From Cystobacter ferrugineus (GTDB lineage: Bacteria > Myxococcota > Myxococcia > Myxococcales > Myxococcaceae), in NCBI RefSeq assembly GCF_001887355.1, contig NZ_MPIN01000008.1, forward strand, positions 175,935 to 239,934: 64,000 nt of DNA. The letters run 5' to 3'. Of this stretch, positions 1 to 64,000 are shown piece after piece (within the stretch, counting starts at the first letter, position 1; the number at the start of each line of letters is the position of its first letter). Position numbers and translations under genes: made by a program. The notes under the pieces are model-generated. The model was given only the letters and a program-made list of their open reading frames with translations. It did not search any database and had not been told where the DNA came from.

Positions 1-62
1 CCTCCTTGCCACAGTAGTCGCGCAGCCGATGCGCGCAGGTGCGCACGCGAGGGGGAACATCC

Positions 63-2660
63 ATGGCGGGCAATCCACGAAACCACACTTTCAGCCCAAA
101 GCCCTCGCCCAACGCGTCCTCTCCATCCCCGCCGCCGGGGCTCACGCCCCGAACGCATCGGGTTCGAGCAGGGGACACCCTCTCCCAGTTGGCACTGGAC
201 TACCAGGTCTCGCTGGAGTCACTCGTCGCCGCCAACCACATCCAGGATGCCCGTCTGCTCTGGGTAGGACAGGTGCTGACCATTCCGCGGACAGACTCTT
301 CCGTCACCCAGCCCGCGTCTTCCCCTGCGTCTCCTTCCTCGGCCCCTCCCCCGCAGCGCAACACGGTGGTGCCTCGGCCTCGCACCAGACCCTTCGGGAA
401 CTCCTCGGTCACGCCTACCTGGATCGCCGTGGAAGGCGAAGTGCTCCAGAGCACCTTGGCCCTTGAGGAGTTGCACTCGCTCGTCACGTCGATGACGCCG
501 GACGAGTTGCTGTCGTGGTTCCAGCTCATCTTTGGCGAGGACATTCCTCGAGCTGCCATCCAGCGCCTGCGCTCCGCCGTGCTCAACGGCGCCCTGCCTC
601 CACCCCGGGTTGTCATCGTCCGCGATGAACTCGACGGGCACCCGGCCGCCTACCACGCTCCGAGCCGCTCCATCCTCATCTCCCGTGGGCTCGTGCTCCA
701 GGCGCGGAGCGACAACAACGAGGCCTGGAAACTGCTCATGTGTCTCATCGAGGAGTTCGGCCATCACCTGGACCGACTGCTGCGCACGCACTACTCCTCC
801 GTCGGAGGAGATGCACTACTCGATGAGGGGGCCCGAGTGGCCTATGCCCTCATCGACTTCGGGTACAGCCGAGGGCAGCAGCGCCGCGAGTTCGCCCGCT
901 ACACCACGGCCAGGGGCCCGGTGGCCTTGGAGGTGGAGTTCGCGGACATGACAGCAGCCGTCCAGCGTTTCCTGAACGCTTCAGACCAGCGGGAGGATGC
1001 CCGCTCGGGAGACCTGGAGTACTTCGGCGCGGGACGTGGCTCCGGACGCGAGGGCTCCTTCGGACACGAGTCCATCGAGGATTCACTGAAAGAAGCCAGT
1101 TTCACTTTACCGGAGCGTAATGCAGTTTACTTTGGCAACTGGCTACGCGACCATTCGCAGCTCGTCGACCCCAAACTGGTCCGCAAGAAGGGTGCCCGGG
1201 TCGACGCGAGACTGTCCCGAGAATCCATCACGCGCATCGTGGACGTCATGGCACGAGAGAAGTTCGGGAATGAGTCCCGGTTCCGGGTGAATACCCAACG
1301 TCTGGGCGTCTACCGCAACGAGGAGCACATCGACAATCCAAACGGCATCACGGACGCTCGCGCCATTGATCCCGCCTTCCGGGGCGCCTGCCAAGCCGAA
1401 GAGCTGGCCATCAACTCCTTGCGGATGAAGAACTTCATTCGCACCGGGGGCTTATCCGGAGGTCGGCCGCCGCGTACCCACCGCGTGAAGGACGGGGAAA
1501 CGCTGGACAGCATCGCCCGCGCGAATGGGCTCACCTGGCAGGCCTTGGCACGTCATAACTTCGGTACCGACGTCAAGGATGAGGTCTCCCGGCAGCTCTA
1601 CACCAAGGTGGGCTGCCGAAAGAGGACTGCCGATGGCCGCAGCTACATCTTCACGAGCCAGGATTCGCCTGGCCTCATCCAGATTCCTGGCGCCACGGGG
1701 GACCTCGTCCCGGAGGCGTCCTACAGCGCCTTCCACTACATGAGCACCCAGTTGCGCACGGCCGTGAAGCTGGGGCGCACGGACGACGGCTTGCGGCACT
1801 TCGGCCATGCGCTGCACACCCTGGAGGACTTCTTCAGTCACACGAATTTCGTGGAACTGATGCTCATCCAGCTCGGCGCCTGGGTGGAACCCTGGGTGCC
1901 CGCTCAGGGTGCCAAGGCGGGTGATGCCTCCTCCCTGGTCCTGACCAGTGGTCAGTTCGGCGGACTGGACACCATGGCGAGCCTCATCCTGGGCATCGCC
2001 GAATCGATGCAGAAGGAGCAAGCGTGCATCCCGGGCGAGACGAGTTCGTTGACGGAAATCCTCCTGATCATCCTGGAGGATCAGGGGTACACGGAGAGCC
2101 ACGACATGCTGGGCGGCCTGTCGAAATGGTGGAATGGTTTGGAGAAGGCTTACCCCACCCTCGCCACCTTGAGTTGCGAGACGGTGGGCATGGCGATGCG
2201 CTCCCTCAAGGCGGGTATTGGAGGCATCGTCCAATCCGCGGGCAACCTCCTCGACGATGCACAGACAGTCTTCCTGAGCGATCGCTCGAGCACCAATCCA
2301 ACGCATACGCAACTGGCCAAGGACCATGATGACCACCCACTGCACGCCCTCGCGGCCACCCTGGCGGCGGGCGCCGTGCTGGACGTGGGCAAGGCCATCC
2401 AACGGGCGTGGACCGGCAAGTCCACCGCGGACGATGTGGTGCTCACCGCCTCACATTACTTCCTGCACCCCGCCTGGATCGACCCCCATGGCAACGTGGG
2501 ATGGATGAAGGACCGCGTCCAGGCGTGGATCCCCGGCCATCGAGAGGCCATCGCGCGCATGGGCGCGAAGGGCTGGGCCGAGGAGTGGACGAAGCAAGCC
2601 TCCCGGCACATACAGGAGTTGAAGGAACGTGCCACCAGGCTCATGAAGGGGAGCAGATGA
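63..2660 (+). CDS. LysM and HET-C domain protein, possible exported effector
   Basis: Protein of 865 aa. A LysM peptidoglycan-binding module lies near residues 30-76 (RVRAGDTLSQLA) and a second LysM-like stretch near 471-520 (RVKDGETLDSIA). Between them is an EEFGHH motif (E230-H235) followed by DEG at 254-256, which resembles a zincin-type metal site. The remainder matches the bacterial HET-C family: NAVYFGNWLRDHSQ from residue 353 and HTLEDFFSHTNFVEL from 585. HET-C is named after a fungal heterokaryon-incompatibility protein; its bacterial biochemistry is not established. No classical signal peptide is visible. The ATG at 63 is chosen over an in-frame GTG at 39 because a purine-rich gaggggg lies just upstream. 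The stop overlaps the next gene's start (ATGA), so the two are translationally coupled. A cell-wall-targeted toxin or structural protein is inference only. Confidence 0.8.
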   Translation: MAGNPRNHTFSPKPSPNASSPSPPPGLTPRTHRVRAGDTLSQLALDYQVSLESLVAANHIQDARLLWVGQVLTIPRTDSSVTQPASSPASPSSAPPPQRNTVVPRPRTRPFGNSSVTPTWIAVEGEVLQSTLALEELHSLVTSMTPDELLSWFQLIFGEDIPRAAIQRLRSAVLNGALPPPRVVIVRDELDGHPAAYHAPSRSILISRGLVLQARSDNNEAWKLLMCLIEEFGHHLDRLLRTHYSSVGGDALLDEGARVAYALIDFGYSRGQQRREFARYTTARGPVALEVEFADMTAAVQRFLNASDQREDARSGDLEYFGAGRGSGREGSFGHESIEDSLKEASFTLPERNAVYFGNWLRDHSQLVDPKLVRKKGARVDARLSRESITRIVDVMAREKFGNESRFRVNTQRLGVYRNEEHIDNPNGITDARAIDPAFRGACQAEELAINSLRMKNFIRTGGLSGGRPPRTHRVKDGETLDSIARANGLTWQALARHNFGTDVKDEVSRQLYTKVGCRKRTADGRSYIFTSQDSPGLIQIPGATGDLVPEASYSAFHYMSTQLRTAVKLGRTDDGLRHFGHALHTLEDFFSHTNFVELMLIQLGAWVEPWVPAQGAKAGDASSLVLTSGQFGGLDTMASLILGIAESMQKEQACIPGETSSLTEILLIILEDQGYTESHDMLGGLSKWWNGLEKAYPTLATLSCETVGMAMRSLKAGIGGIVQSAGNLLDDAQTVFLSDRSSTNPTHTQLAKDHDDHPLHALAATLAAGAVLDVGKAIQRAWTGKSTADDVVLTASHYFLHPAWIDPHGNVGWMKDRVQAWIPGHREAIARMGAKGWAEEWTKQASRHIQELKERATRLMKGSR

Positions 2661-3229
2661 GGGCATTGTCGTGGATCCAGATGGGCGTCCTGCTCTTGCT
2701 GTTGGGGGGCTGCCGGGAGCCCGCGCCCGCGCCCGCGCCCGGGACCCCCGAGAACCCACTGCTCACCGTGGAGGGAACCACCGTGCGCTACAACGGGCAA
2801 CTCCTGCCGTGGGAGGATACCGGGGGCTGGCGGCGGGTGCTCGGTCCGCCCAGCCGGGAGAGCGACGGCATCCTCACCTGGGACGAGCTGGGTCTTTTCC
2901 TGTACGATCGAGATTCCAAGGTCCCCGGGCCCGAAGCCTTCGAGGTGCTTCTGGGCCGCGCGAGGCTTTCCCCTCAATCCCGAGGAGAGCCCGAGAGCTG
3001 GCCACGCAAAAATTTCACGGCCCGACTCCTCGTGGATGGCGCCGCCATCACCAACCGATCCACGCTCGGAGAGATCAATCGCGACAAGAAGGGCACCTCC
3101 TTTACCCGCGGATACATGAACGGGATCTACAAATATTCGGTGGGAGAGTTCGACGTGTGGCTCGAATATGGCCATGATCGCTCACTCACGACATTCAGCG
3201 TGACGAAGTGGTTGCCCACGGCGCATTGA
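2657..3229 (+). CDS. Small lipoprotein coupled to the LysM/HET-C gene
   Basis: A 190 aa predicted lipoprotein. It has a short positive N-terminus, a leucine run and a lipobox LLGGC with C19, followed by a Pro/Ala linker (PAPAPAPG). The mature part contains VEGTTVRYNGQ, GWRRVLGPP and LGLFLYDRD, typical of small beta-rich domains of unknown function. I do not recognise a named family with certainty. The start overlaps the upstream stop as ATGA, indicating co-translation. A periplasmic or outer-membrane lipoprotein so tightly coupled to a putative cell-wall-targeting protein could be its immunity or anchoring partner, but nothing in the sequence proves this. Confidence 0.75.
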   Translation: MRALSWIQMGVLLLLLGGCREPAPAPAPGTPENPLLTVEGTTVRYNGQLLPWEDTGGWRRVLGPPSRESDGILTWDELGLFLYDRDSKVPGPEAFEVLLGRARLSPQSRGEPESWPRKNFTARLLVDGAAITNRSTLGEINRDKKGTSFTRGYMNGIYKYSVGEFDVWLEYGHDRSLTTFSVTKWLPTAH

Positions 3230-3402
3230 GCCCTCCTGGGTCCCGTCAGTGCACGGGCATTCATTGGCGCCAGGGTCTACCGCTCCTCGGCATGCTGGAG
3301 CGCGGTGCTAAACCCATGGATGTCAGCCCCTCGTGCGAGGACAGGGGCAGGACTGTGGGTTCCTGCTCATGAAGCAAGCAGTTTGAGAAAAGAGGAGACA
3401 TC

Positions 3403-4926
3403 ATGCACGGACGAAGCATGATGAAGCAGGGGGCAGTGCCAATGGTGGCGATGATGCTGTTGCTCGGAGGGTGCACCCATTCCCCCACGCCCCCCGAGGA
3501 AACAGCCCAGCAGCGCTGTGATCGCCTCGGCGAGAAGACCCTCGAGGGTGCCAGCATCACCGAGGCCACGCTCGTCGCCGCCTCCAGCACCCTGCCCGAG
3601 TACTGCAAGGTCACCGGCAAACTCCCCGCCGATCTCCAGTTCGAGGTGCGCCTGCCCACCGACTGGAACGGGAAGACCCTCTATGCCGGAGGCGGTGGCT
3701 TCGACGGCTCGATTCCCTCGACGGATGTCTATACGACGCAGGGCTACGCTTCCATCGCCTCCAACGGCGGACACACCGGCGACGTCCTGGACGGCTCCTT
3801 CGCCCTGGACCCCGAGAAGCTCGCGGACTTCGCCGACCGCTCCATCCACCGGGTGCTGCCCTTCGCCAAGGACATCATCCGCGAGCGCTACGACAGGAAC
3901 TCCGAGAAGACCTACTTCGAGGGCTGCTCCAACGGCGGCCGCGAGGCCCTCATCCAGGCCCAGCGCTGGCCCGACGACTTCGACGGCATCATCGCCCGCG
4001 CCCCCGCCTACAACTTCGTGGAACTGCTGCTCACCTTCAACCGCAACCTCCAGCAGCTCTCGAAGCCCGGCGCCAACTTCTCCGCCGCCAAGCTCGCCAC
4101 CCTGGGCAAGGCGGTCCTCGACGCCTGTGACGACAAGGACGGCCTCGCCGACGGCATCATCTCCCACCCTGCCGCCTGCCAGTTCGACCCCGGCACGCTC
4201 CAATGCACCGGCGCGGACCAGGACACCTGTCTGACGGCGGAGCAGGTCGCCTCGGCCCGCACCCTCTATTCCCCCACTCAGCTCGACGGCTCCGTCATCA
4301 ACGAGGGCTGGCCCGCTGGCGGCGAGGCGGACCCCGGAGGCTGGGCTCCGTGGATGACGGGCGAGAGCAATGCCTCCCTTGCGGCTGGCGGCCTCTTCGG
4401 GCTCGGAATGGTCCGCTACTTCATCACCCGGGATCCGAAGCAAGACCCCCTGGCCTTCGAGCCCCAGGCGTGGCTGACGCGCATCTCCGAGGTCTCCGCG
4501 CAGGTGTCCGCCAACAGCGCCAACCTCGAGCGGTTCCGCGCCCGGGGCGGCAAGCTCATCCTCTGGCACGGTGGCACCGACGCGGCCATCTCCCTGAATG
4601 GCACCTCCGCCTATTACCAGCGGGTGGTGCAGGCCTCCGGCGGACAGGCCGCGGCGGACTCCTTCGTCGAGTACTTCCCCGCTCCGGGCGTCAACCACTG
4701 CATGGGCGGCGCTGGCGCGGACACCGTGAATCTGCTCCCCGCCCTGGAGAACTGGGTGGAGAAGGGCATCGCCCCCTCCAGCGCGAACCTCGTGGCGGCG
4801 AAGGTGGACCTCCAGACCGGTGCAACACTCCTCGCCCGGCCCCTGTGCAAATACCCCCTCTATCCCCGCTACAAGGGAGAAGGCGACCCCGCCTCCGCGG
4901 CGAGCTTCACGTGCGCCGCGCCTTAG
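3403..4926 (+). CDS. Tannase/feruloyl esterase family lipoprotein
   Basis: A 507 aa exported lipoprotein with lipobox LLLGGC (C24). The mature protein matches the tannase/feruloyl esterase alpha/beta-hydrolase family: nucleophile motif GCSNGGR with Ser176, a GTDAAIS loop with Asp393, and VNHCMGG with His432 as the probable catalytic triad. The DACDDKDGLADGII segment is also characteristic of the family, where it surrounds a calcium site. The family hydrolyses ester bonds in gallate or hydroxycinnamate esters; the actual substrate is unknown. The start at 3403 has a good ribosome site (gaggag) about 8 bases upstream; internal Met codons at residues 6 and 7 are less likely. It is flanked by short intergenic regions and followed by a strong hairpin, so it is probably monocistronic. 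Confidence 0.9.
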   Translation: MHGRSMMKQGAVPMVAMMLLLGGCTHSPTPPEETAQQRCDRLGEKTLEGASITEATLVAASSTLPEYCKVTGKLPADLQFEVRLPTDWNGKTLYAGGGGFDGSIPSTDVYTTQGYASIASNGGHTGDVLDGSFALDPEKLADFADRSIHRVLPFAKDIIRERYDRNSEKTYFEGCSNGGREALIQAQRWPDDFDGIIARAPAYNFVELLLTFNRNLQQLSKPGANFSAAKLATLGKAVLDACDDKDGLADGIISHPAACQFDPGTLQCTGADQDTCLTAEQVASARTLYSPTQLDGSVINEGWPAGGEADPGGWAPWMTGESNASLAAGGLFGLGMVRYFITRDPKQDPLAFEPQAWLTRISEVSAQVSANSANLERFRARGGKLILWHGGTDAAISLNGTSAYYQRVVQASGGQAAADSFVEYFPAPGVNHCMGGAGADTVNLLPALENWVEKGIAPSSANLVAAKVDLQTGATLLARPLCKYPLYPRYKGEGDPASAASFTCAAP

Positions 4927-4974
4927 AAGAAGAGCCCATGCTCCCTCCTCTGCCCTTCCCGTGAGGCAGAGCCA

Positions 4975-5007
4975 CTCCCGCCGGGTTGCTTCGCGACCGG
5001 GCGGGAG
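4975..5007 (+). terminator. Strong hairpin after the tannase gene
   Basis: A near-perfect 15-bp stem (arms starting ctcccgcc and ending ggcgggag, with one mismatch and one wobble) closes a TTC-type small loop 48 bases after the tannase stop. No T-tract follows, so it may act as a processing or pausing hairpin rather than a classical intrinsic terminator. Confidence 0.45.
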
Positions 5008-5019
5008 CGCGCAGTGACT

Positions 5020-5035
5020 CCCCGTCAACACGGGG
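5020..5035 (+). other. Short hairpin in the leader of the GH2 gene
   Basis: The sequence ccccgt-caac-acgggg forms a 6-bp stem with a 4-base loop, 16 bases before the ATG of the glycosidase gene. It could be a second part of the upstream termination region or a leader structure affecting translation. No ribosome site of usual strength is visible before the ATG. Confidence 0.3.
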
Positions 5036-5051
5036 TGCCTACCCTTGCCGC

Positions 5052-7004
5052 ATGGGTAGCCAGGACTCGACGCGTACCGCGACCACCGCCCCTGGAACCA
5101 GGGCCCTTGTACCGGAGAGCACCCCTCCCCCCGAGCCATGGGCGGGGGCGGCGGAGGAAGCAGCCTCCCCCCTCCGGGGCTATCCCCGTCCTCAATTGAG
5201 GCGCGCGGCGTGGTGCCCCCTCAATGGAACCTGGGACTTCGCGACCGATCCGCTCGGGCGCTGGACCATGCCCTCGGAGGTGGGCTGGAACGCCCGCATC
5301 CGCGTGCCCTTCGCGCCGGAAACGGAGCGCAGTGGCGTGGGCGGCACCGGCTTCTACCGGGCCTGTTGGTACCGCCGCTCCTTCGAGCCCCCCACGCTCG
5401 GCGCCCAGGAGCGGCTGGTGTTGCACTTCGGCGCGGTGGACCACGCGGCCTCCGTCTGGGTCAACGGCTCTCGCTGCGCGCACCACGAGGGCGGCTACAC
5501 CCCCTTCAAGGTCGACATCACGGATCTGCTCCACCGCGACGGCCCCCAGGAGCTCGTCGTGCGCGCGGAGGATGATCCAGCCGACCTCGCCAAGCCCCGG
5601 GGCAAGCAGGACTGGCAGCTCGAACCCCACTCCATCTGGTACCCGCGCACCACCGGCATCTGGCAGACGGTGTGGCTCGAGCGCGTCCCCACGACCCGCA
5701 TCGAGGGCCTGCGCTGGACGCCCAACCTCGCGCGCTGGGAGCTGGGGCTCGAGGTGCACATCGAGGGCGCGCGGCCGGAGGGGCTGCGGCTGGACGTGAA
5801 GCTGAGCGTGGGGGACACCCTGCTGGCCCGGGACTCGTACACGGTGGTGCTCGGCGAGGTGTACCGCCGCATCGCCCTGTCCGACCCCGGCATCGACGAC
5901 TTCCGCAACGAGCTGCTGTGGAGCCCCTCCTCGCCCACGCTCATCGACGCGCGCATCGAGCTGCGCGACGCCCACGGCCAGCTCCTGGACGCGGTGGACA
6001 GCTACACGGCCCTGCGCGCCATGTCTGTGCAGGGAGACCGGTTCGTGCTCAACGGGCGGCCCTACCCCATGCGGCTGGTGCTCGATCAGGGCTACTGGGA
6101 TGGCACCGGCATCACCGCGCCGGACGACGCGGCGCTGCGGCGCGACGTAGAGCTGGCCCGGGCCATGGGCTTCAACGGCGTGCGCAAGCACCAGAAGATC
6201 GAGGATCCGCGCTACCTCTACTGGGCGGACCGGCTGGGGCTCATCGTCTGGGAGGAGATGCCCAGCGCCTACCGCTTCACCCGCCAGTCCGTCGAGCGCG
6301 TCACGCGCGAATGGCTCGAGGTGCTCGCGCGCGACTACAGCCACCCGTGCATCGTGGCGTGGGTGCCCCTCAACGAGTCCTGGGGCGTACCCAACCTGCC
6401 GGACAACGTCGCCGAGCGGCACTACGTCCAGGCGCTCTTCCATCTCACCCACACCCTCGACTCCACCCGCCCGGTCATCGGCAACGACGGCTGGGAGAGC
6501 GTGTCCACCGACATCATCGGCATCCACGACTATGACGCCGACCCGGAGCAGATCTCCCAGCGCTACCACTCGCACGAGGTGCGTCCGCACCTGTTCCGGC
6601 GCGAGCGTCCCGGCGGGCGGGTGATCGTCCTCGACGAGCATCCGCACGCGGACCACCCGCTCGTGCTCTCCGAGTTCGGCGGCATCTCGATGGCGCGGGG
6701 CGACCAGCGCGAGTGGGGCTACACCCAGTGCCGGGGACCCGAGGAGCTCGCGCAGCGCTACACCGCGCTGCTCGACGTGGTGCGCTCGCTCAACCTCTTC
6801 GCGGGCTTCTGCTACACGCAATTCGCCGACACGTACCAGGAAGCCAACGGGCTGCTCTACTCGGACCGCACGCCCAAGTTCCCCCTGGAGCAGATCGCCG
6901 CCGCCACGCGGGGCCCGCGCTTCTCCGGCGACATCCCCATGCCCCCCGCCCCGTCCGGGCGCCCCCGCCCCACCACCGAGTCGGGCGAGCCCGCAGGAGT
7001 CTGA
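5052..7004 (+). CDS. Glycoside hydrolase family 2 enzyme
   Basis: A 650 aa protein with GH2 architecture. An N-terminal sugar-binding jelly roll is seen in LNGTWDFATDP, VWVNGSRCAHHEGGYTPFK and GIWQTVWLE, then an Ig-like domain, then a TIM barrel. The acid/base is in VPLNESWG (E442) and the likely nucleophile in LSEFGG (E541). Known GH2 activities include beta-galactosidase, beta-glucuronidase, beta-mannosidase and some galactofuranosidases. No signal peptide is visible, so it is probably cytoplasmic. It lies 20 bases before galK and heads a cluster for galactose and galactofuranose, so a galactoside or galactofuranoside substrate is plausible. The start at 5052 is chosen over upstream in-frame codons because residues before it are low-complexity and unlike the family. 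Confidence 0.9.
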   Translation: MGSQDSTRTATTAPGTRALVPESTPPPEPWAGAAEEAASPLRGYPRPQLRRAAWCPLNGTWDFATDPLGRWTMPSEVGWNARIRVPFAPETERSGVGGTGFYRACWYRRSFEPPTLGAQERLVLHFGAVDHAASVWVNGSRCAHHEGGYTPFKVDITDLLHRDGPQELVVRAEDDPADLAKPRGKQDWQLEPHSIWYPRTTGIWQTVWLERVPTTRIEGLRWTPNLARWELGLEVHIEGARPEGLRLDVKLSVGDTLLARDSYTVVLGEVYRRIALSDPGIDDFRNELLWSPSSPTLIDARIELRDAHGQLLDAVDSYTALRAMSVQGDRFVLNGRPYPMRLVLDQGYWDGTGITAPDDAALRRDVELARAMGFNGVRKHQKIEDPRYLYWADRLGLIVWEEMPSAYRFTRQSVERVTREWLEVLARDYSHPCIVAWVPLNESWGVPNLPDNVAERHYVQALFHLTHTLDSTRPVIGNDGWESVSTDIIGIHDYDADPEQISQRYHSHEVRPHLFRRERPGGRVIVLDEHPHADHPLVLSEFGGISMARGDQREWGYTQCRGPEELAQRYTALLDVVRSLNLFAGFCYTQFADTYQEANGLLYSDRTPKFPLEQIAAATRGPRFSGDIPMPPAPSGRPRPTTESGEPAGV

Positions 7005-7024
7005 AGCCCACGAGAGGAACGGCG

Positions 7025-8155
<1,131 letters not shown>

Positions 8156-8278
8156 TCCGCGACAGGCACCAGGCAGAAGGGCAAGCGCCACTCGTCCTCA
8201 TGGACAGTAGGTGTGCCGAAGTGGAGTGCCCACTGTCTCCTGCATGAACCGACTGGAGAGTGGTGCACGGAGGGGCGC

Positions 8279-9478
8279 ATGACGTTCAAATGGAACACCG
8301 ATGGGATGGACCGCGGGGTCAGCAGCCAGGAGCTGCCGGACCTGGTGTGCCTGTCGCATCTGCGCTGGAACTTCGTCTTCCAGCGGCCGCAGCATCTGCT
8401 CAGCCGCTTCGCGCGTGAGCGCCGGGTGTTCTTCTTCGAGGAGCCCCTCTACGGCAGCCAGGAGCCCCAGCTCCACGTCACCCACTCGCCCGAGGGCGTC
8501 TGGGTGGCCGTGCCGCACCTGCCCGAGGGACTCGACGAGCAACGGTTGATGGCCATGCAGCAGTTGCTGCTGGACGAGCTGCTCACACGCCACGCCGTGA
8601 AGCATTACGTGAGCTGGTACTACACGCCGATGGCGATGGGGTTCTCGCGCCACCTCGAGCCGCTGACCGTGGTCTACGACTGCATGGACGAGCTGTCCGC
8701 CTTCCGGGGCGCCCCCCCCGCGCTGCTGCACCGCGAGGCCGAGCTGCTCATGCGCGCGGACGTGGTCTTCACCGGCGGCCAGAGCCTCTACGAGGCCAAG
8801 CGGGACCGGCACCCGAACGTGCACGCCTTCCCGAGCAGCGTGGACGTGCCGCACTTCGCCACCGCGCGCGGAAACGTCCAGGAGCCGGCGGACCAGGCGT
8901 CCATTCCCCATCCGCGGCTCGGCTTCTTCGGCGTGGTGGACGAGCGCATGGACCTGGAGTTGCTCGAGGCCGTGGCCGACGCCCGCCCCGACTGGCAGCT
9001 CGTCATCATCGGCCCGGTGGTGAAGATCGATCCGGCCAGCCTGCCGCGCCGGCCCAACCTGCACTTCCTCGGCGGCAAGCACTACAAGGAGCTACCCACG
9101 TATCTGGCCGGCTGGGACGTGGCGCTGCTGCCCTTCGCGCGCAACGAGTCCACGCGCTTCATCTCGCCCACCAAGACACCCGAATACCTCGCGGCGGGCA
9201 AACCGGTGGTGTCCACGTCCATCCGCGACGTGGTGCGCCCCTACGGAGAGCTGGGCCTGGTGCGCATCGCGGACACCCCCGAGGACTTCGTGCGTGCCTG
9301 CGAGGCGGCCCTGGCCGAGGAGCACGCCGCGTGGCTGCCCCGGGTGGACACACACCTGGCGACGATGTCCTGGGACAACACCTGGTCCCGGATGAAGGCC
9401 CTGCTCGACGGAGCCACGCAGCAGCGGCACGAGGAGGCCACGCTCCGAGTGGAAGCGTTGAGAGAACAGACAACCTGA
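8279..9478 (+). CDS. Glycosyltransferase, GT-B type (TuaH-like)
   Basis: A 399 aa protein resembling family 1/4 glycosyltransferases of the TuaH-like group. The N-terminus has the conserved RWNFVFQRPQHLLSR and FFFEEP; the C-terminal half has the nucleotide-sugar-binding region around ISPTKTPEYLAAGKPVVST. No membrane segment is visible, so it probably works at the inner face of the cytoplasmic membrane. The start at 8279 follows an excellent ribosome site (ggagggg); the earlier in-frame GTG at 8213 is unlikely. It ends 21 bases before glf, suggesting it may use UDP-galactofuranose or a related sugar donor; donor and acceptor are inferred only from context. Confidence 0.88.
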   Translation: MTFKWNTDGMDRGVSSQELPDLVCLSHLRWNFVFQRPQHLLSRFARERRVFFFEEPLYGSQEPQLHVTHSPEGVWVAVPHLPEGLDEQRLMAMQQLLLDELLTRHAVKHYVSWYYTPMAMGFSRHLEPLTVVYDCMDELSAFRGAPPALLHREAELLMRADVVFTGGQSLYEAKRDRHPNVHAFPSSVDVPHFATARGNVQEPADQASIPHPRLGFFGVVDERMDLELLEAVADARPDWQLVIIGPVVKIDPASLPRRPNLHFLGGKHYKELPTYLAGWDVALLPFARNESTRFISPTKTPEYLAAGKPVVSTSIRDVVRPYGELGLVRIADTPEDFVRACEAALAEEHAAWLPRVDTHLATMSWDNTWSRMKALLDGATQQRHEEATLRVEALREQTT

Positions 9479-9499
9479 CGGGCAACGAGGACGGCAGAC

Positions 9500-10633
9500 A
9501 TGTTCGACTACATGGTGGTGGGGGCGGGGTTCGCGGGAAGCGTGATGGCCGAGCGGCTCGCGAGTGCCCATGGCAAGAAGGTCCTCATCGTGGAGAAGCG
9601 GCCGCACATCGGCGGCAACGCGTACGATCACTACAACGATGACGGGGTGCTCGTGCACAAGTATGGCCCCCACATCTTCCACACCAACTCGCAGGACGTC
9701 TTCGACTATCTCAGCCGCTTCACCGCATGGCGGCCCTACCAGCACCGGGTGCTGGCGAGCGTGGATGGGCAGCTCATGCCCATCCCCATCAACCTCACCA
9801 CCATCAACCAGTACTTCGGGCTCAACCTCACGGCCTTCCAGGTGGAGGAGTTCCTCAAGACGCTCGCGGAGAAGCGCGAGACGATCCGCACCTCCGAGGA
9901 CGTCATCATCAGCAAGGTGGGCAAGGAGCTGTACGAGAAGTTCTTCCGCAACTACACGCGCAAGCAGTGGGGCCTCGACCCGAGCGAGCTGGACTCCACG
10001 GTCATCGCCCGCATCCCGGTGCGCTCCAACCGCGATGACCGCTACTTCAGCGACAAGTACCAGGTCATGCCGCTGCACGGGTACACGCGGATGTTCGAGC
10101 GGATGCTCGATCACCCCAACATCAAGGTGATGCTCAACACCGACTACCACGAGGTGAAGGACATCATCCCCTACCGGGAGATGATCTTCACCGGCCCGGT
10201 GGACGAGTACTTCGACTTCTGCTTCGGCAAGCTGCCCTACCGCTCGCTCGACTTCCGCCACGAGACGCACAGCACGGCGCGCTTCCAGGAAGCCCCGGTG
10301 GTGAACTTCCCCAACGAGTACCCCTACACGCGCTGCACCGAGTTCAAGTACCTCACCGGCCAGGAGCACCCGAAGACGAGCATCGTCTACGAGTACCCCA
10401 CCGCCGAGGGAGATCCGTACTACCCGGTGCCCCGTCCGGAGAACGCCGAGCTGTACCGCAAGTACGAGCAGCTCGCCAAGGACACGCCCGGGGTGTTCTT
10501 CGTGGGCCGGCTGGCCACGTACAAGTACTACAACATGGACCAGGTGGTGGCCCAGGCGCTCACCCTGTGCACGAAGATCATGGGCATGCGCCGCCGGGAG
10601 CTGCTCGACATGCAGGTGGAGGGGCACGCGTGA
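9500..10633 (+). CDS. glf: UDP-galactopyranose mutase
   Basis: A 377 aa flavoenzyme that interconverts UDP-galactopyranose and UDP-galactofuranose. It shows the N-terminal FAD-binding motif VVGAGFAGSVMAERLA, the IGGNAYDHYND and KYGPHIFHTN segments typical of Glf, FFRNYTRKQWGLDP in the middle, and the C-terminal GRLATYKYYNMDQV. Length matches bacterial Glf (about 370-390 aa). The stop overlaps the GTG start of the next gene (GTGA). Its presence indicates the organism makes galactofuranose-containing glycans. Confidence 0.97.
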   Translation: MFDYMVVGAGFAGSVMAERLASAHGKKVLIVEKRPHIGGNAYDHYNDDGVLVHKYGPHIFHTNSQDVFDYLSRFTAWRPYQHRVLASVDGQLMPIPINLTTINQYFGLNLTAFQVEEFLKTLAEKRETIRTSEDVIISKVGKELYEKFFRNYTRKQWGLDPSELDSTVIARIPVRSNRDDRYFSDKYQVMPLHGYTRMFERMLDHPNIKVMLNTDYHEVKDIIPYREMIFTGPVDEYFDFCFGKLPYRSLDFRHETHSTARFQEAPVVNFPNEYPYTRCTEFKYLTGQEHPKTSIVYEYPTAEGDPYYPVPRPENAELYRKYEQLAKDTPGVFFVGRLATYKYYNMDQVVAQALTLCTKIMGMRRRELLDMQVEGHA

Positions 10634-12981
10634 GCGCGACCTCCGCAAGACCCGCGGGCCTCCCCGAGATCTGGGGAGGCATCGAGGGCACGGTCAACCG
10701 CGTGGGGGACCGGTACTTCGATCAGATGCGCAGAAGCGGCCACTGGGAGCGCATCGAGGATCTGGACCTCATCGCCGCGTTGGGCATCCAGGCGCTGCGC
10801 TACCCGGTGCTGTGGGAGCACATCGCGCCGAACGGCCCCCACCGGGCGGACTGGACGTGGCCGGACGCGCGGCTCGCGCGCCTGAGGCAGTTGGGGGTGC
10901 GGCCCATCGTGGGGCTGGTGCACCATGGCAGCGGACCGAGGCACACCAGCCTGGTGGACCCGGCCTTCCCCCTCGAGCTCGCGCGGTACGCACGGGCCGT
11001 GGCCGAGCGCTACCCGTGGGTGGAGGACTACACCCCGGTGAACGAGCCGCTGACCACCGGGCGCTTCAGCGGGCTGTACGGCCACTGGTATCCACACGGC
11101 AAGGACTACCCCACCTTCGCGCGCACGATGATGGTGCAGTGCCGCGCCATCGTGGAGGCCATGCGCGCCATCCGCGAGGTGAATCCCCGGGCCCGCCTCA
11201 TCCAGACGGAGGACATGGGGCGCACCTACAGCACGCCGCACCTCGCCTACCAGGCGGAGTTCGAGAACCACCAGCGCTGGCTGAGCCTGGACCTGCTCTG
11301 CGGGCGCGTCGATCGCCAGCACCCCCTGTGGTCCCACCTGCTGAGCTGGGGCTGCTCCGAGGCGGAGCTCGGGTGGTTCCTCGACAACCCCATGCCCCCG
11401 GACGTGGTGGGCATGAACTACTACATCACCAGCGACCGGCTGCTCGACGAGCGGATGGAGCACTACCCGAAGTGGTCCCACGGCGGGAACGACCGCGACA
11501 CCTATGCGGACGTGCACGTGGCCGGGGTGTGGAAGGATGCCATCTCCGGCCACCGGGACGTGCTCGCCTGGGCGTGGGAGCGCTACAAGCTGCCCGTGGC
11601 CTTCACCGAGGTGCACCTGGGCTGCACCCGAGAGGATCAGCTCCGCTGGCTCGGGGAGGCGTGGGACGCCGTGTGCTCGCTGCGCGCGGAGGGCGTGGAC
11701 GTGCGCGCCCTCACCGTGTGGAGCCTCCTGGGCGCCTATGACTGGAACACCCTGGTGACGGCCGACCGCGGCTTCTACGAGCCGGGCGTCTTCGACATGC
11801 GCTCGTCCCGCCCGCGCCCCACGGCGCTGGCCTGGATGACGCACGCGCTCGCCAGACGCGGGCACTACGAGCACCCGGTGCTCGCCTCGCCCGGCTGGTG
11901 GCGGCGCGACGAGCGGCCCGAGCCCCACTTCGCCGCGAACCTCCACGGGGACAGCCCGGCGCCCTACGCCACGTACGTGCCCCCCCGGCGTGCGGGTGCC
12001 GAGCAGCCCCGGCCCGTGCTCATCTCGGGGGCGACGGGAACGCTGGGGCGGGCCTTCGCCCGGCTGTGCACGAGCCGGGGCATCGCCTTCCGTCTGCTCT
12101 CGCGCCAGGAGATGGACATCGCCTCACCGCAATCGGTGGAGCGCGCGCTCGAGCACTATCGGCCCTGGGTTGTCATCAACGCCGCGGGCTACGTGCGCGT
12201 GGATGACGCCGAGGTGGACACCGAGCGGTGCTTCCGGGAGAACGCGCTCGGCCCGGAGATCCTCGCCGCCGCCTGCCGTGCGCGCGACGTGCGGCTGGTC
12301 ACCTTCTCCTCGGACCTCGTCTTCGGCGGAGAGCGGCGCTCGGCCTACCTGGAGAGCAACAAGGTCCAACCGCTCAACCAGTACGGACGCAGCAAGGCGG
12401 AAGCCGAGCGCCGGGTGCTGGAGCGGATGCCCGACGCGCTGGTGGTGCGCACGGGGGCCTTCTTCGGCCCCTGGGACACCTACAACTTCGTCACCCTCGC
12501 GCTCGGGACGCTCGCGCGTGGAGAGCGGTTCGCGGCGGCGGATGACGTGGTCGTCTCGCCCACGTACGTGCCGGACCTCGTACACACCTGCCTGGATCTG
12601 CTGCTCGACGAGGCCAGCGGCGTCTGGCACCTCACGAACGCGGGCGAGGTGACGTGGGCGGAGTTCGCCGCCCAGGCGGCCCGCGTGGCCGGGCTGAACC
12701 CGAGCCGGGTGGAGGCGCGTCCCCTGGAATCCTTCGGGTGGGTGGCGCCCCGGCCGCGCTACAGTGCCCTGGCGAGCGAGCGTGCCCAGCTCATGCCCCC
12801 CCTCACCCAGGCCCTGGAGCGCTACCTCGTTGACGACGAAATCAAGCCCGCGCGAAGACCGGCCGGAGGGGGCCGGGCGGCCTGCGCGGTCTGCGGAGGG
12901 ACGAACGATGAAAGTCATGGTGACGGGCGGTGCCGGCTACATCGGGAGCGTGGTGACGGAGGAGTTGCTACGGGGGGGTGA
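10630..12981 (+). CDS. Fusion: GH1-like glycosidase domain plus RmlD-like reductase
   Basis: A 783 aa two-domain protein. Residues about 1-440 resemble family 1 glycoside hydrolases: YTPVNEPLTTGRF contains the acid/base E139 and FTEVHLG the nucleophile E327. Residues about 460-755 are an extended short-chain dehydrogenase like dTDP-4-dehydrorhamnose reductase: ISGATGTLGRAF nucleotide-binding loop, SSDLVFGG, and the YGRSK catalytic pair Y585/K589. The GTG start overlaps the glf stop by 4 bases. The last 74 bases overlap galE in another frame, and the tail encoded there is low-complexity. Joining a glycosidase-like fold to a sugar-nucleotide reductase is unusual; it could act on a lipid- or nucleotide-linked sugar in galactofuranose glycan assembly. 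Activity is unproven. Confidence 0.85.
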   Translation: MSATSARPAGLPEIWGGIEGTVNRVGDRYFDQMRRSGHWERIEDLDLIAALGIQALRYPVLWEHIAPNGPHRADWTWPDARLARLRQLGVRPIVGLVHHGSGPRHTSLVDPAFPLELARYARAVAERYPWVEDYTPVNEPLTTGRFSGLYGHWYPHGKDYPTFARTMMVQCRAIVEAMRAIREVNPRARLIQTEDMGRTYSTPHLAYQAEFENHQRWLSLDLLCGRVDRQHPLWSHLLSWGCSEAELGWFLDNPMPPDVVGMNYYITSDRLLDERMEHYPKWSHGGNDRDTYADVHVAGVWKDAISGHRDVLAWAWERYKLPVAFTEVHLGCTREDQLRWLGEAWDAVCSLRAEGVDVRALTVWSLLGAYDWNTLVTADRGFYEPGVFDMRSSRPRPTALAWMTHALARRGHYEHPVLASPGWWRRDERPEPHFAANLHGDSPAPYATYVPPRRAGAEQPRPVLISGATGTLGRAFARLCTSRGIAFRLLSRQEMDIASPQSVERALEHYRPWVVINAAGYVRVDDAEVDTERCFRENALGPEILAAACRARDVRLVTFSSDLVFGGERRSAYLESNKVQPLNQYGRSKAEAERRVLERMPDALVVRTGAFFGPWDTYNFVTLALGTLARGERFAAADDVVVSPTYVPDLVHTCLDLLLDEASGVWHLTNAGEVTWAEFAAQAARVAGLNPSRVEARPLESFGWVAPRPRYSALASERAQLMPPLTQALERYLVDDEIKPARRPAGGGRAACAVCGGTNDESHGDGRCRLHRERGDGGVATGG

Positions 12982-13879
12982 CGAGGTCGTCGTCTACGAC
13001 AGCCTCTACAAGGGCCACCGCGAGGCGGTGGTGGAGGGCGCCAGCTTCGTGAAGGGCGACCTGCTCGACACCGAGCTGCTGCGCGGCACGCTCATCCAGC
13101 ACAAGGTGGAGGCGGTGGTCCACATGGCGGCCGACTCGCTGGTGGGCGAGTCGGTGAAGGCCCCGGCGAAGTACTACCGCAACAACGTCCTCGGGGGGCT
13201 CAGCCTGCTGGACGCCATGCGCGAGGCGGAGGTGAAGTACCTCGTCTTCTCCTCCACCGCCGCGGTCTACGGCGAGCCGGCCAAGCAGCCCATCGAGGAG
13301 AGCGATCCCACCCAGCCCACCAACCCCTACGGCGAGACGAAGCTCGCCTTCGAGCGCGCCCTGCGCTGGTACGACGGGGCCTATGGGCTGCGCTTCGTGA
13401 GCCTGCGCTACTTCAACGCGGCCGGCGCCACGGAGCGCTGTGGCGAGCGCCACTCACCCGAGACACACCTCATTCCGCTCGTGCTCCAGGCGGCGGTGGG
13501 GCAGTTGCCCGAGGTCACCGTCTTCGGTGACGACTACCCCACTCCGGATGGCACCTGCGTGCGCGACTACATCCACGTGGTGGACCTGGCACAGGCACAC
13601 GTGCGCGCCCTGCACGCGCTGGCGGAGGGGCACGAGAGCGCCATCTACAACCTGGGCTGCGGCGGAGAGGGCTACAGCGTGAAGCAGGTCATCGACTGCG
13701 CCCGCCGCGTCACCGGACGAGACATTCCCGTGCGCAAGGGGCCACGGCGGCCCGGGGATCCCGCGGTGCTCATCGCCAGCTCGGCGCGCATCATGCGCGA
13801 GCTCGGCTGGAGTCCCACGCACCAGAAGCTCGACGCCATCGTGGAGTCCGCCTGGCGCTTCATGCAGAACAAACGCTGA
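12908..13879 (+). CDS. galE: UDP-glucose 4-epimerase
   Basis: A 323 aa extended short-chain dehydrogenase that interconverts UDP-glucose and UDP-galactose using bound NAD. It has TGGAGYIGS at the N-terminus, FSSTAAVYG, the catalytic YGETK (Y141/K145), the GalE signature RYFNAAGA, and the substrate-binding region DGTCVRDYIHVVDLA. The product feeds Glf upstream. Its start lies inside the preceding gene (74-bp overlap), so translation is probably coupled. The TGA stop is followed immediately, in the same frame, by a remnant of an unrelated gene. Confidence 0.96.
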   Translation: MKVMVTGGAGYIGSVVTEELLRGGDEVVVYDSLYKGHREAVVEGASFVKGDLLDTELLRGTLIQHKVEAVVHMAADSLVGESVKAPAKYYRNNVLGGLSLLDAMREAEVKYLVFSSTAAVYGEPAKQPIEESDPTQPTNPYGETKLAFERALRWYDGAYGLRFVSLRYFNAAGATERCGERHSPETHLIPLVLQAAVGQLPEVTVFGDDYPTPDGTCVRDYIHVVDLAQAHVRALHALAEGHESAIYNLGCGGEGYSVKQVIDCARRVTGRDIPVRKGPRRPGDPAVLIASSARIMRELGWSPTHQKLDAIVESAWRFMQNKR

Positions 13880-14221
13880 CGCGTCATCCGCATCGGCGAC
13901 ACCGCGTCCGTCACGTCCCAGCTCTACTTCGAGGATTCGCTCAACGACGACATCCTCGACACCCAGGCGCTCTACAACACGCGCGGTGAGCGCGACACGC
14001 GCAACACGGCCGACCAGATCGTCGATCAGGAACAGCTCGGCGACTTCACCCTCCAGACCCGGAAGATGACGGATGGCGCGCTGCTGGCCTGGAAGACCCT
14101 CATCGTCCGCTCCTCGACTGGCACGCCCTTGTGCGAGGCCAACAGCCAGACCATGAAGGATCTGATCAACTCCGGCGTCGACCCCAACGACGCCAGCACC
14201 TTCCCGCCCGGCTTCCCGTAG
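13880..14221 (+). pseudogene. 3' remnant of an intradiol ring-cleavage dioxygenase gene
   Basis: Directly after the galE stop, the same reading frame stays open for 113 codons to a TAG at 14219. It reads RVIRIGDTASVTSQLYFEDS, then DTQALYNTRGERDTRN, which strongly resembles the C-terminal third of the intradiol (catechol/protocatechuate-type) dioxygenase fold. There is no plausible start codon before the conserved part, and the N-terminal domain with the iron ligands is absent from the neighbourhood. I therefore read it as a truncated gene fused by deletion to the end of galE. An alternative, a novel small protein starting at an internal ATG, is less likely. Confidence 0.65.
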
Positions 14222-14272
14222 GGCGTTCTATACTGCGGGATTGATCGCCTGACGCCCTGGGGGAACCCGCAC

Positions 14273-14758
14273 ATGTCGAATCGAGCCGCCCTGCTGCTGT
14301 GTGTCCTTCTTTCCTTTGGCTGCAACGCCCCCGGACCTGGGAATGAGCAGGAGCAGAGCGCGCTCACCCGGCAGTTCATCCGCGTGACGAAGGAGGTCCC
14401 CGCCTTCGGCGGCGTCACGCGCGAGGACGGTGCATGGGTGGTCTCCCTGCTCGACCCCGAGCAGCGCGAGAGCGCGGAGGCCCGGCTGCGAGACATCTTC
14501 GAGGAGGACGCCGCCCACATCTCCGTGCGGGTGCGTGCCCCCCGCGGAAGTGCCTCCGAGCAGATGAAGGAGGCCGCCCGGGACGTCCTGGGCGTGCCGG
14601 GCGTCGGGACGCTCGATTTCGACGAGACGACGGGCTACCTCCGGGTGGGCCTCGTCGAGGTGGAGACCCTCGAGTCCGCCCAGGCCAGGCTCGACACACT
14701 CGGCATCCCGCGCGACCAGGTCCTGTTCCAGGCGGAGGCACCGATCGTCGCGAGGTGA
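14273..14758 (+). CDS. Hypothetical lipoprotein
   Basis: A 161 aa predicted lipoprotein with lipobox LLSFGC (C17). The mature part is acidic and contains two similar alpha/beta units (SLLDPEQRESAEARLRDIF and LVEVETLESAQARLDTL), suggesting a duplicated small fold. I do not recognise a family. It starts 51 bases after the dioxygenase remnant and is followed by another secreted hypothetical, with which it could be co-transcribed. Confidence 0.7.
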   Translation: MSNRAALLLCVLLSFGCNAPGPGNEQEQSALTRQFIRVTKEVPAFGGVTREDGAWVVSLLDPEQRESAEARLRDIFEEDAAHISVRVRAPRGSASEQMKEAARDVLGVPGVGTLDFDETTGYLRVGLVEVETLESAQARLDTLGIPRDQVLFQAEAPIVAR

Positions 14759-14819
14759 AGTGTTGACCGTCTCGGAGGCCGGGGTTCGCGGGAGCACGGG
14801 CCCGGCTATGCTCGGGCCC

Positions 14820-16079
14820 ATGACACCCGTCCGATCGTTCCGCAAACGCTCCTGGCACCAGGCACGCCAGTTGGCCCAGGCCCTGCTCGTCCTCACATGG
14901 GGGCCCTGGTGCCTCGAAGCAACGGCGGCTCCCGCTCTGGCCAGGGTCTCCGCCCAGACGTCCTCGCCCTCCGAGCTCCTCACCCGTGCCTGTAGTGCCC
15001 TCGAGGCCGGAGACCTGGACGGCGCGGCGGGCCACATCCTCACCTTGCGCCAGACCCTTCCCGAGCGTCCCGAGCCACGCCTGCTGGAGTCACTCCTCGC
15101 GCTCCGGCGCACCCGGCCCTCCCTGGGCTGGCGTGAGGCCTTCCTCCAGGCCTGGAATGGCATCGGACGGCCCGACTTCAGGGACTCCCCGCTCCTGCCG
15201 GAGAAGATGCTGGAGCCGGATCCGCTCACCGCGACGCCCCGCCTCGAGACGGTCTGGAAGAAGGAGCTCTCGGCCGAACAGCGCTTCCTGGTCGCTCTCG
15301 CCATGAGCCCTGATGATGCCGAGCAGGTCCGGGCCCTCGTCACCCACCTTCCCGGGCTCACGACCCCCGAGCTGCTCAACCCCATCGCCGAGTACCTCAA
15401 GCGCGACCAACTGCCCGCTCCGCTGCGCGACCAGCTCCGAGCCGCTCTGCGCGCCCGTCTCACCGCGCTGTCCGCCGAGCATCCGCGGTCCATGCAGCTC
15501 CGCGCCCTGCTCCTCCTGGAAGGGACCAGTGACCAGGCACCCTTCACGGCTCGGGAGATTCAAGAGCTCGAGGCCCTCTCCCAACTGCCCGATTGGCGCC
15601 AGGGCGATTTCTTCTCGCTCTACCAGTCCACCTTGCGCCAATTCGAGGCCACCGGGGTGAGCCTCCCCGAGAACCATGCGTACTCGATTTCCGTCCTCGC
15701 ACTGGTCGGCCCCGCGTCCTGGCTGCTCCAGTCGCGCGCCGAGGCCTCGTGGGACACGCTCACTCCCGCCGAACGCCAGCGCCTGGGCGAGGCCCTGTGG
15801 CGCATCGGTTCGCGCCTCTCCGATGAGTCATCCATCGTCGAGCGGTTCGTGGGGCTCCAGATGATGAAGAAGGCCGCCACGGCGCTGGGAGACGCGGAGC
15901 GCCTGCGGCGGGCCACGGAGTGGAGAGCCGAGGAACACGCCACCTACTCCGCCTTGGAGAGTTCGCAGTCCACCCGCTGGCCGATCCCTTCCCTTTACAA
16001 GGCGATGATCGACTCCTCCATTCGCGACGAGGTGGCGCACATGCACGCCTTCCGCGCGCCTGAAGCCAGCACACGCTAG
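14820..16079 (+). CDS. Hypothetical secreted protein
   Basis: A 419 aa protein of unknown function. The N-terminus has a positively charged region (RSFRKRSWHQAR) and a hydrophobic stretch ending in Ala-rich ATAAPALA, a probable signal peptide. The rest is rich in Leu, Ala, Arg and Glu and looks alpha-helical, with short helical-repeat-like units around residues 55-100. Start codons at 14760 (GTG) and 14808 are also in frame; 14820 is chosen because it places the charged region directly before the signal core. No catalytic motif is visible. Confidence 0.65.
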   Translation: MTPVRSFRKRSWHQARQLAQALLVLTWGPWCLEATAAPALARVSAQTSSPSELLTRACSALEAGDLDGAAGHILTLRQTLPERPEPRLLESLLALRRTRPSLGWREAFLQAWNGIGRPDFRDSPLLPEKMLEPDPLTATPRLETVWKKELSAEQRFLVALAMSPDDAEQVRALVTHLPGLTTPELLNPIAEYLKRDQLPAPLRDQLRAALRARLTALSAEHPRSMQLRALLLLEGTSDQAPFTAREIQELEALSQLPDWRQGDFFSLYQSTLRQFEATGVSLPENHAYSISVLALVGPASWLLQSRAEASWDTLTPAERQRLGEALWRIGSRLSDESSIVERFVGLQMMKKAATALGDAERLRRATEWRAEEHATYSALESSQSTRWPIPSLYKAMIDSSIRDEVAHMHAFRAPEASTR

Positions 16080-16109
16080 GCATGGTCCCACCTCCGGATG
16101 ACTCCGGAG

Positions 16110-16826
16110 CTACAGGGACTCCACCGCCCGGACGCCCTCCTCCGGGGCCGGCACGCGGCACTTCTCGAGCAGCCGCTTCTTCTCGAGGGCATTGCTCGTC
16201 CGCCACTCGGGCAGCTCCGAGGCGACACAGGAGGGCTTCGCCGGCTCGTCGCTCTCGGCCGTGACCACCCGGGAGCCGGGCCCGCCGGAGCTCTCCAGTT
16301 CCATCTCCACCAACATGCCGCGGATGGTCTCCGCCTCCTCACGGCCCGTCATCAGATCGAGGCCATTCCACGTGCCACCGGCGAGGACCTCCTCCTCGCA
16401 GCGCGGCACCCAGGCCGGGTCCTGATCGCCGCACACCACGTGACCATCGAGCGTGGGTTTGCCGAACAACTCCACCTGCGTGGTGCCGTCCGTCTGCGGC
16501 GTCAGCCGGGCGTAGAACGCGGACCCCACCGTGTACGTGTCAGCGGACACGCCATACCTGTAGCCCGACACGGTCGTGAGCTCCGAGCGCTGGCCCTTGA
16601 AGAGGTAGAGGGATGCTCCATCCTTGCGCACCTGGCGATCCGCCAGCGGGAACTTCCGCCGCGAGAACAGCTCCGTGAGCCGGCGCGCCGCATCGTCCGC
16701 GGTTCCCGCGAGAACGACCTTGGATTGCTTCTCCGTCAGCTTGGAGCGGCTGCTCGCGCGCACCTGCTCCATGCAGCCACTGCCCAGCAACAACAGGCCC
16801 AACAGGGCCACCTTGTGAATTCTCAT
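16110..16826 (-). CDS. Hypothetical lipoprotein
   Basis: A 238 aa predicted lipoprotein with lipobox LLGSGC (C18). The mature protein has an acidic/basic mixed N-terminal part, a central region (KPTLDGHVVCGDQDPAWVP) with paired cysteines, and a polar C-terminus. No named family is recognised. It is convergent with the gene ending at 16079 and divergent from the membrane protein starting at 16906, with an 79-base shared upstream region. Confidence 0.7.
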   Translation of the reverse strand: MRIHKVALLGLLLLGSGCMEQVRASSRSKLTEKQSKVVLAGTADDAARRLTELFSRRKFPLADRQVRKDGASLYLFKGQRSELTTVSGYRYGVSADTYTVGSAFYARLTPQTDGTTQVELFGKPTLDGHVVCGDQDPAWVPRCEEEVLAGGTWNGLDLMTGREEAETIRGMLVEMELESSGGPGSRVVTAESDEPAKPSCVASELPEWRTSNALEKKRLLEKCRVPAPEEGVRAVESL

Positions 16827-16905
16827 GGGGCGCGCATCGTATCCGCCCCCAGGACGCGCACGTCAAATCCACCTCGCGGCGCTCCTCATGCTACGCAAAG
16901 CGCCC

Positions 16906-17688
16906 ATGCCAAGCTGGATGCGAACCATCGCCCTGTGGGTGCTGCTCATCGTTCTGTACGTCGCCTTCTACGCCTTCTTCAGACAACCCGGAGAGCCGTT
17001 CCCGGACCTGTCGGGCTGGATCCCCGTGGCCCTGCTGGTGGGAGGTGCCGTCGTGGTCGGCGTCTTCCTCGGCAATCGGGTCCAGAAGGGATGGCGCTTG
17101 AACGCGGAGGGCAGTGATCTCCTGTCCCGAGGGCGCATCGCCGCCGCCCTCGAGAAGTTCGAGCTCGCGCGGCCCCTGCTCAAGAACCAGGGACAGGGCG
17201 TCATCCCCTTCAACGTCGGCGTGTGCCATCTCGGGCTGTGGCATCTGGACGCGGCCGAGCGGGACTTCACCACCGCCCAGGACATCAAGGAGCTCCCCGC
17301 CTCCATCCGCAAGCACATCCCCGTGCGGCTCGCGCTGATCGCCGCGCTCCAGGGCGCCCTGGGTGTCGCGGAGAAGCGGCTCGCGGAGGCCAGGGCCCTG
17401 GATGCCGAGGATCCCCTCGTCGTCGTCACCCAGGCCGTCATCACCTGCCGGCGCGAGGACTGGGCCCAGACCCGCGCGCTGCTCGAAGGGCCCGCGACCC
17501 ACGTGCTCGGCGGCCCCCTGCGTGGGCTGCGCGACGCCCTCCTCTCCTGGAGCGTGGAGAAGCTCTCCGGCGAGCGCCGCTACGTGGACCCCATCACCGT
17601 GTTCGGCGAGGCCTCGACCGACAAACTGCGCGAGTCCTGGCCCGCCCTCGTGAACTTCCTCCTGGAGCGCGCCCGCCAGGCGGCCTGA
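16906..17688 (+). CDS. Membrane-anchored tetratricopeptide-like protein
   Basis: A 260 aa protein with two N-terminal membrane helices ([19 protein letters not shown] and [19 protein letters not shown]) and a cytoplasmic or periplasmic helical domain with TPR-like features ([49 protein letters not shown]). The family is not recognised; such proteins usually mediate protein-protein contacts. In-frame Met codons at 16888 and 16918 are alternatives for the start; none has a strong ribosome site. Confidence 0.72.
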
Positions 17689-17725
17689 TGGCGAACCGTG
17701 TCTCTCCTGGTTATTTGATCACCAA

Positions 17726-17743
17726 GGAGGCATACGAGCCTCC
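17726..17743 (+). other. Small hairpin between the TPR protein and sugar dehydrogenase genes
   Basis: The arms ggaggc and gcctcc form a 6-bp stem with a 6-base loop, 38 bases after the upstream stop and followed by a short C-run. It may be a weak terminator or leader structure. Confidence 0.25.
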
Positions 17744-17813
17744 CCCCGCATGGATGCTGAACACGCATCGTTCACCGCCCCTGTGCAGACCCATCACCGT
17801 CGTGGAGAGTCAC

Positions 17814-19262
17814 ATGCGAACCTTGTCGAAGACCTTCATCATCGCCGCCCTCCTGTCGGGCTGCGGCAACCCGCCCCCCGACAACCCAGGCGGCACGCCG
17901 CAAACCACTGAAGACGCGGGCGTCACGCCGCAGAACCCCCGTGACGCGGGCAGCACTCCGCAGGAGCCCACCGATGCGGGCGTCCCGCCGGAGGAGCCCA
18001 CCGACGCGGGCGTCCCGCCGGAGGAGCCCACCGACGCGGGCGTCCCGCCGGAGGAGCCCACCGACGCGGGCGTCCCGCCGGAGGAGCCCACCGACGCGGG
18101 CGTCCCGCCGGAGGAACCCCTTCCCAGCGGACCCCCGGTACCGACGGGTCCCCCCAACGTGCCCGAGTTCGACCCGGCCTTCCCCGGTCAGACGCGTGCT
18201 CCGGAAGTCAAATCGAAGACGGCCGTCCAGGTCACCGAGATTGCCTCGGGCTTCAGGAATCCCTGGGCCATCGCCTTCCTGCCCGACCAGCGCATGCTGG
18301 TGACGGAGAAGCCCGGCGCCCTCTACCTCGTCACGCCCCAGGGCACGAAGTCCCCCGCTGTCTCGGGTCTGCCGACCGTGGATGCTCGTGGGCAAGGCGG
18401 CCTGCTCGACGTGGAGGTGGGTCCCGACTACGCCCAGAGCGGCCTCATCTACTGGACCTATTATGAGCCTCGCCAGGGCGGCAATGGCCTGGCGGTGGCG
18501 CGCGCGAAGCTCGTGGACGGCGCACAGCCGCGCGTGGAGAACGTTCAGGTCATCTTCCGCATGATGCCCACGCTCGAGTCGACCCTGCACGCGGGCGGAC
18601 GGCTCGTGTTCACCCCCGACAACAAGCTGTTCGTCACGCTCGGTGAGCGCTCCATCCTCGAGGGCCGCGTCCAGGCGCAGGACGTGAAGAGCCACTTCGG
18701 CAAGGTGGTCCGCATCAACCCCGACGGCACGGTGCCCCAGGACAACCCGTACCTGAACGACCCGGAGGCCAAGCCGGAGATCTGGTCGGTGGGTCACCGC
18801 AACATCCTGTCGGCGGCGCTCGACAGCCAGAAGCGGTTGTGGACCGTGGAGATGGGGCCCAAGGGGGGTGACGAGCTCAACCGTCCCGAGGCGGGCAAGG
18901 ACTACGGCTGGCCCACCATCGGCTACGGCGAGGAGTACTCCGGCGCTCCCATCCACCAGAGCCCCCAGGCCCCGGGCATGGAGCAGCCCATGTACTACTG
19001 GGATCCAGTGATCGCCCCCTCGGGCATGACCATCTACACCGGAGACCTCTTCCCGGAGTGGAAGAACAACGTCTTCATCGGCGGCCTGGCCAGCCAGGCA
19101 CTGGTGCGGCTCATGATGAGGAATGACCTCGTGGTGGGCGAGGAGCGGTTGCTCACGGAGCGCAAGGAGCGCATCCGCGAGGTGGTGCAGGGACCCGAGG
19201 GCGCGCTCTACCTGCTCACCGACGCCACCAACGGCAAGCTGCTCAAGCTCACGCCGCGCTGA
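17814..19262 (+). CDS. PQQ-dependent sugar dehydrogenase family lipoprotein, copy 1
   Basis: A 482 aa exported lipoprotein with lipobox ALLSGC. After it come about 100 residues of Asp/Gly/Pro-rich linker, including a decapeptide [10 protein letters not shown] repeated five times. The C-terminal 345 residues match the soluble aldose sugar dehydrogenase (YliI/Asd, GSDH) beta-propeller: [55 protein letters not shown] and [12 protein letters not shown]. Members oxidise aldoses with pyrroloquinoline quinone at the cell surface or in the periplasm. A close paralogue lies inverted at 20245-21549. The start follows tggagag; the frame is open further upstream, but only this ATG gives a signal peptide. 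Confidence 0.9.
17961..18110 (+). repeat. 30-bp tandem repeat array in the lipoprotein linker
   Basis: Five contiguous 30-bp units, starting (g/c)aggagccca and ending cgtcccgccg. Units 2-5 are identical; unit 1 differs at two bases. The period is a multiple of three, so unit gain or loss changes linker length by ten residues without a frameshift. Confidence 0.95.
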
Positions 19263-19313
19263 CGTCCCACGTCACCGCTCACGGCGCGCACGCTCCACGT
19301 CAACCCGAGCCGC

Positions 19314-20204
19314 TCAAGCCTCGACGGGCGGCGGAGGAGCGCGGCGCGCCGTGAGCGTGGCCCCCGCGGAGGCGGCGCTCACCAGGAGCACCGCGAGCCA
19401 CTGCACCGGGGAGAGGTGCTCGTGCAGGAACACGAGCCCCATGAGGGTCGCCACCGCGGGCTCCAGGCTCATCAGGATGCCGAAGGTGCGGCTCGGCAGG
19501 ACACGCAACGCCATCAACTCCAACGTGTAGGGCAGCGCGCCCGACAACAGCGCCACCCCCAGGCCCGCCGCGAACAGCGTTGGACTCAACTTCGCCACCG
19601 CGCCGGACGCGAGGGCGAAGGGCAGGATCGCGAGGCTCGAGAACACCATTCCCACCGCGACCCCCGCCCCCCCGGGCAGCACCCGGGACAGCCGCCCGCC
19701 CAGCACGATGTACGCCGCCCAACACGCCCCCGCGAAGAGCGCGAGCAGCACGCCCACCAGATCGAGCGCTCCCGGCCTGGCGCTCCAGGGCGTGATGAGG
19801 ACGATGCCGAACGCGGCGAGCACCACCCACAGGAAGTCCAGGGCCCGCCGCGACCCAGCGACCGCGAGCACGAGCGGACCGATGAACTCCAGCGTGACGC
19901 CCAGCCCGAGAGGGATGCGGGTCAGGGCCAGATAGAAGCTGAGGTTCATCGTGCCGAGCACCAGGCCGTACGGAATGGCCGCGAGCCACTGAGCCCGGGT
20001 GAAGCGCGTGAAGGGGGGACGGAAGACCACGAGCAGAATGAGCGTGGCCAACACGATGCGCAGCCCCGCGGTCCCCGCCGCGCCGAGCACCGGAAACAAC
20101 CCCTTCGCGAGCGCCGCGCCCCCCTGGACACTCACGACGGCGAGCAACACCGCCGGAATCGGGGGCAGGGTCCAACCAGAACGGCCAGCAGGTGCCTCGT
20201 GCAT
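19314..20204 (-). CDS. rhtA: EamA family exporter, RhtA-like
   Basis: A 296 aa membrane protein with about ten hydrophobic helices arranged as two EamA (DMT) repeats. It closely follows the pattern of Escherichia coli RhtA, the threonine/homoserine exporter: QGGAALAKGLFPVLGAAGTAGLRI, YGLVLGTMNLSFYLALTRIPLG, EFIGPL, GACWAAYIVLGGR, ALPYTLELMALRVLP and RTFGILMSLEPA are all in RhtA order. It likely exports small amino acids or related compounds. The start at 20204 is chosen because the region upstream in frame is an antisense shadow of the neighbouring gene. It sits between two sugar dehydrogenase paralogues; no functional link is evident. Confidence 0.9.
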   Translation of the reverse strand: MHEAPAGRSGWTLPPIPAVLLAVVSVQGGAALAKGLFPVLGAAGTAGLRIVLATLILLVVFRPPFTRFTRAQWLAAIPYGLVLGTMNLSFYLALTRIPLGLGVTLEFIGPLVLAVAGSRRALDFLWVVLAAFGIVLITPWSARPGALDLVGVLLALFAGACWAAYIVLGGRLSRVLPGGAGVAVGMVFSSLAILPFALASGAVAKLSPTLFAAGLGVALLSGALPYTLELMALRVLPSRTFGILMSLEPAVATLMGLVFLHEHLSPVQWLAVLLVSAASAGATLTARRAPPPPVEA

Positions 20205-20244
20205 GACCCGCCCCCTATCACAGCCAGGGGGTTGCGCTCGACGC

Positions 20245-21549
20245 TCAGCGCGGCGTGAGCTTGAGCAGCTTGCCGTTGGAGGCGTCAGTGAGCAGGTAGA
20301 GCGCTCCCTCGGGTCCTTGCACCACCTCGCGAATGCGCGCGTGCAAGTCGGTGAGCAACCGCTCCTCCCCCACCACGCGGTCATCCTTCATGACGAGCCG
20401 CACCAGTGCCTGGCTGGACAGGCCGCCGATGAAGACGTTGTTCTTCCACTCGGGGAAAAGCTCTCCGGAGTAGATGGTCATCCCCGACGGCGAGATGACC
20501 GGATCCCAGTAGTACACGGGCTGCTCCATCCCCGGGCCCTGGGTGCTCTGGTGGATGGGCTTGCCGGAGTACTCCTCGCCATAGCCGATGGTGGGCCAGC
20601 CGTAGTCCTTGCCCACCTCGGGCCGGTTGAGCTCATCGCCCCCGCGTGGTCCCATCTCCACGATCCACAGCCGCTTCTGGCCGTCGAGCGCCGCCGACAG
20701 GATGTTGCGATGCCCCAGGGACCAGATCTCCGGCCTGGCCCCCGCGTTCTTCACGAAGGGGTTGTCCTGGGGCACCGAGCCATCGGGGTTGATGCGAACA
20801 ATCTTGCCGAAGTGGCTCTTGAGGTCCCGCGCCTGCTTCCGGCCCTCGAGGACGGAGCGCTCGCCGAGCGTGACGAACAGCTTGCCATCGGGGGTGAACA
20901 CGAGCCGTCCCCCCGCGTGCAGGGTCGACTCGAGCGTGGGCTGCATGCGGAAGATGATCTGCACGTTCTCCACACGCGGTTTCGCGCCGTCCACGAGCTT
21001 CGCGCGCGCCACCGTCAGACCGTTGCCCCCCTCACGAGGCTCGTAATAGGCCCAGTAGATGAGGCCGCTCTGGGCGTAGTCGGGGCCCACCTCCACGTCG
21101 AGCAGGCCGCCTTGCCCACGAGCATCCACGCGCGGCAGACCCGAGACGGCGGGGGACTTCGTGCCCTGGGGCGTGACGAGGTAGAGGGCGCCGGGCTTCT
21201 CCGTCACCAGCATGCGCCGGTCGGGCAGGAAGGCGATGGCCCAGGGATTCTTGAAGCCCGAGGCCACCTCGGTGACCTGGACGGCCGTCTTCGTCTGGAC
21301 GGCCGGAGCGCGCGTCTGTCCGGGGAAGGCCGGCTTGAACCCGGGCACGTTGGGGGGCGCCGTCTCGACCGGGGCGCCCTGGGGGTTGGGCCCCACGCGC
21401 GGCACCGACTGCTGGCTGTCTCCCGCTCGCTCGGGAGCCAGATTCCCGCTCTGGTCCGAGCGTGGGCGGGCTCCCTGCTGGCCATGGGCCACCGGCCCCA
21501 AGCCAGGCAGCAGGACGGCCAGGACGACGGTCTTCACGAAGGTGCGCAT
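20245..21549 (-). CDS. PQQ-dependent sugar dehydrogenase family protein, copy 2
   Basis: A 434 aa secreted protein. The N-terminal signal peptide (TFVKTVVLAVLLPGLGPVAHG) ends in an Ala-x-Gly-like site rather than a lipobox, unlike the paralogue at 17814. A short Gln/Gly/Pro linker without decapeptide repeats follows, then a beta-propeller nearly identical in pattern to copy 1 ([34 protein letters not shown]). It is expected to be a soluble periplasmic or secreted aldose dehydrogenase using PQQ. The ATG is preceded by ggagag. It is oriented toward copy 1 with the exporter gene between them. Confidence 0.9.
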   Translation of the reverse strand: MRTFVKTVVLAVLLPGLGPVAHGQQGARPRSDQSGNLAPERAGDSQQSVPRVGPNPQGAPVETAPPNVPGFKPAFPGQTRAPAVQTKTAVQVTEVASGFKNPWAIAFLPDRRMLVTEKPGALYLVTPQGTKSPAVSGLPRVDARGQGGLLDVEVGPDYAQSGLIYWAYYEPREGGNGLTVARAKLVDGAKPRVENVQIIFRMQPTLESTLHAGGRLVFTPDGKLFVTLGERSVLEGRKQARDLKSHFGKIVRINPDGSVPQDNPFVKNAGARPEIWSLGHRNILSAALDGQKRLWIVEMGPRGGDELNRPEVGKDYGWPTIGYGEEYSGKPIHQSTQGPGMEQPVYYWDPVISPSGMTIYSGELFPEWKNNVFIGGLSSQALVRLVMKDDRVVGEERLLTDLHARIREVVQGPEGALYLLTDASNGKLLKLTPR

Positions 21550-21707
21550 GGGGCCTCTCCACAGGGCGCGAGGGATGGCGAAGCAGCACAAGGATGTGTC
21601 GCCCCTGCGGGGCAGAACACCATGGCGAGCAAGGCTCGTCTCCCTGCTCGGTGCGCGGCTGTTCAGCATCGATAGAACCGGGGCCACGCCACCTCTAGAC
21701 TCGCCCC

Positions 21708-23087
21708 ATGACCGACACGTCCGCGGCTCCACGCCCCCCTGTGCCCCGTATCCCCACCGGCCCTCGGGGCCTGCCCTTCATCGGCGTCGTTCGCGAAGCC
21801 CAAAAGGACATCCTGGGCTGGTTCCTGCGGACCGCGGCCGAGCACGGGCCCGTGGCCCAGTACCGCTTCGGCCTCGGGCGCGCCTACCTCGTGAGCCACC
21901 CGGACGGCATCAAGCACGTGCTGCAGGACAACGTGAAGAACTACACCAAGGACCACTTCAGCTACGCCATGGTCCGCCGCGTCGTCGGGGATGGGCTGCT
22001 CACGAGCCAGGGCGACACGTGGATGAAGCAGCGCAGGCTCGCGCAGCCGGCCTTCCACCGGGCCCGCATCTCCGCCATGGCGGACCAGATGGTGCGCGCC
22101 ACCGTGGAGCTGTCCGAGCAGTGGGCCGAGGCCCAGCGAACCGGAGAGCCCCGCCTGGGGGCGGTGGACATGATGTCGCTCACCCTGCGCATCGTCGGCG
22201 AGGCGCTGCTGGGAACCGACGTGCGCGCGGACACCGAGGCCGTGGGTCACTCCTTCACCGTCATCACCGAACAGACCGTCGAGCGCTTCCGCGCGCTGCG
22301 GTTCATCCCCCCCATCCTGCCCACCGCCTATGACCGGGCCTTCCGCGACGCCACCCGCTCCCTGCGGCAGGTGGTGACCCGGGTCATCGCCGAGCGCCGC
22401 GCCCACCCGGAGGACCGGGGCGACCTGCTCTCCATGTTCATGCTCGCCCGGGACGAGGAGACCGGCGAGCGAATGGATGACACGCACCTGCAGGACGAGG
22501 TGCTCACGATGCTGCTCGCGGGCCATGAGACCACCGCGAACGCGCTCTCGTGGACCTGGGCCCTGCTCGCCCAGAACCCGGACGAGGAGCGCACGCTGCA
22601 CGCGGAGCTGGATGCCGTGCTCGGCGGCCGCCCACCGACGGCGGAGGACATCCCCCAGCTCGTGTACACGCGCCGGGTGCTGGACGAGACGCTGCGCCTC
22701 TACCCACCCGCCTACGCCCTGAGCCGCAAGGTGGTGGAGGACGACGTCATCTGCGGCTACCAGATTCGCGGCGGGTCATCGGTCGACCTGAGCGCGTACA
22801 TGACGCACCGCCTGCCGGAGTTCTGGCCGGACCCCGAGCGCTTCGATCCGGACCGCTTCACGCCCGAGAAGGTCGCCGCGCGGCCGCGGTATGCCTACTT
22901 CCCCTTCCTCGGAGGCCCGCGGCAGTGCATCGGCAACAACTTCGCGCTGATGGAGGGGACGTTGATCCTGGCGACGCTCGCGCAGCACCACCGGCCGAGG
23001 CTGGTGGAGGGCCACACGCCGAGGCCCGAGCCCGTCATCACCCTGCGGCCCTCCGGCCATCTCCCCGTGCGCATCACCCCGCGCTGA
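21708..23087 (+). CDS. Cytochrome P450 monooxygenase
   Basis: A 459 aa soluble P450. It shows the I-helix oxygen-activation motif AGHETT, the K-helix ExxR in DETLRLYPP, the PERF-like DPERFDPDRF, and the haem-binding loop FLGGPRQCIG with axial C407. The pattern resembles the CYP102/CYP110-like group that often acts on fatty acids or terpenoids; the substrate cannot be read from sequence. No reductase or ferredoxin gene lies next to it, so redox partners must be elsewhere. It is divergent from copy 2 of the sugar dehydrogenase (158-base shared upstream region) and convergent with the helicase gene, whose stop is only 9 bases away. Confidence 0.95.
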   Translation: MTDTSAAPRPPVPRIPTGPRGLPFIGVVREAQKDILGWFLRTAAEHGPVAQYRFGLGRAYLVSHPDGIKHVLQDNVKNYTKDHFSYAMVRRVVGDGLLTSQGDTWMKQRRLAQPAFHRARISAMADQMVRATVELSEQWAEAQRTGEPRLGAVDMMSLTLRIVGEALLGTDVRADTEAVGHSFTVITEQTVERFRALRFIPPILPTAYDRAFRDATRSLRQVVTRVIAERRAHPEDRGDLLSMFMLARDEETGERMDDTHLQDEVLTMLLAGHETTANALSWTWALLAQNPDEERTLHAELDAVLGGRPPTAEDIPQLVYTRRVLDETLRLYPPAYALSRKVVEDDVICGYQIRGGSSVDLSAYMTHRLPEFWPDPERFDPDRFTPEKVAARPRYAYFPFLGGPRQCIGNNFALMEGTLILATLAQHHRPRLVEGHTPRPEPVITLRPSGHLPVRITPR

Positions 23088-23096
23088 GCCACCTCC

Positions 23097-26000
23097 TCAG
23101 TTCGCCGACGCCATGCCCCCCGCGTCCGCCTCGCCCTCGGCCTCCTCGTCCCCGTCGCCCTGGTCGTCGAAGCCCTGGGGCACGCCGTCCACGTAGGTGA
23201 CGACGTTGCCCACCGTGGCGGGCACGCGCGGCCCCGGTGTCACCACGCCCGTGAGGTTGAGCGGATCCACCGCCGAAAGCTGCACGCGCACACCCGAGGG
23301 CGCCTGCCGGCGGACCGCTCGCGCCACGTCCACCGCGTCGGGCAGGGCGAACTGCTCCCCCACGAAGCCCGCCACGAAGCGGCCTCCGCGAATCTCCCCC
23401 CGCGCCTCCATGCGCCGGTACACGTAGAGCAATTCGCGCCACGAGGGCGCCAGCGCCTCGCGCATCACCAGGTCCCTCCAGACGATGCCGTAGCGCTGGA
23501 GGAAGAGCCGCGCGAGCGACTCGCGCACCTCGTCCTCGCCCTTGGGCTCCGAGGGCACCAGCAGGCTCCAGCGGCCCGGGCCCCCGCGCTGCAACTGCTT
23601 CTGCCGCTTGCGCTGGACCGGGCTCTGCAACACCCGCAGGTTCTGCACCGCGTCCGCCGTGACGAGCCCCCGGGCGACGAGCTCCCACAGCGCGTCCTCC
23701 ACCTCCGAGGGCAGCCGCCGCGAGCGCGAGCACAGGTCCGTGAAGAAGCACGCGCCGCGCTGCTCGAGCACCGCCACCACGTCCTTCGCCGGTCCCGACA
23801 GGTCCGGCGGCACGAGGATGCCGCCATCCGCCAGCACCGCGTTGGGCCGCGCCGCGGAGAGCATCCAGTCCAGGTCCTCGCGCCGCACGAAGGACAGGCT
23901 CGCGTTGCGGTTGGGCGCCGCCGCTCGGGAGCGCGTGGGCTCGGGCTCGGGGGGAGTCGCGGGAGCACCCCGGCGCGGGCCGGGCACGGGCCTGGCCTCC
24001 TTCTGCGTGAGCCGGCCCCAGGCCACCTCGCCCGAGTAGCACGCGCGCTCCAGCAGGTCGCCCAGGTAGCCCTTCATCCGCGCGGGCAAGAGGAAGCGCT
24101 CCCAGGCCGACGCGGGCGCCTCGTAGCCCTGCAACAGGCCGATGGCCTTGGACAGGCCCGTGGAGCCACGCAGCGCGTCCAGTTCCTCCAGGTGGTGCCA
24201 CCGGAAGAGGAAGCGCATGAAGTCCTGGGCGCTCAGCGGCTCGATCTCCTTGCGCAGCCGTCCCACCGTCAGCCGGTGGATGCGCTGCAACAGGCGCCGG
24301 TCACACCACTCCACCACACCGGGCGGGGCATCGGGCCGGAAGCGGCCCCGGAGGATGCCTCCCGCGGCCTCGAGCTGGTGCAGCGCGATGTTCACCTCGG
24401 ACTCGTCCAGGGAGAGGATGGCCCCCAGCTCCGCCGCCGTCGTGGGGCCCAGCAGCTCCATCCAGCCGCGCACCACCAGGGCCACCGCCGCGTCGCGCTC
24501 CACCGGCTTGTCGCCCGGCAGGGGCTCCAGCGCCGGTTGCAGGAGCACGTCGGGGAACAGGGCGCGCAGGGCGCGCAGCCGCTCGGCGGGCACGAGGTAG
24601 CGCGCGTCCCCCACCTCCATCCACGCCACCCGCCGCTGCGCCATGAGGCTCCTGACGAAGCCGCCCGGCACGCGCGCCTCGGGCAGGAGGACCAGTTGCA
24701 GGAGCGCGTCGTGCAGCTCGTCCTCGTCGCGCATGGGCGGAGCGGCGTCGCGCACCACCTGCTCGATGGCGCTCGCGTCCAGCGCGCCAAAGGCCGCCGA
24801 GTCCTCCGCGGGCAGCGTGCGGCGCAGCACCACGTTGCGCACCCGGCGCTCCTCGGCCGGCGCGTCGTCCAGGAAGGTGTAGGGCTGGCTGTTCACCATC
24901 TGGTGGGCGAACACGCTCGGCTCGGGCACGTCCCGGGCGACGAGCTGGATGCGGCCCTCCTTCATTCCCCGCAGCACCTCGCGCAGGCCGTCGATGTCCA
25001 TGGCCTCGCGCAGGCAGTCCTGCATCGTCTGCTGCACGAGCGGATGGTCCGGCAGCTCCACGTCCGCGCCGCCGTGGTTGTCCTGGCACCCCACCTGCGC
25101 GGGGAACACCGCCGCGAGCAGGTCCTCGCTCCGGGCGCGCTGGAGGTTGGGCGCCACGCGCTTGCCCGCGGAGAAGCGCGACAGGGACAGCGCCCGCGTC
25201 GCGTTCCACCGGAAGCGCGTGCCGAACAGCGGCGCCTGGAGCACCGCCTGCACCAGCACCTCCTCCACGTTGTCCGGGGTGAGGAAGGAGAAGATGTCCT
25301 CCAGGGGGAAGGAGTGCTGCTCGCCCAGGGACAGCAGCAGGCCGTCCTCGGTGGCCGCCGCCTGGAGCTCGAAGTCGAAGGTGCGGCAGAAGCGCTTGCG
25401 CAGCGCGAGCCCCCACGCCCGGTTGACGCGGCTGCCAAAGGGCGCGTGGAGGATGAGCTGCATGCCGCCCGCCTCGTCGAAGAAGCGCTCGGCCACGATG
25501 GTGCGGTGGCTCGGCACCACGCCGAGCACCTGGAGCCCCGCGCGCAGGTACGCCATCAGCGCGTCCACCGCGGGCGGCGTCAGCTTCAGCTCCTTCTCCA
25601 GGAAGCGCGCCGCGTCGTCGCGCTCGAGCAAGTCCTCGCGCAGCCTGCCCACGTGCACGCTCAGCTCGTCCGTGCGGCCCGGGGCCTCGCCCCGCCAGAA
25701 GGGCACCGTGGGCGGCTGGCCGTGCGCGTTCTCCACCATCACCGACGAGCCCATCACCCGTTGAATCCGCCACGCCGTCGTGCCCAGGAGGAAGATGTCC
25801 CCGGGCGAGGACTCCACCGCGAAGTCCTCGTCCAGCGTGCCCACCGTCTTGCCCTCGGGCTCGGCCACCACGTTGAAGGTGAAGGTGTCCGGGATGGCGC
25901 CGCCATTGGTGAGCGCGGTGATGCGCACGCCCCGGCGCGCCTTGAGCCGCTGGTTCACCCGGTCCCGGTGCAGGTGCACGCCCGCGCGTCCGCGCCGCAG

Positions 26001-27419
26001 CGACACGCCCTCCGAGAGCGTCTCCAGCACCTTCTCGTACTCCTCCCAGGTGAGATCGCGATAGGGCCAGGCCCGGCGGAACAGGCCGTAGAGGGCGCGC
26101 TCGTCCCACTCCTCGCACGCGCACGCCGCCACCACCTGCTGCGCCAGCACGTCCAGGGGCTTCTCCGGCATGCGCACCGCGTCCAGGTCCCCCTCGTACA
26201 CGGCGTGCAGCAGCGCCACGCACTCCATCAGCTCATCGCGCGTCATGGCGATGAGCACGCCCTTGGACACCCCGCCCTTGTAGTGGCCCGCGCGGCCCAC
26301 CCGCTGCAACAGCACCGAGATGGAGCGCGTGCTGCCCAGTTGCACCACCAGGTCCACGTTGCCCACGTCGATGCCCAGCTCCAGCGACGCCGTGGCCACC
26401 ATCACCGAGAGCTGTCCCGCCTTGAGCCGCTCCTCGGCCGACAGCCGCATCTCCCGCGACATGCTGCCGTGGTGCGCCGCCACCTTGTCCGTCCCCAAGC
26501 GCTCGGACAGGTCATGCGCCACGCGCTCGGCCAGCTTGCGCGTGTTCACGAAGACGAGCGTCGTGCGGTGCTCGCCCGCCAGCGCCACCAGCCGGTCATA
26601 CACCTGGCCCCACATCTCGTGCGTGGCCAGTGAGCCCAGCTCCGCGTCGGGAATCTCCACCCGCAAGTCCCACGGCCGCTGGTGGCCCACCCGCACCAGC
26701 CGGCACGCCTCGGCGCGCTCGCCGGCGAGGAAGGCGGCGATCGCCTCCAGCGGCTTCTGCGTCGCCGACAGGCCGATGAGCTGGGGGCGCACCTCGGTGA
26801 TGGCCTTGAGCCGCTCGAGCGACAGGGCGAAGTGGCTGCCGCGCTTGTCGCGCGCCAGGGCGTGGATTTCATCCACGATGACGGTGCGCACGCCGCGCAG
26901 CGTGGCCCGCGCGCGATCCGCCGTGAGGTAGAGGTAGAGCGACTCGGGCGTGGTGATGAGGATGTGCGGAGGCCGGCGCACCATGCGCGCGCGATCCGCC
27001 GCCGACGTGTCCCCGGTGCGCACCTCCACCCGCAGCTCCTGGGGTGAGTAGCCCGCTTCCCGCGCGCGCCGCAGCAGCTCCTCCAGCGGCTGGAGCAGGT
27101 TCTTCTGCACGTCGTTGCCCAGCGCCTTGAGGGGCGACACGTACAGCACCTGCGTGCGGTCCGGCAGCGCCCCCTCCAGGGCCAGGCGGAAGAGCCGATC
27201 CAACGCGGCGAGGAAGGCGGTGAGCGTCTTGCCGCTACCGGTGGGCGCGGCGATGAGCACGTCCTCCCAGGCCTGGATGAGCGGCCAGCCCTCCACCTGG
27301 GGACGCGAGGGCTCGCCCAGCCGCTCGGCGAACCACGCCTGGACCACCGGGTGGAAGGAGCCGAGCGCCGGATGCGCGGTCACGGCGGGAGTGAAGGCGA
27401 GGGCGATCTGTGGGGCCAT
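23097..27419 (-). CDS. lhr: Lhr-family ATP-dependent helicase (long form)
   Basis: A 1440 aa superfamily 2 helicase. Walker A APTGSGKT (K64), motif Ia VSPLKAL, motif Ic TTPESLY, motif II DEIH at 183-186, GLSATQKP, and motif VI in QRVGRAGHY define the core. The Lhr-specific winged-helix and beta regions follow, and an additional 550-residue C-terminal part (including GWMELLGPTTAAELG) matches the long Lhr class found in Escherichia coli (about 1538 aa), associated with DNA repair. The start at 27419 follows cgagggag; an upstream in-frame extension of 29 codons is less likely. The final 40 residues are strongly acidic (GDEEAEGEADAG). Confidence 0.93.
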   Translation of the reverse strand: MAPQIALAFTPAVTAHPALGSFHPVVQAWFAERLGEPSRPQVEGWPLIQAWEDVLIAAPTGSGKTLTAFLAALDRLFRLALEGALPDRTQVLYVSPLKALGNDVQKNLLQPLEELLRRAREAGYSPQELRVEVRTGDTSAADRARMVRRPPHILITTPESLYLYLTADRARATLRGVRTVIVDEIHALARDKRGSHFALSLERLKAITEVRPQLIGLSATQKPLEAIAAFLAGERAEACRLVRVGHQRPWDLRVEIPDAELGSLATHEMWGQVYDRLVALAGEHRTTLVFVNTRKLAERVAHDLSERLGTDKVAAHHGSMSREMRLSAEERLKAGQLSVMVATASLELGIDVGNVDLVVQLGSTRSISVLLQRVGRAGHYKGGVSKGVLIAMTRDELMECVALLHAVYEGDLDAVRMPEKPLDVLAQQVVAACACEEWDERALYGLFRRAWPYRDLTWEEYEKVLETLSEGVSLRRGRAGVHLHRDRVNQRLKARRGVRITALTNGGAIPDTFTFNVVAEPEGKTVGTLDEDFAVESSPGDIFLLGTTAWRIQRVMGSSVMVENAHGQPPTVPFWRGEAPGRTDELSVHVGRLREDLLERDDAARFLEKELKLTPPAVDALMAYLRAGLQVLGVVPSHRTIVAERFFDEAGGMQLILHAPFGSRVNRAWGLALRKRFCRTFDFELQAAATEDGLLLSLGEQHSFPLEDIFSFLTPDNVEEVLVQAVLQAPLFGTRFRWNATRALSLSRFSAGKRVAPNLQRARSEDLLAAVFPAQVGCQDNHGGADVELPDHPLVQQTMQDCLREAMDIDGLREVLRGMKEGRIQLVARDVPEPSVFAHQMVNSQPYTFLDDAPAEERRVRNVVLRRTLPAEDSAAFGALDASAIEQVVRDAAPPMRDEDELHDALLQLVLLPEARVPGGFVRSLMAQRRVAWMEVGDARYLVPAERLRALRALFPDVLLQPALEPLPGDKPVERDAAVALVVRGWMELLGPTTAAELGAILSLDESEVNIALHQLEAAGGILRGRFRPDAPPGVVEWCDRRLLQRIHRLTVGRLRKEIEPLSAQDFMRFLFRWHHLEELDALRGSTGLSKAIGLLQGYEAPASAWERFLLPARMKGYLGDLLERACYSGEVAWGRLTQKEARPVPGPRRGAPATPPEPEPTRSRAAAPNRNASLSFVRREDLDWMLSAARPNAVLADGGILVPPDLSGPAKDVVAVLEQRGACFFTDLCSRSRRLPSEVEDALWELVARGLVTADAVQNLRVLQSPVQRKRQKQLQRGGPGRWSLLVPSEPKGEDEVRESLARLFLQRYGIVWRDLVMREALAPSWRELLYVYRRMEARGEIRGGRFVAGFVGEQFALPDAVDVARAVRRQAPSGVRVQLSAVDPLNLTGVVTPGPRVPATVGNVVTYVDGVPQGFDDQGDGDEEAEGEADAGGMASAN

Positions 27420-27632
27420 GGGGTGCTCCCTCGGGACTGAACATCGGTTGCGGTCGGGCGTCAACGCACGCCCCCGGAGTCCCATCCCCGGACAAGGATT
27501 GGACACACGTCCGGCACGCTACGTCCGGCCTCCCACGACTGTTGTTTCGCCGCCAGTCACTCGCGGTGGCAGACGCCGCGCGTCATGGAGAGCGGAAGTC
27601 CCATGTTTACATGCCAGGGAGAGGAGTTTCCC

Positions 27633-28358
27633 ATGGTCTCTCCGAGCAGCCCCTACATCCTGGAAGCCCTCAACCTGGACGGGTTCCTCGCGCTCCGTCA
27701 GGAGGGGGAACCGCACCTGGCTCCCGAGGACTTCCTCTGCGAGTACGCGAACCCGGCGGCCGAGGCGCTCCTGGAAGAGCACCTGCCCGGCAAGCGCCTG
27801 TTCGCCACGCGTCCGGAGCTGACCCCGGCGGGGCTGGCCTGGGGGCAGGTGCTGACCACGGGCGCGGCGCACACGTGTGTCCTGGAGACGAGGCGTGGGC
27901 CGGTGACACGGCAGGTGCGGGCCCGGGCGGCGCGGGTGGAGCAGGGGCTGCTGGCGGTGTGGCTGACGGACGTGACGGAGACGGAGCGCTTCGTCCGGGA
28001 AACGGCCGACTTCGAGGAGCGGATGCTCGCCTTCGTGGAGTGCATGCCGGACCCCTTCTTCGCGCTCGATGGGGAGTGCCGCTTCTTCTACGTCAATGGG
28101 GCCACGGAGCGGCTGCTGGGCAAGCGGCGCCAGGCGCTCATGGGGCGCACCCTGGCGCAGGAGTACGTCGAGGGGCCCGGTTCACGGATGCGTGCCCAGG
28201 TGCGGCAGGTGCTGACCACGAGCCTTCCCGTGGACTTCGAGGAGGGCTTCCACGGCCGCGCCTTCCAGGCGACGGCGGTGCCCATGGACAGTGGCGTGCT
28301 CGTCTATCTGCGCGACGTCACGGACCTGAAGCGGGTACGTGAGCGCGTCCACGGCTGA
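27633..28358 (+). CDS. PAS-domain protein without output domain
   Basis: A 241 aa cytoplasmic protein with two tandem PAS-like domains. The first spans roughly residues 5-115 (CEYANPAAEALL, LTDVTETERF) and the second about 120-235 (MPDPFFALDGECRFFYVNGATERLLG, LRDVTDLKRV). No kinase, cyclase, GGDEF or DNA-binding domain follows, so it probably senses a ligand or partner and transmits through protein contact. The ATG at 27633 follows gggagaggag; an earlier in-frame ATG at 27585 lacks such a site. It is convergent with the DUF2378 gene. Confidence 0.82.
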   Translation: MVSPSSPYILEALNLDGFLALRQEGEPHLAPEDFLCEYANPAAEALLEEHLPGKRLFATRPELTPAGLAWGQVLTTGAAHTCVLETRRGPVTRQVRARAARVEQGLLAVWLTDVTETERFVRETADFEERMLAFVECMPDPFFALDGECRFFYVNGATERLLGKRRQALMGRTLAQEYVEGPGSRMRAQVRQVLTTSLPVDFEEGFHGRAFQATAVPMDSGVLVYLRDVTDLKRVRERVHG

Positions 28359-28391
28359 GGCAGCCCCTCGGAGCCCCTTTCAGGCCCCTTC

Positions 28392-28994
28392 TCAGAGCCC
28401 CATCGAGTGGCTGGCCACCGGACGGGTGGCGGCGTGCGTCCAGGTGAGCCGGAAGGTGGCGGACGTGCCGTCACAGGCCACCGGCTCCACGTGGATGTCC
28501 CCGGCCCCCGCGGCGCGCAGCGTCTCCGCGAGGAAGCCACAGGCGAAGTAGGGGTTGTCCGCGGCCATGTCCTTCATCCACAGCGTGGCGGCGTGGGTGC
28601 CCAGCTCCTCGACGCGGACCTCGTTGAAGTTGTTGCCGGCCCGGATGTTGTGCGGCACGCGCTCGAGCGTATGCCGGGGGCCCAGCCGCGTGACGAGCGA
28701 CATGCTCGCGCGCCCCTGCGCCGTCAGCCGGAAGCCCTGCAGGTAGCGCTCGCCCAGGGAGGACCAGGCCTCGCGCTCGGACTGCCCCGGGAAGACGTCC
28801 TTGGCGGCCACCCGCAGGAACGCCTTCCACTGCTCCAGCGTGTACGACGGCCGCAGGGGCTCGTTCAGGTCCAGGCCCGCGTCCTTGAGCCGGCGCCGCC
28901 CCTCCCGCGACAGATGCGGCCCCAGGGCACGGATGAACAGGGCATCCACGGATTGCGCGAAGACGCGCTTTTCAGGCGAGAGCGAGGGCCGCAT
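28392..28994 (-). CDS. DUF2378 family protein (TIGR02265)
   Basis: A 200 aa protein of the DUF2378/TIGR02265 family, essentially restricted to myxobacteria and often present in many paralogues. Matching features are EKRVFAQSVDALFIRALGPHL near the N-terminus, FRLTAQGRASM in the middle, and FNEVRVEELG with YFACGFLAETLRAAGA toward the end. The function is unknown; no signal peptide or membrane helix is present. The start at 28994 follows ctgaggac, better than an upstream in-frame ATG. The gene is a taxonomic marker for this window. Confidence 0.85.
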   Translation of the reverse strand: MRPSLSPEKRVFAQSVDALFIRALGPHLSREGRRRLKDAGLDLNEPLRPSYTLEQWKAFLRVAAKDVFPGQSEREAWSSLGERYLQGFRLTAQGRASMSLVTRLGPRHTLERVPHNIRAGNNFNEVRVEELGTHAATLWMKDMAADNPYFACGFLAETLRAAGAGDIHVEPVACDGTSATFRLTWTHAATRPVASHSMGL

Positions 28995-29118
28995 GTCCTC
29001 AGGGTGACCATTCACCCTGGCAAGCGACCATCCCCGCCCCCCCGGCTCTGTGTGCTGGTGAAAAATCCGTCCTTCCTGGAGGCGAGACGAGTGTCCGTCA
29101 TCAGACAGCCGCTCCGCG

Positions 29119-30201
29119 TCACACCTGCATTTTCAGCCGGGTTTCTTGCACCTCCAACGAACTGGGAGGCTGTTCACGCCCGGCCTGGCGCATGAGGCGG
29201 AGGATGGAGGGGCCGAGCACGTCGACCTCGGTGGAGGCGAAGGTCTCCGAGCCGAAGCGGCGGATGGTCTCCGTCTGGCGCTCGAGGATGCGGGCGTCCT
29301 GTTTGAAGATGTGGAGGGCGACGGGGGTGATGAAGGGCTTGATGAGCCAGTGAGGCAGGGGCAGGCGGAAGGTGACGACGGCGTACACCCAGGTGTCCCA
29401 GTCCTCGGCGGGCGTCATGGCCGAGGTGACCATCAGGTGGCTGTCTTCCCCCAGGCGGTACTCCACCTGGGCGATGGAGGGCATGAGGAAGCGGTCGAAG
29501 TGCTGCAACACCCCGCCACCCGGAGCGAGCAGACGGCCCACGAGCCCCTCGGGCCGGGGCTCGCCGATGTACTCGGCCTCCACCTGGTGGGCGCCCCGGC
29601 GCACCACCACGTCGATCTCATGGCGTTGCTTCTCGGTGCGGAACAGCCCGCCGTGGAGGAAGGACGTGTGGGGCACGTCGAGCGTGTTCTCCAGCAGGGC
29701 ATGGAGCGAGCCCCCGGCGCGCAGGGTCCGGCGCACGGTGCTGTAGCCCGGGGCGTCCAGCAGGGGGAAGCGGTAGGGCTCGTGGGTGGGCTCGACGCCG
29801 GGGGTGGAGTACACCCAGACGAAGCCCTCCTGCTCGCGCGTGGCGTGCCAGGTGGCGCAGCGGCTCCTGGCCTCGGGCTCACCGATGAGACCGGGGACGG
29901 CGCGGCACTGGCCCGAGGCATCGAAGCGCCAGCCGTGGTAGCCGCACTGGAGCTGGCCGTTCACCACGCGGCCCAGGGACAAGGGCACGTTGCGGTGGGG
30001 ACACCGGTCCGCGAGCGCCGCGGGCTTGCCCTCGGCGGTGCGGAAGAGGACGAGCGGCGTGCCCTGCAGCGTGCGGGCGAGGGGCTTGTGGCCCAGCTCG
30101 CTCGAGGTGCAGAGGATGAACCAACTGTGGGGCAGGCGCACCACCGACACGAGCCCCGATGGCGCGGCCGAACCCCGCGCTTCCTCACGAGAAGAACCCA
30201 T
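29119..30201 (-). CDS. Rieske non-haem iron oxygenase alpha subunit
   Basis: A 360 aa ring-hydroxylating oxygenase-like protein. The Rieske 2Fe-2S ligands are C67-x-H69 (RCPHRNVPLS) and C86-x2-H89 (CGYHGWRFD). The mononuclear iron site is N172/D175/H178/H183 in ENTLDVPHTSFLH, matching the N-x2-D-x2-H-x4-H pattern. Such enzymes hydroxylate or demethylate aromatic or sterol-like substrates and need a reductase, which is not adjacent. Substrate unknown. It is divergent from the erythromycin-esterase family gene, with 111 bases between starts. Confidence 0.92.
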   Translation of the reverse strand: MGSSREEARGSAAPSGLVSVVRLPHSWFILCTSSELGHKPLARTLQGTPLVLFRTAEGKPAALADRCPHRNVPLSLGRVVNGQLQCGYHGWRFDASGQCRAVPGLIGEPEARSRCATWHATREQEGFVWVYSTPGVEPTHEPYRFPLLDAPGYSTVRRTLRAGGSLHALLENTLDVPHTSFLHGGLFRTEKQRHEIDVVVRRGAHQVEAEYIGEPRPEGLVGRLLAPGGGVLQHFDRFLMPSIAQVEYRLGEDSHLMVTSAMTPAEDWDTWVYAVVTFRLPLPHWLIKPFITPVALHIFKQDARILERQTETIRRFGSETFASTEVDVLGPSILRLMRQAGREQPPSSLEVQETRLKMQV

Positions 30202-30312
30202 GCACCCACTCTAATGCGCTCGCCTGCCTACCAGGAGGGGATTGACCGGAAGACGCTCGGGTCCGGGTGCCCCATCTGGGCGGACGGACACCGCGGCCCC
30301 ACGTTCAAGCGT

Positions 30313-31641
30313 ATGAAGACGACGCCCGAACTGATCGAGGGAGTGCGCACCGCGGCCCTGAAGCTCAAGGGCGAGGACACGGACTTCGATGCGCTGCTGG
30401 AGAGCATCGGGGACGCGCGCTTCGTGCTGCTGGGCGAGGCCACCCATGGCACGCATGAGTTCTATCAGGCGCGCGCCGTGCTCACCCGCCGGCTCATCGC
30501 CGAGCGGGGCTTCAGCGCGGTGGCGGTGGAGGCGGACTGGCCGGACGCGCTGCGGCTCAACCAGTACGTCCGGGGCGAGCCCCGGGACAGCCGGGTGGAA
30601 GAGGCCCTGGACGACTTCCAGCGCTTTCCCCGGTGGATGTGGCGCAACGCCGAGATGCGGGCGTTCGTGGAATGGCTGCGCGCGCACAACGCCTCCCGCC
30701 CGGCCGGGGAGCGAGCGGGCCTCTACGGGTTGGACCTCTACAGCCTGCACGCCTCCATGCGCGAGGTGGTGCGCTACCTGGAAGCGCGCGACCCCGTGGC
30801 GGCCGCGCGCGCACGGGAGCGGTACGCGTGCTTCGACCGCTTCGGCGAGGACGCCCAGTCCTATGGCCACGCCACCACCTATGGCTACGCGGACACCTGC
30901 GAACAGGAGGTGCTGGCGCAACTCAAGGAGCTGCTCGAGCGCCGGGTGCGAGACGGGGCGAGTGAGGAAGACGCGAACTTCCACGCGGAGCAGAACGCCC
31001 GGCTGGCCCGGGACGCGGAGGCGTACTACCGGGCCATGTTCGCGGGACGGGACGAGTCCTGGAACCTGCGCGACACGCACATGGCGGACACCGCGGATGC
31101 CCTGTCCGAGTACCTCGGCCGGCGCCGCGGGGCGCCCGCGCGCCTGGTCATCTGGGCCCACAACTCGCACCTGGGCGATGCCCGCGCCACGCAGATGGGG
31201 GAGCAGGGAGAGCTGAACCTGGGCCAGCTCCTGCGCGAGCGGCACGGCCGGAAGACGTTCAACGTGGGCTTCACCACCTACTCGGGCACGGTGCTCGCCG
31301 CGCGCGAGTGGGACACGCCGGGCCTCAGGCGGCGGGTGCGGCCCGCGCTTCCGGGCAGCTACGAGGCGCTCTTCCACCAGGTGGGCCTGCCCGCCTTCCT
31401 GTTGAGGATGGAGGACCTGGGCGAGGCGGGCTCCGGCCTGCGCGAGCGGCGGCTGGAGCGGGCCATTGGCGTCATCTACGCACCCCATAGCGAACGCCAC
31501 AGCCATTATTTTCTCGCGGAACTGCCCACGCAGTTCGACGCGGTCCTGCACTACGACACCACGCGTGCCGTGCAGCCGCTCGACCGGGACGCGGGCCACG
31601 AGGAGGAGGACGCGGCGGATACCTGGCCCACGGGGATGTAA
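30313..31641 (+). CDS. Erythromycin esterase family protein
   Basis: A 442 aa cytoplasmic protein of the erythromycin esterase (Ere)/succinoglycan-related family. Diagnostic segments are LLGEATHGTHEFYQAR with the catalytic His, VAVEADWPDALRLN with the conserved Glu, YGLDLYSL, and VIWAHNSHLGDARATQMG with the second His. Ere-type members open macrolide lactones, but most chromosomal members have no known resistance role. The ATG at 30313 was chosen because family similarity begins shortly after; an in-frame ATG at 30214 would add 33 unusual residues. Transcribed divergently from the Rieske gene. Confidence 0.9.
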   Translation: MKTTPELIEGVRTAALKLKGEDTDFDALLESIGDARFVLLGEATHGTHEFYQARAVLTRRLIAERGFSAVAVEADWPDALRLNQYVRGEPRDSRVEEALDDFQRFPRWMWRNAEMRAFVEWLRAHNASRPAGERAGLYGLDLYSLHASMREVVRYLEARDPVAAARARERYACFDRFGEDAQSYGHATTYGYADTCEQEVLAQLKELLERRVRDGASEEDANFHAEQNARLARDAEAYYRAMFAGRDESWNLRDTHMADTADALSEYLGRRRGAPARLVIWAHNSHLGDARATQMGEQGELNLGQLLRERHGRKTFNVGFTTYSGTVLAAREWDTPGLRRRVRPALPGSYEALFHQVGLPAFLLRMEDLGEAGSGLRERRLERAIGVIYAPHSERHSHYFLAELPTQFDAVLHYDTTRAVQPLDRDAGHEEEDAADTWPTGM

Positions 31642-31678
31642 AGAGGCTCCGCCAGGAGACTCCAATAGACTGGGCAGC

Positions 31679-34240
31679 ATGAAACGAGCTGTCCTCTTCC
31701 TGTCCCTCGTGCTCGCCGGCTGCAGCCGGGATGAAGCCGTCCGGGCCATCATCCGACTCGACCCCGCGCTGTCCGCGAGCTGCGTCGTCCTGGAAGTGCG
31801 CACCCCGGAGGGGCTGCTGCTCGAGTCCGAGCCCCTGCCCCGCCCGGATGATGACGAGGTGCGCGTGGCGGTCTTCCGCAAGGATCTTCCCGCGGACGTC
31901 CAGCTTCAGGCGCGAGCCATCTGGGGGCAGTCGGGCTGTGAGGAACCGCGGTTCTACAATGGGCGCAGCGAGTGGGTGGAGGTCCACTTCGAGCCGGGGA
32001 CCCAGGAGGCCAGGCTGACCCTGTCGCCGCCGGGCAACGCCGAGGACGAGGATCGCGATGGCTTCGTCGCGTCCGAGCTGGGCGGGGCGGACTGCGATGA
32101 CAAGCGGCAGGAGAGCCGACCCGGGCGCGAGGTCCAGGAACTGTGCGACGCGAGCGCCGACCTCAACTGCGATGGCCGGCGCGGCTGTGACGACCCCACC
32201 TGCTCGGGCCAGACCTGTGCCCGGGCCCCCGCCTCGCTCGCCTTCACCCAGCCGGAGCTGACGACGACGGCGGGCGAGTGCTCGGCGTCGGTGATCGTGG
32301 AGCGCCGCTACTCGGATGGGACACCCGCCCGGCCCAACTTCGCCACCCCCATCACCCTGGCGAGCACGTTCTCCTCCGGCGTGAGGTTCCACGGCGACTC
32401 GGGCTGCACCTCCGCGCCCCCCACCTCCATTCCGGCGGGCAGCAGCAGCGTCAACTTCTTCGTGCGCAACACCACGGTCGGTGAGGGCTCACTGAAGGCC
32501 AACGCCACCTCGCTCCAGCCAGCGACCCTCCGCCACATCCTGAGCCCCGGGCCCGCGACGAAGTTCGTCTTCACCTCCCCGAACACCACGCTCCAGGCGG
32601 GCGACTGTTCTCTCGTCTCGCTCGAGTGGCGCGATGCCTTCGGCAACCCCACGTCCGACAGGCTCGCCTCCCTTTCACTCACCCCTACGCCCACCAACGC
32701 CGAGGAGGGCTTCTACCAGGACGTGGCTTGCACCCAGCCGCTGAACCTCGGCGACCTGGCCCCAGCCTCCTCCCTCACGTTCTATTTCAAGGGCACCCAT
32801 GCCCCCTCGTCCACCATCACCGCCAAGAGCAGCGTCTCGGCCCTGCAAGCGCAAGAGTTCCGGACCGTGAATGCCCTGGCCGCCTCGCGGTTGTCCTTCT
32901 CGACCCCGAACGGACAAGCCGTGTTGGCCGGGCAGTGCTCCGCCCCGGTGAACGTGCGCGTCACGGATGGATACGACAACCTCTCGGCCCTGCCCTCGGG
33001 CCAACTGCTCTCCCTGGCCACTCCGGAGGCAGGCGTCGAGGTGTTCCAGGGAGCCGGGTGCGTGAGTACCCAGAAACTGGGCAACGCGCTGGATCCTCGT
33101 GGAAACAACCCGGTGACCCTCTCGTTCAAGGGCAAGACGGGCAGTACCGTGGAACTCGAGCTGAGCATGGCCAACGTGGGAGAGGTGAAGCAATCCCAGA
33201 CCATCATCCCCGCCGTGCGGCGAGGCTCGTGCCGCATGGAGATCAACGAGAAGACGAAGAGCTGCCCCATCAGCAGCCCCACCAACAGCTCGGTCCCCGT
33301 CACCCTGTCTCGCGGCTTCCTCGTCTTCCAGGCCACCACCGACAACGATACGCCCAGCACCTCCTTCGTCCGCTGCTCGCTGTCGGCCGCCAACGTCGAC
33401 TGCACGCGCAACAACGCCACTGGGCACGCGAACATCGAGTGGCAGGTGGTGGAACTCCACCAGGGGCTGTCGGTCCAGCATCTCCCCAACGTGACGTGCA
33501 CCCAGAACAACATCAGCATCAACAACGTCACCCAGGCCAACACCTTCATCCTCTTCAGCTCTTCCCAGGATGGGAATGCCGTGGACCAGAACGACTTCCC
33601 CGCGGTCCGGCTCAACAGTGGCAATCAGCTCAGCGGCCCGATGAACGGCGGCTGCAACTCCAACCACTTCTACTCCTTCCAGGTGGTCCAATTCGCCGGC
33701 AGCCAGGTGCAACGAAACGTCACGGGCTCGATGAATAAGGAACTCCTGACCGTGTCGTCCCTGCCCACCACGGACATCTCTCGCGCCATCGTGCTGTCCT
33801 CCTGGCAGGTCTCCACCGCGGGCCAGGACATCTACAAACGGATGGTCCGGGGGGAGATCGATCCAGCGGACACCACCAGGCTGAACTTCCGTCGGGGAGC
33901 TGATACTACGTTCAACAGCAATGACATTCCCCAAATCTCCTGGGAACGCATCACCTTCCCCACGGGGACGCTCGTCCAGACGCACGTGTTGACGGTGGCG
34001 AACGGAGTACCGGGTGCAAGTGCAACCCTCGCCACGGCCGTGGATGCGACCCGGACCCTGCTGCTCACCAGTTCCCAGGTTGGCGGCCAGGGCGCGGGCG
34101 AGACCGCGTACGCCACGAATGACGTTCTGGGCTCGGCCATCGGGCGGCTGTCACTCACTGGCGATCAACTCTCCGTGCTACGGGACAGCCCACTCGGAGC
34201 CGCGAGCTGGACGGCATATGCCATCCAGTTCGACCCCTGA
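31679..34240 (+). CDS. Large lipoprotein with DCDD metal-binding motif and Ig-like repeats
   Basis: An 853 aa predicted outer-surface lipoprotein with lipobox LVLAGC (C15). An N-terminal beta domain is followed at residues 122-182 by a MopE-type acidic cysteine-rich motif (DRDGFVASELGGADCDD, then LNCDG), which in related proteins binds metal, probably calcium. From about 183 to 520 there are three similar Ig-like units, each of about 110 residues, with patterns like TTAGECSASV, LQAGDCSLVS and VLAGQCSAPV. The C-terminal 320 residues are a beta-rich domain with many Asn/Thr/Ser. The family is typical of myxobacterial secreted lipoproteins; the specific function is unknown. Probably monocistronic. 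Confidence 0.82.
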   Translation: MKRAVLFLSLVLAGCSRDEAVRAIIRLDPALSASCVVLEVRTPEGLLLESEPLPRPDDDEVRVAVFRKDLPADVQLQARAIWGQSGCEEPRFYNGRSEWVEVHFEPGTQEARLTLSPPGNAEDEDRDGFVASELGGADCDDKRQESRPGREVQELCDASADLNCDGRRGCDDPTCSGQTCARAPASLAFTQPELTTTAGECSASVIVERRYSDGTPARPNFATPITLASTFSSGVRFHGDSGCTSAPPTSIPAGSSSVNFFVRNTTVGEGSLKANATSLQPATLRHILSPGPATKFVFTSPNTTLQAGDCSLVSLEWRDAFGNPTSDRLASLSLTPTPTNAEEGFYQDVACTQPLNLGDLAPASSLTFYFKGTHAPSSTITAKSSVSALQAQEFRTVNALAASRLSFSTPNGQAVLAGQCSAPVNVRVTDGYDNLSALPSGQLLSLATPEAGVEVFQGAGCVSTQKLGNALDPRGNNPVTLSFKGKTGSTVELELSMANVGEVKQSQTIIPAVRRGSCRMEINEKTKSCPISSPTNSSVPVTLSRGFLVFQATTDNDTPSTSFVRCSLSAANVDCTRNNATGHANIEWQVVELHQGLSVQHLPNVTCTQNNISINNVTQANTFILFSSSQDGNAVDQNDFPAVRLNSGNQLSGPMNGGCNSNHFYSFQVVQFAGSQVQRNVTGSMNKELLTVSSLPTTDISRAIVLSSWQVSTAGQDIYKRMVRGEIDPADTTRLNFRRGADTTFNSNDIPQISWERITFPTGTLVQTHVLTVANGVPGASATLATAVDATRTLLLTSSQVGGQGAGETAYATNDVLGSAIGRLSLTGDQLSVLRDSPLGAASWTAYAIQFDP

Positions 34241-34321
34241 GCGGCCACGGCCCACACCGGGGCGAGGAGACGTGAGAATGACCACGGCCGCGCGGGGCAG
34301 ACGTCCCGCGCAGGGCCCGGT

Positions 34322-34906
34322 TCAGCTACCTCCATCTGGTCGGCGGATGCAGATGTCACCAACGAAGGTGATGGAGGAACAGAGGGGCAACCGGGGCCCG
34401 CAGTCCGTATCGGAGGTGCACTGCCCCGAGCAGAAGAAGCCGCCCCAGCCTTCGACGCAGAGCGAGCTCTCGCAATCATTGCCGCTCACGCAGGGGTCCA
34501 CCCCCGAGCGCCCGGTCCCACGCGGCCCGGTGAGGCACAGGCAGCCCTCCGACTCGTCGCACTCGCAGCGCTCGTCCGCCGGGCAGTCGCTGTTGAACGT
34601 GCACGCGCTCCGCGAGCCACCCCCCGGAACGCCCGCATCGGGAACGGTGTCACCGCCGTCCGTGGGTGCACCCGCGTCCACGGGCTCTCCCGCGTCCACC
34701 GGCTCTCCCGCGTCCACGGGCTCTCCCGCGTCCGCGGCGTCACCCCCATCCACGGGAACGCTCCCATCGGACGCATCCGGCACGCCGCCGTCCGTCTGGT
34801 TGCCCACGGGCCCCGCATCGTGCCCCCCGGAAGAGCTGCCCCCGCATCGCGCGAGCGCCACGACCCCCATCACCGCGAAAAAGACAAACAACCTTCTCAA
34901 GAGCAC
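34322..34906 (-). CDS. Cysteine-rich lipoprotein-like protein with DAGEPV repeats
   Basis: A 194 aa exported protein. The N-terminal hydrophobic segment ends in LARC (C21), an imperfect lipobox because Arg occupies the position before Cys. A low-complexity linker rich in Asp/Ala/Gly/Pro carries three DAGEPV units. The C-terminal 100 residues hold about 14 cysteines in short spacing (CTFNSDCPADERCECDESEGC), resembling small disulfide-rich extracellular modules. No enzymatic motif is seen. Divergent from the SAM hydrolase gene. Confidence 0.72.
   Translation of the reverse strand: MLLRRLFVFFAVMGVVALARCGGSSSGGHDAGPVGNQTDGGVPDASDGSVPVDGGDAADAGEPVDAGEPVDAGEPVDAGAPTDGGDTVPDAGVPGGGSRSACTFNSDCPADERCECDESEGCLCLTGPRGTGRSGVDPCVSGNDCESSLCVEGWGGFFCSGQCTSDTDCGPRLPLCSSITFVGDICIRRPDGGS
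34671..34724 (-). repeat. 18-bp tandem repeat encoding DAGEPV
   Basis: Three contiguous 18-bp units read cccgcgtccac(g/c)ggctct on the + strand; one base differs in the middle unit. A degenerate fourth unit follows. The period keeps the reading frame. Confidence 0.85.
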
Positions 34907-35128
34907 CTCTCCCGTGCGACGGGTTGTCTTCCTGGTCAGCCGGCGGAAGGCCGGTTCTCATTGTCATACCACGCCCGGCGCACACTTCCCGAGGCGGGAG
35001 GTCGTCACCCAGACATCGCGTCCGGGGGGCTGCTCTCCCAGTTCGACTCGCCGCAACCCGTGCGTACGGACCACTGGAGCGCCCATGGGCCCCGCCGCCG
35101 AGCGAAGAATGACTATCTTCCCGGCACC

Positions 35129-35926
35129 ATGTCTCCGCCCTTGATCAGCCTGCTCACCGACTTCGGCCTGACGGACACCTACGTGGGCCAGATGAAGGCG
35201 GCCATCCTCCGGGTCGCCCCCCACGCGCGCCTCGTGGACCTCACACACGCGGTGCCCGCGCAGGACGTGAGGGCGGGCGCCTTCCTGTTGTGGAGCTCGG
35301 TGGAAGCCTTCGCCGAGGGCTCACTGCACCTCGCGGTGGTGGATCCCGGCGTGGGCTCCACGCGGCGGGCCGTGGCCGCGAGAAGCCACCGAGGCGACGT
35401 GCTGGTGGGCCCGGACAACGGCCTGCTGGTGCCCGCGCTCGCGCTGCTCGGCGGACTGGCCGAGGCCGTCGAGCTGACCGACCCCGCGTGGTGGGGACCC
35501 CGGCGCTCGCGGACCTTCCATGGAAGGGATCTGTTCGCCCCCGTGGTGGGCCACCTCGCGGCGGGCGTGCCGCTCGAGAAGCTCGGCCGACGCCTGGAGC
35601 GGCTGGAGGCGCCCTTCACCTTCCCCGAGCCCCAGGTGGAAGGCGGAGGCGGCGCGCTCGTGGGCGAGGTGCTACACGTGGATACCTACGGCAACCTCAT
35701 CACCAATCTGCCCGTGGCGCGGCTGCCGGCCCGCTTCGACGTCCAGGTCGGCGACCGCCTCATCCCGGACGCGCCCCATGCCCACTATCAGGCCGTCGCT
35801 CCCGGGGCGCTCCTGTCCCTGGGAGGCAGCACGGGGTTGTTGGAGGTGTCCGTGCGGGACGGCGACGCGGCGCGGGAGCTCGGCGTGGGCCGGGGCGCCC
35901 GGGTGCGCGTCGCCGCGCGCGGATAG
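35129..35926 (+). CDS. S-adenosylmethionine hydrolase (DUF62 / SAM hydroxide adenosyltransferase)
   Basis: A 265 aa protein of the SAM-dependent chlorinase/fluorinase superfamily. It carries LLTDFGLTDTYVGQMKA at the N-terminus, VVDPGVGSTRR, GPDNGLL, FHGRDLFAPV and HVDTYGNLITNLP. The hydrolase triad is D72, R79 and H131, with spacings 7 and 52 as in characterised archaeal DUF62 enzymes. These convert SAM and water to adenosine and methionine. No extended insertion like that of true fluorinases is apparent, so halogenation is unlikely. Cytoplasmic; the ATG at 35129 begins exactly at the family N-terminus. Confidence 0.9.
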   Translation: MSPPLISLLTDFGLTDTYVGQMKAAILRVAPHARLVDLTHAVPAQDVRAGAFLLWSSVEAFAEGSLHLAVVDPGVGSTRRAVAARSHRGDVLVGPDNGLLVPALALLGGLAEAVELTDPAWWGPRRSRTFHGRDLFAPVVGHLAAGVPLEKLGRRLERLEAPFTFPEPQVEGGGGALVGEVLHVDTYGNLITNLPVARLPARFDVQVGDRLIPDAPHAHYQAVAPGALLSLGGSTGLLEVSVRDGDAARELGVGRGARVRVAARG

Positions 35927-35932
35927 CCCGCC

Positions 35933-36841
35933 TCAGCGCTTGGTGGGCTTCTTCTTCGTGGTGGGCTTCTTCACCGGATTCTTCGTGGGCAGGTTCGGGC
36001 CGGAGGCGAGGTCGAACTCATAGGTGCCGCCGAGCAGGAAGCGGAAGTTGTAGATGTCGGAGAGGTCCGGCGTCACCGCGATGCCCGCCACGGCCTCCAG
36101 CACCAGTCCCGGGAAGAGCTCGCGGCGCACCACGGGGATGATCTCCACCTGGTTGGCGTTGTTCGTCCACGTCGGGGTGATGGTGGGCGCGAAGTAGCGG
36201 CGGCCGATGACCTCCAGGCCCACCAGGGTCTGGTCGTTGATGTTGTACGTACCCGCCACGGCGAGTTGCAGCGCGTCCGGGACGTCGAAGTCCGGCCGGG
36301 ACCCGCGATCACGCGTCCCATGGTGGAGGTAGCTCGGGTTGAGCATGAAGCGCAGGTTCTTGGTCACCCGCAGCTCGGCGATGAGCGTGCCCTCGATGTC
36401 CCACGTTCCGTCCGACAGCAGCGGCTGGATGGCGTCCTGGTCGCTCGGGCCGGTGGGGAAGGTGACGCGGCCGTAGGCGCCCAGCGCCAGGGGGCCCGCT
36501 TCCAGGAAGGTCCACTGCAGACCGAGCGGGATGTCACCGAAGGCCACCTGGAAGTTGTTCTCCCCGGGCGTGCCGATGCCCAGGACCTCGAAGTAGACGT
36601 TGGCCTCGACGTTGTCGACGATGCCCCAGCGGATGCTCGGGGACACCTGGTGGTAGGGCAGCGACTTGCCCTGCTCGAGCGAGAAGAAGCCCTGGTAGCG
36701 CAGACCGAGCTCCAGGTTGCCCGGCCGGGTCGTCGACGCGGTGCGCGTCACCATGGCCCGGTAGGGCTTGGCCCAGACGGTGGCGGAGGAGAAGAGGCTG
36801 ACTGCGACGGAGAGAGCAAAGGTGAAGGACCTGGCGTTCAT
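35933..36841 (-). CDS. Outer-membrane beta-barrel-like protein
   Basis: A 302 aa secreted protein with a clear signal peptide (FALSVAVSLFSSATVWA). The mature part is rich in alternating aromatic/hydrophobic beta strands (NLELGLRYQGFF, VEANVYFEVLG, FRFLLGGTYEFDLA), as in the MetA-pathway/phenol-degradation-like outer membrane family. The last 15 residues are a Lys/Pro/Thr-rich tail (KKPTTKKKPTKR), which would be periplasmic or exposed. Function is unknown. The stop is 6 bases after the convergent SAM hydrolase stop, leaving no room for separate terminators. Confidence 0.78.
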   Translation of the reverse strand: MNARSFTFALSVAVSLFSSATVWAKPYRAMVTRTASTTRPGNLELGLRYQGFFSLEQGKSLPYHQVSPSIRWGIVDNVEANVYFEVLGIGTPGENNFQVAFGDIPLGLQWTFLEAGPLALGAYGRVTFPTGPSDQDAIQPLLSDGTWDIEGTLIAELRVTKNLRFMLNPSYLHHGTRDRGSRPDFDVPDALQLAVAGTYNINDQTLVGLEVIGRRYFAPTITPTWTNNANQVEIIPVVRRELFPGLVLEAVAGIAVTPDLSDIYNFRFLLGGTYEFDLASGPNLPTKNPVKKPTTKKKPTKR

Positions 36842-37167
36842 GCGGCGGGACCATAGTTCGGCGCCCACGCGTCCGGCACACAGAGTGAGGGTGTGGTCTC
36901 GCCTGCGCCCCGGGCCCACTTCCGCCACCTGACGCGAGGCGCCTCCGCTCCACGAGCAAGCGCGGCGGCAGCGGGCACTGGTGCATGTGAGCAGGCACTC
37001 GTCAGGAGGGCCTCTTCGCCTGGCCGTTGGTGCCTCGAAGCAGGGCCCGAGGCCCTCGTTGTCGAGCGCTATACAACCCACCTCTTTGTGTTACATATTG
37101 TTTAGAGGTGGCTTTCCAGGGGGAGCCCGAAACACGTCCAGCCAGCGTTCGAGCGAGGACCTTCGCA
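36842..37167. promoter_or_regulatory. Divergent intergenic region of the OM protein and kinase genes
   Basis: 326 bases without a supported gene, between divergent starts. The part near 37065-37110 is markedly more A+T-rich than its surroundings (contains tatacaa and ttacatattg), as expected for promoters, but no convincing paired -35/-10 or sigma-54 site is seen. An inverted repeat lies at 37078-37111. Confidence 0.4.
37078..37111. promoter_or_regulatory. Inverted repeat, possible operator
   Basis: Perfect 8-bp arms ccacctct and agaggtgg are separated by an 18-base AT-rich spacer, 57 bases before the histidine kinase start. It could be a dimeric regulator site or an mRNA hairpin; no consensus is recognised. 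Confidence 0.35.
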
Positions 37168-38445
37168 GTGAGTACGTGTCGAGACGACGAGGCGAACGCG
37201 GCGGCGCGAGGTCCCGCCGCCGGAGGGACGAGGGAAACAACCGTCGAGGAGTTGCTCGAGCAGATCCGGCGGATGGCCGCCCGCGAGCCGCATGCCCGCT
37301 GCCCTGAAGGAAGCGGGCCGCTCGCCCCCATCGCGGTGGCCCTCAACCACCTGTCCACCCAGCTCACCGTGGAGCGCACGAGGTCGGAGGAGGCGTTTGG
37401 CACCCAGGCGCTGATCACCCAGTCGCCCAACAGCATGTTCTCCTGTGACGTCGACGCGCGCATCCGCTTCATCAACTTCACCATGCCGGGCCTGACGGTG
37501 GAGCAGGTGCTCGGCCAGAACCTCTTCGACTGGATCGCCCCGGAATCGCGCGAGGTCGCCCGGAGCGTCATCCAGAAGGTGCTCGCCACGGGGGAGCCGG
37601 GGGGCTACGAGGCCAGGCCCAACGCCAGCGGGGGCCCCGAGTGGTTCGCCGCGCGGGTGGGGCCCATCCGGGTGGGCCAGGAGATCGTCGGCTTCACGGT
37701 GATCCTCACCGACATCACCGAGCTCAAGCGGACCCAGCTCCGCCTGGAGCAGTCCAACCGCGAGCTGGAGAGCTTCGCGTACGTGGCCTCGCACGACTTG
37801 CAGGAGCCCCTGCGGAAGATCCAGACCTTCGGTGAGCGCCTGTCGAAGACGGCCACCACCTTGAGTCCCGAGGAACAGGACTACCTCACGCGGATGCAGG
37901 GCGCGGCGACGCGCATGCGCCAGCTCATCGACGACCTGCTCGCCTTCTCGCGCGTGTCCGCCAAGGGCCAGCCCTTCAAGCGGGTGGACCTGTCCGCCAT
38001 CGCGCGCGAAGTGCTCGAGGACCTCGAGGCCACCATCGAGCAGACCGGAGCGGAGGTGTCGCTCGAGCACCTGCCCAGCTTCGACGCGGATCCCACCCAG
38101 ATGCGCCAGCTCCTGCAGAACCTGGTGGGCAATGCCCTCAAGTTCCGCCGCGAGGGGGTGACGCCCAGCGTGTCCATCGGGGCCCGGGTGGATGCCCACG
38201 GCAGCCGGTGCGAGCTGGTGGTGCGCGACAACGGCATCGGCTTCGAGGAGAAGTACCGCGAGCGCATCTTCAACGTCTTCCAGCGGCTGCACGGCCGGGG
38301 CCAGTACGAGGGAACGGGAATTGGCCTCGCCATCTGCCGGAAGATCGCCCAGCGGCATGGCGGAAACATCGAGGCCCGGAGCACACCTGGAGTGGGCACG
38401 GCCTTCCACATCACGCTGCCCATGCGGCAGCCCTTGCACGGGTAG
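37168..38445 (+). CDS. Soluble PAS histidine kinase
   Basis: A 425 aa kinase without membrane helices. A helical N-terminal part leads to a PAS domain at about residues 85-190 (ALITQSPNSMFSCDVDARIRF, VILTDITELKR). A HisKA domain follows with phospho-acceptor H209 in ASHDLQEPLRKI, and an HATPase domain with N-box NLVGNALKF and DNGIGF/GTGIGLAI G-boxes. The type resembles phytochrome-like/Rcp1 partner kinases. The GTG start follows cgaggacc. The response regulator gene begins 8 bases after its stop, which is strong evidence for a cognate pair. Confidence 0.9.
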   Translation: MSTCRDDEANAAARGPAAGGTRETTVEELLEQIRRMAAREPHARCPEGSGPLAPIAVALNHLSTQLTVERTRSEEAFGTQALITQSPNSMFSCDVDARIRFINFTMPGLTVEQVLGQNLFDWIAPESREVARSVIQKVLATGEPGGYEARPNASGGPEWFAARVGPIRVGQEIVGFTVILTDITELKRTQLRLEQSNRELESFAYVASHDLQEPLRKIQTFGERLSKTATTLSPEEQDYLTRMQGAATRMRQLIDDLLAFSRVSAKGQPFKRVDLSAIAREVLEDLEATIEQTGAEVSLEHLPSFDADPTQMRQLLQNLVGNALKFRREGVTPSVSIGARVDAHGSRCELVVRDNGIGFEEKYRERIFNVFQRLHGRGQYEGTGIGLAICRKIAQRHGGNIEARSTPGVGTAFHITLPMRQPLHG

Positions 38446-38453
38446 AAAGAGCC

Positions 38454-38908
38454 ATGGAGCCGAAACGAGCTGTCACCATCCTGATGGCGGATGACGATCC
38501 GGACGACCGGGACTTCGCCCTCTCCGCCATGAGGGAGAGCCGGCTCGCCAACGAGCTGCGCTTCGTCGAGGACGGCGAGGAGCTCATCAACTACCTGCGC
38601 CGCTCCGGCCGCTACGCCAATCCCAAGGACTCCCCGCGGCCCGGGTTGATCCTCCTGGACCTGAACATGCCACGCAAGGATGGCCGCGAGGCGCTCCGGG
38701 AGATCAAGTCCGACCCGGCGCTCAAGAACATCCCCATCGTCGTGCTGACCACGTCCAAGGCGGAGGAGGACATCCTGCGCAGCTACAACCTCGGGGCCAA
38801 CTGCTTCATCACCAAGCCGGTGACCTTCGATGGGCTCGTCGAGGTCGTGAAGGTCCTCAACCAGCACTGGCTGCAGATCGTCGAACTGCCCCCCGAACCA
38901 AGCCCCGA

Positions 38909-38912
<4 letters not shown>
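38454..38912 (+). CDS. Single-domain response regulator (Rcp1-like)
   Basis: A 152 aa CheY-type receiver with no output domain. Acidic residues DDDPDD near the N-terminus, phospho-acceptor D69 in LILLDLNMPRKDG, T in VVLTTSKAE and K in FITKPVTFDGL define a functional receiver. The LDLNMPRKDG motif and length are typical of Rcp1-like regulators that accept phosphate from bacteriophytochrome-type kinases. It lies between its probable kinase and a hybrid kinase, overlapping the latter as ATGA. Confidence 0.93.
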
Positions 38913-40849
<1,937 letters not shown>

Positions 40850-40971
40850 CGGCGCGGCGCGTCCCGGCTCACATCCGCCAAGAAAACCCACCCGAGACAC
40901 TGGCGCGCCCGCCTTCGAGGGTGCATACCGCACCTGACCGTGAAGAATCCCTCACGGGAGAAGGCAGACTC

Positions 40972-42402
40972 ATGAATCCGAAGTTCGGGACAGATTTGAC
41001 CACGGGCAGCATCCCCCGGCACATCGTGACGTTCTCCCTGCCGATGCTCATCGGCAGCCTGCTGCAGACGGCCTACAGCTTCATCAACGCCATCTGGGTG
41101 GGGCAGTTCCTCGGCACCGGGGCGCTGGCCACCGTCACGGTGAGCTTTCCCGTCGTCTTCACGCTCTTCGGCATCGGCATGGGCATGACGCTCGCGACGA
41201 ACATCCTCGTGTCGCAGAGCTACGGCGCCAGGCGCTTCGACGAGCTGCGGCGGGTGGTGGACAGCTCCACCGTGTTGATCCTCGGCCTGGGCATCCTGCT
41301 GACCCTGCTGGGCGAGCTCTTCACGCCCCACATCCTGCGCGCGATGGACACGCCGGAGGACATCTTCCAGCCCTCGGTGGACTACCTGCGCATCTTCCTG
41401 CTGTCGCTGCCCTTCAGCTTCGGCATGTTCGCGCTGCGCAGCATGCTGCAGGGCATGGGGGACTCGAAGACCCCCCTGTACTTCCAGTTCGTCTCCGTCG
41501 TGCTCACCACGGTGTTGGATCCGCTCCTCATCTTCGGCCACCTGGGCCTGCCGCGCCTGGGACTCAACGGCACCGCCTGGGCCACCATCGTCTCCCAGGT
41601 GCTCGTGCTGGCCGTGCTGGTGGTCTGGCTGCACCGCCAGAAGTCCCCCGTCGCGCCCGGCTGGCCGCGCCTGAGCCACCTCGGTCCGGCCACCTGGAAG
41701 ACCTTCCGCATCGGCGTGCCCGCCTCCATCCAGCAGTCCCTGGTGTCGCTGGGCATGGTGATGGTGACCGGCATCGTGAACCGCTTCGGGGAGATCTCCA
41801 CGGCGGCCTTCGGCGCGGCCTCGCGCATCGATCAGATCGCCTTCATGCCGGCCATCAACTTCGGCATGGCCATCTCGACGCTCGCCGGACAGAACCTGGG
41901 GGCGGGCCACCTGCCCCGCGTGCGGCAGATCTTCGCGTGGGGGTGTGCCTTCAGCGGGGCCATCACCCTCGTCATCTCCGCGGCAGCCGTGATCTTCCCG
42001 GAGGCGCTCCTGAAGGTGTTCATCACGGATCCCGTCGTCGTCGAGCTGGGGACCTCGTATCTGCACATCGTGGGCGCCTGCTACGTCCTGTTCGGCCTCA
42101 CCTTCGTGAGCAACGGCATCATCAACGGAGCCGGCTCGACGATGGTCACCACCGTCATCTCCCTGCTCAGCCTCTGGGTGGCCCGGGTGCCCCTGGCCTA
42201 CGTGCTGTCCCGCCAGATGCACGACGTGAAGGGCGTCTGGTACGCCATCGCCATCAGCTTCTTCGTCTCGCTCGGCTGCAGCATGGCCTACTACTTCTCG
42301 GGGCGCTGGAAGAAGGCGGCGGCCCACCACAAGCCGACCGTCCACGAGCAGGCCAAGCCGGACCCCGCCGAGGTCTTCGCCAACGAGGCCGGCGAGGCCT
42401 GA
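40972..42402 (+). CDS. MATE family efflux transporter
   Basis: A 476 aa protein with about twelve hydrophobic helices in two related halves, each beginning with a typical MATE segment (PRHIVTFSLPMLIGSLLQTAYSFIN and FRIGVPASIQQSLVSLGMVMV). Conserved VGQFLGTGALATVTVSFP and FGAASRIDQIAFMPA match the family, which exports drugs or metabolites using Na+ or H+. Substrate unknown. The ATG at 40972 follows cgggagaagg. The C-terminal 35 residues are hydrophilic. Confidence 0.93.
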   Translation: MNPKFGTDLTTGSIPRHIVTFSLPMLIGSLLQTAYSFINAIWVGQFLGTGALATVTVSFPVVFTLFGIGMGMTLATNILVSQSYGARRFDELRRVVDSSTVLILGLGILLTLLGELFTPHILRAMDTPEDIFQPSVDYLRIFLLSLPFSFGMFALRSMLQGMGDSKTPLYFQFVSVVLTTVLDPLLIFGHLGLPRLGLNGTAWATIVSQVLVLAVLVVWLHRQKSPVAPGWPRLSHLGPATWKTFRIGVPASIQQSLVSLGMVMVTGIVNRFGEISTAAFGAASRIDQIAFMPAINFGMAISTLAGQNLGAGHLPRVRQIFAWGCAFSGAITLVISAAAVIFPEALLKVFITDPVVVELGTSYLHIVGACYVLFGLTFVSNGIINGAGSTMVTTVISLLSLWVARVPLAYVLSRQMHDVKGVWYAIAISFFVSLGCSMAYYFSGRWKKAAAHHKPTVHEQAKPDPAEVFANEAGEA

Positions 42403-42406
42403 GGGT

Positions 42407-43861
42407 TCAGGGAACCATCAGCGCGGCGAGCTTGGACGCCAGTTCCGCCTCGGCGCGCAGCGCGGCGTCATCCAACTGCTCCGCATGGGTGCGCACCAGG
42501 TCCGCCGTCCGCTCCGCCAGCTCCCGGGCCCGGACCTTGTCCCCCGCGTGCCAGGACGTGCACGCCGCCCGGGCACCGAGGACCAGGTTCGTCAGGGCCA
42601 CCGTCTTGCGCACCGAGTCCTCGGAGTACCACGTGCCGGTGGACGAGAGCGGCTCGCTGCCCTCGTAGCTCGCCGTCAGCAGCGTGGGCGGAGGCGCCTC
42701 GCTCCGAGCGGGCGTGAAGGAGAACTCCTCCGACAACATCCGCTGCGCGGGCTGGATGTCCGCTTCCCGGGAGAGGCGCGCGAGGATGGCGCCGCGCCGC
42801 CGGGAAAGGAAGACCGTGGGCAGCTCCAGCGAGGCCAGGCTCGCGCCGGGCGCCACCCCGGGAATGCCATACACCGCCTCCACCCGGAAACCCGGGGCGG
42901 GAGTGAGCACCATCTTCAGGTCATACGCGATGGGCGTCACCAGGTAGTCGAAGTCCTCGTCGAAGACCGTCCGCGTGCGCTCGGCGCCGCTCAGGTAGAA
43001 GGCATTGGCGCCCCGCACGGAGGAGATGGCCGTGACGAAGGACTGATCGAACGCGAGGTTCACCCCGAAGAGCGTCAGGTCGCGGCCCTCGCGGGAGTGG
43101 TCGCGCAGCAGATCCATGAAGCCGCCCTCCTGCGTCTGGCCCACGTTGGGCATCGCGTCCGTGAAGAGGAAGACGCGGCGGGAGCGTGACGCATCCAGCT
43201 CGCGCGTGGCGAGTTGCTGGTAGCCATCGCGCAGTCCGCACTCGATGCAGGTCGAGCCGTCCACCCGGATGGTGTCGATGGCGCGCAGCAGGGCCTCGCG
43301 GTCGCGCACGGGCGTCTGCTTCACCAACACCTGGGAGGTATCATCGAAGATGACCAGCGAGAGGGTGTCGTTCTCGTCCAGCTTCGCCACCAGCCGGCGC
43401 GCCGCTTCCTTCACGGCCTCCATCGGCTCGCCCGCCATGGAGCCGGAGTGATCGATGACCAGCGCCGCGTCGAGCGGCTGGCGGCGGAAGGTGGAGGGAT
43501 CCACGTTGGACGAAAACCCCACCTGCACGAACACCTGCTGGCGGCCCGTGTCGATGGCGGTCGCGATGCCCGTGGCCGAGCGCAGACACAACACCTGCTC
43601 ACACGGCGGGCCCTCCAGGGGAAGATCATGCTCCGCGTAGAGCCCCTCGGCGGTGAAGTCCTCCGCGTGGGGAATCTGCCCCGCGTCGATCTTCCGCCGC
43701 GCCAGCGCGATGTCCTGGATTCCGCCGGGAGTCCCTCCCATGTCCCCAGCGGGAGCGCCGCCACCCCCTCCGGGAGCACCTCCTATGTCCGCGGAACAAC
43801 CCACCAGCGTCAGTACCGCCAGCCCTGCGATCCACAACCGCCGTGTCTTGCGCATGCGCAT
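42407..43861 (-). CDS. VWA domain lipoprotein
   Basis: A 484 aa predicted lipoprotein with lipobox LTLVGC and a Gly/Ala-rich spacer. A von Willebrand A domain follows at about residues 125-320, with the metal-ion site DHSGS, the conserved Thr in the DGSTCIECG loop, and FTDAMPN. The C-terminal part is beta-rich with a helical end (ALRAEAELASKLAALM). VWA lipoproteins of this type usually mediate protein binding at the cell surface; no specific role can be given. A second in-frame ATG at 43855 is possible. Its stop is 5 bases from the convergent MATE stop. Confidence 0.88.
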   Translation of the reverse strand: MRMRKTRRLWIAGLAVLTLVGCSADIGGAPGGGGGAPAGDMGGTPGGIQDIALARRKIDAGQIPHAEDFTAEGLYAEHDLPLEGPPCEQVLCLRSATGIATAIDTGRQQVFVQVGFSSNVDPSTFRRQPLDAALVIDHSGSMAGEPMEAVKEAARRLVAKLDENDTLSLVIFDDTSQVLVKQTPVRDREALLRAIDTIRVDGSTCIECGLRDGYQQLATRELDASRSRRVFLFTDAMPNVGQTQEGGFMDLLRDHSREGRDLTLFGVNLAFDQSFVTAISSVRGANAFYLSGAERTRTVFDEDFDYLVTPIAYDLKMVLTPAPGFRVEAVYGIPGVAPGASLASLELPTVFLSRRRGAILARLSREADIQPAQRMLSEEFSFTPARSEAPPPTLLTASYEGSEPLSSTGTWYSEDSVRKTVALTNLVLGARAACTSWHAGDKVRARELAERTADLVRTHAEQLDDAALRAEAELASKLAALMVP

Positions 43862-44024
43862 ACTCCGGGTGAAGGGGTGACCCGGGCGCGAAGCAAGACA
43901 TGTTCCAGGGATGGGCCCGACGGAGGGCGGCACTTCCCCTCCCCCGAGCCCCGCCTCACCCTGACACCCGTGTCATGCTCCAGGGGGGAACGTCGACGCG
44001 GGGGGAGGCGACGACGCCGGCCCT

Positions 44025-45428
<1,404 letters not shown>

Positions 45429-45551
45429 ATTGGCTGGATACTTCTCCACCCCTGGCGCATCGGGAAGAAATCATTCCCGTGCTTGCTAGGATGAGGGCGG
45501 AACAGGACGGGGCAAGAGCCCATTCCACCCTCCCGCGAGGAACCCTTCCCC

Positions 45552-46502
45552 ATGCCGTTGCGCTTCAAGAACCTGGATGGCAGTGGTCCCCACCCCATGT
45601 CCACCGTCTTCCAGTGGGCGGTGGCGGACAAGGTGGCCGGCAGGCGCCGCAAGAGCGCGGCCACCTGCGCCATGCGCCGCGTGGAGCCGGACCTCGCCGT
45701 CCTGGCCGTGCCCCCCGCCCCCGGCGAGGGCGTACGCCTCACCTGGCTGGGCCACGCGAGCTGGCTCGTCCAGCTCGAGGGCGTGTCGCTGCTCATCGAT
45801 CCCGTGCTGCGCGACAGCATTCCCGGCTTCATCCGCCGCAACGTGCCCCCGGGGGTGGCGACCGGCCAGCTCCCCCCCATCCAGGCCACGCTGGTGTCCC
45901 ACAACCACTATGATCACCTGGACATGCCCACCGTGCGCCAGGTGGGCGCGCCCGTCATCGGGGGACTCGGCCTGACGCGCTACTTCCAGCGCACCGGCCT
46001 GTCCGTCACCGAGCTGGACTGGTGGGGCTCCACGCGCGTGGGCCCCGTCACCGTGCACTTCGTCCCCGCCCAGCACTGGAGCCGCCGCGGCCTCGCGGAC
46101 GTGAACGAGACGCTCTGGGGCGGCTTCGTCGTGGAGGGCGCCCACACCCGCGTCTACCACTCGGGCGACACCGCCTACTTCGACGGCTTCCGGGAGATCG
46201 GCCGGCGCTTTCCCGGCCTCGACGCCGCCCTGCTGCCCATCGGCGCCTATGACCCGGAATGGTTCATGGAGAAGCAGCACATGAACCCCGAGCAGGCGGT
46301 GCGGGCCTACGAGGACCTCGGGGCCCGGCGCTTCCTCGCCATGCACTGGGGAACCTTCAAGCTCACCGACGAGCCCCTCGACGAGCCGCCCCGGCGGCTG
46401 GACGCCGAGTGGAAGCGGCGCGCGCTCCCGGTGGAGCCCCTGCACGTGCTCGCCGTGGGCGAGAGCCTCACCGTCCCGCCAGGCGCTCCACGACGAGGTT
46501 GA
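45552..46502 (+). CDS. MBL-fold metallohydrolase, NAPE-PLD/UlaG-like
   Basis: A 316 aa metallo-beta-lactamase-fold protein. Zinc ligands are in SHNHYDHLD (H117, H119, D121, H122), FVPAQHWSRRG, YHSGDTAYFDGF, and a later AMHWGTF. The order and the phrase LTWLGHASWLVQLEG near residue 60 match N-acylphosphatidylethanolamine phospholipase D-like proteins; this suggests a phosphodiesterase acting on a lipid or sugar phosphate, but the substrate is not readable. Divergent from sthA and 35 bases upstream of the carboxypeptidase gene. Confidence 0.9.
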   Translation: MPLRFKNLDGSGPHPMSTVFQWAVADKVAGRRRKSAATCAMRRVEPDLAVLAVPPAPGEGVRLTWLGHASWLVQLEGVSLLIDPVLRDSIPGFIRRNVPPGVATGQLPPIQATLVSHNHYDHLDMPTVRQVGAPVIGGLGLTRYFQRTGLSVTELDWWGSTRVGPVTVHFVPAQHWSRRGLADVNETLWGGFVVEGAHTRVYHSGDTAYFDGFREIGRRFPGLDAALLPIGAYDPEWFMEKQHMNPEQAVRAYEDLGARRFLAMHWGTFKLTDEPLDEPPRRLDAEWKRRALPVEPLHVLAVGESLTVPPGAPRRG

Positions 46503-46537
46503 GCGGGCCCGGGCGGTGTGCTCAACAGGCGGCCAAC

Positions 46538-48295
46538 ATGCTCCTGTCCGCGCTCCTCGCCCTGACGCTCCACCAGACGCCCCTGACCACCGTCGCCGAG
46601 CAGAGCGGGTGGCTCCGCACCGGCCGCTACGCCGAGGTGGAGACGCTCTGCCGCGCCTTCCCCAAGCGCTACCCCGGCAAGGTGCGCTGCGACTCCTTCG
46701 GCACCACCCCCGAGGGCCGCCCCCTGCTGGTGCTCACCGCGAGCGCGGACGGCACCCTCACCCCCGCCGCCGCGGCGAAGAAGGGCCGCCCCGTCGTCTT
46801 CTTCCAGGGCGGCATCCACGCCGGGGAGATCGACGGCAAGGACGCGGGCTTCTGGCTCCTGCGAGACATGCTCGATGGCAAGGCGCTGCCGGGGGTGCTC
46901 CAGGGCGTGACGGCCGTCTTCGTGCCCGTCTTCAACGTGGATGGCCACGAGCGCTTCGGCCTCAACAACCGCCCCAACCAGGTGGGCCCCGAACAGATGG
47001 GCTGGCGCGTCACCGCGCAGGGCTTCAACCTCAACCGCGACTACGTGAAGGCGGATGCCCCGGAGATGGGTGCCCTGCTCACGCTGCTGCACGCGTGGGA
47101 TCCCCTCGTCTCCATCGACCTGCACGTCACCGACGGCGCCCAGTTCGAGCACGACGTGAGCGTGCAACTCGAGCCGCAGAAGACGGGCCCCGAGCCGCTC
47201 CGGGCTCCCGGCGAGAAGCTGCGCCAGGAGCTCTTCACCGCCCTGGAGGCCCAGGGCCACCTGCCCCTGCCCTTCTACCCCTCGTTCCGCCAGGAGGATG
47301 ACCCCCGCTCGGGCGTGAGCTACGGCGTGGCGCCGCCGCGCTTCAGCAACGCCTACTGGATGGTGAACCGCCGCTACGGCGTGCTGGTGGAGACCCACTC
47401 GTGGAAGCCCTACGCGCACCGCGTGGCCACCACGCGCCACGTGCTGGAGGGGCTCCTGCGGCTCTTCGCCCGGGACGGTCAGGCGCTGATGAAGGCCCGC
47501 GCGGCGGTGGACGCCGAGGCCGAGGCCGGCAAGGCGCGCGAGGTCGTGCTCGCCTGGGAGAACACGGACAAGAGCCGCCCCATCGAGTTTCGCGGCTATG
47601 CCTATGAGCGCTCGCCCTCCGACCTCTCCCTGCAGCAGTGGATCCGCTACGACTCCACGAAGCCCCAGGTGTGGACCCTTCCCTACTTCGAGGAGATCCG
47701 CCCCGCCCTCACCGCCACCCTGCCCGCGGGCGGCTACCTCGTGCCCCCGGCCCACGCGGAGTGGATGGCCCGCAAGCTCACCACCCACGGCCTGCGCTTC
47801 CAGCGGCTCGGCCAGGCCCTTCCCCCCACCGGGGTGGAGGTGTTCCGCGCCACCGAGGTCTCCTTCCGCCCCGGCTCCTATGAGGGCCGACAGCCACTGT
47901 CCGTGAAGGGCCAGTGGACGAAGGAGACCTGGCCGCTGCCCGCCGGCACGCTCTACGTCCCCGCCGCGCAGAAGAGCGCTCCCCTGCTCGCCCACCTGTT
48001 CGAGCCCCTCGCTCCCGACTCGCTCCTCGCCTGGGGCTTCTTCAACAACCACTTCGAGCAGAAGGAGTACATCGAGGACTACGTGGTGGAGCCCTTCGCC
48101 CGGGAGCTGCTGGCGAAGGACCCCGCGGTGAAGGCCGCCTGGGAGGAGCGCCTGAAGGACAAGGCCTTCGCCGGCAATGCGCGCGCCCGCCTGCGCTTCT
48201 TCGCCGAGCGCCACCCCGCCTGGGACTCGCGGTTCAACCTCTACCCCGTCTTCCGCACGGACACCGCGCCCGCGGTCCCGAATCACGGACGGTGA
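46538..48295 (+). CDS. M14 family zinc carboxypeptidase, secreted
   Basis: A 585 aa protein with a short hydrophobic N-terminus (LLSALLALTLHQTPL) that may be a signal peptide. Zinc ligands H94 and E97 in GGIHAGEIDGKD, H196 in SIDLHVTDG, and catalytic E285 in VLVETHSW match the M14 metallocarboxypeptidase family. Residues beyond about 320 form an extra domain ending in a region not typical of short M14 enzymes. It would remove C-terminal amino acids or cleave cell-wall peptides. Close spacing to the MBL gene suggests co-transcription. Confidence 0.88.
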   Translation: MLLSALLALTLHQTPLTTVAEQSGWLRTGRYAEVETLCRAFPKRYPGKVRCDSFGTTPEGRPLLVLTASADGTLTPAAAAKKGRPVVFFQGGIHAGEIDGKDAGFWLLRDMLDGKALPGVLQGVTAVFVPVFNVDGHERFGLNNRPNQVGPEQMGWRVTAQGFNLNRDYVKADAPEMGALLTLLHAWDPLVSIDLHVTDGAQFEHDVSVQLEPQKTGPEPLRAPGEKLRQELFTALEAQGHLPLPFYPSFRQEDDPRSGVSYGVAPPRFSNAYWMVNRRYGVLVETHSWKPYAHRVATTRHVLEGLLRLFARDGQALMKARAAVDAEAEAGKAREVVLAWENTDKSRPIEFRGYAYERSPSDLSLQQWIRYDSTKPQVWTLPYFEEIRPALTATLPAGGYLVPPAHAEWMARKLTTHGLRFQRLGQALPPTGVEVFRATEVSFRPGSYEGRQPLSVKGQWTKETWPLPAGTLYVPAAQKSAPLLAHLFEPLAPDSLLAWGFFNNHFEQKEYIEDYVVEPFARELLAKDPAVKAAWEERLKDKAFAGNARARLRFFAERHPAWDSRFNLYPVFRTDTAPAVPNHGR

Positions 48296-48386
48296 GAAAG
48301 AGCAGAACTTTCTTCTGCCACTCGACGTCGTCCGCCCTGATTGGTTGAATGGCGGGGGCCCTGGCCCGGCTCCCCACCGGAGGACG

Positions 48387-51300
48387 ATGAGCAACGAACG
48401 CGACCTGCTCGAGCAGGCCATGGCGATGTTGGAAGCCCAGCGCGCGCTGCTCGGCCACGAGGCCACTGAAGCCGCGCTGACGGCCTTGCGCATCCGGATC
48501 GCGGCCCTGGCCTCACACGTCCCGTTCGAGCGCCGGCACGTCACCGTGCTCTTCGGCGATCTGTGCGGCTTCACCGCGATGAGCGAGCGGATGGATCCCG
48601 AGGACGTCAGCGAGCTGATGAACCGGCTGTGGGAGCGCGTGGACGGGGCCATCCTCCGCTACGGCGGGCGCATCGACAAGCACATCGGGGATGCCGTCAT
48701 GGCGCTCTGGGGCACGGAGGGCGCGAGCGAGGACGACGCCGAGCAGGCGCTCCACGCGGCCCTGGACATCCAGGCGCAGCTCGCCTCCTTCCCCGCGGCG
48801 CCCCCGGAAGGGCTGCACATGCGCATCGGCATCCACACGGGGCCGGTGCTGCTGGGCGTGGTGGGCACGCGCGGGGAGCTCACGGTGATGGGAGACACCG
48901 TCAACACCGCGAGCCGCCTGGAGCAGGCCGCCCCCGTGGACGGCATCCTCATCTCGCACGGCACCTGGCGCCACGTGCACGGGGCCTTCGCGGCCGAGCC
49001 CCTGGCGCCCCTGCGCCTCAAGGGCAAGCAGGAGCCCCTGCAGGTGTACCGGGTGACGGCGGCCAAGCCCCGGGCCTTCCTGCGGCGGGGCCGGGGCCTG
49101 GACGGAGTCTGGGCCCGGCTGGTGGGACGCGAGCACGAGACGCGCCAGTTGCGCGCGGCGCTCCAGGCGGTGCTCGCGGGCAACGGCTCCCGCCGGGTGA
49201 CGCTCACGGGCGAGGCGGGCATCGGCAAGTCGCGGCTGCTCGGTGAGTTCGAGACGTGGCTCGAGTCGCTGGACGCGCCCCCCCGCTGTCTCCGGGGACG
49301 CGCCAGTCCGGAGATGCGCCGGCACCCCAACGCCCTGCTGCGCGACCTGTTCTCCTTCCACCTCCAGGTGCAGGAGAGCGATCCGCCCAGCGTGGTGCGC
49401 GCCCGGCTGGAGGACAGCTTCCACGAGGCGCTCGGCCCCGGGGAGCCGAGCCGCATCCGCGCCCACCTCGCCGGCTCGCTCATCGGCTTCGACTTCAGCA
49501 ACAGCCCGCACCTCAAGGGCACGCCCATGGACGAGCAGAGCCTCCGGGCCCGGGGCCTGGAGTCGCTCGGCGAGTACTTCCGCGCCCTCTTGCGGCGCGA
49601 GCCCATGGTGCTCTTCCTGGAGGACATCCACTGGGCGGACGACAGCGCGTTGGATCTGCTCGAGCGCCTGCACGAGACGCTCGCGCCCGAGCAGCTCCTC
49701 GTGGTGTGCACCGCGCGGCCCGAGTTCTTCGAGCGCCGTCCCGGCTGGACCCATGCCCCCTCGCATGTCCGGCTGGAGCTGCGGCCGCTGTCCCCGGACG
49801 ACAGCCACCGGCTGGTGGCGGAGCTGCTGCGCAAGGTGGAGTCCATCCCCCCGGCGCTCGAGGAGCTCGTCGTCACGCGCGCCGAGGGCAATCCCTTCTA
49901 CCTGGAGGAGCTCATCCAGATGCTCCTGGAGGAGGGCGTCATCCTCGCCAACAAGGAGCGCTGGCACGTCGAGCCCCACCGGCTCACCGCGCTCAAGGTG
50001 CCCCCCACGCTCAGTGGAGTGCTCCAGGCGCGGCTGGACAGCCTGCCCGCGCACGAGCGCGAGGTGCTCCAGCGTGCCTCGGTGGTGGGCCGCGTCTTCT
50101 GGGACGAGCCCCTGCAGACCATGGGCGGCGCCCTGCCCGATGGGGTGTCCCTGCACGACACGCTGGCGGCGCTCCAGGAGCGTGAGCTCATCTTCGAGCA
50201 GTCCAGCTCCGCCTTCGCCGGGGCGCGCGAGTACACCTTCAAGCACGCCATCGTGCGCGAGGTGGCCTACGACACCGTGCTCAAGCGCGAGCGGCGCGCC
50301 TTCCATGGATGGATCGCCGAGTGGCTGCTGGCACGCGGAGGCGAGCGCTCGCGCGAGCACCTGGGACTGCTCGCGGACCATCTGGAGGCCTCCGGCCAGG
50401 GCGAGCGCGCGGCGACGTTCCTGCGGCGCGCCGCCGAGGAGGCCCTGTCCCTGTTCGCCCACGCCGAGGCGCGCGCCTTCCTCCAGCGGGCGCTCGCCCT
50501 GAGCTCCGAGGACAACGTCGCCGAGCGCTACGCCATCGTGGCGGCGCGCGAGCGCGTCCACGCCATCCAGGGCGAGCGGCGCGAGCAGCGCGTGGACCTG
50601 GACAACATGGAGGCGTGGGCCGAGCGGCTCGACGATGATCGGCGGCGGACCGAGGCGGCCCTGCGCCGGGCGCTCTACGCCGTGGAGGTCGGTGAGTTCG
50701 CGCTGGGGGAGCAGGCCGTGCAGCGCGCCATCCGGCTGGCCCAGCAGCAGGGGGACATGGCCAGCGAGGCGCTCGCCCGACTGTACTGGGGACGGCTGCT
50801 GCGCCACCTCCGGGGAGACTTCGCGAGCGCCCGCGAGCACCTGGAGCGCAGCCTCGCGCTCGCCGAGTCGGCGAGGCTGCCCCAGCTCGAGGTGGAGAGC
50901 CTGCTCAACCTCGGCGCCGTCATGCACGAGGAAGGCGACCTGACGGCGAGCCTCCAACCCATCCAGCGCGTCATCCCCTTCTGCCAGTCGATTGGGGACC
51001 GCTGGCTGGAGTGCTCGGCGCGGCGCTACCTCGCCTACGTGCGCAAGAGCCTGGGGGACTTCGCCGCGTCCAAGGCCGGCTTCGAGCAGACGCTCCAGTT
51101 CAGCCGGGTCATCGGCTACCGGTTCTGGGAGGCCATGGACTACACCAACCTCTCGCGGATCCACTACCACCTGGGTGACCCCACCGGTGCGCTCGAGCTG
51201 AGCGAGCAGGGCCTGCGCATCGCCGAGGAGATCGGCAGCCTGCGCTACCAGGGCTACGCGTGGATGAGCCGAGGGCTCGCCCTGGGCGCCCTGGAGCGCC

Positions 51301-51734
51301 TGTCCGAGGCGCGCGAGGCCTACCAGCGCTCGCGCGACATCCGGGCGCGGATCCGCATGCCCCACCTGGAGCACGAGGCCATGACGGGGCTGGCCGCCGT
51401 GGCGCTGATGGGCGGGGAGCTGCACGAGGCCCTCGAGCTCGTCGAGCAGCTCCTGCCCCACCTGGAAGGCATGCACCGGGGCGTGGAGGAGCCCTTCTGG
51501 ATCTGGCTCACCTGCTTCCGGGTGCTCCGGGCCCACCAGGACGCGCGCGCCCTCCGCCTGTTGGAAGCAGCCCACCAACGGCTCCAGGCCCAGGCCGACA
51601 AGCTGCGCGAAGAGGCGCTGCGGCGCTCCTTCCTGGCCATGCCCACCCACCGGACGATCCAGGTGGAGTGGCGCCGACAAAAGGACATACGGGGCGCGCC
51701 TGGCCGGGAGCGGCCGCTCCTGGAGACCTCCTAG
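48387..51734 (+). CDS. Class III adenylate cyclase with AAA-type ATPase and TPR domains
   Basis: An 1115 aa cytoplasmic multidomain protein. Residues about 50-220 form a class III nucleotide cyclase: metal aspartates D58 (FGDLCGF) and D102 (KHIGDAVMA, with K98 favouring ATP), N173 and R177 in GDTVNTASRLEQ. A STAND/AAA ATPase follows with Walker A GEAGIGKS (K281) and Walker B VLFLEDIHWAD. The C-terminal 450 residues are tetratricopeptide-like helical repeats (AREHLERSLALAESARLPQLE, YLAYVRKSLGDFAASKAGFEQ). Proteins of this plan are frequent in myxobacteria and may couple signal recognition by the TPRs to cAMP production. The ATG follows ccggaggacg. The sensor kinase gene begins 5 bases after its stop. 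Confidence 0.93.
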   Translation: MSNERDLLEQAMAMLEAQRALLGHEATEAALTALRIRIAALASHVPFERRHVTVLFGDLCGFTAMSERMDPEDVSELMNRLWERVDGAILRYGGRIDKHIGDAVMALWGTEGASEDDAEQALHAALDIQAQLASFPAAPPEGLHMRIGIHTGPVLLGVVGTRGELTVMGDTVNTASRLEQAAPVDGILISHGTWRHVHGAFAAEPLAPLRLKGKQEPLQVYRVTAAKPRAFLRRGRGLDGVWARLVGREHETRQLRAALQAVLAGNGSRRVTLTGEAGIGKSRLLGEFETWLESLDAPPRCLRGRASPEMRRHPNALLRDLFSFHLQVQESDPPSVVRARLEDSFHEALGPGEPSRIRAHLAGSLIGFDFSNSPHLKGTPMDEQSLRARGLESLGEYFRALLRREPMVLFLEDIHWADDSALDLLERLHETLAPEQLLVVCTARPEFFERRPGWTHAPSHVRLELRPLSPDDSHRLVAELLRKVESIPPALEELVVTRAEGNPFYLEELIQMLLEEGVILANKERWHVEPHRLTALKVPPTLSGVLQARLDSLPAHEREVLQRASVVGRVFWDEPLQTMGGALPDGVSLHDTLAALQERELIFEQSSSAFAGAREYTFKHAIVREVAYDTVLKRERRAFHGWIAEWLLARGGERSREHLGLLADHLEASGQGERAATFLRRAAEEALSLFAHAEARAFLQRALALSSEDNVAERYAIVAARERVHAIQGERREQRVDLDNMEAWAERLDDDRRRTEAALRRALYAVEVGEFALGEQAVQRAIRLAQQQGDMASEALARLYWGRLLRHLRGDFASAREHLERSLALAESARLPQLEVESLLNLGAVMHEEGDLTASLQPIQRVIPFCQSIGDRWLECSARRYLAYVRKSLGDFAASKAGFEQTLQFSRVIGYRFWEAMDYTNLSRIHYHLGDPTGALELSEQGLRIAEEIGSLRYQGYAWMSRGLALGALERLSEAREAYQRSRDIRARIRMPHLEHEAMTGLAAVALMGGELHEALELVEQLLPHLEGMHRGVEEPFWIWLTCFRVLRAHQDARALRLLEAAHQRLQAQADKLREEALRRSFLAMPTHRTIQVEWRRQKDIRGAPGRERPLLETS

Positions 51735-51739
51735 CTCGC

Positions 51740-53062
51740 ATGACAGAGAGTCCACACGGCGAAGCCACGCGGACGGGGCCGGACAAGATGATGCTCTTGT
51801 TCGCGGCGGTGCTCCCGCTGCTGTCCGTGCTGGACGTGCTCATCCTCTCGCACATCAACCTCGAGGCGCTCGGGGTGCGCGTGCTGTGGGCGGTGGAGCT
51901 GGCGGCCTGCGCGTTCTGGATGACCCGGCTCTCCGGATGGAGCCGGCGCCTGTTCATCCTGGGCAACAGCGCGATCGGCTCGGTCTTCTATCTGGTCATC
52001 GTCGCCTGCACCGGGGGCGTGGACAGCCCCTATGTCTACCTGGTGATGTGCCTGCCCCTGCTGGTGGCCCTCGTCTACGCGGAGGAGGCGGGCGCGGCCA
52101 TCGTCAGCGGCGTCGTCTGCATGCTGGGCATTGGCGCGCTGGTGGTGCTCACCGGGCACCCTCCGGCCCGGGCCATCACCTGGGCCTCCCTGGTCGCGAT
52201 GACCAGCTTCTTCGGCGTGACGGGCTCCTCCCAGTTCCGCCGGGCGCTCGAGGCGCGCAACGAGGCCCGTCTGGAGCGCACCCGCCGCGAGGCCGCGGAG
52301 AAACTCGCCCGGACGCTGGCGGCTCAAGCCCTGTCCGAGCGGCTCGCCACCGTGGGGCGGCTGGCCGCCAGCGTGATGCACGAAATCAACAACCCGCTGG
52401 CCTTCGTCCAAGCCAACCTGCGCTTCCTCCAGGAGGAGTTGCACGCGCAGCCCCTGGCCCCCGGGGCCCGCGCGGAGCTGGAGCAGGTGCTCGCCGAGAC
52501 GCGCTCGGGCGTGGAGCGCGTCCAGCGGATCGTCCTGGACCTCAAGGGCTTCTCGCGCCGGGACGCGGAGGAGTCCACCACCTGCGCCCTGGCGGACGTG
52601 GTGGCGGACGCGGTGCGGCTGGCGGCGGTGCGGCTCAAGCACATCGCCCACGTGAAGGTGGAGATGCCTCCCGAGCTGCCTCCCGTGCTCGCCACGCCCC
52701 GGCGGCTCGTCCAGGTGCTGCTCAACCTGCTCGTCAACGCGGGCGACGCCATCGAGGAGTCGGGCCGGGTGTCGGGGGAAATCCTCGTGCGCGGCGAGGT
52801 GCGCGGAGAGCGCGTGGTGCTGCTCGTCGAGGACAACGGCCCGGGCTTTCCTCCCGAGGTGCTGTCGCGCCTCTTCGAGAGCTTCTTCACCACCAAGGGC
52901 CCGGAGAAGGGCACGGGCCTGGGGCTCGTCATCTCCCGCGAGCTTTTGGAGCACTGTGGCGCGACGCTCACCGCGGAGAACCGGGAAGAGGGCGGCGCCC
53001 GCCTGCGCCTCGAATGGCCCGCGCACGGCCAGGCGTCGCGCGACGGCGCCGTCAGCGGGTAG
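51740..53062 (+). CDS. Membrane histidine kinase
   Basis: A 440 aa sensor kinase. The N-terminal 160 residues contain five or six membrane helices with very short loops (MMLLFAAVLPLLSVLDVLIL, VFYLVIVACTGG), a compact sensor without a large external domain. A short coiled segment leads to HisKA with H214 in SVMHEINNPLAF and an HATPase domain (NLLVNAGDAI, DNGPGFPP, GTGLGLVI). No receiver or partner regulator lies next to it. The 5-base distance from the cyclase gene suggests the two are expressed together and may act in one pathway. Confidence 0.9.
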   Translation: MTESPHGEATRTGPDKMMLLFAAVLPLLSVLDVLILSHINLEALGVRVLWAVELAACAFWMTRLSGWSRRLFILGNSAIGSVFYLVIVACTGGVDSPYVYLVMCLPLLVALVYAEEAGAAIVSGVVCMLGIGALVVLTGHPPARAITWASLVAMTSFFGVTGSSQFRRALEARNEARLERTRREAAEKLARTLAAQALSERLATVGRLAASVMHEINNPLAFVQANLRFLQEELHAQPLAPGARAELEQVLAETRSGVERVQRIVLDLKGFSRRDAEESTTCALADVVADAVRLAAVRLKHIAHVKVEMPPELPPVLATPRRLVQVLLNLLVNAGDAIEESGRVSGEILVRGEVRGERVVLLVEDNGPGFPPEVLSRLFESFFTTKGPEKGTGLGLVISRELLEHCGATLTAENREEGGARLRLEWPAHGQASRDGAVSG

Positions 53063-53095
53063 GAGCGAGAAGGGCGGGCGCCGGGCAATGCCCGC

Positions 53096-54070
53096 TCACG
53101 GACGCGAGGGCAGCGGCGCTGCGGGCTTGTCGATGTCGAGCTGGAAGCGGTAGCCCGCGTCCCGGACATAGACGCTGTTGCCCTGGAGCGACTCGACGGG
53201 GGTGATGTCGCCCTGGGCGTCGAGCGCGCCCACGCGCACGTAGCGGGAGTCCTGGTTCACCCGGCGGGCCAGGCGCACGAGCCAGCTCGCCGCCGGACTC
53301 ACCTCCTCCGTCAAACGCAGCTCATGGCGCTCCACGTCCCGCCCGGCCGCGTCGAAGACCCGGAGCGTCACCGTGCTGCCCGCGCGCAGTTCCTCACGCG
53401 CCCGCACCGGCTCGGCTTCCTTCCACTCGGAGGCCGCGAGCGTGGTGCCGATCTCCACGTCCACGCAGGCATAGAAGGCCTCCGGGCTGTCGGAGCGCTG
53501 CCAGATGTTGTAGATGACGTGCCGGCCCGTCTTCCCCGTGGGGAAGGGGCAGTTCAACGTGTAGCGGTTGTTCTGCAGGGGCGTGCTGCCCACGGTGCAG
53601 AAGGGCGTCGCCTCCAGGTCCGACCACTTGAGCGGCTGCGAGGGATTGTAGCCCTGCCTGGTGATGAAGAATTGGAAGCTACGGGCGGCGTGGGGGGCCG
53701 TCGCGTGGTAGACGAAATCGAAGCGGCCCTGGGCATTGGGCGCGATGCGCTTGGCCGGCCAGTCCGACCGCGCGAGATCCAACCCCTTGTGTGATTCATT
53801 GGCCGCGCTGCACAGCTTCCCATCCGGGATGAGGGCGCGGTGCTGGCCATTGGCATTGCCCTGCCGGACACCATTCCAATCATAGAAGGCCTGGGTGCCG
53901 CCGTAGGCGATGGCGGCCTTGCACGCGGCGGACTGGGGCGTCTCCGGGCCCTCCTTGTAACAGTTGTACACGCGGCTGATGGGAATCTCGATGGAGCCGT
54001 GTGCGAGGGATTGCCCGGCGGACAGCGCGGACACCAGGGCGAGGGACGGCGCCAGCATGGACTTGAGCAT
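53096..54070 (-). CDS. AA10 lytic polysaccharide monooxygenase with GbpA2-like domain
   Basis: A 324 aa secreted copper enzyme. The signal peptide ends in SLA, placing His24 at the mature N-terminus, as required for the copper histidine brace. The second brace residue is probably H127 in TAPHAARSF, aligned with the corresponding His of chitin-active AA10 proteins. Conserved FITRQGYNPSQPLKWSDL, TPFC and GRHVIYNIWQRSDSPEAFYACVDV complete the domain. About 100 residues follow (ASEWKEAEPVRA, STVTLRVFDAAGRDV), like GbpA domain 2. It likely oxidises crystalline chitin or cellulose. The ATG at 54070 follows caggag; in-frame Met codons upstream lack this. Confidence 0.92.
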   Translation of the reverse strand: MLKSMLAPSLALVSALSAGQSLAHGSIEIPISRVYNCYKEGPETPQSAACKAAIAYGGTQAFYDWNGVRQGNANGQHRALIPDGKLCSAANESHKGLDLARSDWPAKRIAPNAQGRFDFVYHATAPHAARSFQFFITRQGYNPSQPLKWSDLEATPFCTVGSTPLQNNRYTLNCPFPTGKTGRHVIYNIWQRSDSPEAFYACVDVEIGTTLAASEWKEAEPVRAREELRAGSTVTLRVFDAAGRDVERHELRLTEEVSPAASWLVRLARRVNQDSRYVRVGALDAQGDITPVESLQGNSVYVRDAGYRFQLDIDKPAAPLPSRP

Positions 54071-54178
54071 GAGGACGAACTCCTGTTCCGACAGGGGGAC
54101 GGACCCGGGATTCACCGCGTTCGCGCGGAGTACGGGTATGGAGTTCATCGCGTGATTATTCGGGTCATCTCGGGAGCC

Positions 54179-54233
54179 AGAAAAAGGACCGGGGCCGGGA
54201 ACCGCTGACGGATCAGCGGCGCCCGGCCCCGGT
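54179..54233 (-). terminator. Intrinsic terminator after the CglD-like gene
   Basis: On the minus strand a long hairpin (12-bp outer arms 54188-54199 and 54222-54233, plus 7-bp inner arms ccgctga/tcagcgg) is followed by CCTTTTTCT. This is a classical intrinsic terminator in the correct orientation for the gene ending at 54282. Confidence 0.85.
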
Positions 54234-54241
54234 TGGCTCAT

Positions 54242-54274
54242 CCCCGGCGGGCCTCAGCTCAGGGCCCGCCGGGG
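54242..54274 (-). terminator. Second hairpin after the CglD-like gene
   Basis: A perfect 12-bp stem (arms ccccggcgggcc and ggcccgccgggg) with a 9-base loop, 8 bases after the stop at 54282. It lacks a T-run but lies directly upstream of the full terminator, giving a tandem arrangement. Confidence 0.6.
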
Positions 54275-54281
54275 GAGTGAC

Positions 54282-57200
54282 TCAGCCCGGCCTCGGCTGG
54301 CAGCCGCAGACGCTCTCGTTGCAGATCGTGTTGGACGGGCAGGTGCCACCGCAGTTGGGCTTGCAGACGCAGGCGCAGGCGTTGGCGTCGGCCTGGTAGT
54401 TCGCGCCGCAGTTGAGCGCCCCCGTGTCACAGACACAACCACACTTCGCCGCGTCGAACTTGAAGCCCGGCGAGCAGGTGGCCGACTGCACGCAGGAGCA
54501 CGCGCACGTGCTCTGGTCGCACGTCTGGAAGCTGCCGCAGGCGCCCGCGCAGTCCGTGCCGCAGGACCAGCTGCACACGTCCCGGTTGGTGTTGCACACC
54601 TGGCCGGGCGCGCCGCCACCACCGCAATCCGCGGGGCACTCGCACACGTTCGACTGCCGGTTGCACACGAGCTTGCCGTCGCAGAAGTCCGCCTCGGTGG
54701 AGTCATACTTCGCGTCGCCGAAGCAGGGCGGCTGGTTGCCGTTAGGATTGGTCGTCAGGTCGCTCCAGTAACGGTAGGAGATGGCGGCCTGGGTGTTGCC
54801 CGTCTCGGGCGGACGGCACGCACCGTAGAAGGACAGGGCCTGGCTGCGGCCGTCCACGTCGAAGCCATCCGTGCGGCTGCGCGGCAGGTCGCTCGGGTTG
54901 CACTTCGAGGCGTCACGCACCTTCGCCAGCGCCACGCGCACGGACGCACCGATGGGCGGCTTGAGGGTCTTGTAACCCGCGGAGCCGATCACGCTGTCCA
55001 TGATGCTGTTGATGGCCGTCTGGATGCCCGTCGCGGTGCGGATGCTGCCCACGATGCCCCCCAGATCCTGGATGGCATTCTTGTGGACCGGGTTGAGGTG
55101 ATCCTCCTGGCTGTTGCACTTGGTGGCGCTCTCAGCGGGATCGCAGATGATGCCGTGCATCTGGATGGCCGCGCCCGTGGGGTTGGTGCCCTTGAAGAAC
55201 TTGAGGTACGTGTCGTACGCGTTCTCAGAGCCGGCAGCGGCACCATCCGTGGACTGATCGCGCGTGTCCGTCAGGATGATGACGACCAGGCGAGCACCGG
55301 GACGGTACTTCTTGTTGACGTCGGTCGCGGCGGTCATGTCGTTGACCGCCTTGCGCGCCGGCTTCAGGTGCACCTCGTCGGCGATGCCATTGATGCCAAT
55401 CCAGCAGCCCTGCGAGGAGTCCGGGCACGGAGCGTTCTGCTGCAACCAGGCCTTGAACTGGTTGATGTCCCGGGTGAAGCCCCGGAAGGTGTTGCGGTTG
55501 TTGCTGTAGGTCGCGCCGTAGGAGGTGGTGACCAGGGCGATGCGCCAGTCGAGCTGCGAGTTGCCCAGGCGCGCGGCCACCGCGTTGGCGGCCTCACCCA
55601 GGGCGGCCTGGGACGAACTCATGGAGCCACTGTCGTCCACCACGAACAGGAAGTCCGTGGGGCCGCTGCCGGCGGAGACGAAGGTCTCGCACTGCACCGC
55701 GTCCGCGTCACCGAACTGGGCCAGCGCCGTGCCGCCCGCGGTGTCACCCATGACGAACAGCCCCGACCGCGTCGAATCGTTGTAGAGCGCCTTGGGGGTG
55801 ATGGCCACCACCACGAGCACGCTCGAGTCGGAGCGGTGCACGTACTGCACCTGGAGCTTGAACGGGCCCGTGACGTCCGTGCCGCCCGAGATCGTCCCCG
55901 TCCCCGCGCCGACCAGGGTGTTGGCCACCGCGTTGATGTGGGCCCCCAGGGAGGTGGTCACCGACTGCTCGTAGAAGGCCTGCGAGGCGGGATGACCATC
56001 CCAGGTGGTGAACGTCTGCGTGGTCTCCACCGTCGTATTCGGAACCAACGTATTCAACTGGGCACGCACGCCCAGCTCGTCTCCCGCCACCGTGGTGGAG
56101 GTGCCCACCTGGCCGCGCTTGTAGGCGATGAAGGCCACCTTGTTGGTGCTGTCGTAGCCGATGAAGCCCTTGAAGCCAGTCGAGGAGGAGGAGATCGTCT
56201 TCACATCGTTGAAGGTGGGGCGGAGCGCCAGGCGGATGTCACTGCCGTTGTCCTCCTTGAAGGACACCTGACGCAGGTTCTGCGCGGAGCACGCCTGGCC
56301 CGCGGGGGAGGTGCCGATGCCGTCCGAACCATTGCTCGGGTTGAGTTCGCCCGGGTCCACACGGCCGTTCTGGTTGGAGTCCTCGGCACCGTCGGCGATG
56401 CCATCGCCGTCGCTGTCCGCGTTGGTGGGATCCGTCTTGGAGCCCGTGTCCAGGTCGCCGACATAGCCGCAGTCGGTGCGGGGCGCCTTGTCGGTGGCCA
56501 CGCCACGCTCCACACCGTCCACCAGACCGTCTCCGTCCGTGTCGCGGTTGGTGGGATCCGTCTCGCCCGGATCGCGCCCGCCGCTGGCGTTCAGGTCCTC
56601 GCCCAGGTAGATGCCCTGGCTCTTTCCATCCAAGAGGCCGTCGCAGTCCGAGTCCTTCGACCTGGGATCCGTCTCGCCCAGATCCACCCGGCCATTGCGG
56701 TTGCGATCCTCCTGACCATCCTTCAGCCCGTCTCCATCCATGTCCGGATTGTTCGGGTCGGTGCCATTGGCCTGCTCGACCGCGTCCGACAGGCCATCGC
56801 CGTCCGTGTCCAGGCCCGTGGCCCCGCCGCAGTCGCCGGCGAGATTCGGGTTCGTCTCGCCCGGATCCACGAGGCCGTTGCCGTTGCGGTCCTCGGCTCC
56901 ATCCAGACAGGTGTCGCCGTCCATGTCGGCGTTGAGCGGATCCGTCTTGCTGTTATTGATCTCGACGTAGTCCGACAGGCCGTCGCTGTCCGTGTCGCGC
57001 CGGCGGGGATCCGTCTCGCCCGTCTCCACGACGCCGTTCTTGTTCTTGTCCTCCTCGCTGTCCGTCAGGCCGTCACCATCCGAGTCGCGGTTGGAGGGAT
57101 CCGTCTCGTTCGGGTCCAGCCGGCCGTTCTTGTTGCGGTCCTCCACGCCGTCCAGGATGCCGTCGCCGTCCGTGTCCGGATTGGTCGGGTTGGTGCGGCT

Positions 57201-57620
57201 CTTGGGATCCGCGTCCGCGATGAAGAGCGAGGTGCACAGCGGAATCTTGTTGATCGTGGCGGTGCGAGCGGCCTCCACACCATCGCGCAGGCCGTCGCCG
57301 TCCGTGTCCCACTTGTCCGGGTCCGTGCGCAGATTGCCGGTGTAGATGTTGCCATACTCCTCCGCGTCCGACAGACCGTCACAGTCGGTGTCGAGATCCT
57401 TGTTGGTCGGATTGAGGGGACCTGGGGGCGTCTCGAAGGGATCATCTGTCGGCTGCTCAGGGGGGCCGCCATCACCGGCATCGGGGTCGTCGGGATTGCC
57501 GGGGCCACCGTCAACCTGATCGGAGGGTCCCGCATCGGGATCATCCGTAATCGGCGGCTGAGGACAACCAGCGAGGAATGCGACCAGGGCGGCCGCGAGT
57601 AAACGGGAAGGGGCTCTCAT
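54282..57620 (-). CDS. cglD: CglD-like gliding motility lipoprotein (VWA and thrombospondin type 3 repeats)
   Basis: A 1112 aa predicted outer-membrane lipoprotein with lipobox AFLAGC (C19) and an Asp/Gly/Pro linker. Residues about 78-430 hold roughly twelve thrombospondin type 3-like calcium-binding repeats of the form DTDGDGLxDxxE with NKNGxxDPxETDP. A VWA domain follows near residues 650-870, with metal site VDDSGSMSSS near 660, and a 140-residue cysteine-rich end (about 30 Cys). This architecture matches the adventurous gliding protein CglD of Myxococcus, thought to act at the cell surface. Identity is by architecture, not by alignment. A GTG four codons upstream is an alternative start. 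A terminator pair follows. Confidence 0.75.
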   Translation of the reverse strand: MRAPSRLLAAALVAFLAGCPQPPITDDPDAGPSDQVDGGPGNPDDPDAGDGGPPEQPTDDPFETPPGPLNPTNKDLDTDCDGLSDAEEYGNIYTGNLRTDPDKWDTDGDGLRDGVEAARTATINKIPLCTSLFIADADPKSRTNPTNPDTDGDGILDGVEDRNKNGRLDPNETDPSNRDSDGDGLTDSEEDKNKNGVVETGETDPRRRDTDSDGLSDYVEINNSKTDPLNADMDGDTCLDGAEDRNGNGLVDPGETNPNLAGDCGGATGLDTDGDGLSDAVEQANGTDPNNPDMDGDGLKDGQEDRNRNGRVDLGETDPRSKDSDCDGLLDGKSQGIYLGEDLNASGGRDPGETDPTNRDTDGDGLVDGVERGVATDKAPRTDCGYVGDLDTGSKTDPTNADSDGDGIADGAEDSNQNGRVDPGELNPSNGSDGIGTSPAGQACSAQNLRQVSFKEDNGSDIRLALRPTFNDVKTISSSSTGFKGFIGYDSTNKVAFIAYKRGQVGTSTTVAGDELGVRAQLNTLVPNTTVETTQTFTTWDGHPASQAFYEQSVTTSLGAHINAVANTLVGAGTGTISGGTDVTGPFKLQVQYVHRSDSSVLVVVAITPKALYNDSTRSGLFVMGDTAGGTALAQFGDADAVQCETFVSAGSGPTDFLFVVDDSGSMSSSQAALGEAANAVAARLGNSQLDWRIALVTTSYGATYSNNRNTFRGFTRDINQFKAWLQQNAPCPDSSQGCWIGINGIADEVHLKPARKAVNDMTAATDVNKKYRPGARLVVIILTDTRDQSTDGAAAGSENAYDTYLKFFKGTNPTGAAIQMHGIICDPAESATKCNSQEDHLNPVHKNAIQDLGGIVGSIRTATGIQTAINSIMDSVIGSAGYKTLKPPIGASVRVALAKVRDASKCNPSDLPRSRTDGFDVDGRSQALSFYGACRPPETGNTQAAISYRYWSDLTTNPNGNQPPCFGDAKYDSTEADFCDGKLVCNRQSNVCECPADCGGGGAPGQVCNTNRDVCSWSCGTDCAGACGSFQTCDQSTCACSCVQSATCSPGFKFDAAKCGCVCDTGALNCGANYQADANACACVCKPNCGGTCPSNTICNESVCGCQPRPG

Positions 57621-57886
57621 AAACAGCCTCACGGGGAAGGGGGGGGCGAATCTGGGAACGGGGTTTTCTGTTGCCTAGTGGGTGATTGTGTAACCTGCCC
57701 TCCTGTTCCATACGCCGGCCCGCACGGAAACAGAAGAGTACGAAACTCCGCGCCCTGTTGTGCAGATGCGACGGAGGCGTTCACTCGTGAAGAGTGCAGA
57801 AGGGTCGAAGAATTTTTCCATCGTCCCAATCTGAGTCTCATCCCGGACAACCCGGGGAGAGGGGGGAGGGTCCATCCACTACCATT

Positions 57887-61668
<3,782 letters not shown>

Positions 61669-61672
<4 letters not shown>

Positions 61673-62919
61673 GACGCCTCCTCCTGCACCTGGGTGAGCA
61701 GCTCGTGGAAGGCCTCGAGCAGCGCGGGAGCGAGGGGCTCGGAGTAGTCCTGGGCGTAGCGGGCGCGGAACACGTCCTCGGGCGTGCGTTCCTTGAGCGA
61801 GGGCCCGGGCCGCGACTCCGCGAGCACCAGGCCCGTGCCGGTGTACTGGGGGGTGATCTTCACCAGCCGCGCGGCCTTGCCCTCCAGCGCGGCCTCCACC
61901 TGGCGGCGCAGGGCGGGCTCGGGCTTGGGCAGCTCCACGCATACCTCCAGATAGGGACGCTTCCACTCCACCATTCCGGCCTCGGCGGGGGGCAGGGCCT
62001 GGAGCGCCTTCACCACGGAGGCCAGGTCCATCGCGGGCGCGCCGCGCTCGGGCACCCGGAGGATCTCCGCCTGACGGGGCACGCGCACGGACTCCACGGA
62101 GGCGAGCCGCTCGCCCTCGAGTTCCACGAGCAGCACCTGATGCACGTAGCTCGCCTCGGACAGCGACAGGGGCAGGGGCGAGCCGCTGTAGCGCACCCCC
62201 TCGCGCCCGCCCACGCGCTGGGCCTTGTGCAGGTGCCCGAGCGCCACGTACGCCACGTCCTCGGGGAAGAGCTCCACCGGGAGCGCGTGCTGGTTGCCGC
62301 CGAGGATCCGCCGCTCGCTCAGCTCGCTCAGCTCGGTGCCCACCATGTAGCAATGGCCCATGGCCACGAGTGCCTGTCCGGGCTCGCGCCGCGCCCGCGC
62401 GCCATCGAGCACCTCGGCGTACACCGCGCGCACGCCCTCGATGAGCCGGTCGCCCACCTCTTCCGGGAGGAAGGGGAGATCCGCGGGCCGCAGGTAGGGC
62501 ACCGCCGCCACCCACGCGCCGACCTGACCCCGGGCATCGTGCAGCGGCACCAGCAGCCGCTCCAGGCCCCGATCATCCCGGGAGCGCGTGAGACCGCCCA
62601 CCACGCGCACGCCGAGCGCGGTGAGCAACGGGTCCGGCGCATCCAACCGCGCCGCCGAGTCGTGGTTGCCGCCGATGACGACGACGTCCAGCGTGGGGCA
62701 GCGCTGGCGGGCCTGGGCGACGAACTCGTACCAGGCGGCCTGGGCTTCGGCGCTGGGGTTGGAGGTGTCGAAGATGTCACCGGCCACGAGCAGCGCGTCC
62801 ACCTCGCGCGCCGCCAGGGTGTCGAGCAACCACGCGAGGAAGGCCGCGTGCTCGGCCTCGCGCGAGGTGTCGTACAATGAGTGTCCCAGGTGCCAGTCCG
62901 ACGTGTGCAGCAGGCGCAT
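61669..62919 (-). CDS. sbcD: Nuclease subunit SbcD (Mre11-like)
   Basis: A 416 aa calcineurin-like phosphoesterase. Metal-binding motifs are in order: TSDWHLGH, AGDIFDT, IGGNHDSA, MGHCYM and ALGHLHKAQ. A C-terminal capping part follows (residues about 280-410). It is the nuclease partner of SbcC in processing double-strand ends and palindromes. The ATG at 62919 directly opens the family N-terminus. The gene is divergent from plsC. Confidence 0.96.
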
Positions 62920-63167
62920 ACCCCTCCAGGAGCGATGCGAGCGGGATGGGGGACCCCTTGCCTGCTCGCACGTTCAGGCAGCGCCAGTGTGCCCGTTGGC
63001 GCGCGTGGAGCCAAATATGGAGTTCCCCTCCCCCGTTCTCTCCCGCGCGGAGCAGGCGGGCAGGCGGCTTCGGGCGTGCGGTCCGGCGTCCGGGCGGGCA
63101 TCATGACGCGCCGCCTCCCGCTCCCCGGGGGGCCGATGTGCCCCCGCCGACCGCGAGACACCCAATA

Positions 63168-63923
63168 ATGAGGTACCTGGCCACCCTGTGGTTCTGGCTC
63201 GTCTTCCTGAGCACCGCCCCGTTCTGCACGGCGATCGGAGCGCTGATCTGGCTCGTCACCTGGCCCTTCGACCGGAACCGCAACGCGCTGCACGCCTTCG
63301 TGTGTGGCTGGTGCCACGTGCTCTACCTGTCGTGGCCGGGCTGGCGGGTGCGCATCGAGGGCCGCGAGCTGTTGCCTCCGGGGCCCTCGGTGCTCGTGGC
63401 CAACCACCAGTCCGCGTCGGACATCCTCGCGTCCATGGGGCTCAACCACCCGTTCAAGTTCGTCGCCAAGGAGGCGGTCTTCCGCACGCCGTGCGTCGGG
63501 TGGCTGATGCAGTTGATGGAGTACGTCCCGGTGAAGCGGGGCCATCCCCAGGCGATGGAGCGGATGCTGGAGGACTGCCGCGGGTGGCTGCGGCGGGGGG
63601 TGGCGGTGTTCATCTACCCGGAGGGCACCTACGCGCGCACGCGCGAGCCCCTGCCCTTCAAGCGCGGCGCCTTCCAACTGGCCATCGCGGAGCAGGTGCC
63701 CGTGGTGCCGGTGGTCATCGAGGGCACGACGGATGTCATCGCGGGGGATGGGCCGTTGATGGGGGCGAGCGCCCGGGTGCGGGTGCGCGTGCTGCCGCCG
63801 GTGCCGGCGCAGGCGCTCGGGGAGGATCCGGTGGAGCTGGCCGGACGCGTGCGCGACATGCACCTCGAGGCGCTGGGCCTGCGCGCGAAGCAGGGCGAGT
63901 CGCCCGAGCAGCGGGTGGCCTGA
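63168..63923 (+). CDS. plsC: 1-acyl-sn-glycerol-3-phosphate acyltransferase
   Basis: A 251 aa membrane-associated acyltransferase with two N-terminal hydrophobic segments (LWFWLVFLSTAPFCTAIGAL, then FVCGWCHVLYL). The catalytic H-x4-D motif occurs as NHQSASD, followed by FVAKEAVFRTP, PVKRG, and the acyl-acceptor-binding YPEGTYAR. It transfers an acyl chain to lysophosphatidic acid in phospholipid synthesis. Bacteria often carry several PlsC paralogues, so the precise acceptor is uncertain. Start chosen where the first helix begins. Confidence 0.9.
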   Translation: MRYLATLWFWLVFLSTAPFCTAIGALIWLVTWPFDRNRNALHAFVCGWCHVLYLSWPGWRVRIEGRELLPPGPSVLVANHQSASDILASMGLNHPFKFVAKEAVFRTPCVGWLMQLMEYVPVKRGHPQAMERMLEDCRGWLRRGVAVFIYPEGTYARTREPLPFKRGAFQLAIAEQVPVVPVVIEGTTDVIAGDGPLMGASARVRVRVLPPVPAQALGEDPVELAGRVRDMHLEALGLRAKQGESPEQRVA

Positions 63924-63933
63924 GCCCGGGGGC

Positions 63934-64000
63934 TCACAACGTGATGTGGCCCTCGAGGTAGAGCACCGCCTGACCACCGATGCCCACGCGCTCGCCGCGA
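63934..64000 (-). CDS. C-terminal end of a probable PhzF-family protein (partial)
   Basis: The window ends inside a gene on the minus strand; only its last 21 codons are visible before TGA at 63934-63936. They read RGERVGIGGQAVLYLEGHIT, similar to the C-terminal strand-turn-strand (VxIGGQAVxxxxGxL) of PhzF/YddE-type isomerases. It is convergent with plsC, with 10 bases between stops. The family call rests on this short segment only. Confidence 0.5.
   Translation of the reverse strand, partial: RGERVGIGGQAVLYLEGHITL

Follow-up and report, generated by a model that had tools for sequence, protein, structure and literature searches.

Why should a family 1 glycoside hydrolase (GH1)-like domain and an RmlD-like reductase share one polypeptide, and which of the two sets the function of the protein? 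The question is raised by a gene in a 64,000-nucleotide stretch of Cystobacter ferrugineus DNA, hereafter the window, that was analyzed at its full length. The initial annotation read this gene as a natural fusion and suggested a concerted reaction of its two sites, such as handling of an intermediate in galactofuranose (Galf) glycan assembly.

An intact two-domain fusion in many phyla

The fusion gene starts at GTG 10630, with an in-frame GTG at 10567 as an upstream alternative, and ends with the stop codon at 12979–12981. Its start codon overlaps the stop of the preceding glf gene by four bases (GTGA), which suggests that the two genes are translationally coupled. Pfam places Glyco_hydro_1 (PF00232) at residues 40–375 (E = 1.4e-10; 40.7 bits against a cut-off of 22.6) and RmlD_sub_bind (PF04321) at residues 463–721 (E = 3.4e-62). 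An AlphaFold2 model (mean pLDDT 78.8, pTM 0.80), built with seven relatives alongside the window protein, likewise contains two folded parts. In fold comparisons with VIA-align, residues 9–414 resembled GH1 beta-glucosidases (T. maritima GH1; Z 30.6, 3.2 Å over 372 residues) and residues 460–743 resembled the RmlD structure 1vl0 (Z 37.6, 1.8 Å over 276 residues), with MAT2B as a further close fold neighbor of this second half (Z about 32). Besides the linker between the domains, the model is of low confidence in the tail from residue 737 and in loops near the active site (142–157 and 370–382); linker and C-terminal tail are also weakly constrained between congeners.

Full-length relatives (~45–60% identity) were found in Cyanobacteria, Deinococcota, Proteobacteria, Bacteroidota, Armatimonadota and other Myxococcota, with Betaproteobacteria and Sorangium among them, and the order of the domains and the length of the fusion are the same in several phyla. 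Their spread is patchy (9/195 genomes in the window's phylum, 5/398 in the phylum of Noviherbaspirillum and 11/386 in that of FACHB-502), and some are plasmid-borne (Gloeothece, Deinococcus, Azospirillum, Sphingobium, Novosphingobium, Caballeronia and Runella). Among close relatives in the window's clade, both halves are under purifying selection (dN/dS ~0.19 for GH1 and 0.24–0.27 for RmlD). Because the same fusion occurs in many phyla and selection acts on both halves, chance or an assembly error can be excluded as its origin. The prospect, raised with the initial annotation, that orthologs would encode the halves separately and that a frameshift had joined them here was not borne out, and the gene is a natural fusion as first proposed. 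Frameshifted copies were seen in two relatives, G061 (near residue 368) and Sphingomonas daechungensis (residues 231–257); in both, the break lies inside GH1 and none falls at the domain boundary.

Features of the fusion gene and its neighbors (window coordinates)
Feature	Position	Strand	Basis and remarks
GH2, furanosidase-related (GH2_18/19-like)	5052..7004	+	Acid/base NES and nucleophile SEFGG kept; closest solved structures
galK, galactokinase	7025..8155	+	Start ATG 7025; PF10509, PF00288, PF08544
GT-B glycosyltransferase (GT), GT4-like, weakly TuaH-like	8279..9478	+	Start ATG 8279 or 8306; PF13692
glf, UDP-galactopyranose mutase (UGM)	9500..10633	+	TIGR00031, 419.8 bits (cut-off 303.75)
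GH1-RmlD fusion gene	10630..12981	+	783 aa, one uninterrupted ORF; profiles, model, orthologs
GH1 TIM-barrel domain	10654..11871	+	Residues ~9–414; PF00232, fold match, both glutamates conserved
Codon of E139, predicted acid/base (VNEP motif)	11044..11046	+	Aligns with NEP of GH1 beta-glucosidases; conserved
Codon of E327, predicted nucleophile (TEVH replacing TENG)	11608..11610	+	Aligns with TENG of GH1 beta-glucosidases; conserved
Inter-domain linker, low confidence	11902..12000	+	Residues 425–457; pLDDT under 50
RmlD-type SDR domain	12007..12858	+	Residues ~460–743; G467/G470/G473, Y585, K589; PF04321, 1vl0 fold
galE, UDP-glucose 4-epimerase	12908..13879	+	ATG 12908 overlaps the end of the fusion gene; TIGR01179, 414.7 bits, above cut-off

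The galactofuranose cassette

In the window the fusion gene follows GH2, galK, GT and glf and precedes galE, all on the same strand. The closest solved structure to the glf product is 3hdq (630 bits), which we take to be the UGM of D. radiodurans. The GT scored far below the cut-off of profile NF047676, and a sequence search against solved structures gave no match for it; its model has a GT-B fold, and fold comparison places it nearest to the retaining GT4-type enzymes MshA, sucrose-phosphate synthase, PimB', OtsA and BshA. Several of these neighbors (sucrose-phosphate synthase, MshA, OtsA, BshA) act on small molecules. The predicted GH2, which keeps the NE and E catalytic residues, has as its closest solved relatives 7xyr (GH2_19) and beta-D-galactofuranosidase 2 from Streptomyces sp. 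JHA19 (9j6n/9j6m; GH2_18), a likeness that belongs to this neighbor and not to the fusion protein. Within GH2, the β-D-Galf and α-L-Araf activities fall in these two subfamilies, GH2_18 and GH2_19 (PMC12243196).

We surveyed 48 loci with a GH1 part, setting close congeners aside. A related GT was nearby at 34 loci and Glf at 31, with GH2 at 11, GalK at 11, GalT at 5 and GalE at 4. GT and Glf formed a single ORF of ~750–920 aa at 13/48 loci, a fusion seen in cyanobacteria and Sphingobium and confirmed by Pfam in Gloeothece. At 13/48 loci, neither GT nor Glf was found within about 9 kb, so adjacency to them is not obligatory. Every fusion or GH1-type genome tested nevertheless encodes Glf (20/20, exactly one match each), elsewhere in the genome where it does not adjoin the fusion. 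The base rate of glf is 14/195 in the window's phylum against 6/6 genomes with a full-length fusion (Fisher p = 4e-8, ignoring shared ancestry) and 106/386 in Cyanobacteria against 11/11 fusion genomes (p = 5e-7, again ignoring shared ancestry). Mantel correlations of distances, which also ignore shared ancestry, were 0.85 for GH1-GT, 0.90 for GT-Glf and 0.77 for GH1-RmlD. One congener (G092) has lost five genes together: a single deletion joins the N-terminus of GH2 to the C-terminus of RmlD, so that GH2, galK, GT and glf are gone along with most of the fusion, while a tannase gene and galE remain. Judged from annotation tables and a reference gene set, genes for polymerization or export (Wzx/Wzy, ABC exporters) were not recognized as constant members of the cassette.

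Together, these results place the fusion in a mobile, cross-phylum galactofuranose cassette with a GT4-like GT, glf, often galK, galE or galT, and GH2. The proposed link to Galf is thus strongly supported by the glf operon, its conservation across phyla, the presence of glf in every fusion genome tested and the likeness of GH2 to beta-D-galactofuranosidases. RefSeq names the window protein and most of its relatives 'family 1 glycosylhydrolase', and entries under this name of ~720–760 aa (WP_013334485.1, Gloeothece; WP_264778046.1, Deinococcus) are the same full-length fusion, often beside glf; the name covers one domain only and leaves the RmlD half unnamed. The fusion is therefore already a database entry, but the system is undescribed as far as we searched the literature: full-text searches returned no paper describing the fusion, the cassette or the GT-glf-GH1 triad.

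A conserved GH1 site and an RmlD site lost in some lineages

Alignment placed E139 and E327, the nucleotide-binding Gly loop and the YGRSK pair where the initial annotation had put them. Both glutamates are kept across 53 GH1-containing sequences, essentially all relatives, as are H98, N138, Y265, W364, W372 and other conserved active-site positions. Klotho was among the sequence matches, and we rejected an inactive, Klotho-like GH1 on these conserved catalytic residues. With GH1 beta-glucosidases (T. maritima TmGH1; 1od0/2j7h) the domain shares the TIM barrel, the NEP acid/base and TE nucleophile motifs, and the H, N-Y and W motifs, but it is only ~18% identical, has TEVH instead of TENG and carries RmlD. 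The positions that apparently match Q20 and E405, which we take to be sugar-binding positions in TmGH1 numbering, are N, A, V or S and D, E or G, respectively. Since TENG has become TEVH and these two sugar-binding positions have changed, the sugar bound by GH1 is likely not plain glucose.

The RmlD half shares its fold, Gly loop and S/T-Y-K residues with dTDP-4-dehydrorhamnose reductase (RmlD; PF04321, TIGR01214; 1vl0, 3sc6), and in the window protein the Gly loop and YxxxK are present. It differs in its score against the RmlD equivalog TIGR01214 (206.2 bits, under the cut-off of 224.05); among fused copies, one relative lies at the cut-off (224.0–224.2) and the others below. It differs also at the Trp of the RTSWxY motif, presumably the residue that stacks on the substrate sugar, which is Ala or another residue across the fusion family (RTGAFFG/RTSAFFG, against RTSWLYG/RTAWLYG in 3sc6/1vl0). 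None of the rhamnose genes rmlA, rmlB and rmlC lies beside the fusion, where the neighbors are GH2, galK, GT, glf and galE, and rmlB is paired with a different rmlD elsewhere in the same genome (contig C3). On the separate rmlB-rmlD pair, the score below the equivalog cut-off and the non-rhamnose neighbors, we rejected a housekeeping RmlD identity.

Of the same 53 GH1-containing sequences, 40 have an intact RmlD half, 8 retain much of the domain but have lost YxxxK, and in 5 the RmlD half is mostly gone. The site or most of the domain has been lost in Sorangium, Caballeronia, several Deinococcus, rhizobial relatives and others, while GH1 and GT-glf remain. On the GH1 tree the degenerate or lost states are nested among intact fusions; the RmlD states need 8 changes, and for the degenerate class alone at least 5 are forced by well-supported branches. 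Relatives that appear to be GH1-only keep vestigial RmlD tails (e.g. ECCSTRRL…AALDLAIDG), and these scraps argue that the fusion is ancestral and that the reductase decayed afterwards. One relative (L058) presents the opposite case: its GH1 is degenerate and its RmlD intact. Loss of catalytic residues, which would have counted against the initial annotation had it affected most fusions, does not reach that extent, although the RmlD site is gone in a sizeable minority.

Possible roles of the two halves

The reading that we favor, to which we give an even chance, is that GH1 is the core activity, acting on a Galf glycoside made by the cassette, and that RmlD is an accessory and dispensable part of an ancestral fusion in a cytosolic cassette. 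GalE and GalK would provide UDP-Galp, which Glf would convert to UDP-Galf by ring contraction, and a small Galf-containing glycoside would be made by the GT4-like GT that is encoded next to glf and sometimes fused to Glf. A small cytosolic glycoside is proposed because the GT is near small-molecule GT4-type enzymes and most cassettes have a single GT, and the N-terminus of the fusion protein also suggests a cytosolic location. GH1, the constant partner, would be a retaining enzyme, either a beta-glycosidase or a transglycosidase, and would trim, remodel or recycle this glycoside, with galactose possibly fed back via GH2 and GalK. RmlD may reduce a sugar with NAD(P)H or serve as a module that binds the cofactor, and its tether would keep it close by. 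In several lineages it has been inactivated or largely removed, so it appears dispensable; it is not merely decorative, since most fusions keep the reductase site intact. Should the GT be a retaining enzyme, as its structural neighbors are, its product would be alpha-Galf, and neither GH1 nor GH2 would cut this if they are beta-specific, so GH1 may act on another bond in the same molecule.

The concerted enzyme of the initial annotation, in which GH1 and RmlD would work one after the other on a single intermediate in the assembly of a Galf glycan, would fit an ancient, widely kept fusion with purifying selection on both halves in the window's clade and a reductase site intact in 40 of 53 sequences. 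The repeated, independent loss of that site while GH1 and GT-glf are kept, and a short, disordered and poorly conserved linker, make it unlikely; what stands of the initial annotation is the link to Galf and the catalytic residues of GH1, and the concerted two-site reaction is weakened. We also doubt a route in which RmlD is a C4-reductase yielding an NDP-6-deoxyhexopyranose (e.g. dTDP-D-fucose), Glf contracts this to the furanose and GH1 acts on the resulting glycoside, although such pairs have precedents: an NADPH-dependent C4-reductase and a UGM-type mutase make CDP-fucofuranose in HS:41 (PMC12369002), and Fcf1 and Fcf2, encoded beside a glycosyltransferase, make dTDP-Fucf (PMC10888714). 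Like the UGM/Glf pathways, these systems encode a reductase-type enzyme, a pyranose-furanose mutase and a glycosyltransferase together, as does the window. Most fusions do have an intact RmlD-type YxxxK, and an RmlB-type 4,6-dehydratase matched in 19/19 genomes tested (17 above the family cut-off), but RmlB is so widespread among bacteria that finding it says little. The reductases of the Fcf1/Fcf2 and HS:41 systems are, moreover, not fused to GH1; the cassette has galK, galE and galT in place of 4,6-dehydratase genes, its Glf is closest to D. radiodurans UGM, and several cassettes retain GT-glf with a dead or missing RmlD.

That RmlD is a non-catalytic NAD(P)-binding module of regulatory or structural kind, as in MAT2B, serving as a redox sensor or stabilizing GH1, would agree with its closeness in fold to MAT2B, with the loss of the RTSWxY Trp and with the persistence of dead forms in some lineages; we consider it improbable, because most fusions keep Y585, K589 and the Gly loop, and a structural role needs no YxxxK. 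An accidental fusion or misassembly without a joint role is highly improbable: frameshifted copies in two relatives are weighed against the same domain order and length in several phyla, selection on both halves and a conserved cassette, and cross-phylum conservation already contradicts it.

The GT-Glf and GH1-RmlD proteins are two complementary fusions of one cassette in several phyla, and offer a compact, testable Galf pathway outside the pathogens in which Galf is usually studied. The nearest solved relative of the cassette's glf product is the Deinococcus UGM, and for this structurally studied enzyme the cassette may supply a physiological context; it also points to an uncharacterized GH1 specificity. 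To our knowledge, no Galf-glycoside hydrolase or transglycosidase activity is known from GH1. More speculatively, and with a low chance of being right, GH1 could be a new Galf-processing enzyme; together with its tethered sugar-modifying reductase and with GT-Glf, it would then make up a pathway of two proteins leading to a small Galf compound not yet described, which might protect against stress.

Genes around the fusion

In the window, galE begins within the GH1-RmlD fusion gene, sharing its last ~74 bases in a different frame, and this overlap is present in congeners too. Beyond it lies an ORF with a tandem repeat followed by a predicted sugar-dehydrogenase-like domain. A more distant, GH1-only family (~33% identity) was observed in Deinococcus aetherius and Hymenobacter, where the GH1-only gene is immediately adjoined by a classical SDR gene, representing a second GH1/oxidoreductase pairing.

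Coordinates of the features discussed (L-numbers, loci of relatives).
Feature	Locus	Position
galE/fusion-gene overlap	window	12908-12981
Repeat ORF (10-residue unit)	window	17223-19262
GT-flavoprotein fusion, Noviherbaspirillum	L019	7201-9861
GH1-only gene, Deinococcus aetherius	L036	8977-11042
GH1-only gene, Hymenobacter	L037	8160-10140

Cassette surroundings and decay

Plasmid-borne galactofuranose cassettes often appear to have genes of a stress type nearby, namely those for catalase, ferritin-like proteins, hemerythrin and PAS kinases, as at L030, L034, L038, L085 and L090. One cyanobacterial cassette (L082, genome G984) is decaying: nine in-frame stops lie inside its fusion, and the adjoining glycosyltransferase (GT) is split across several frames.

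Glycosyltransferases joined to mutases

In D. radiodurans, the UDP-galactopyranose mutase (UGM, Glf) gene dr_A0367 belongs to the genes whose transcript level is lower upon deletion of dsr11, a heat-stress small RNA (PMC7022480). In Noviherbaspirillum, the cassette GT is fused to a PRK07208-like flavoprotein instead of Glf; this distant relative of UGM may be an alternative mutase. UGM itself shares a single ORF with a GT at L017, L027, L038, L064, L066-L072, L086 and L088, and these natural fusions suggest that the GT uses the product of the mutase.
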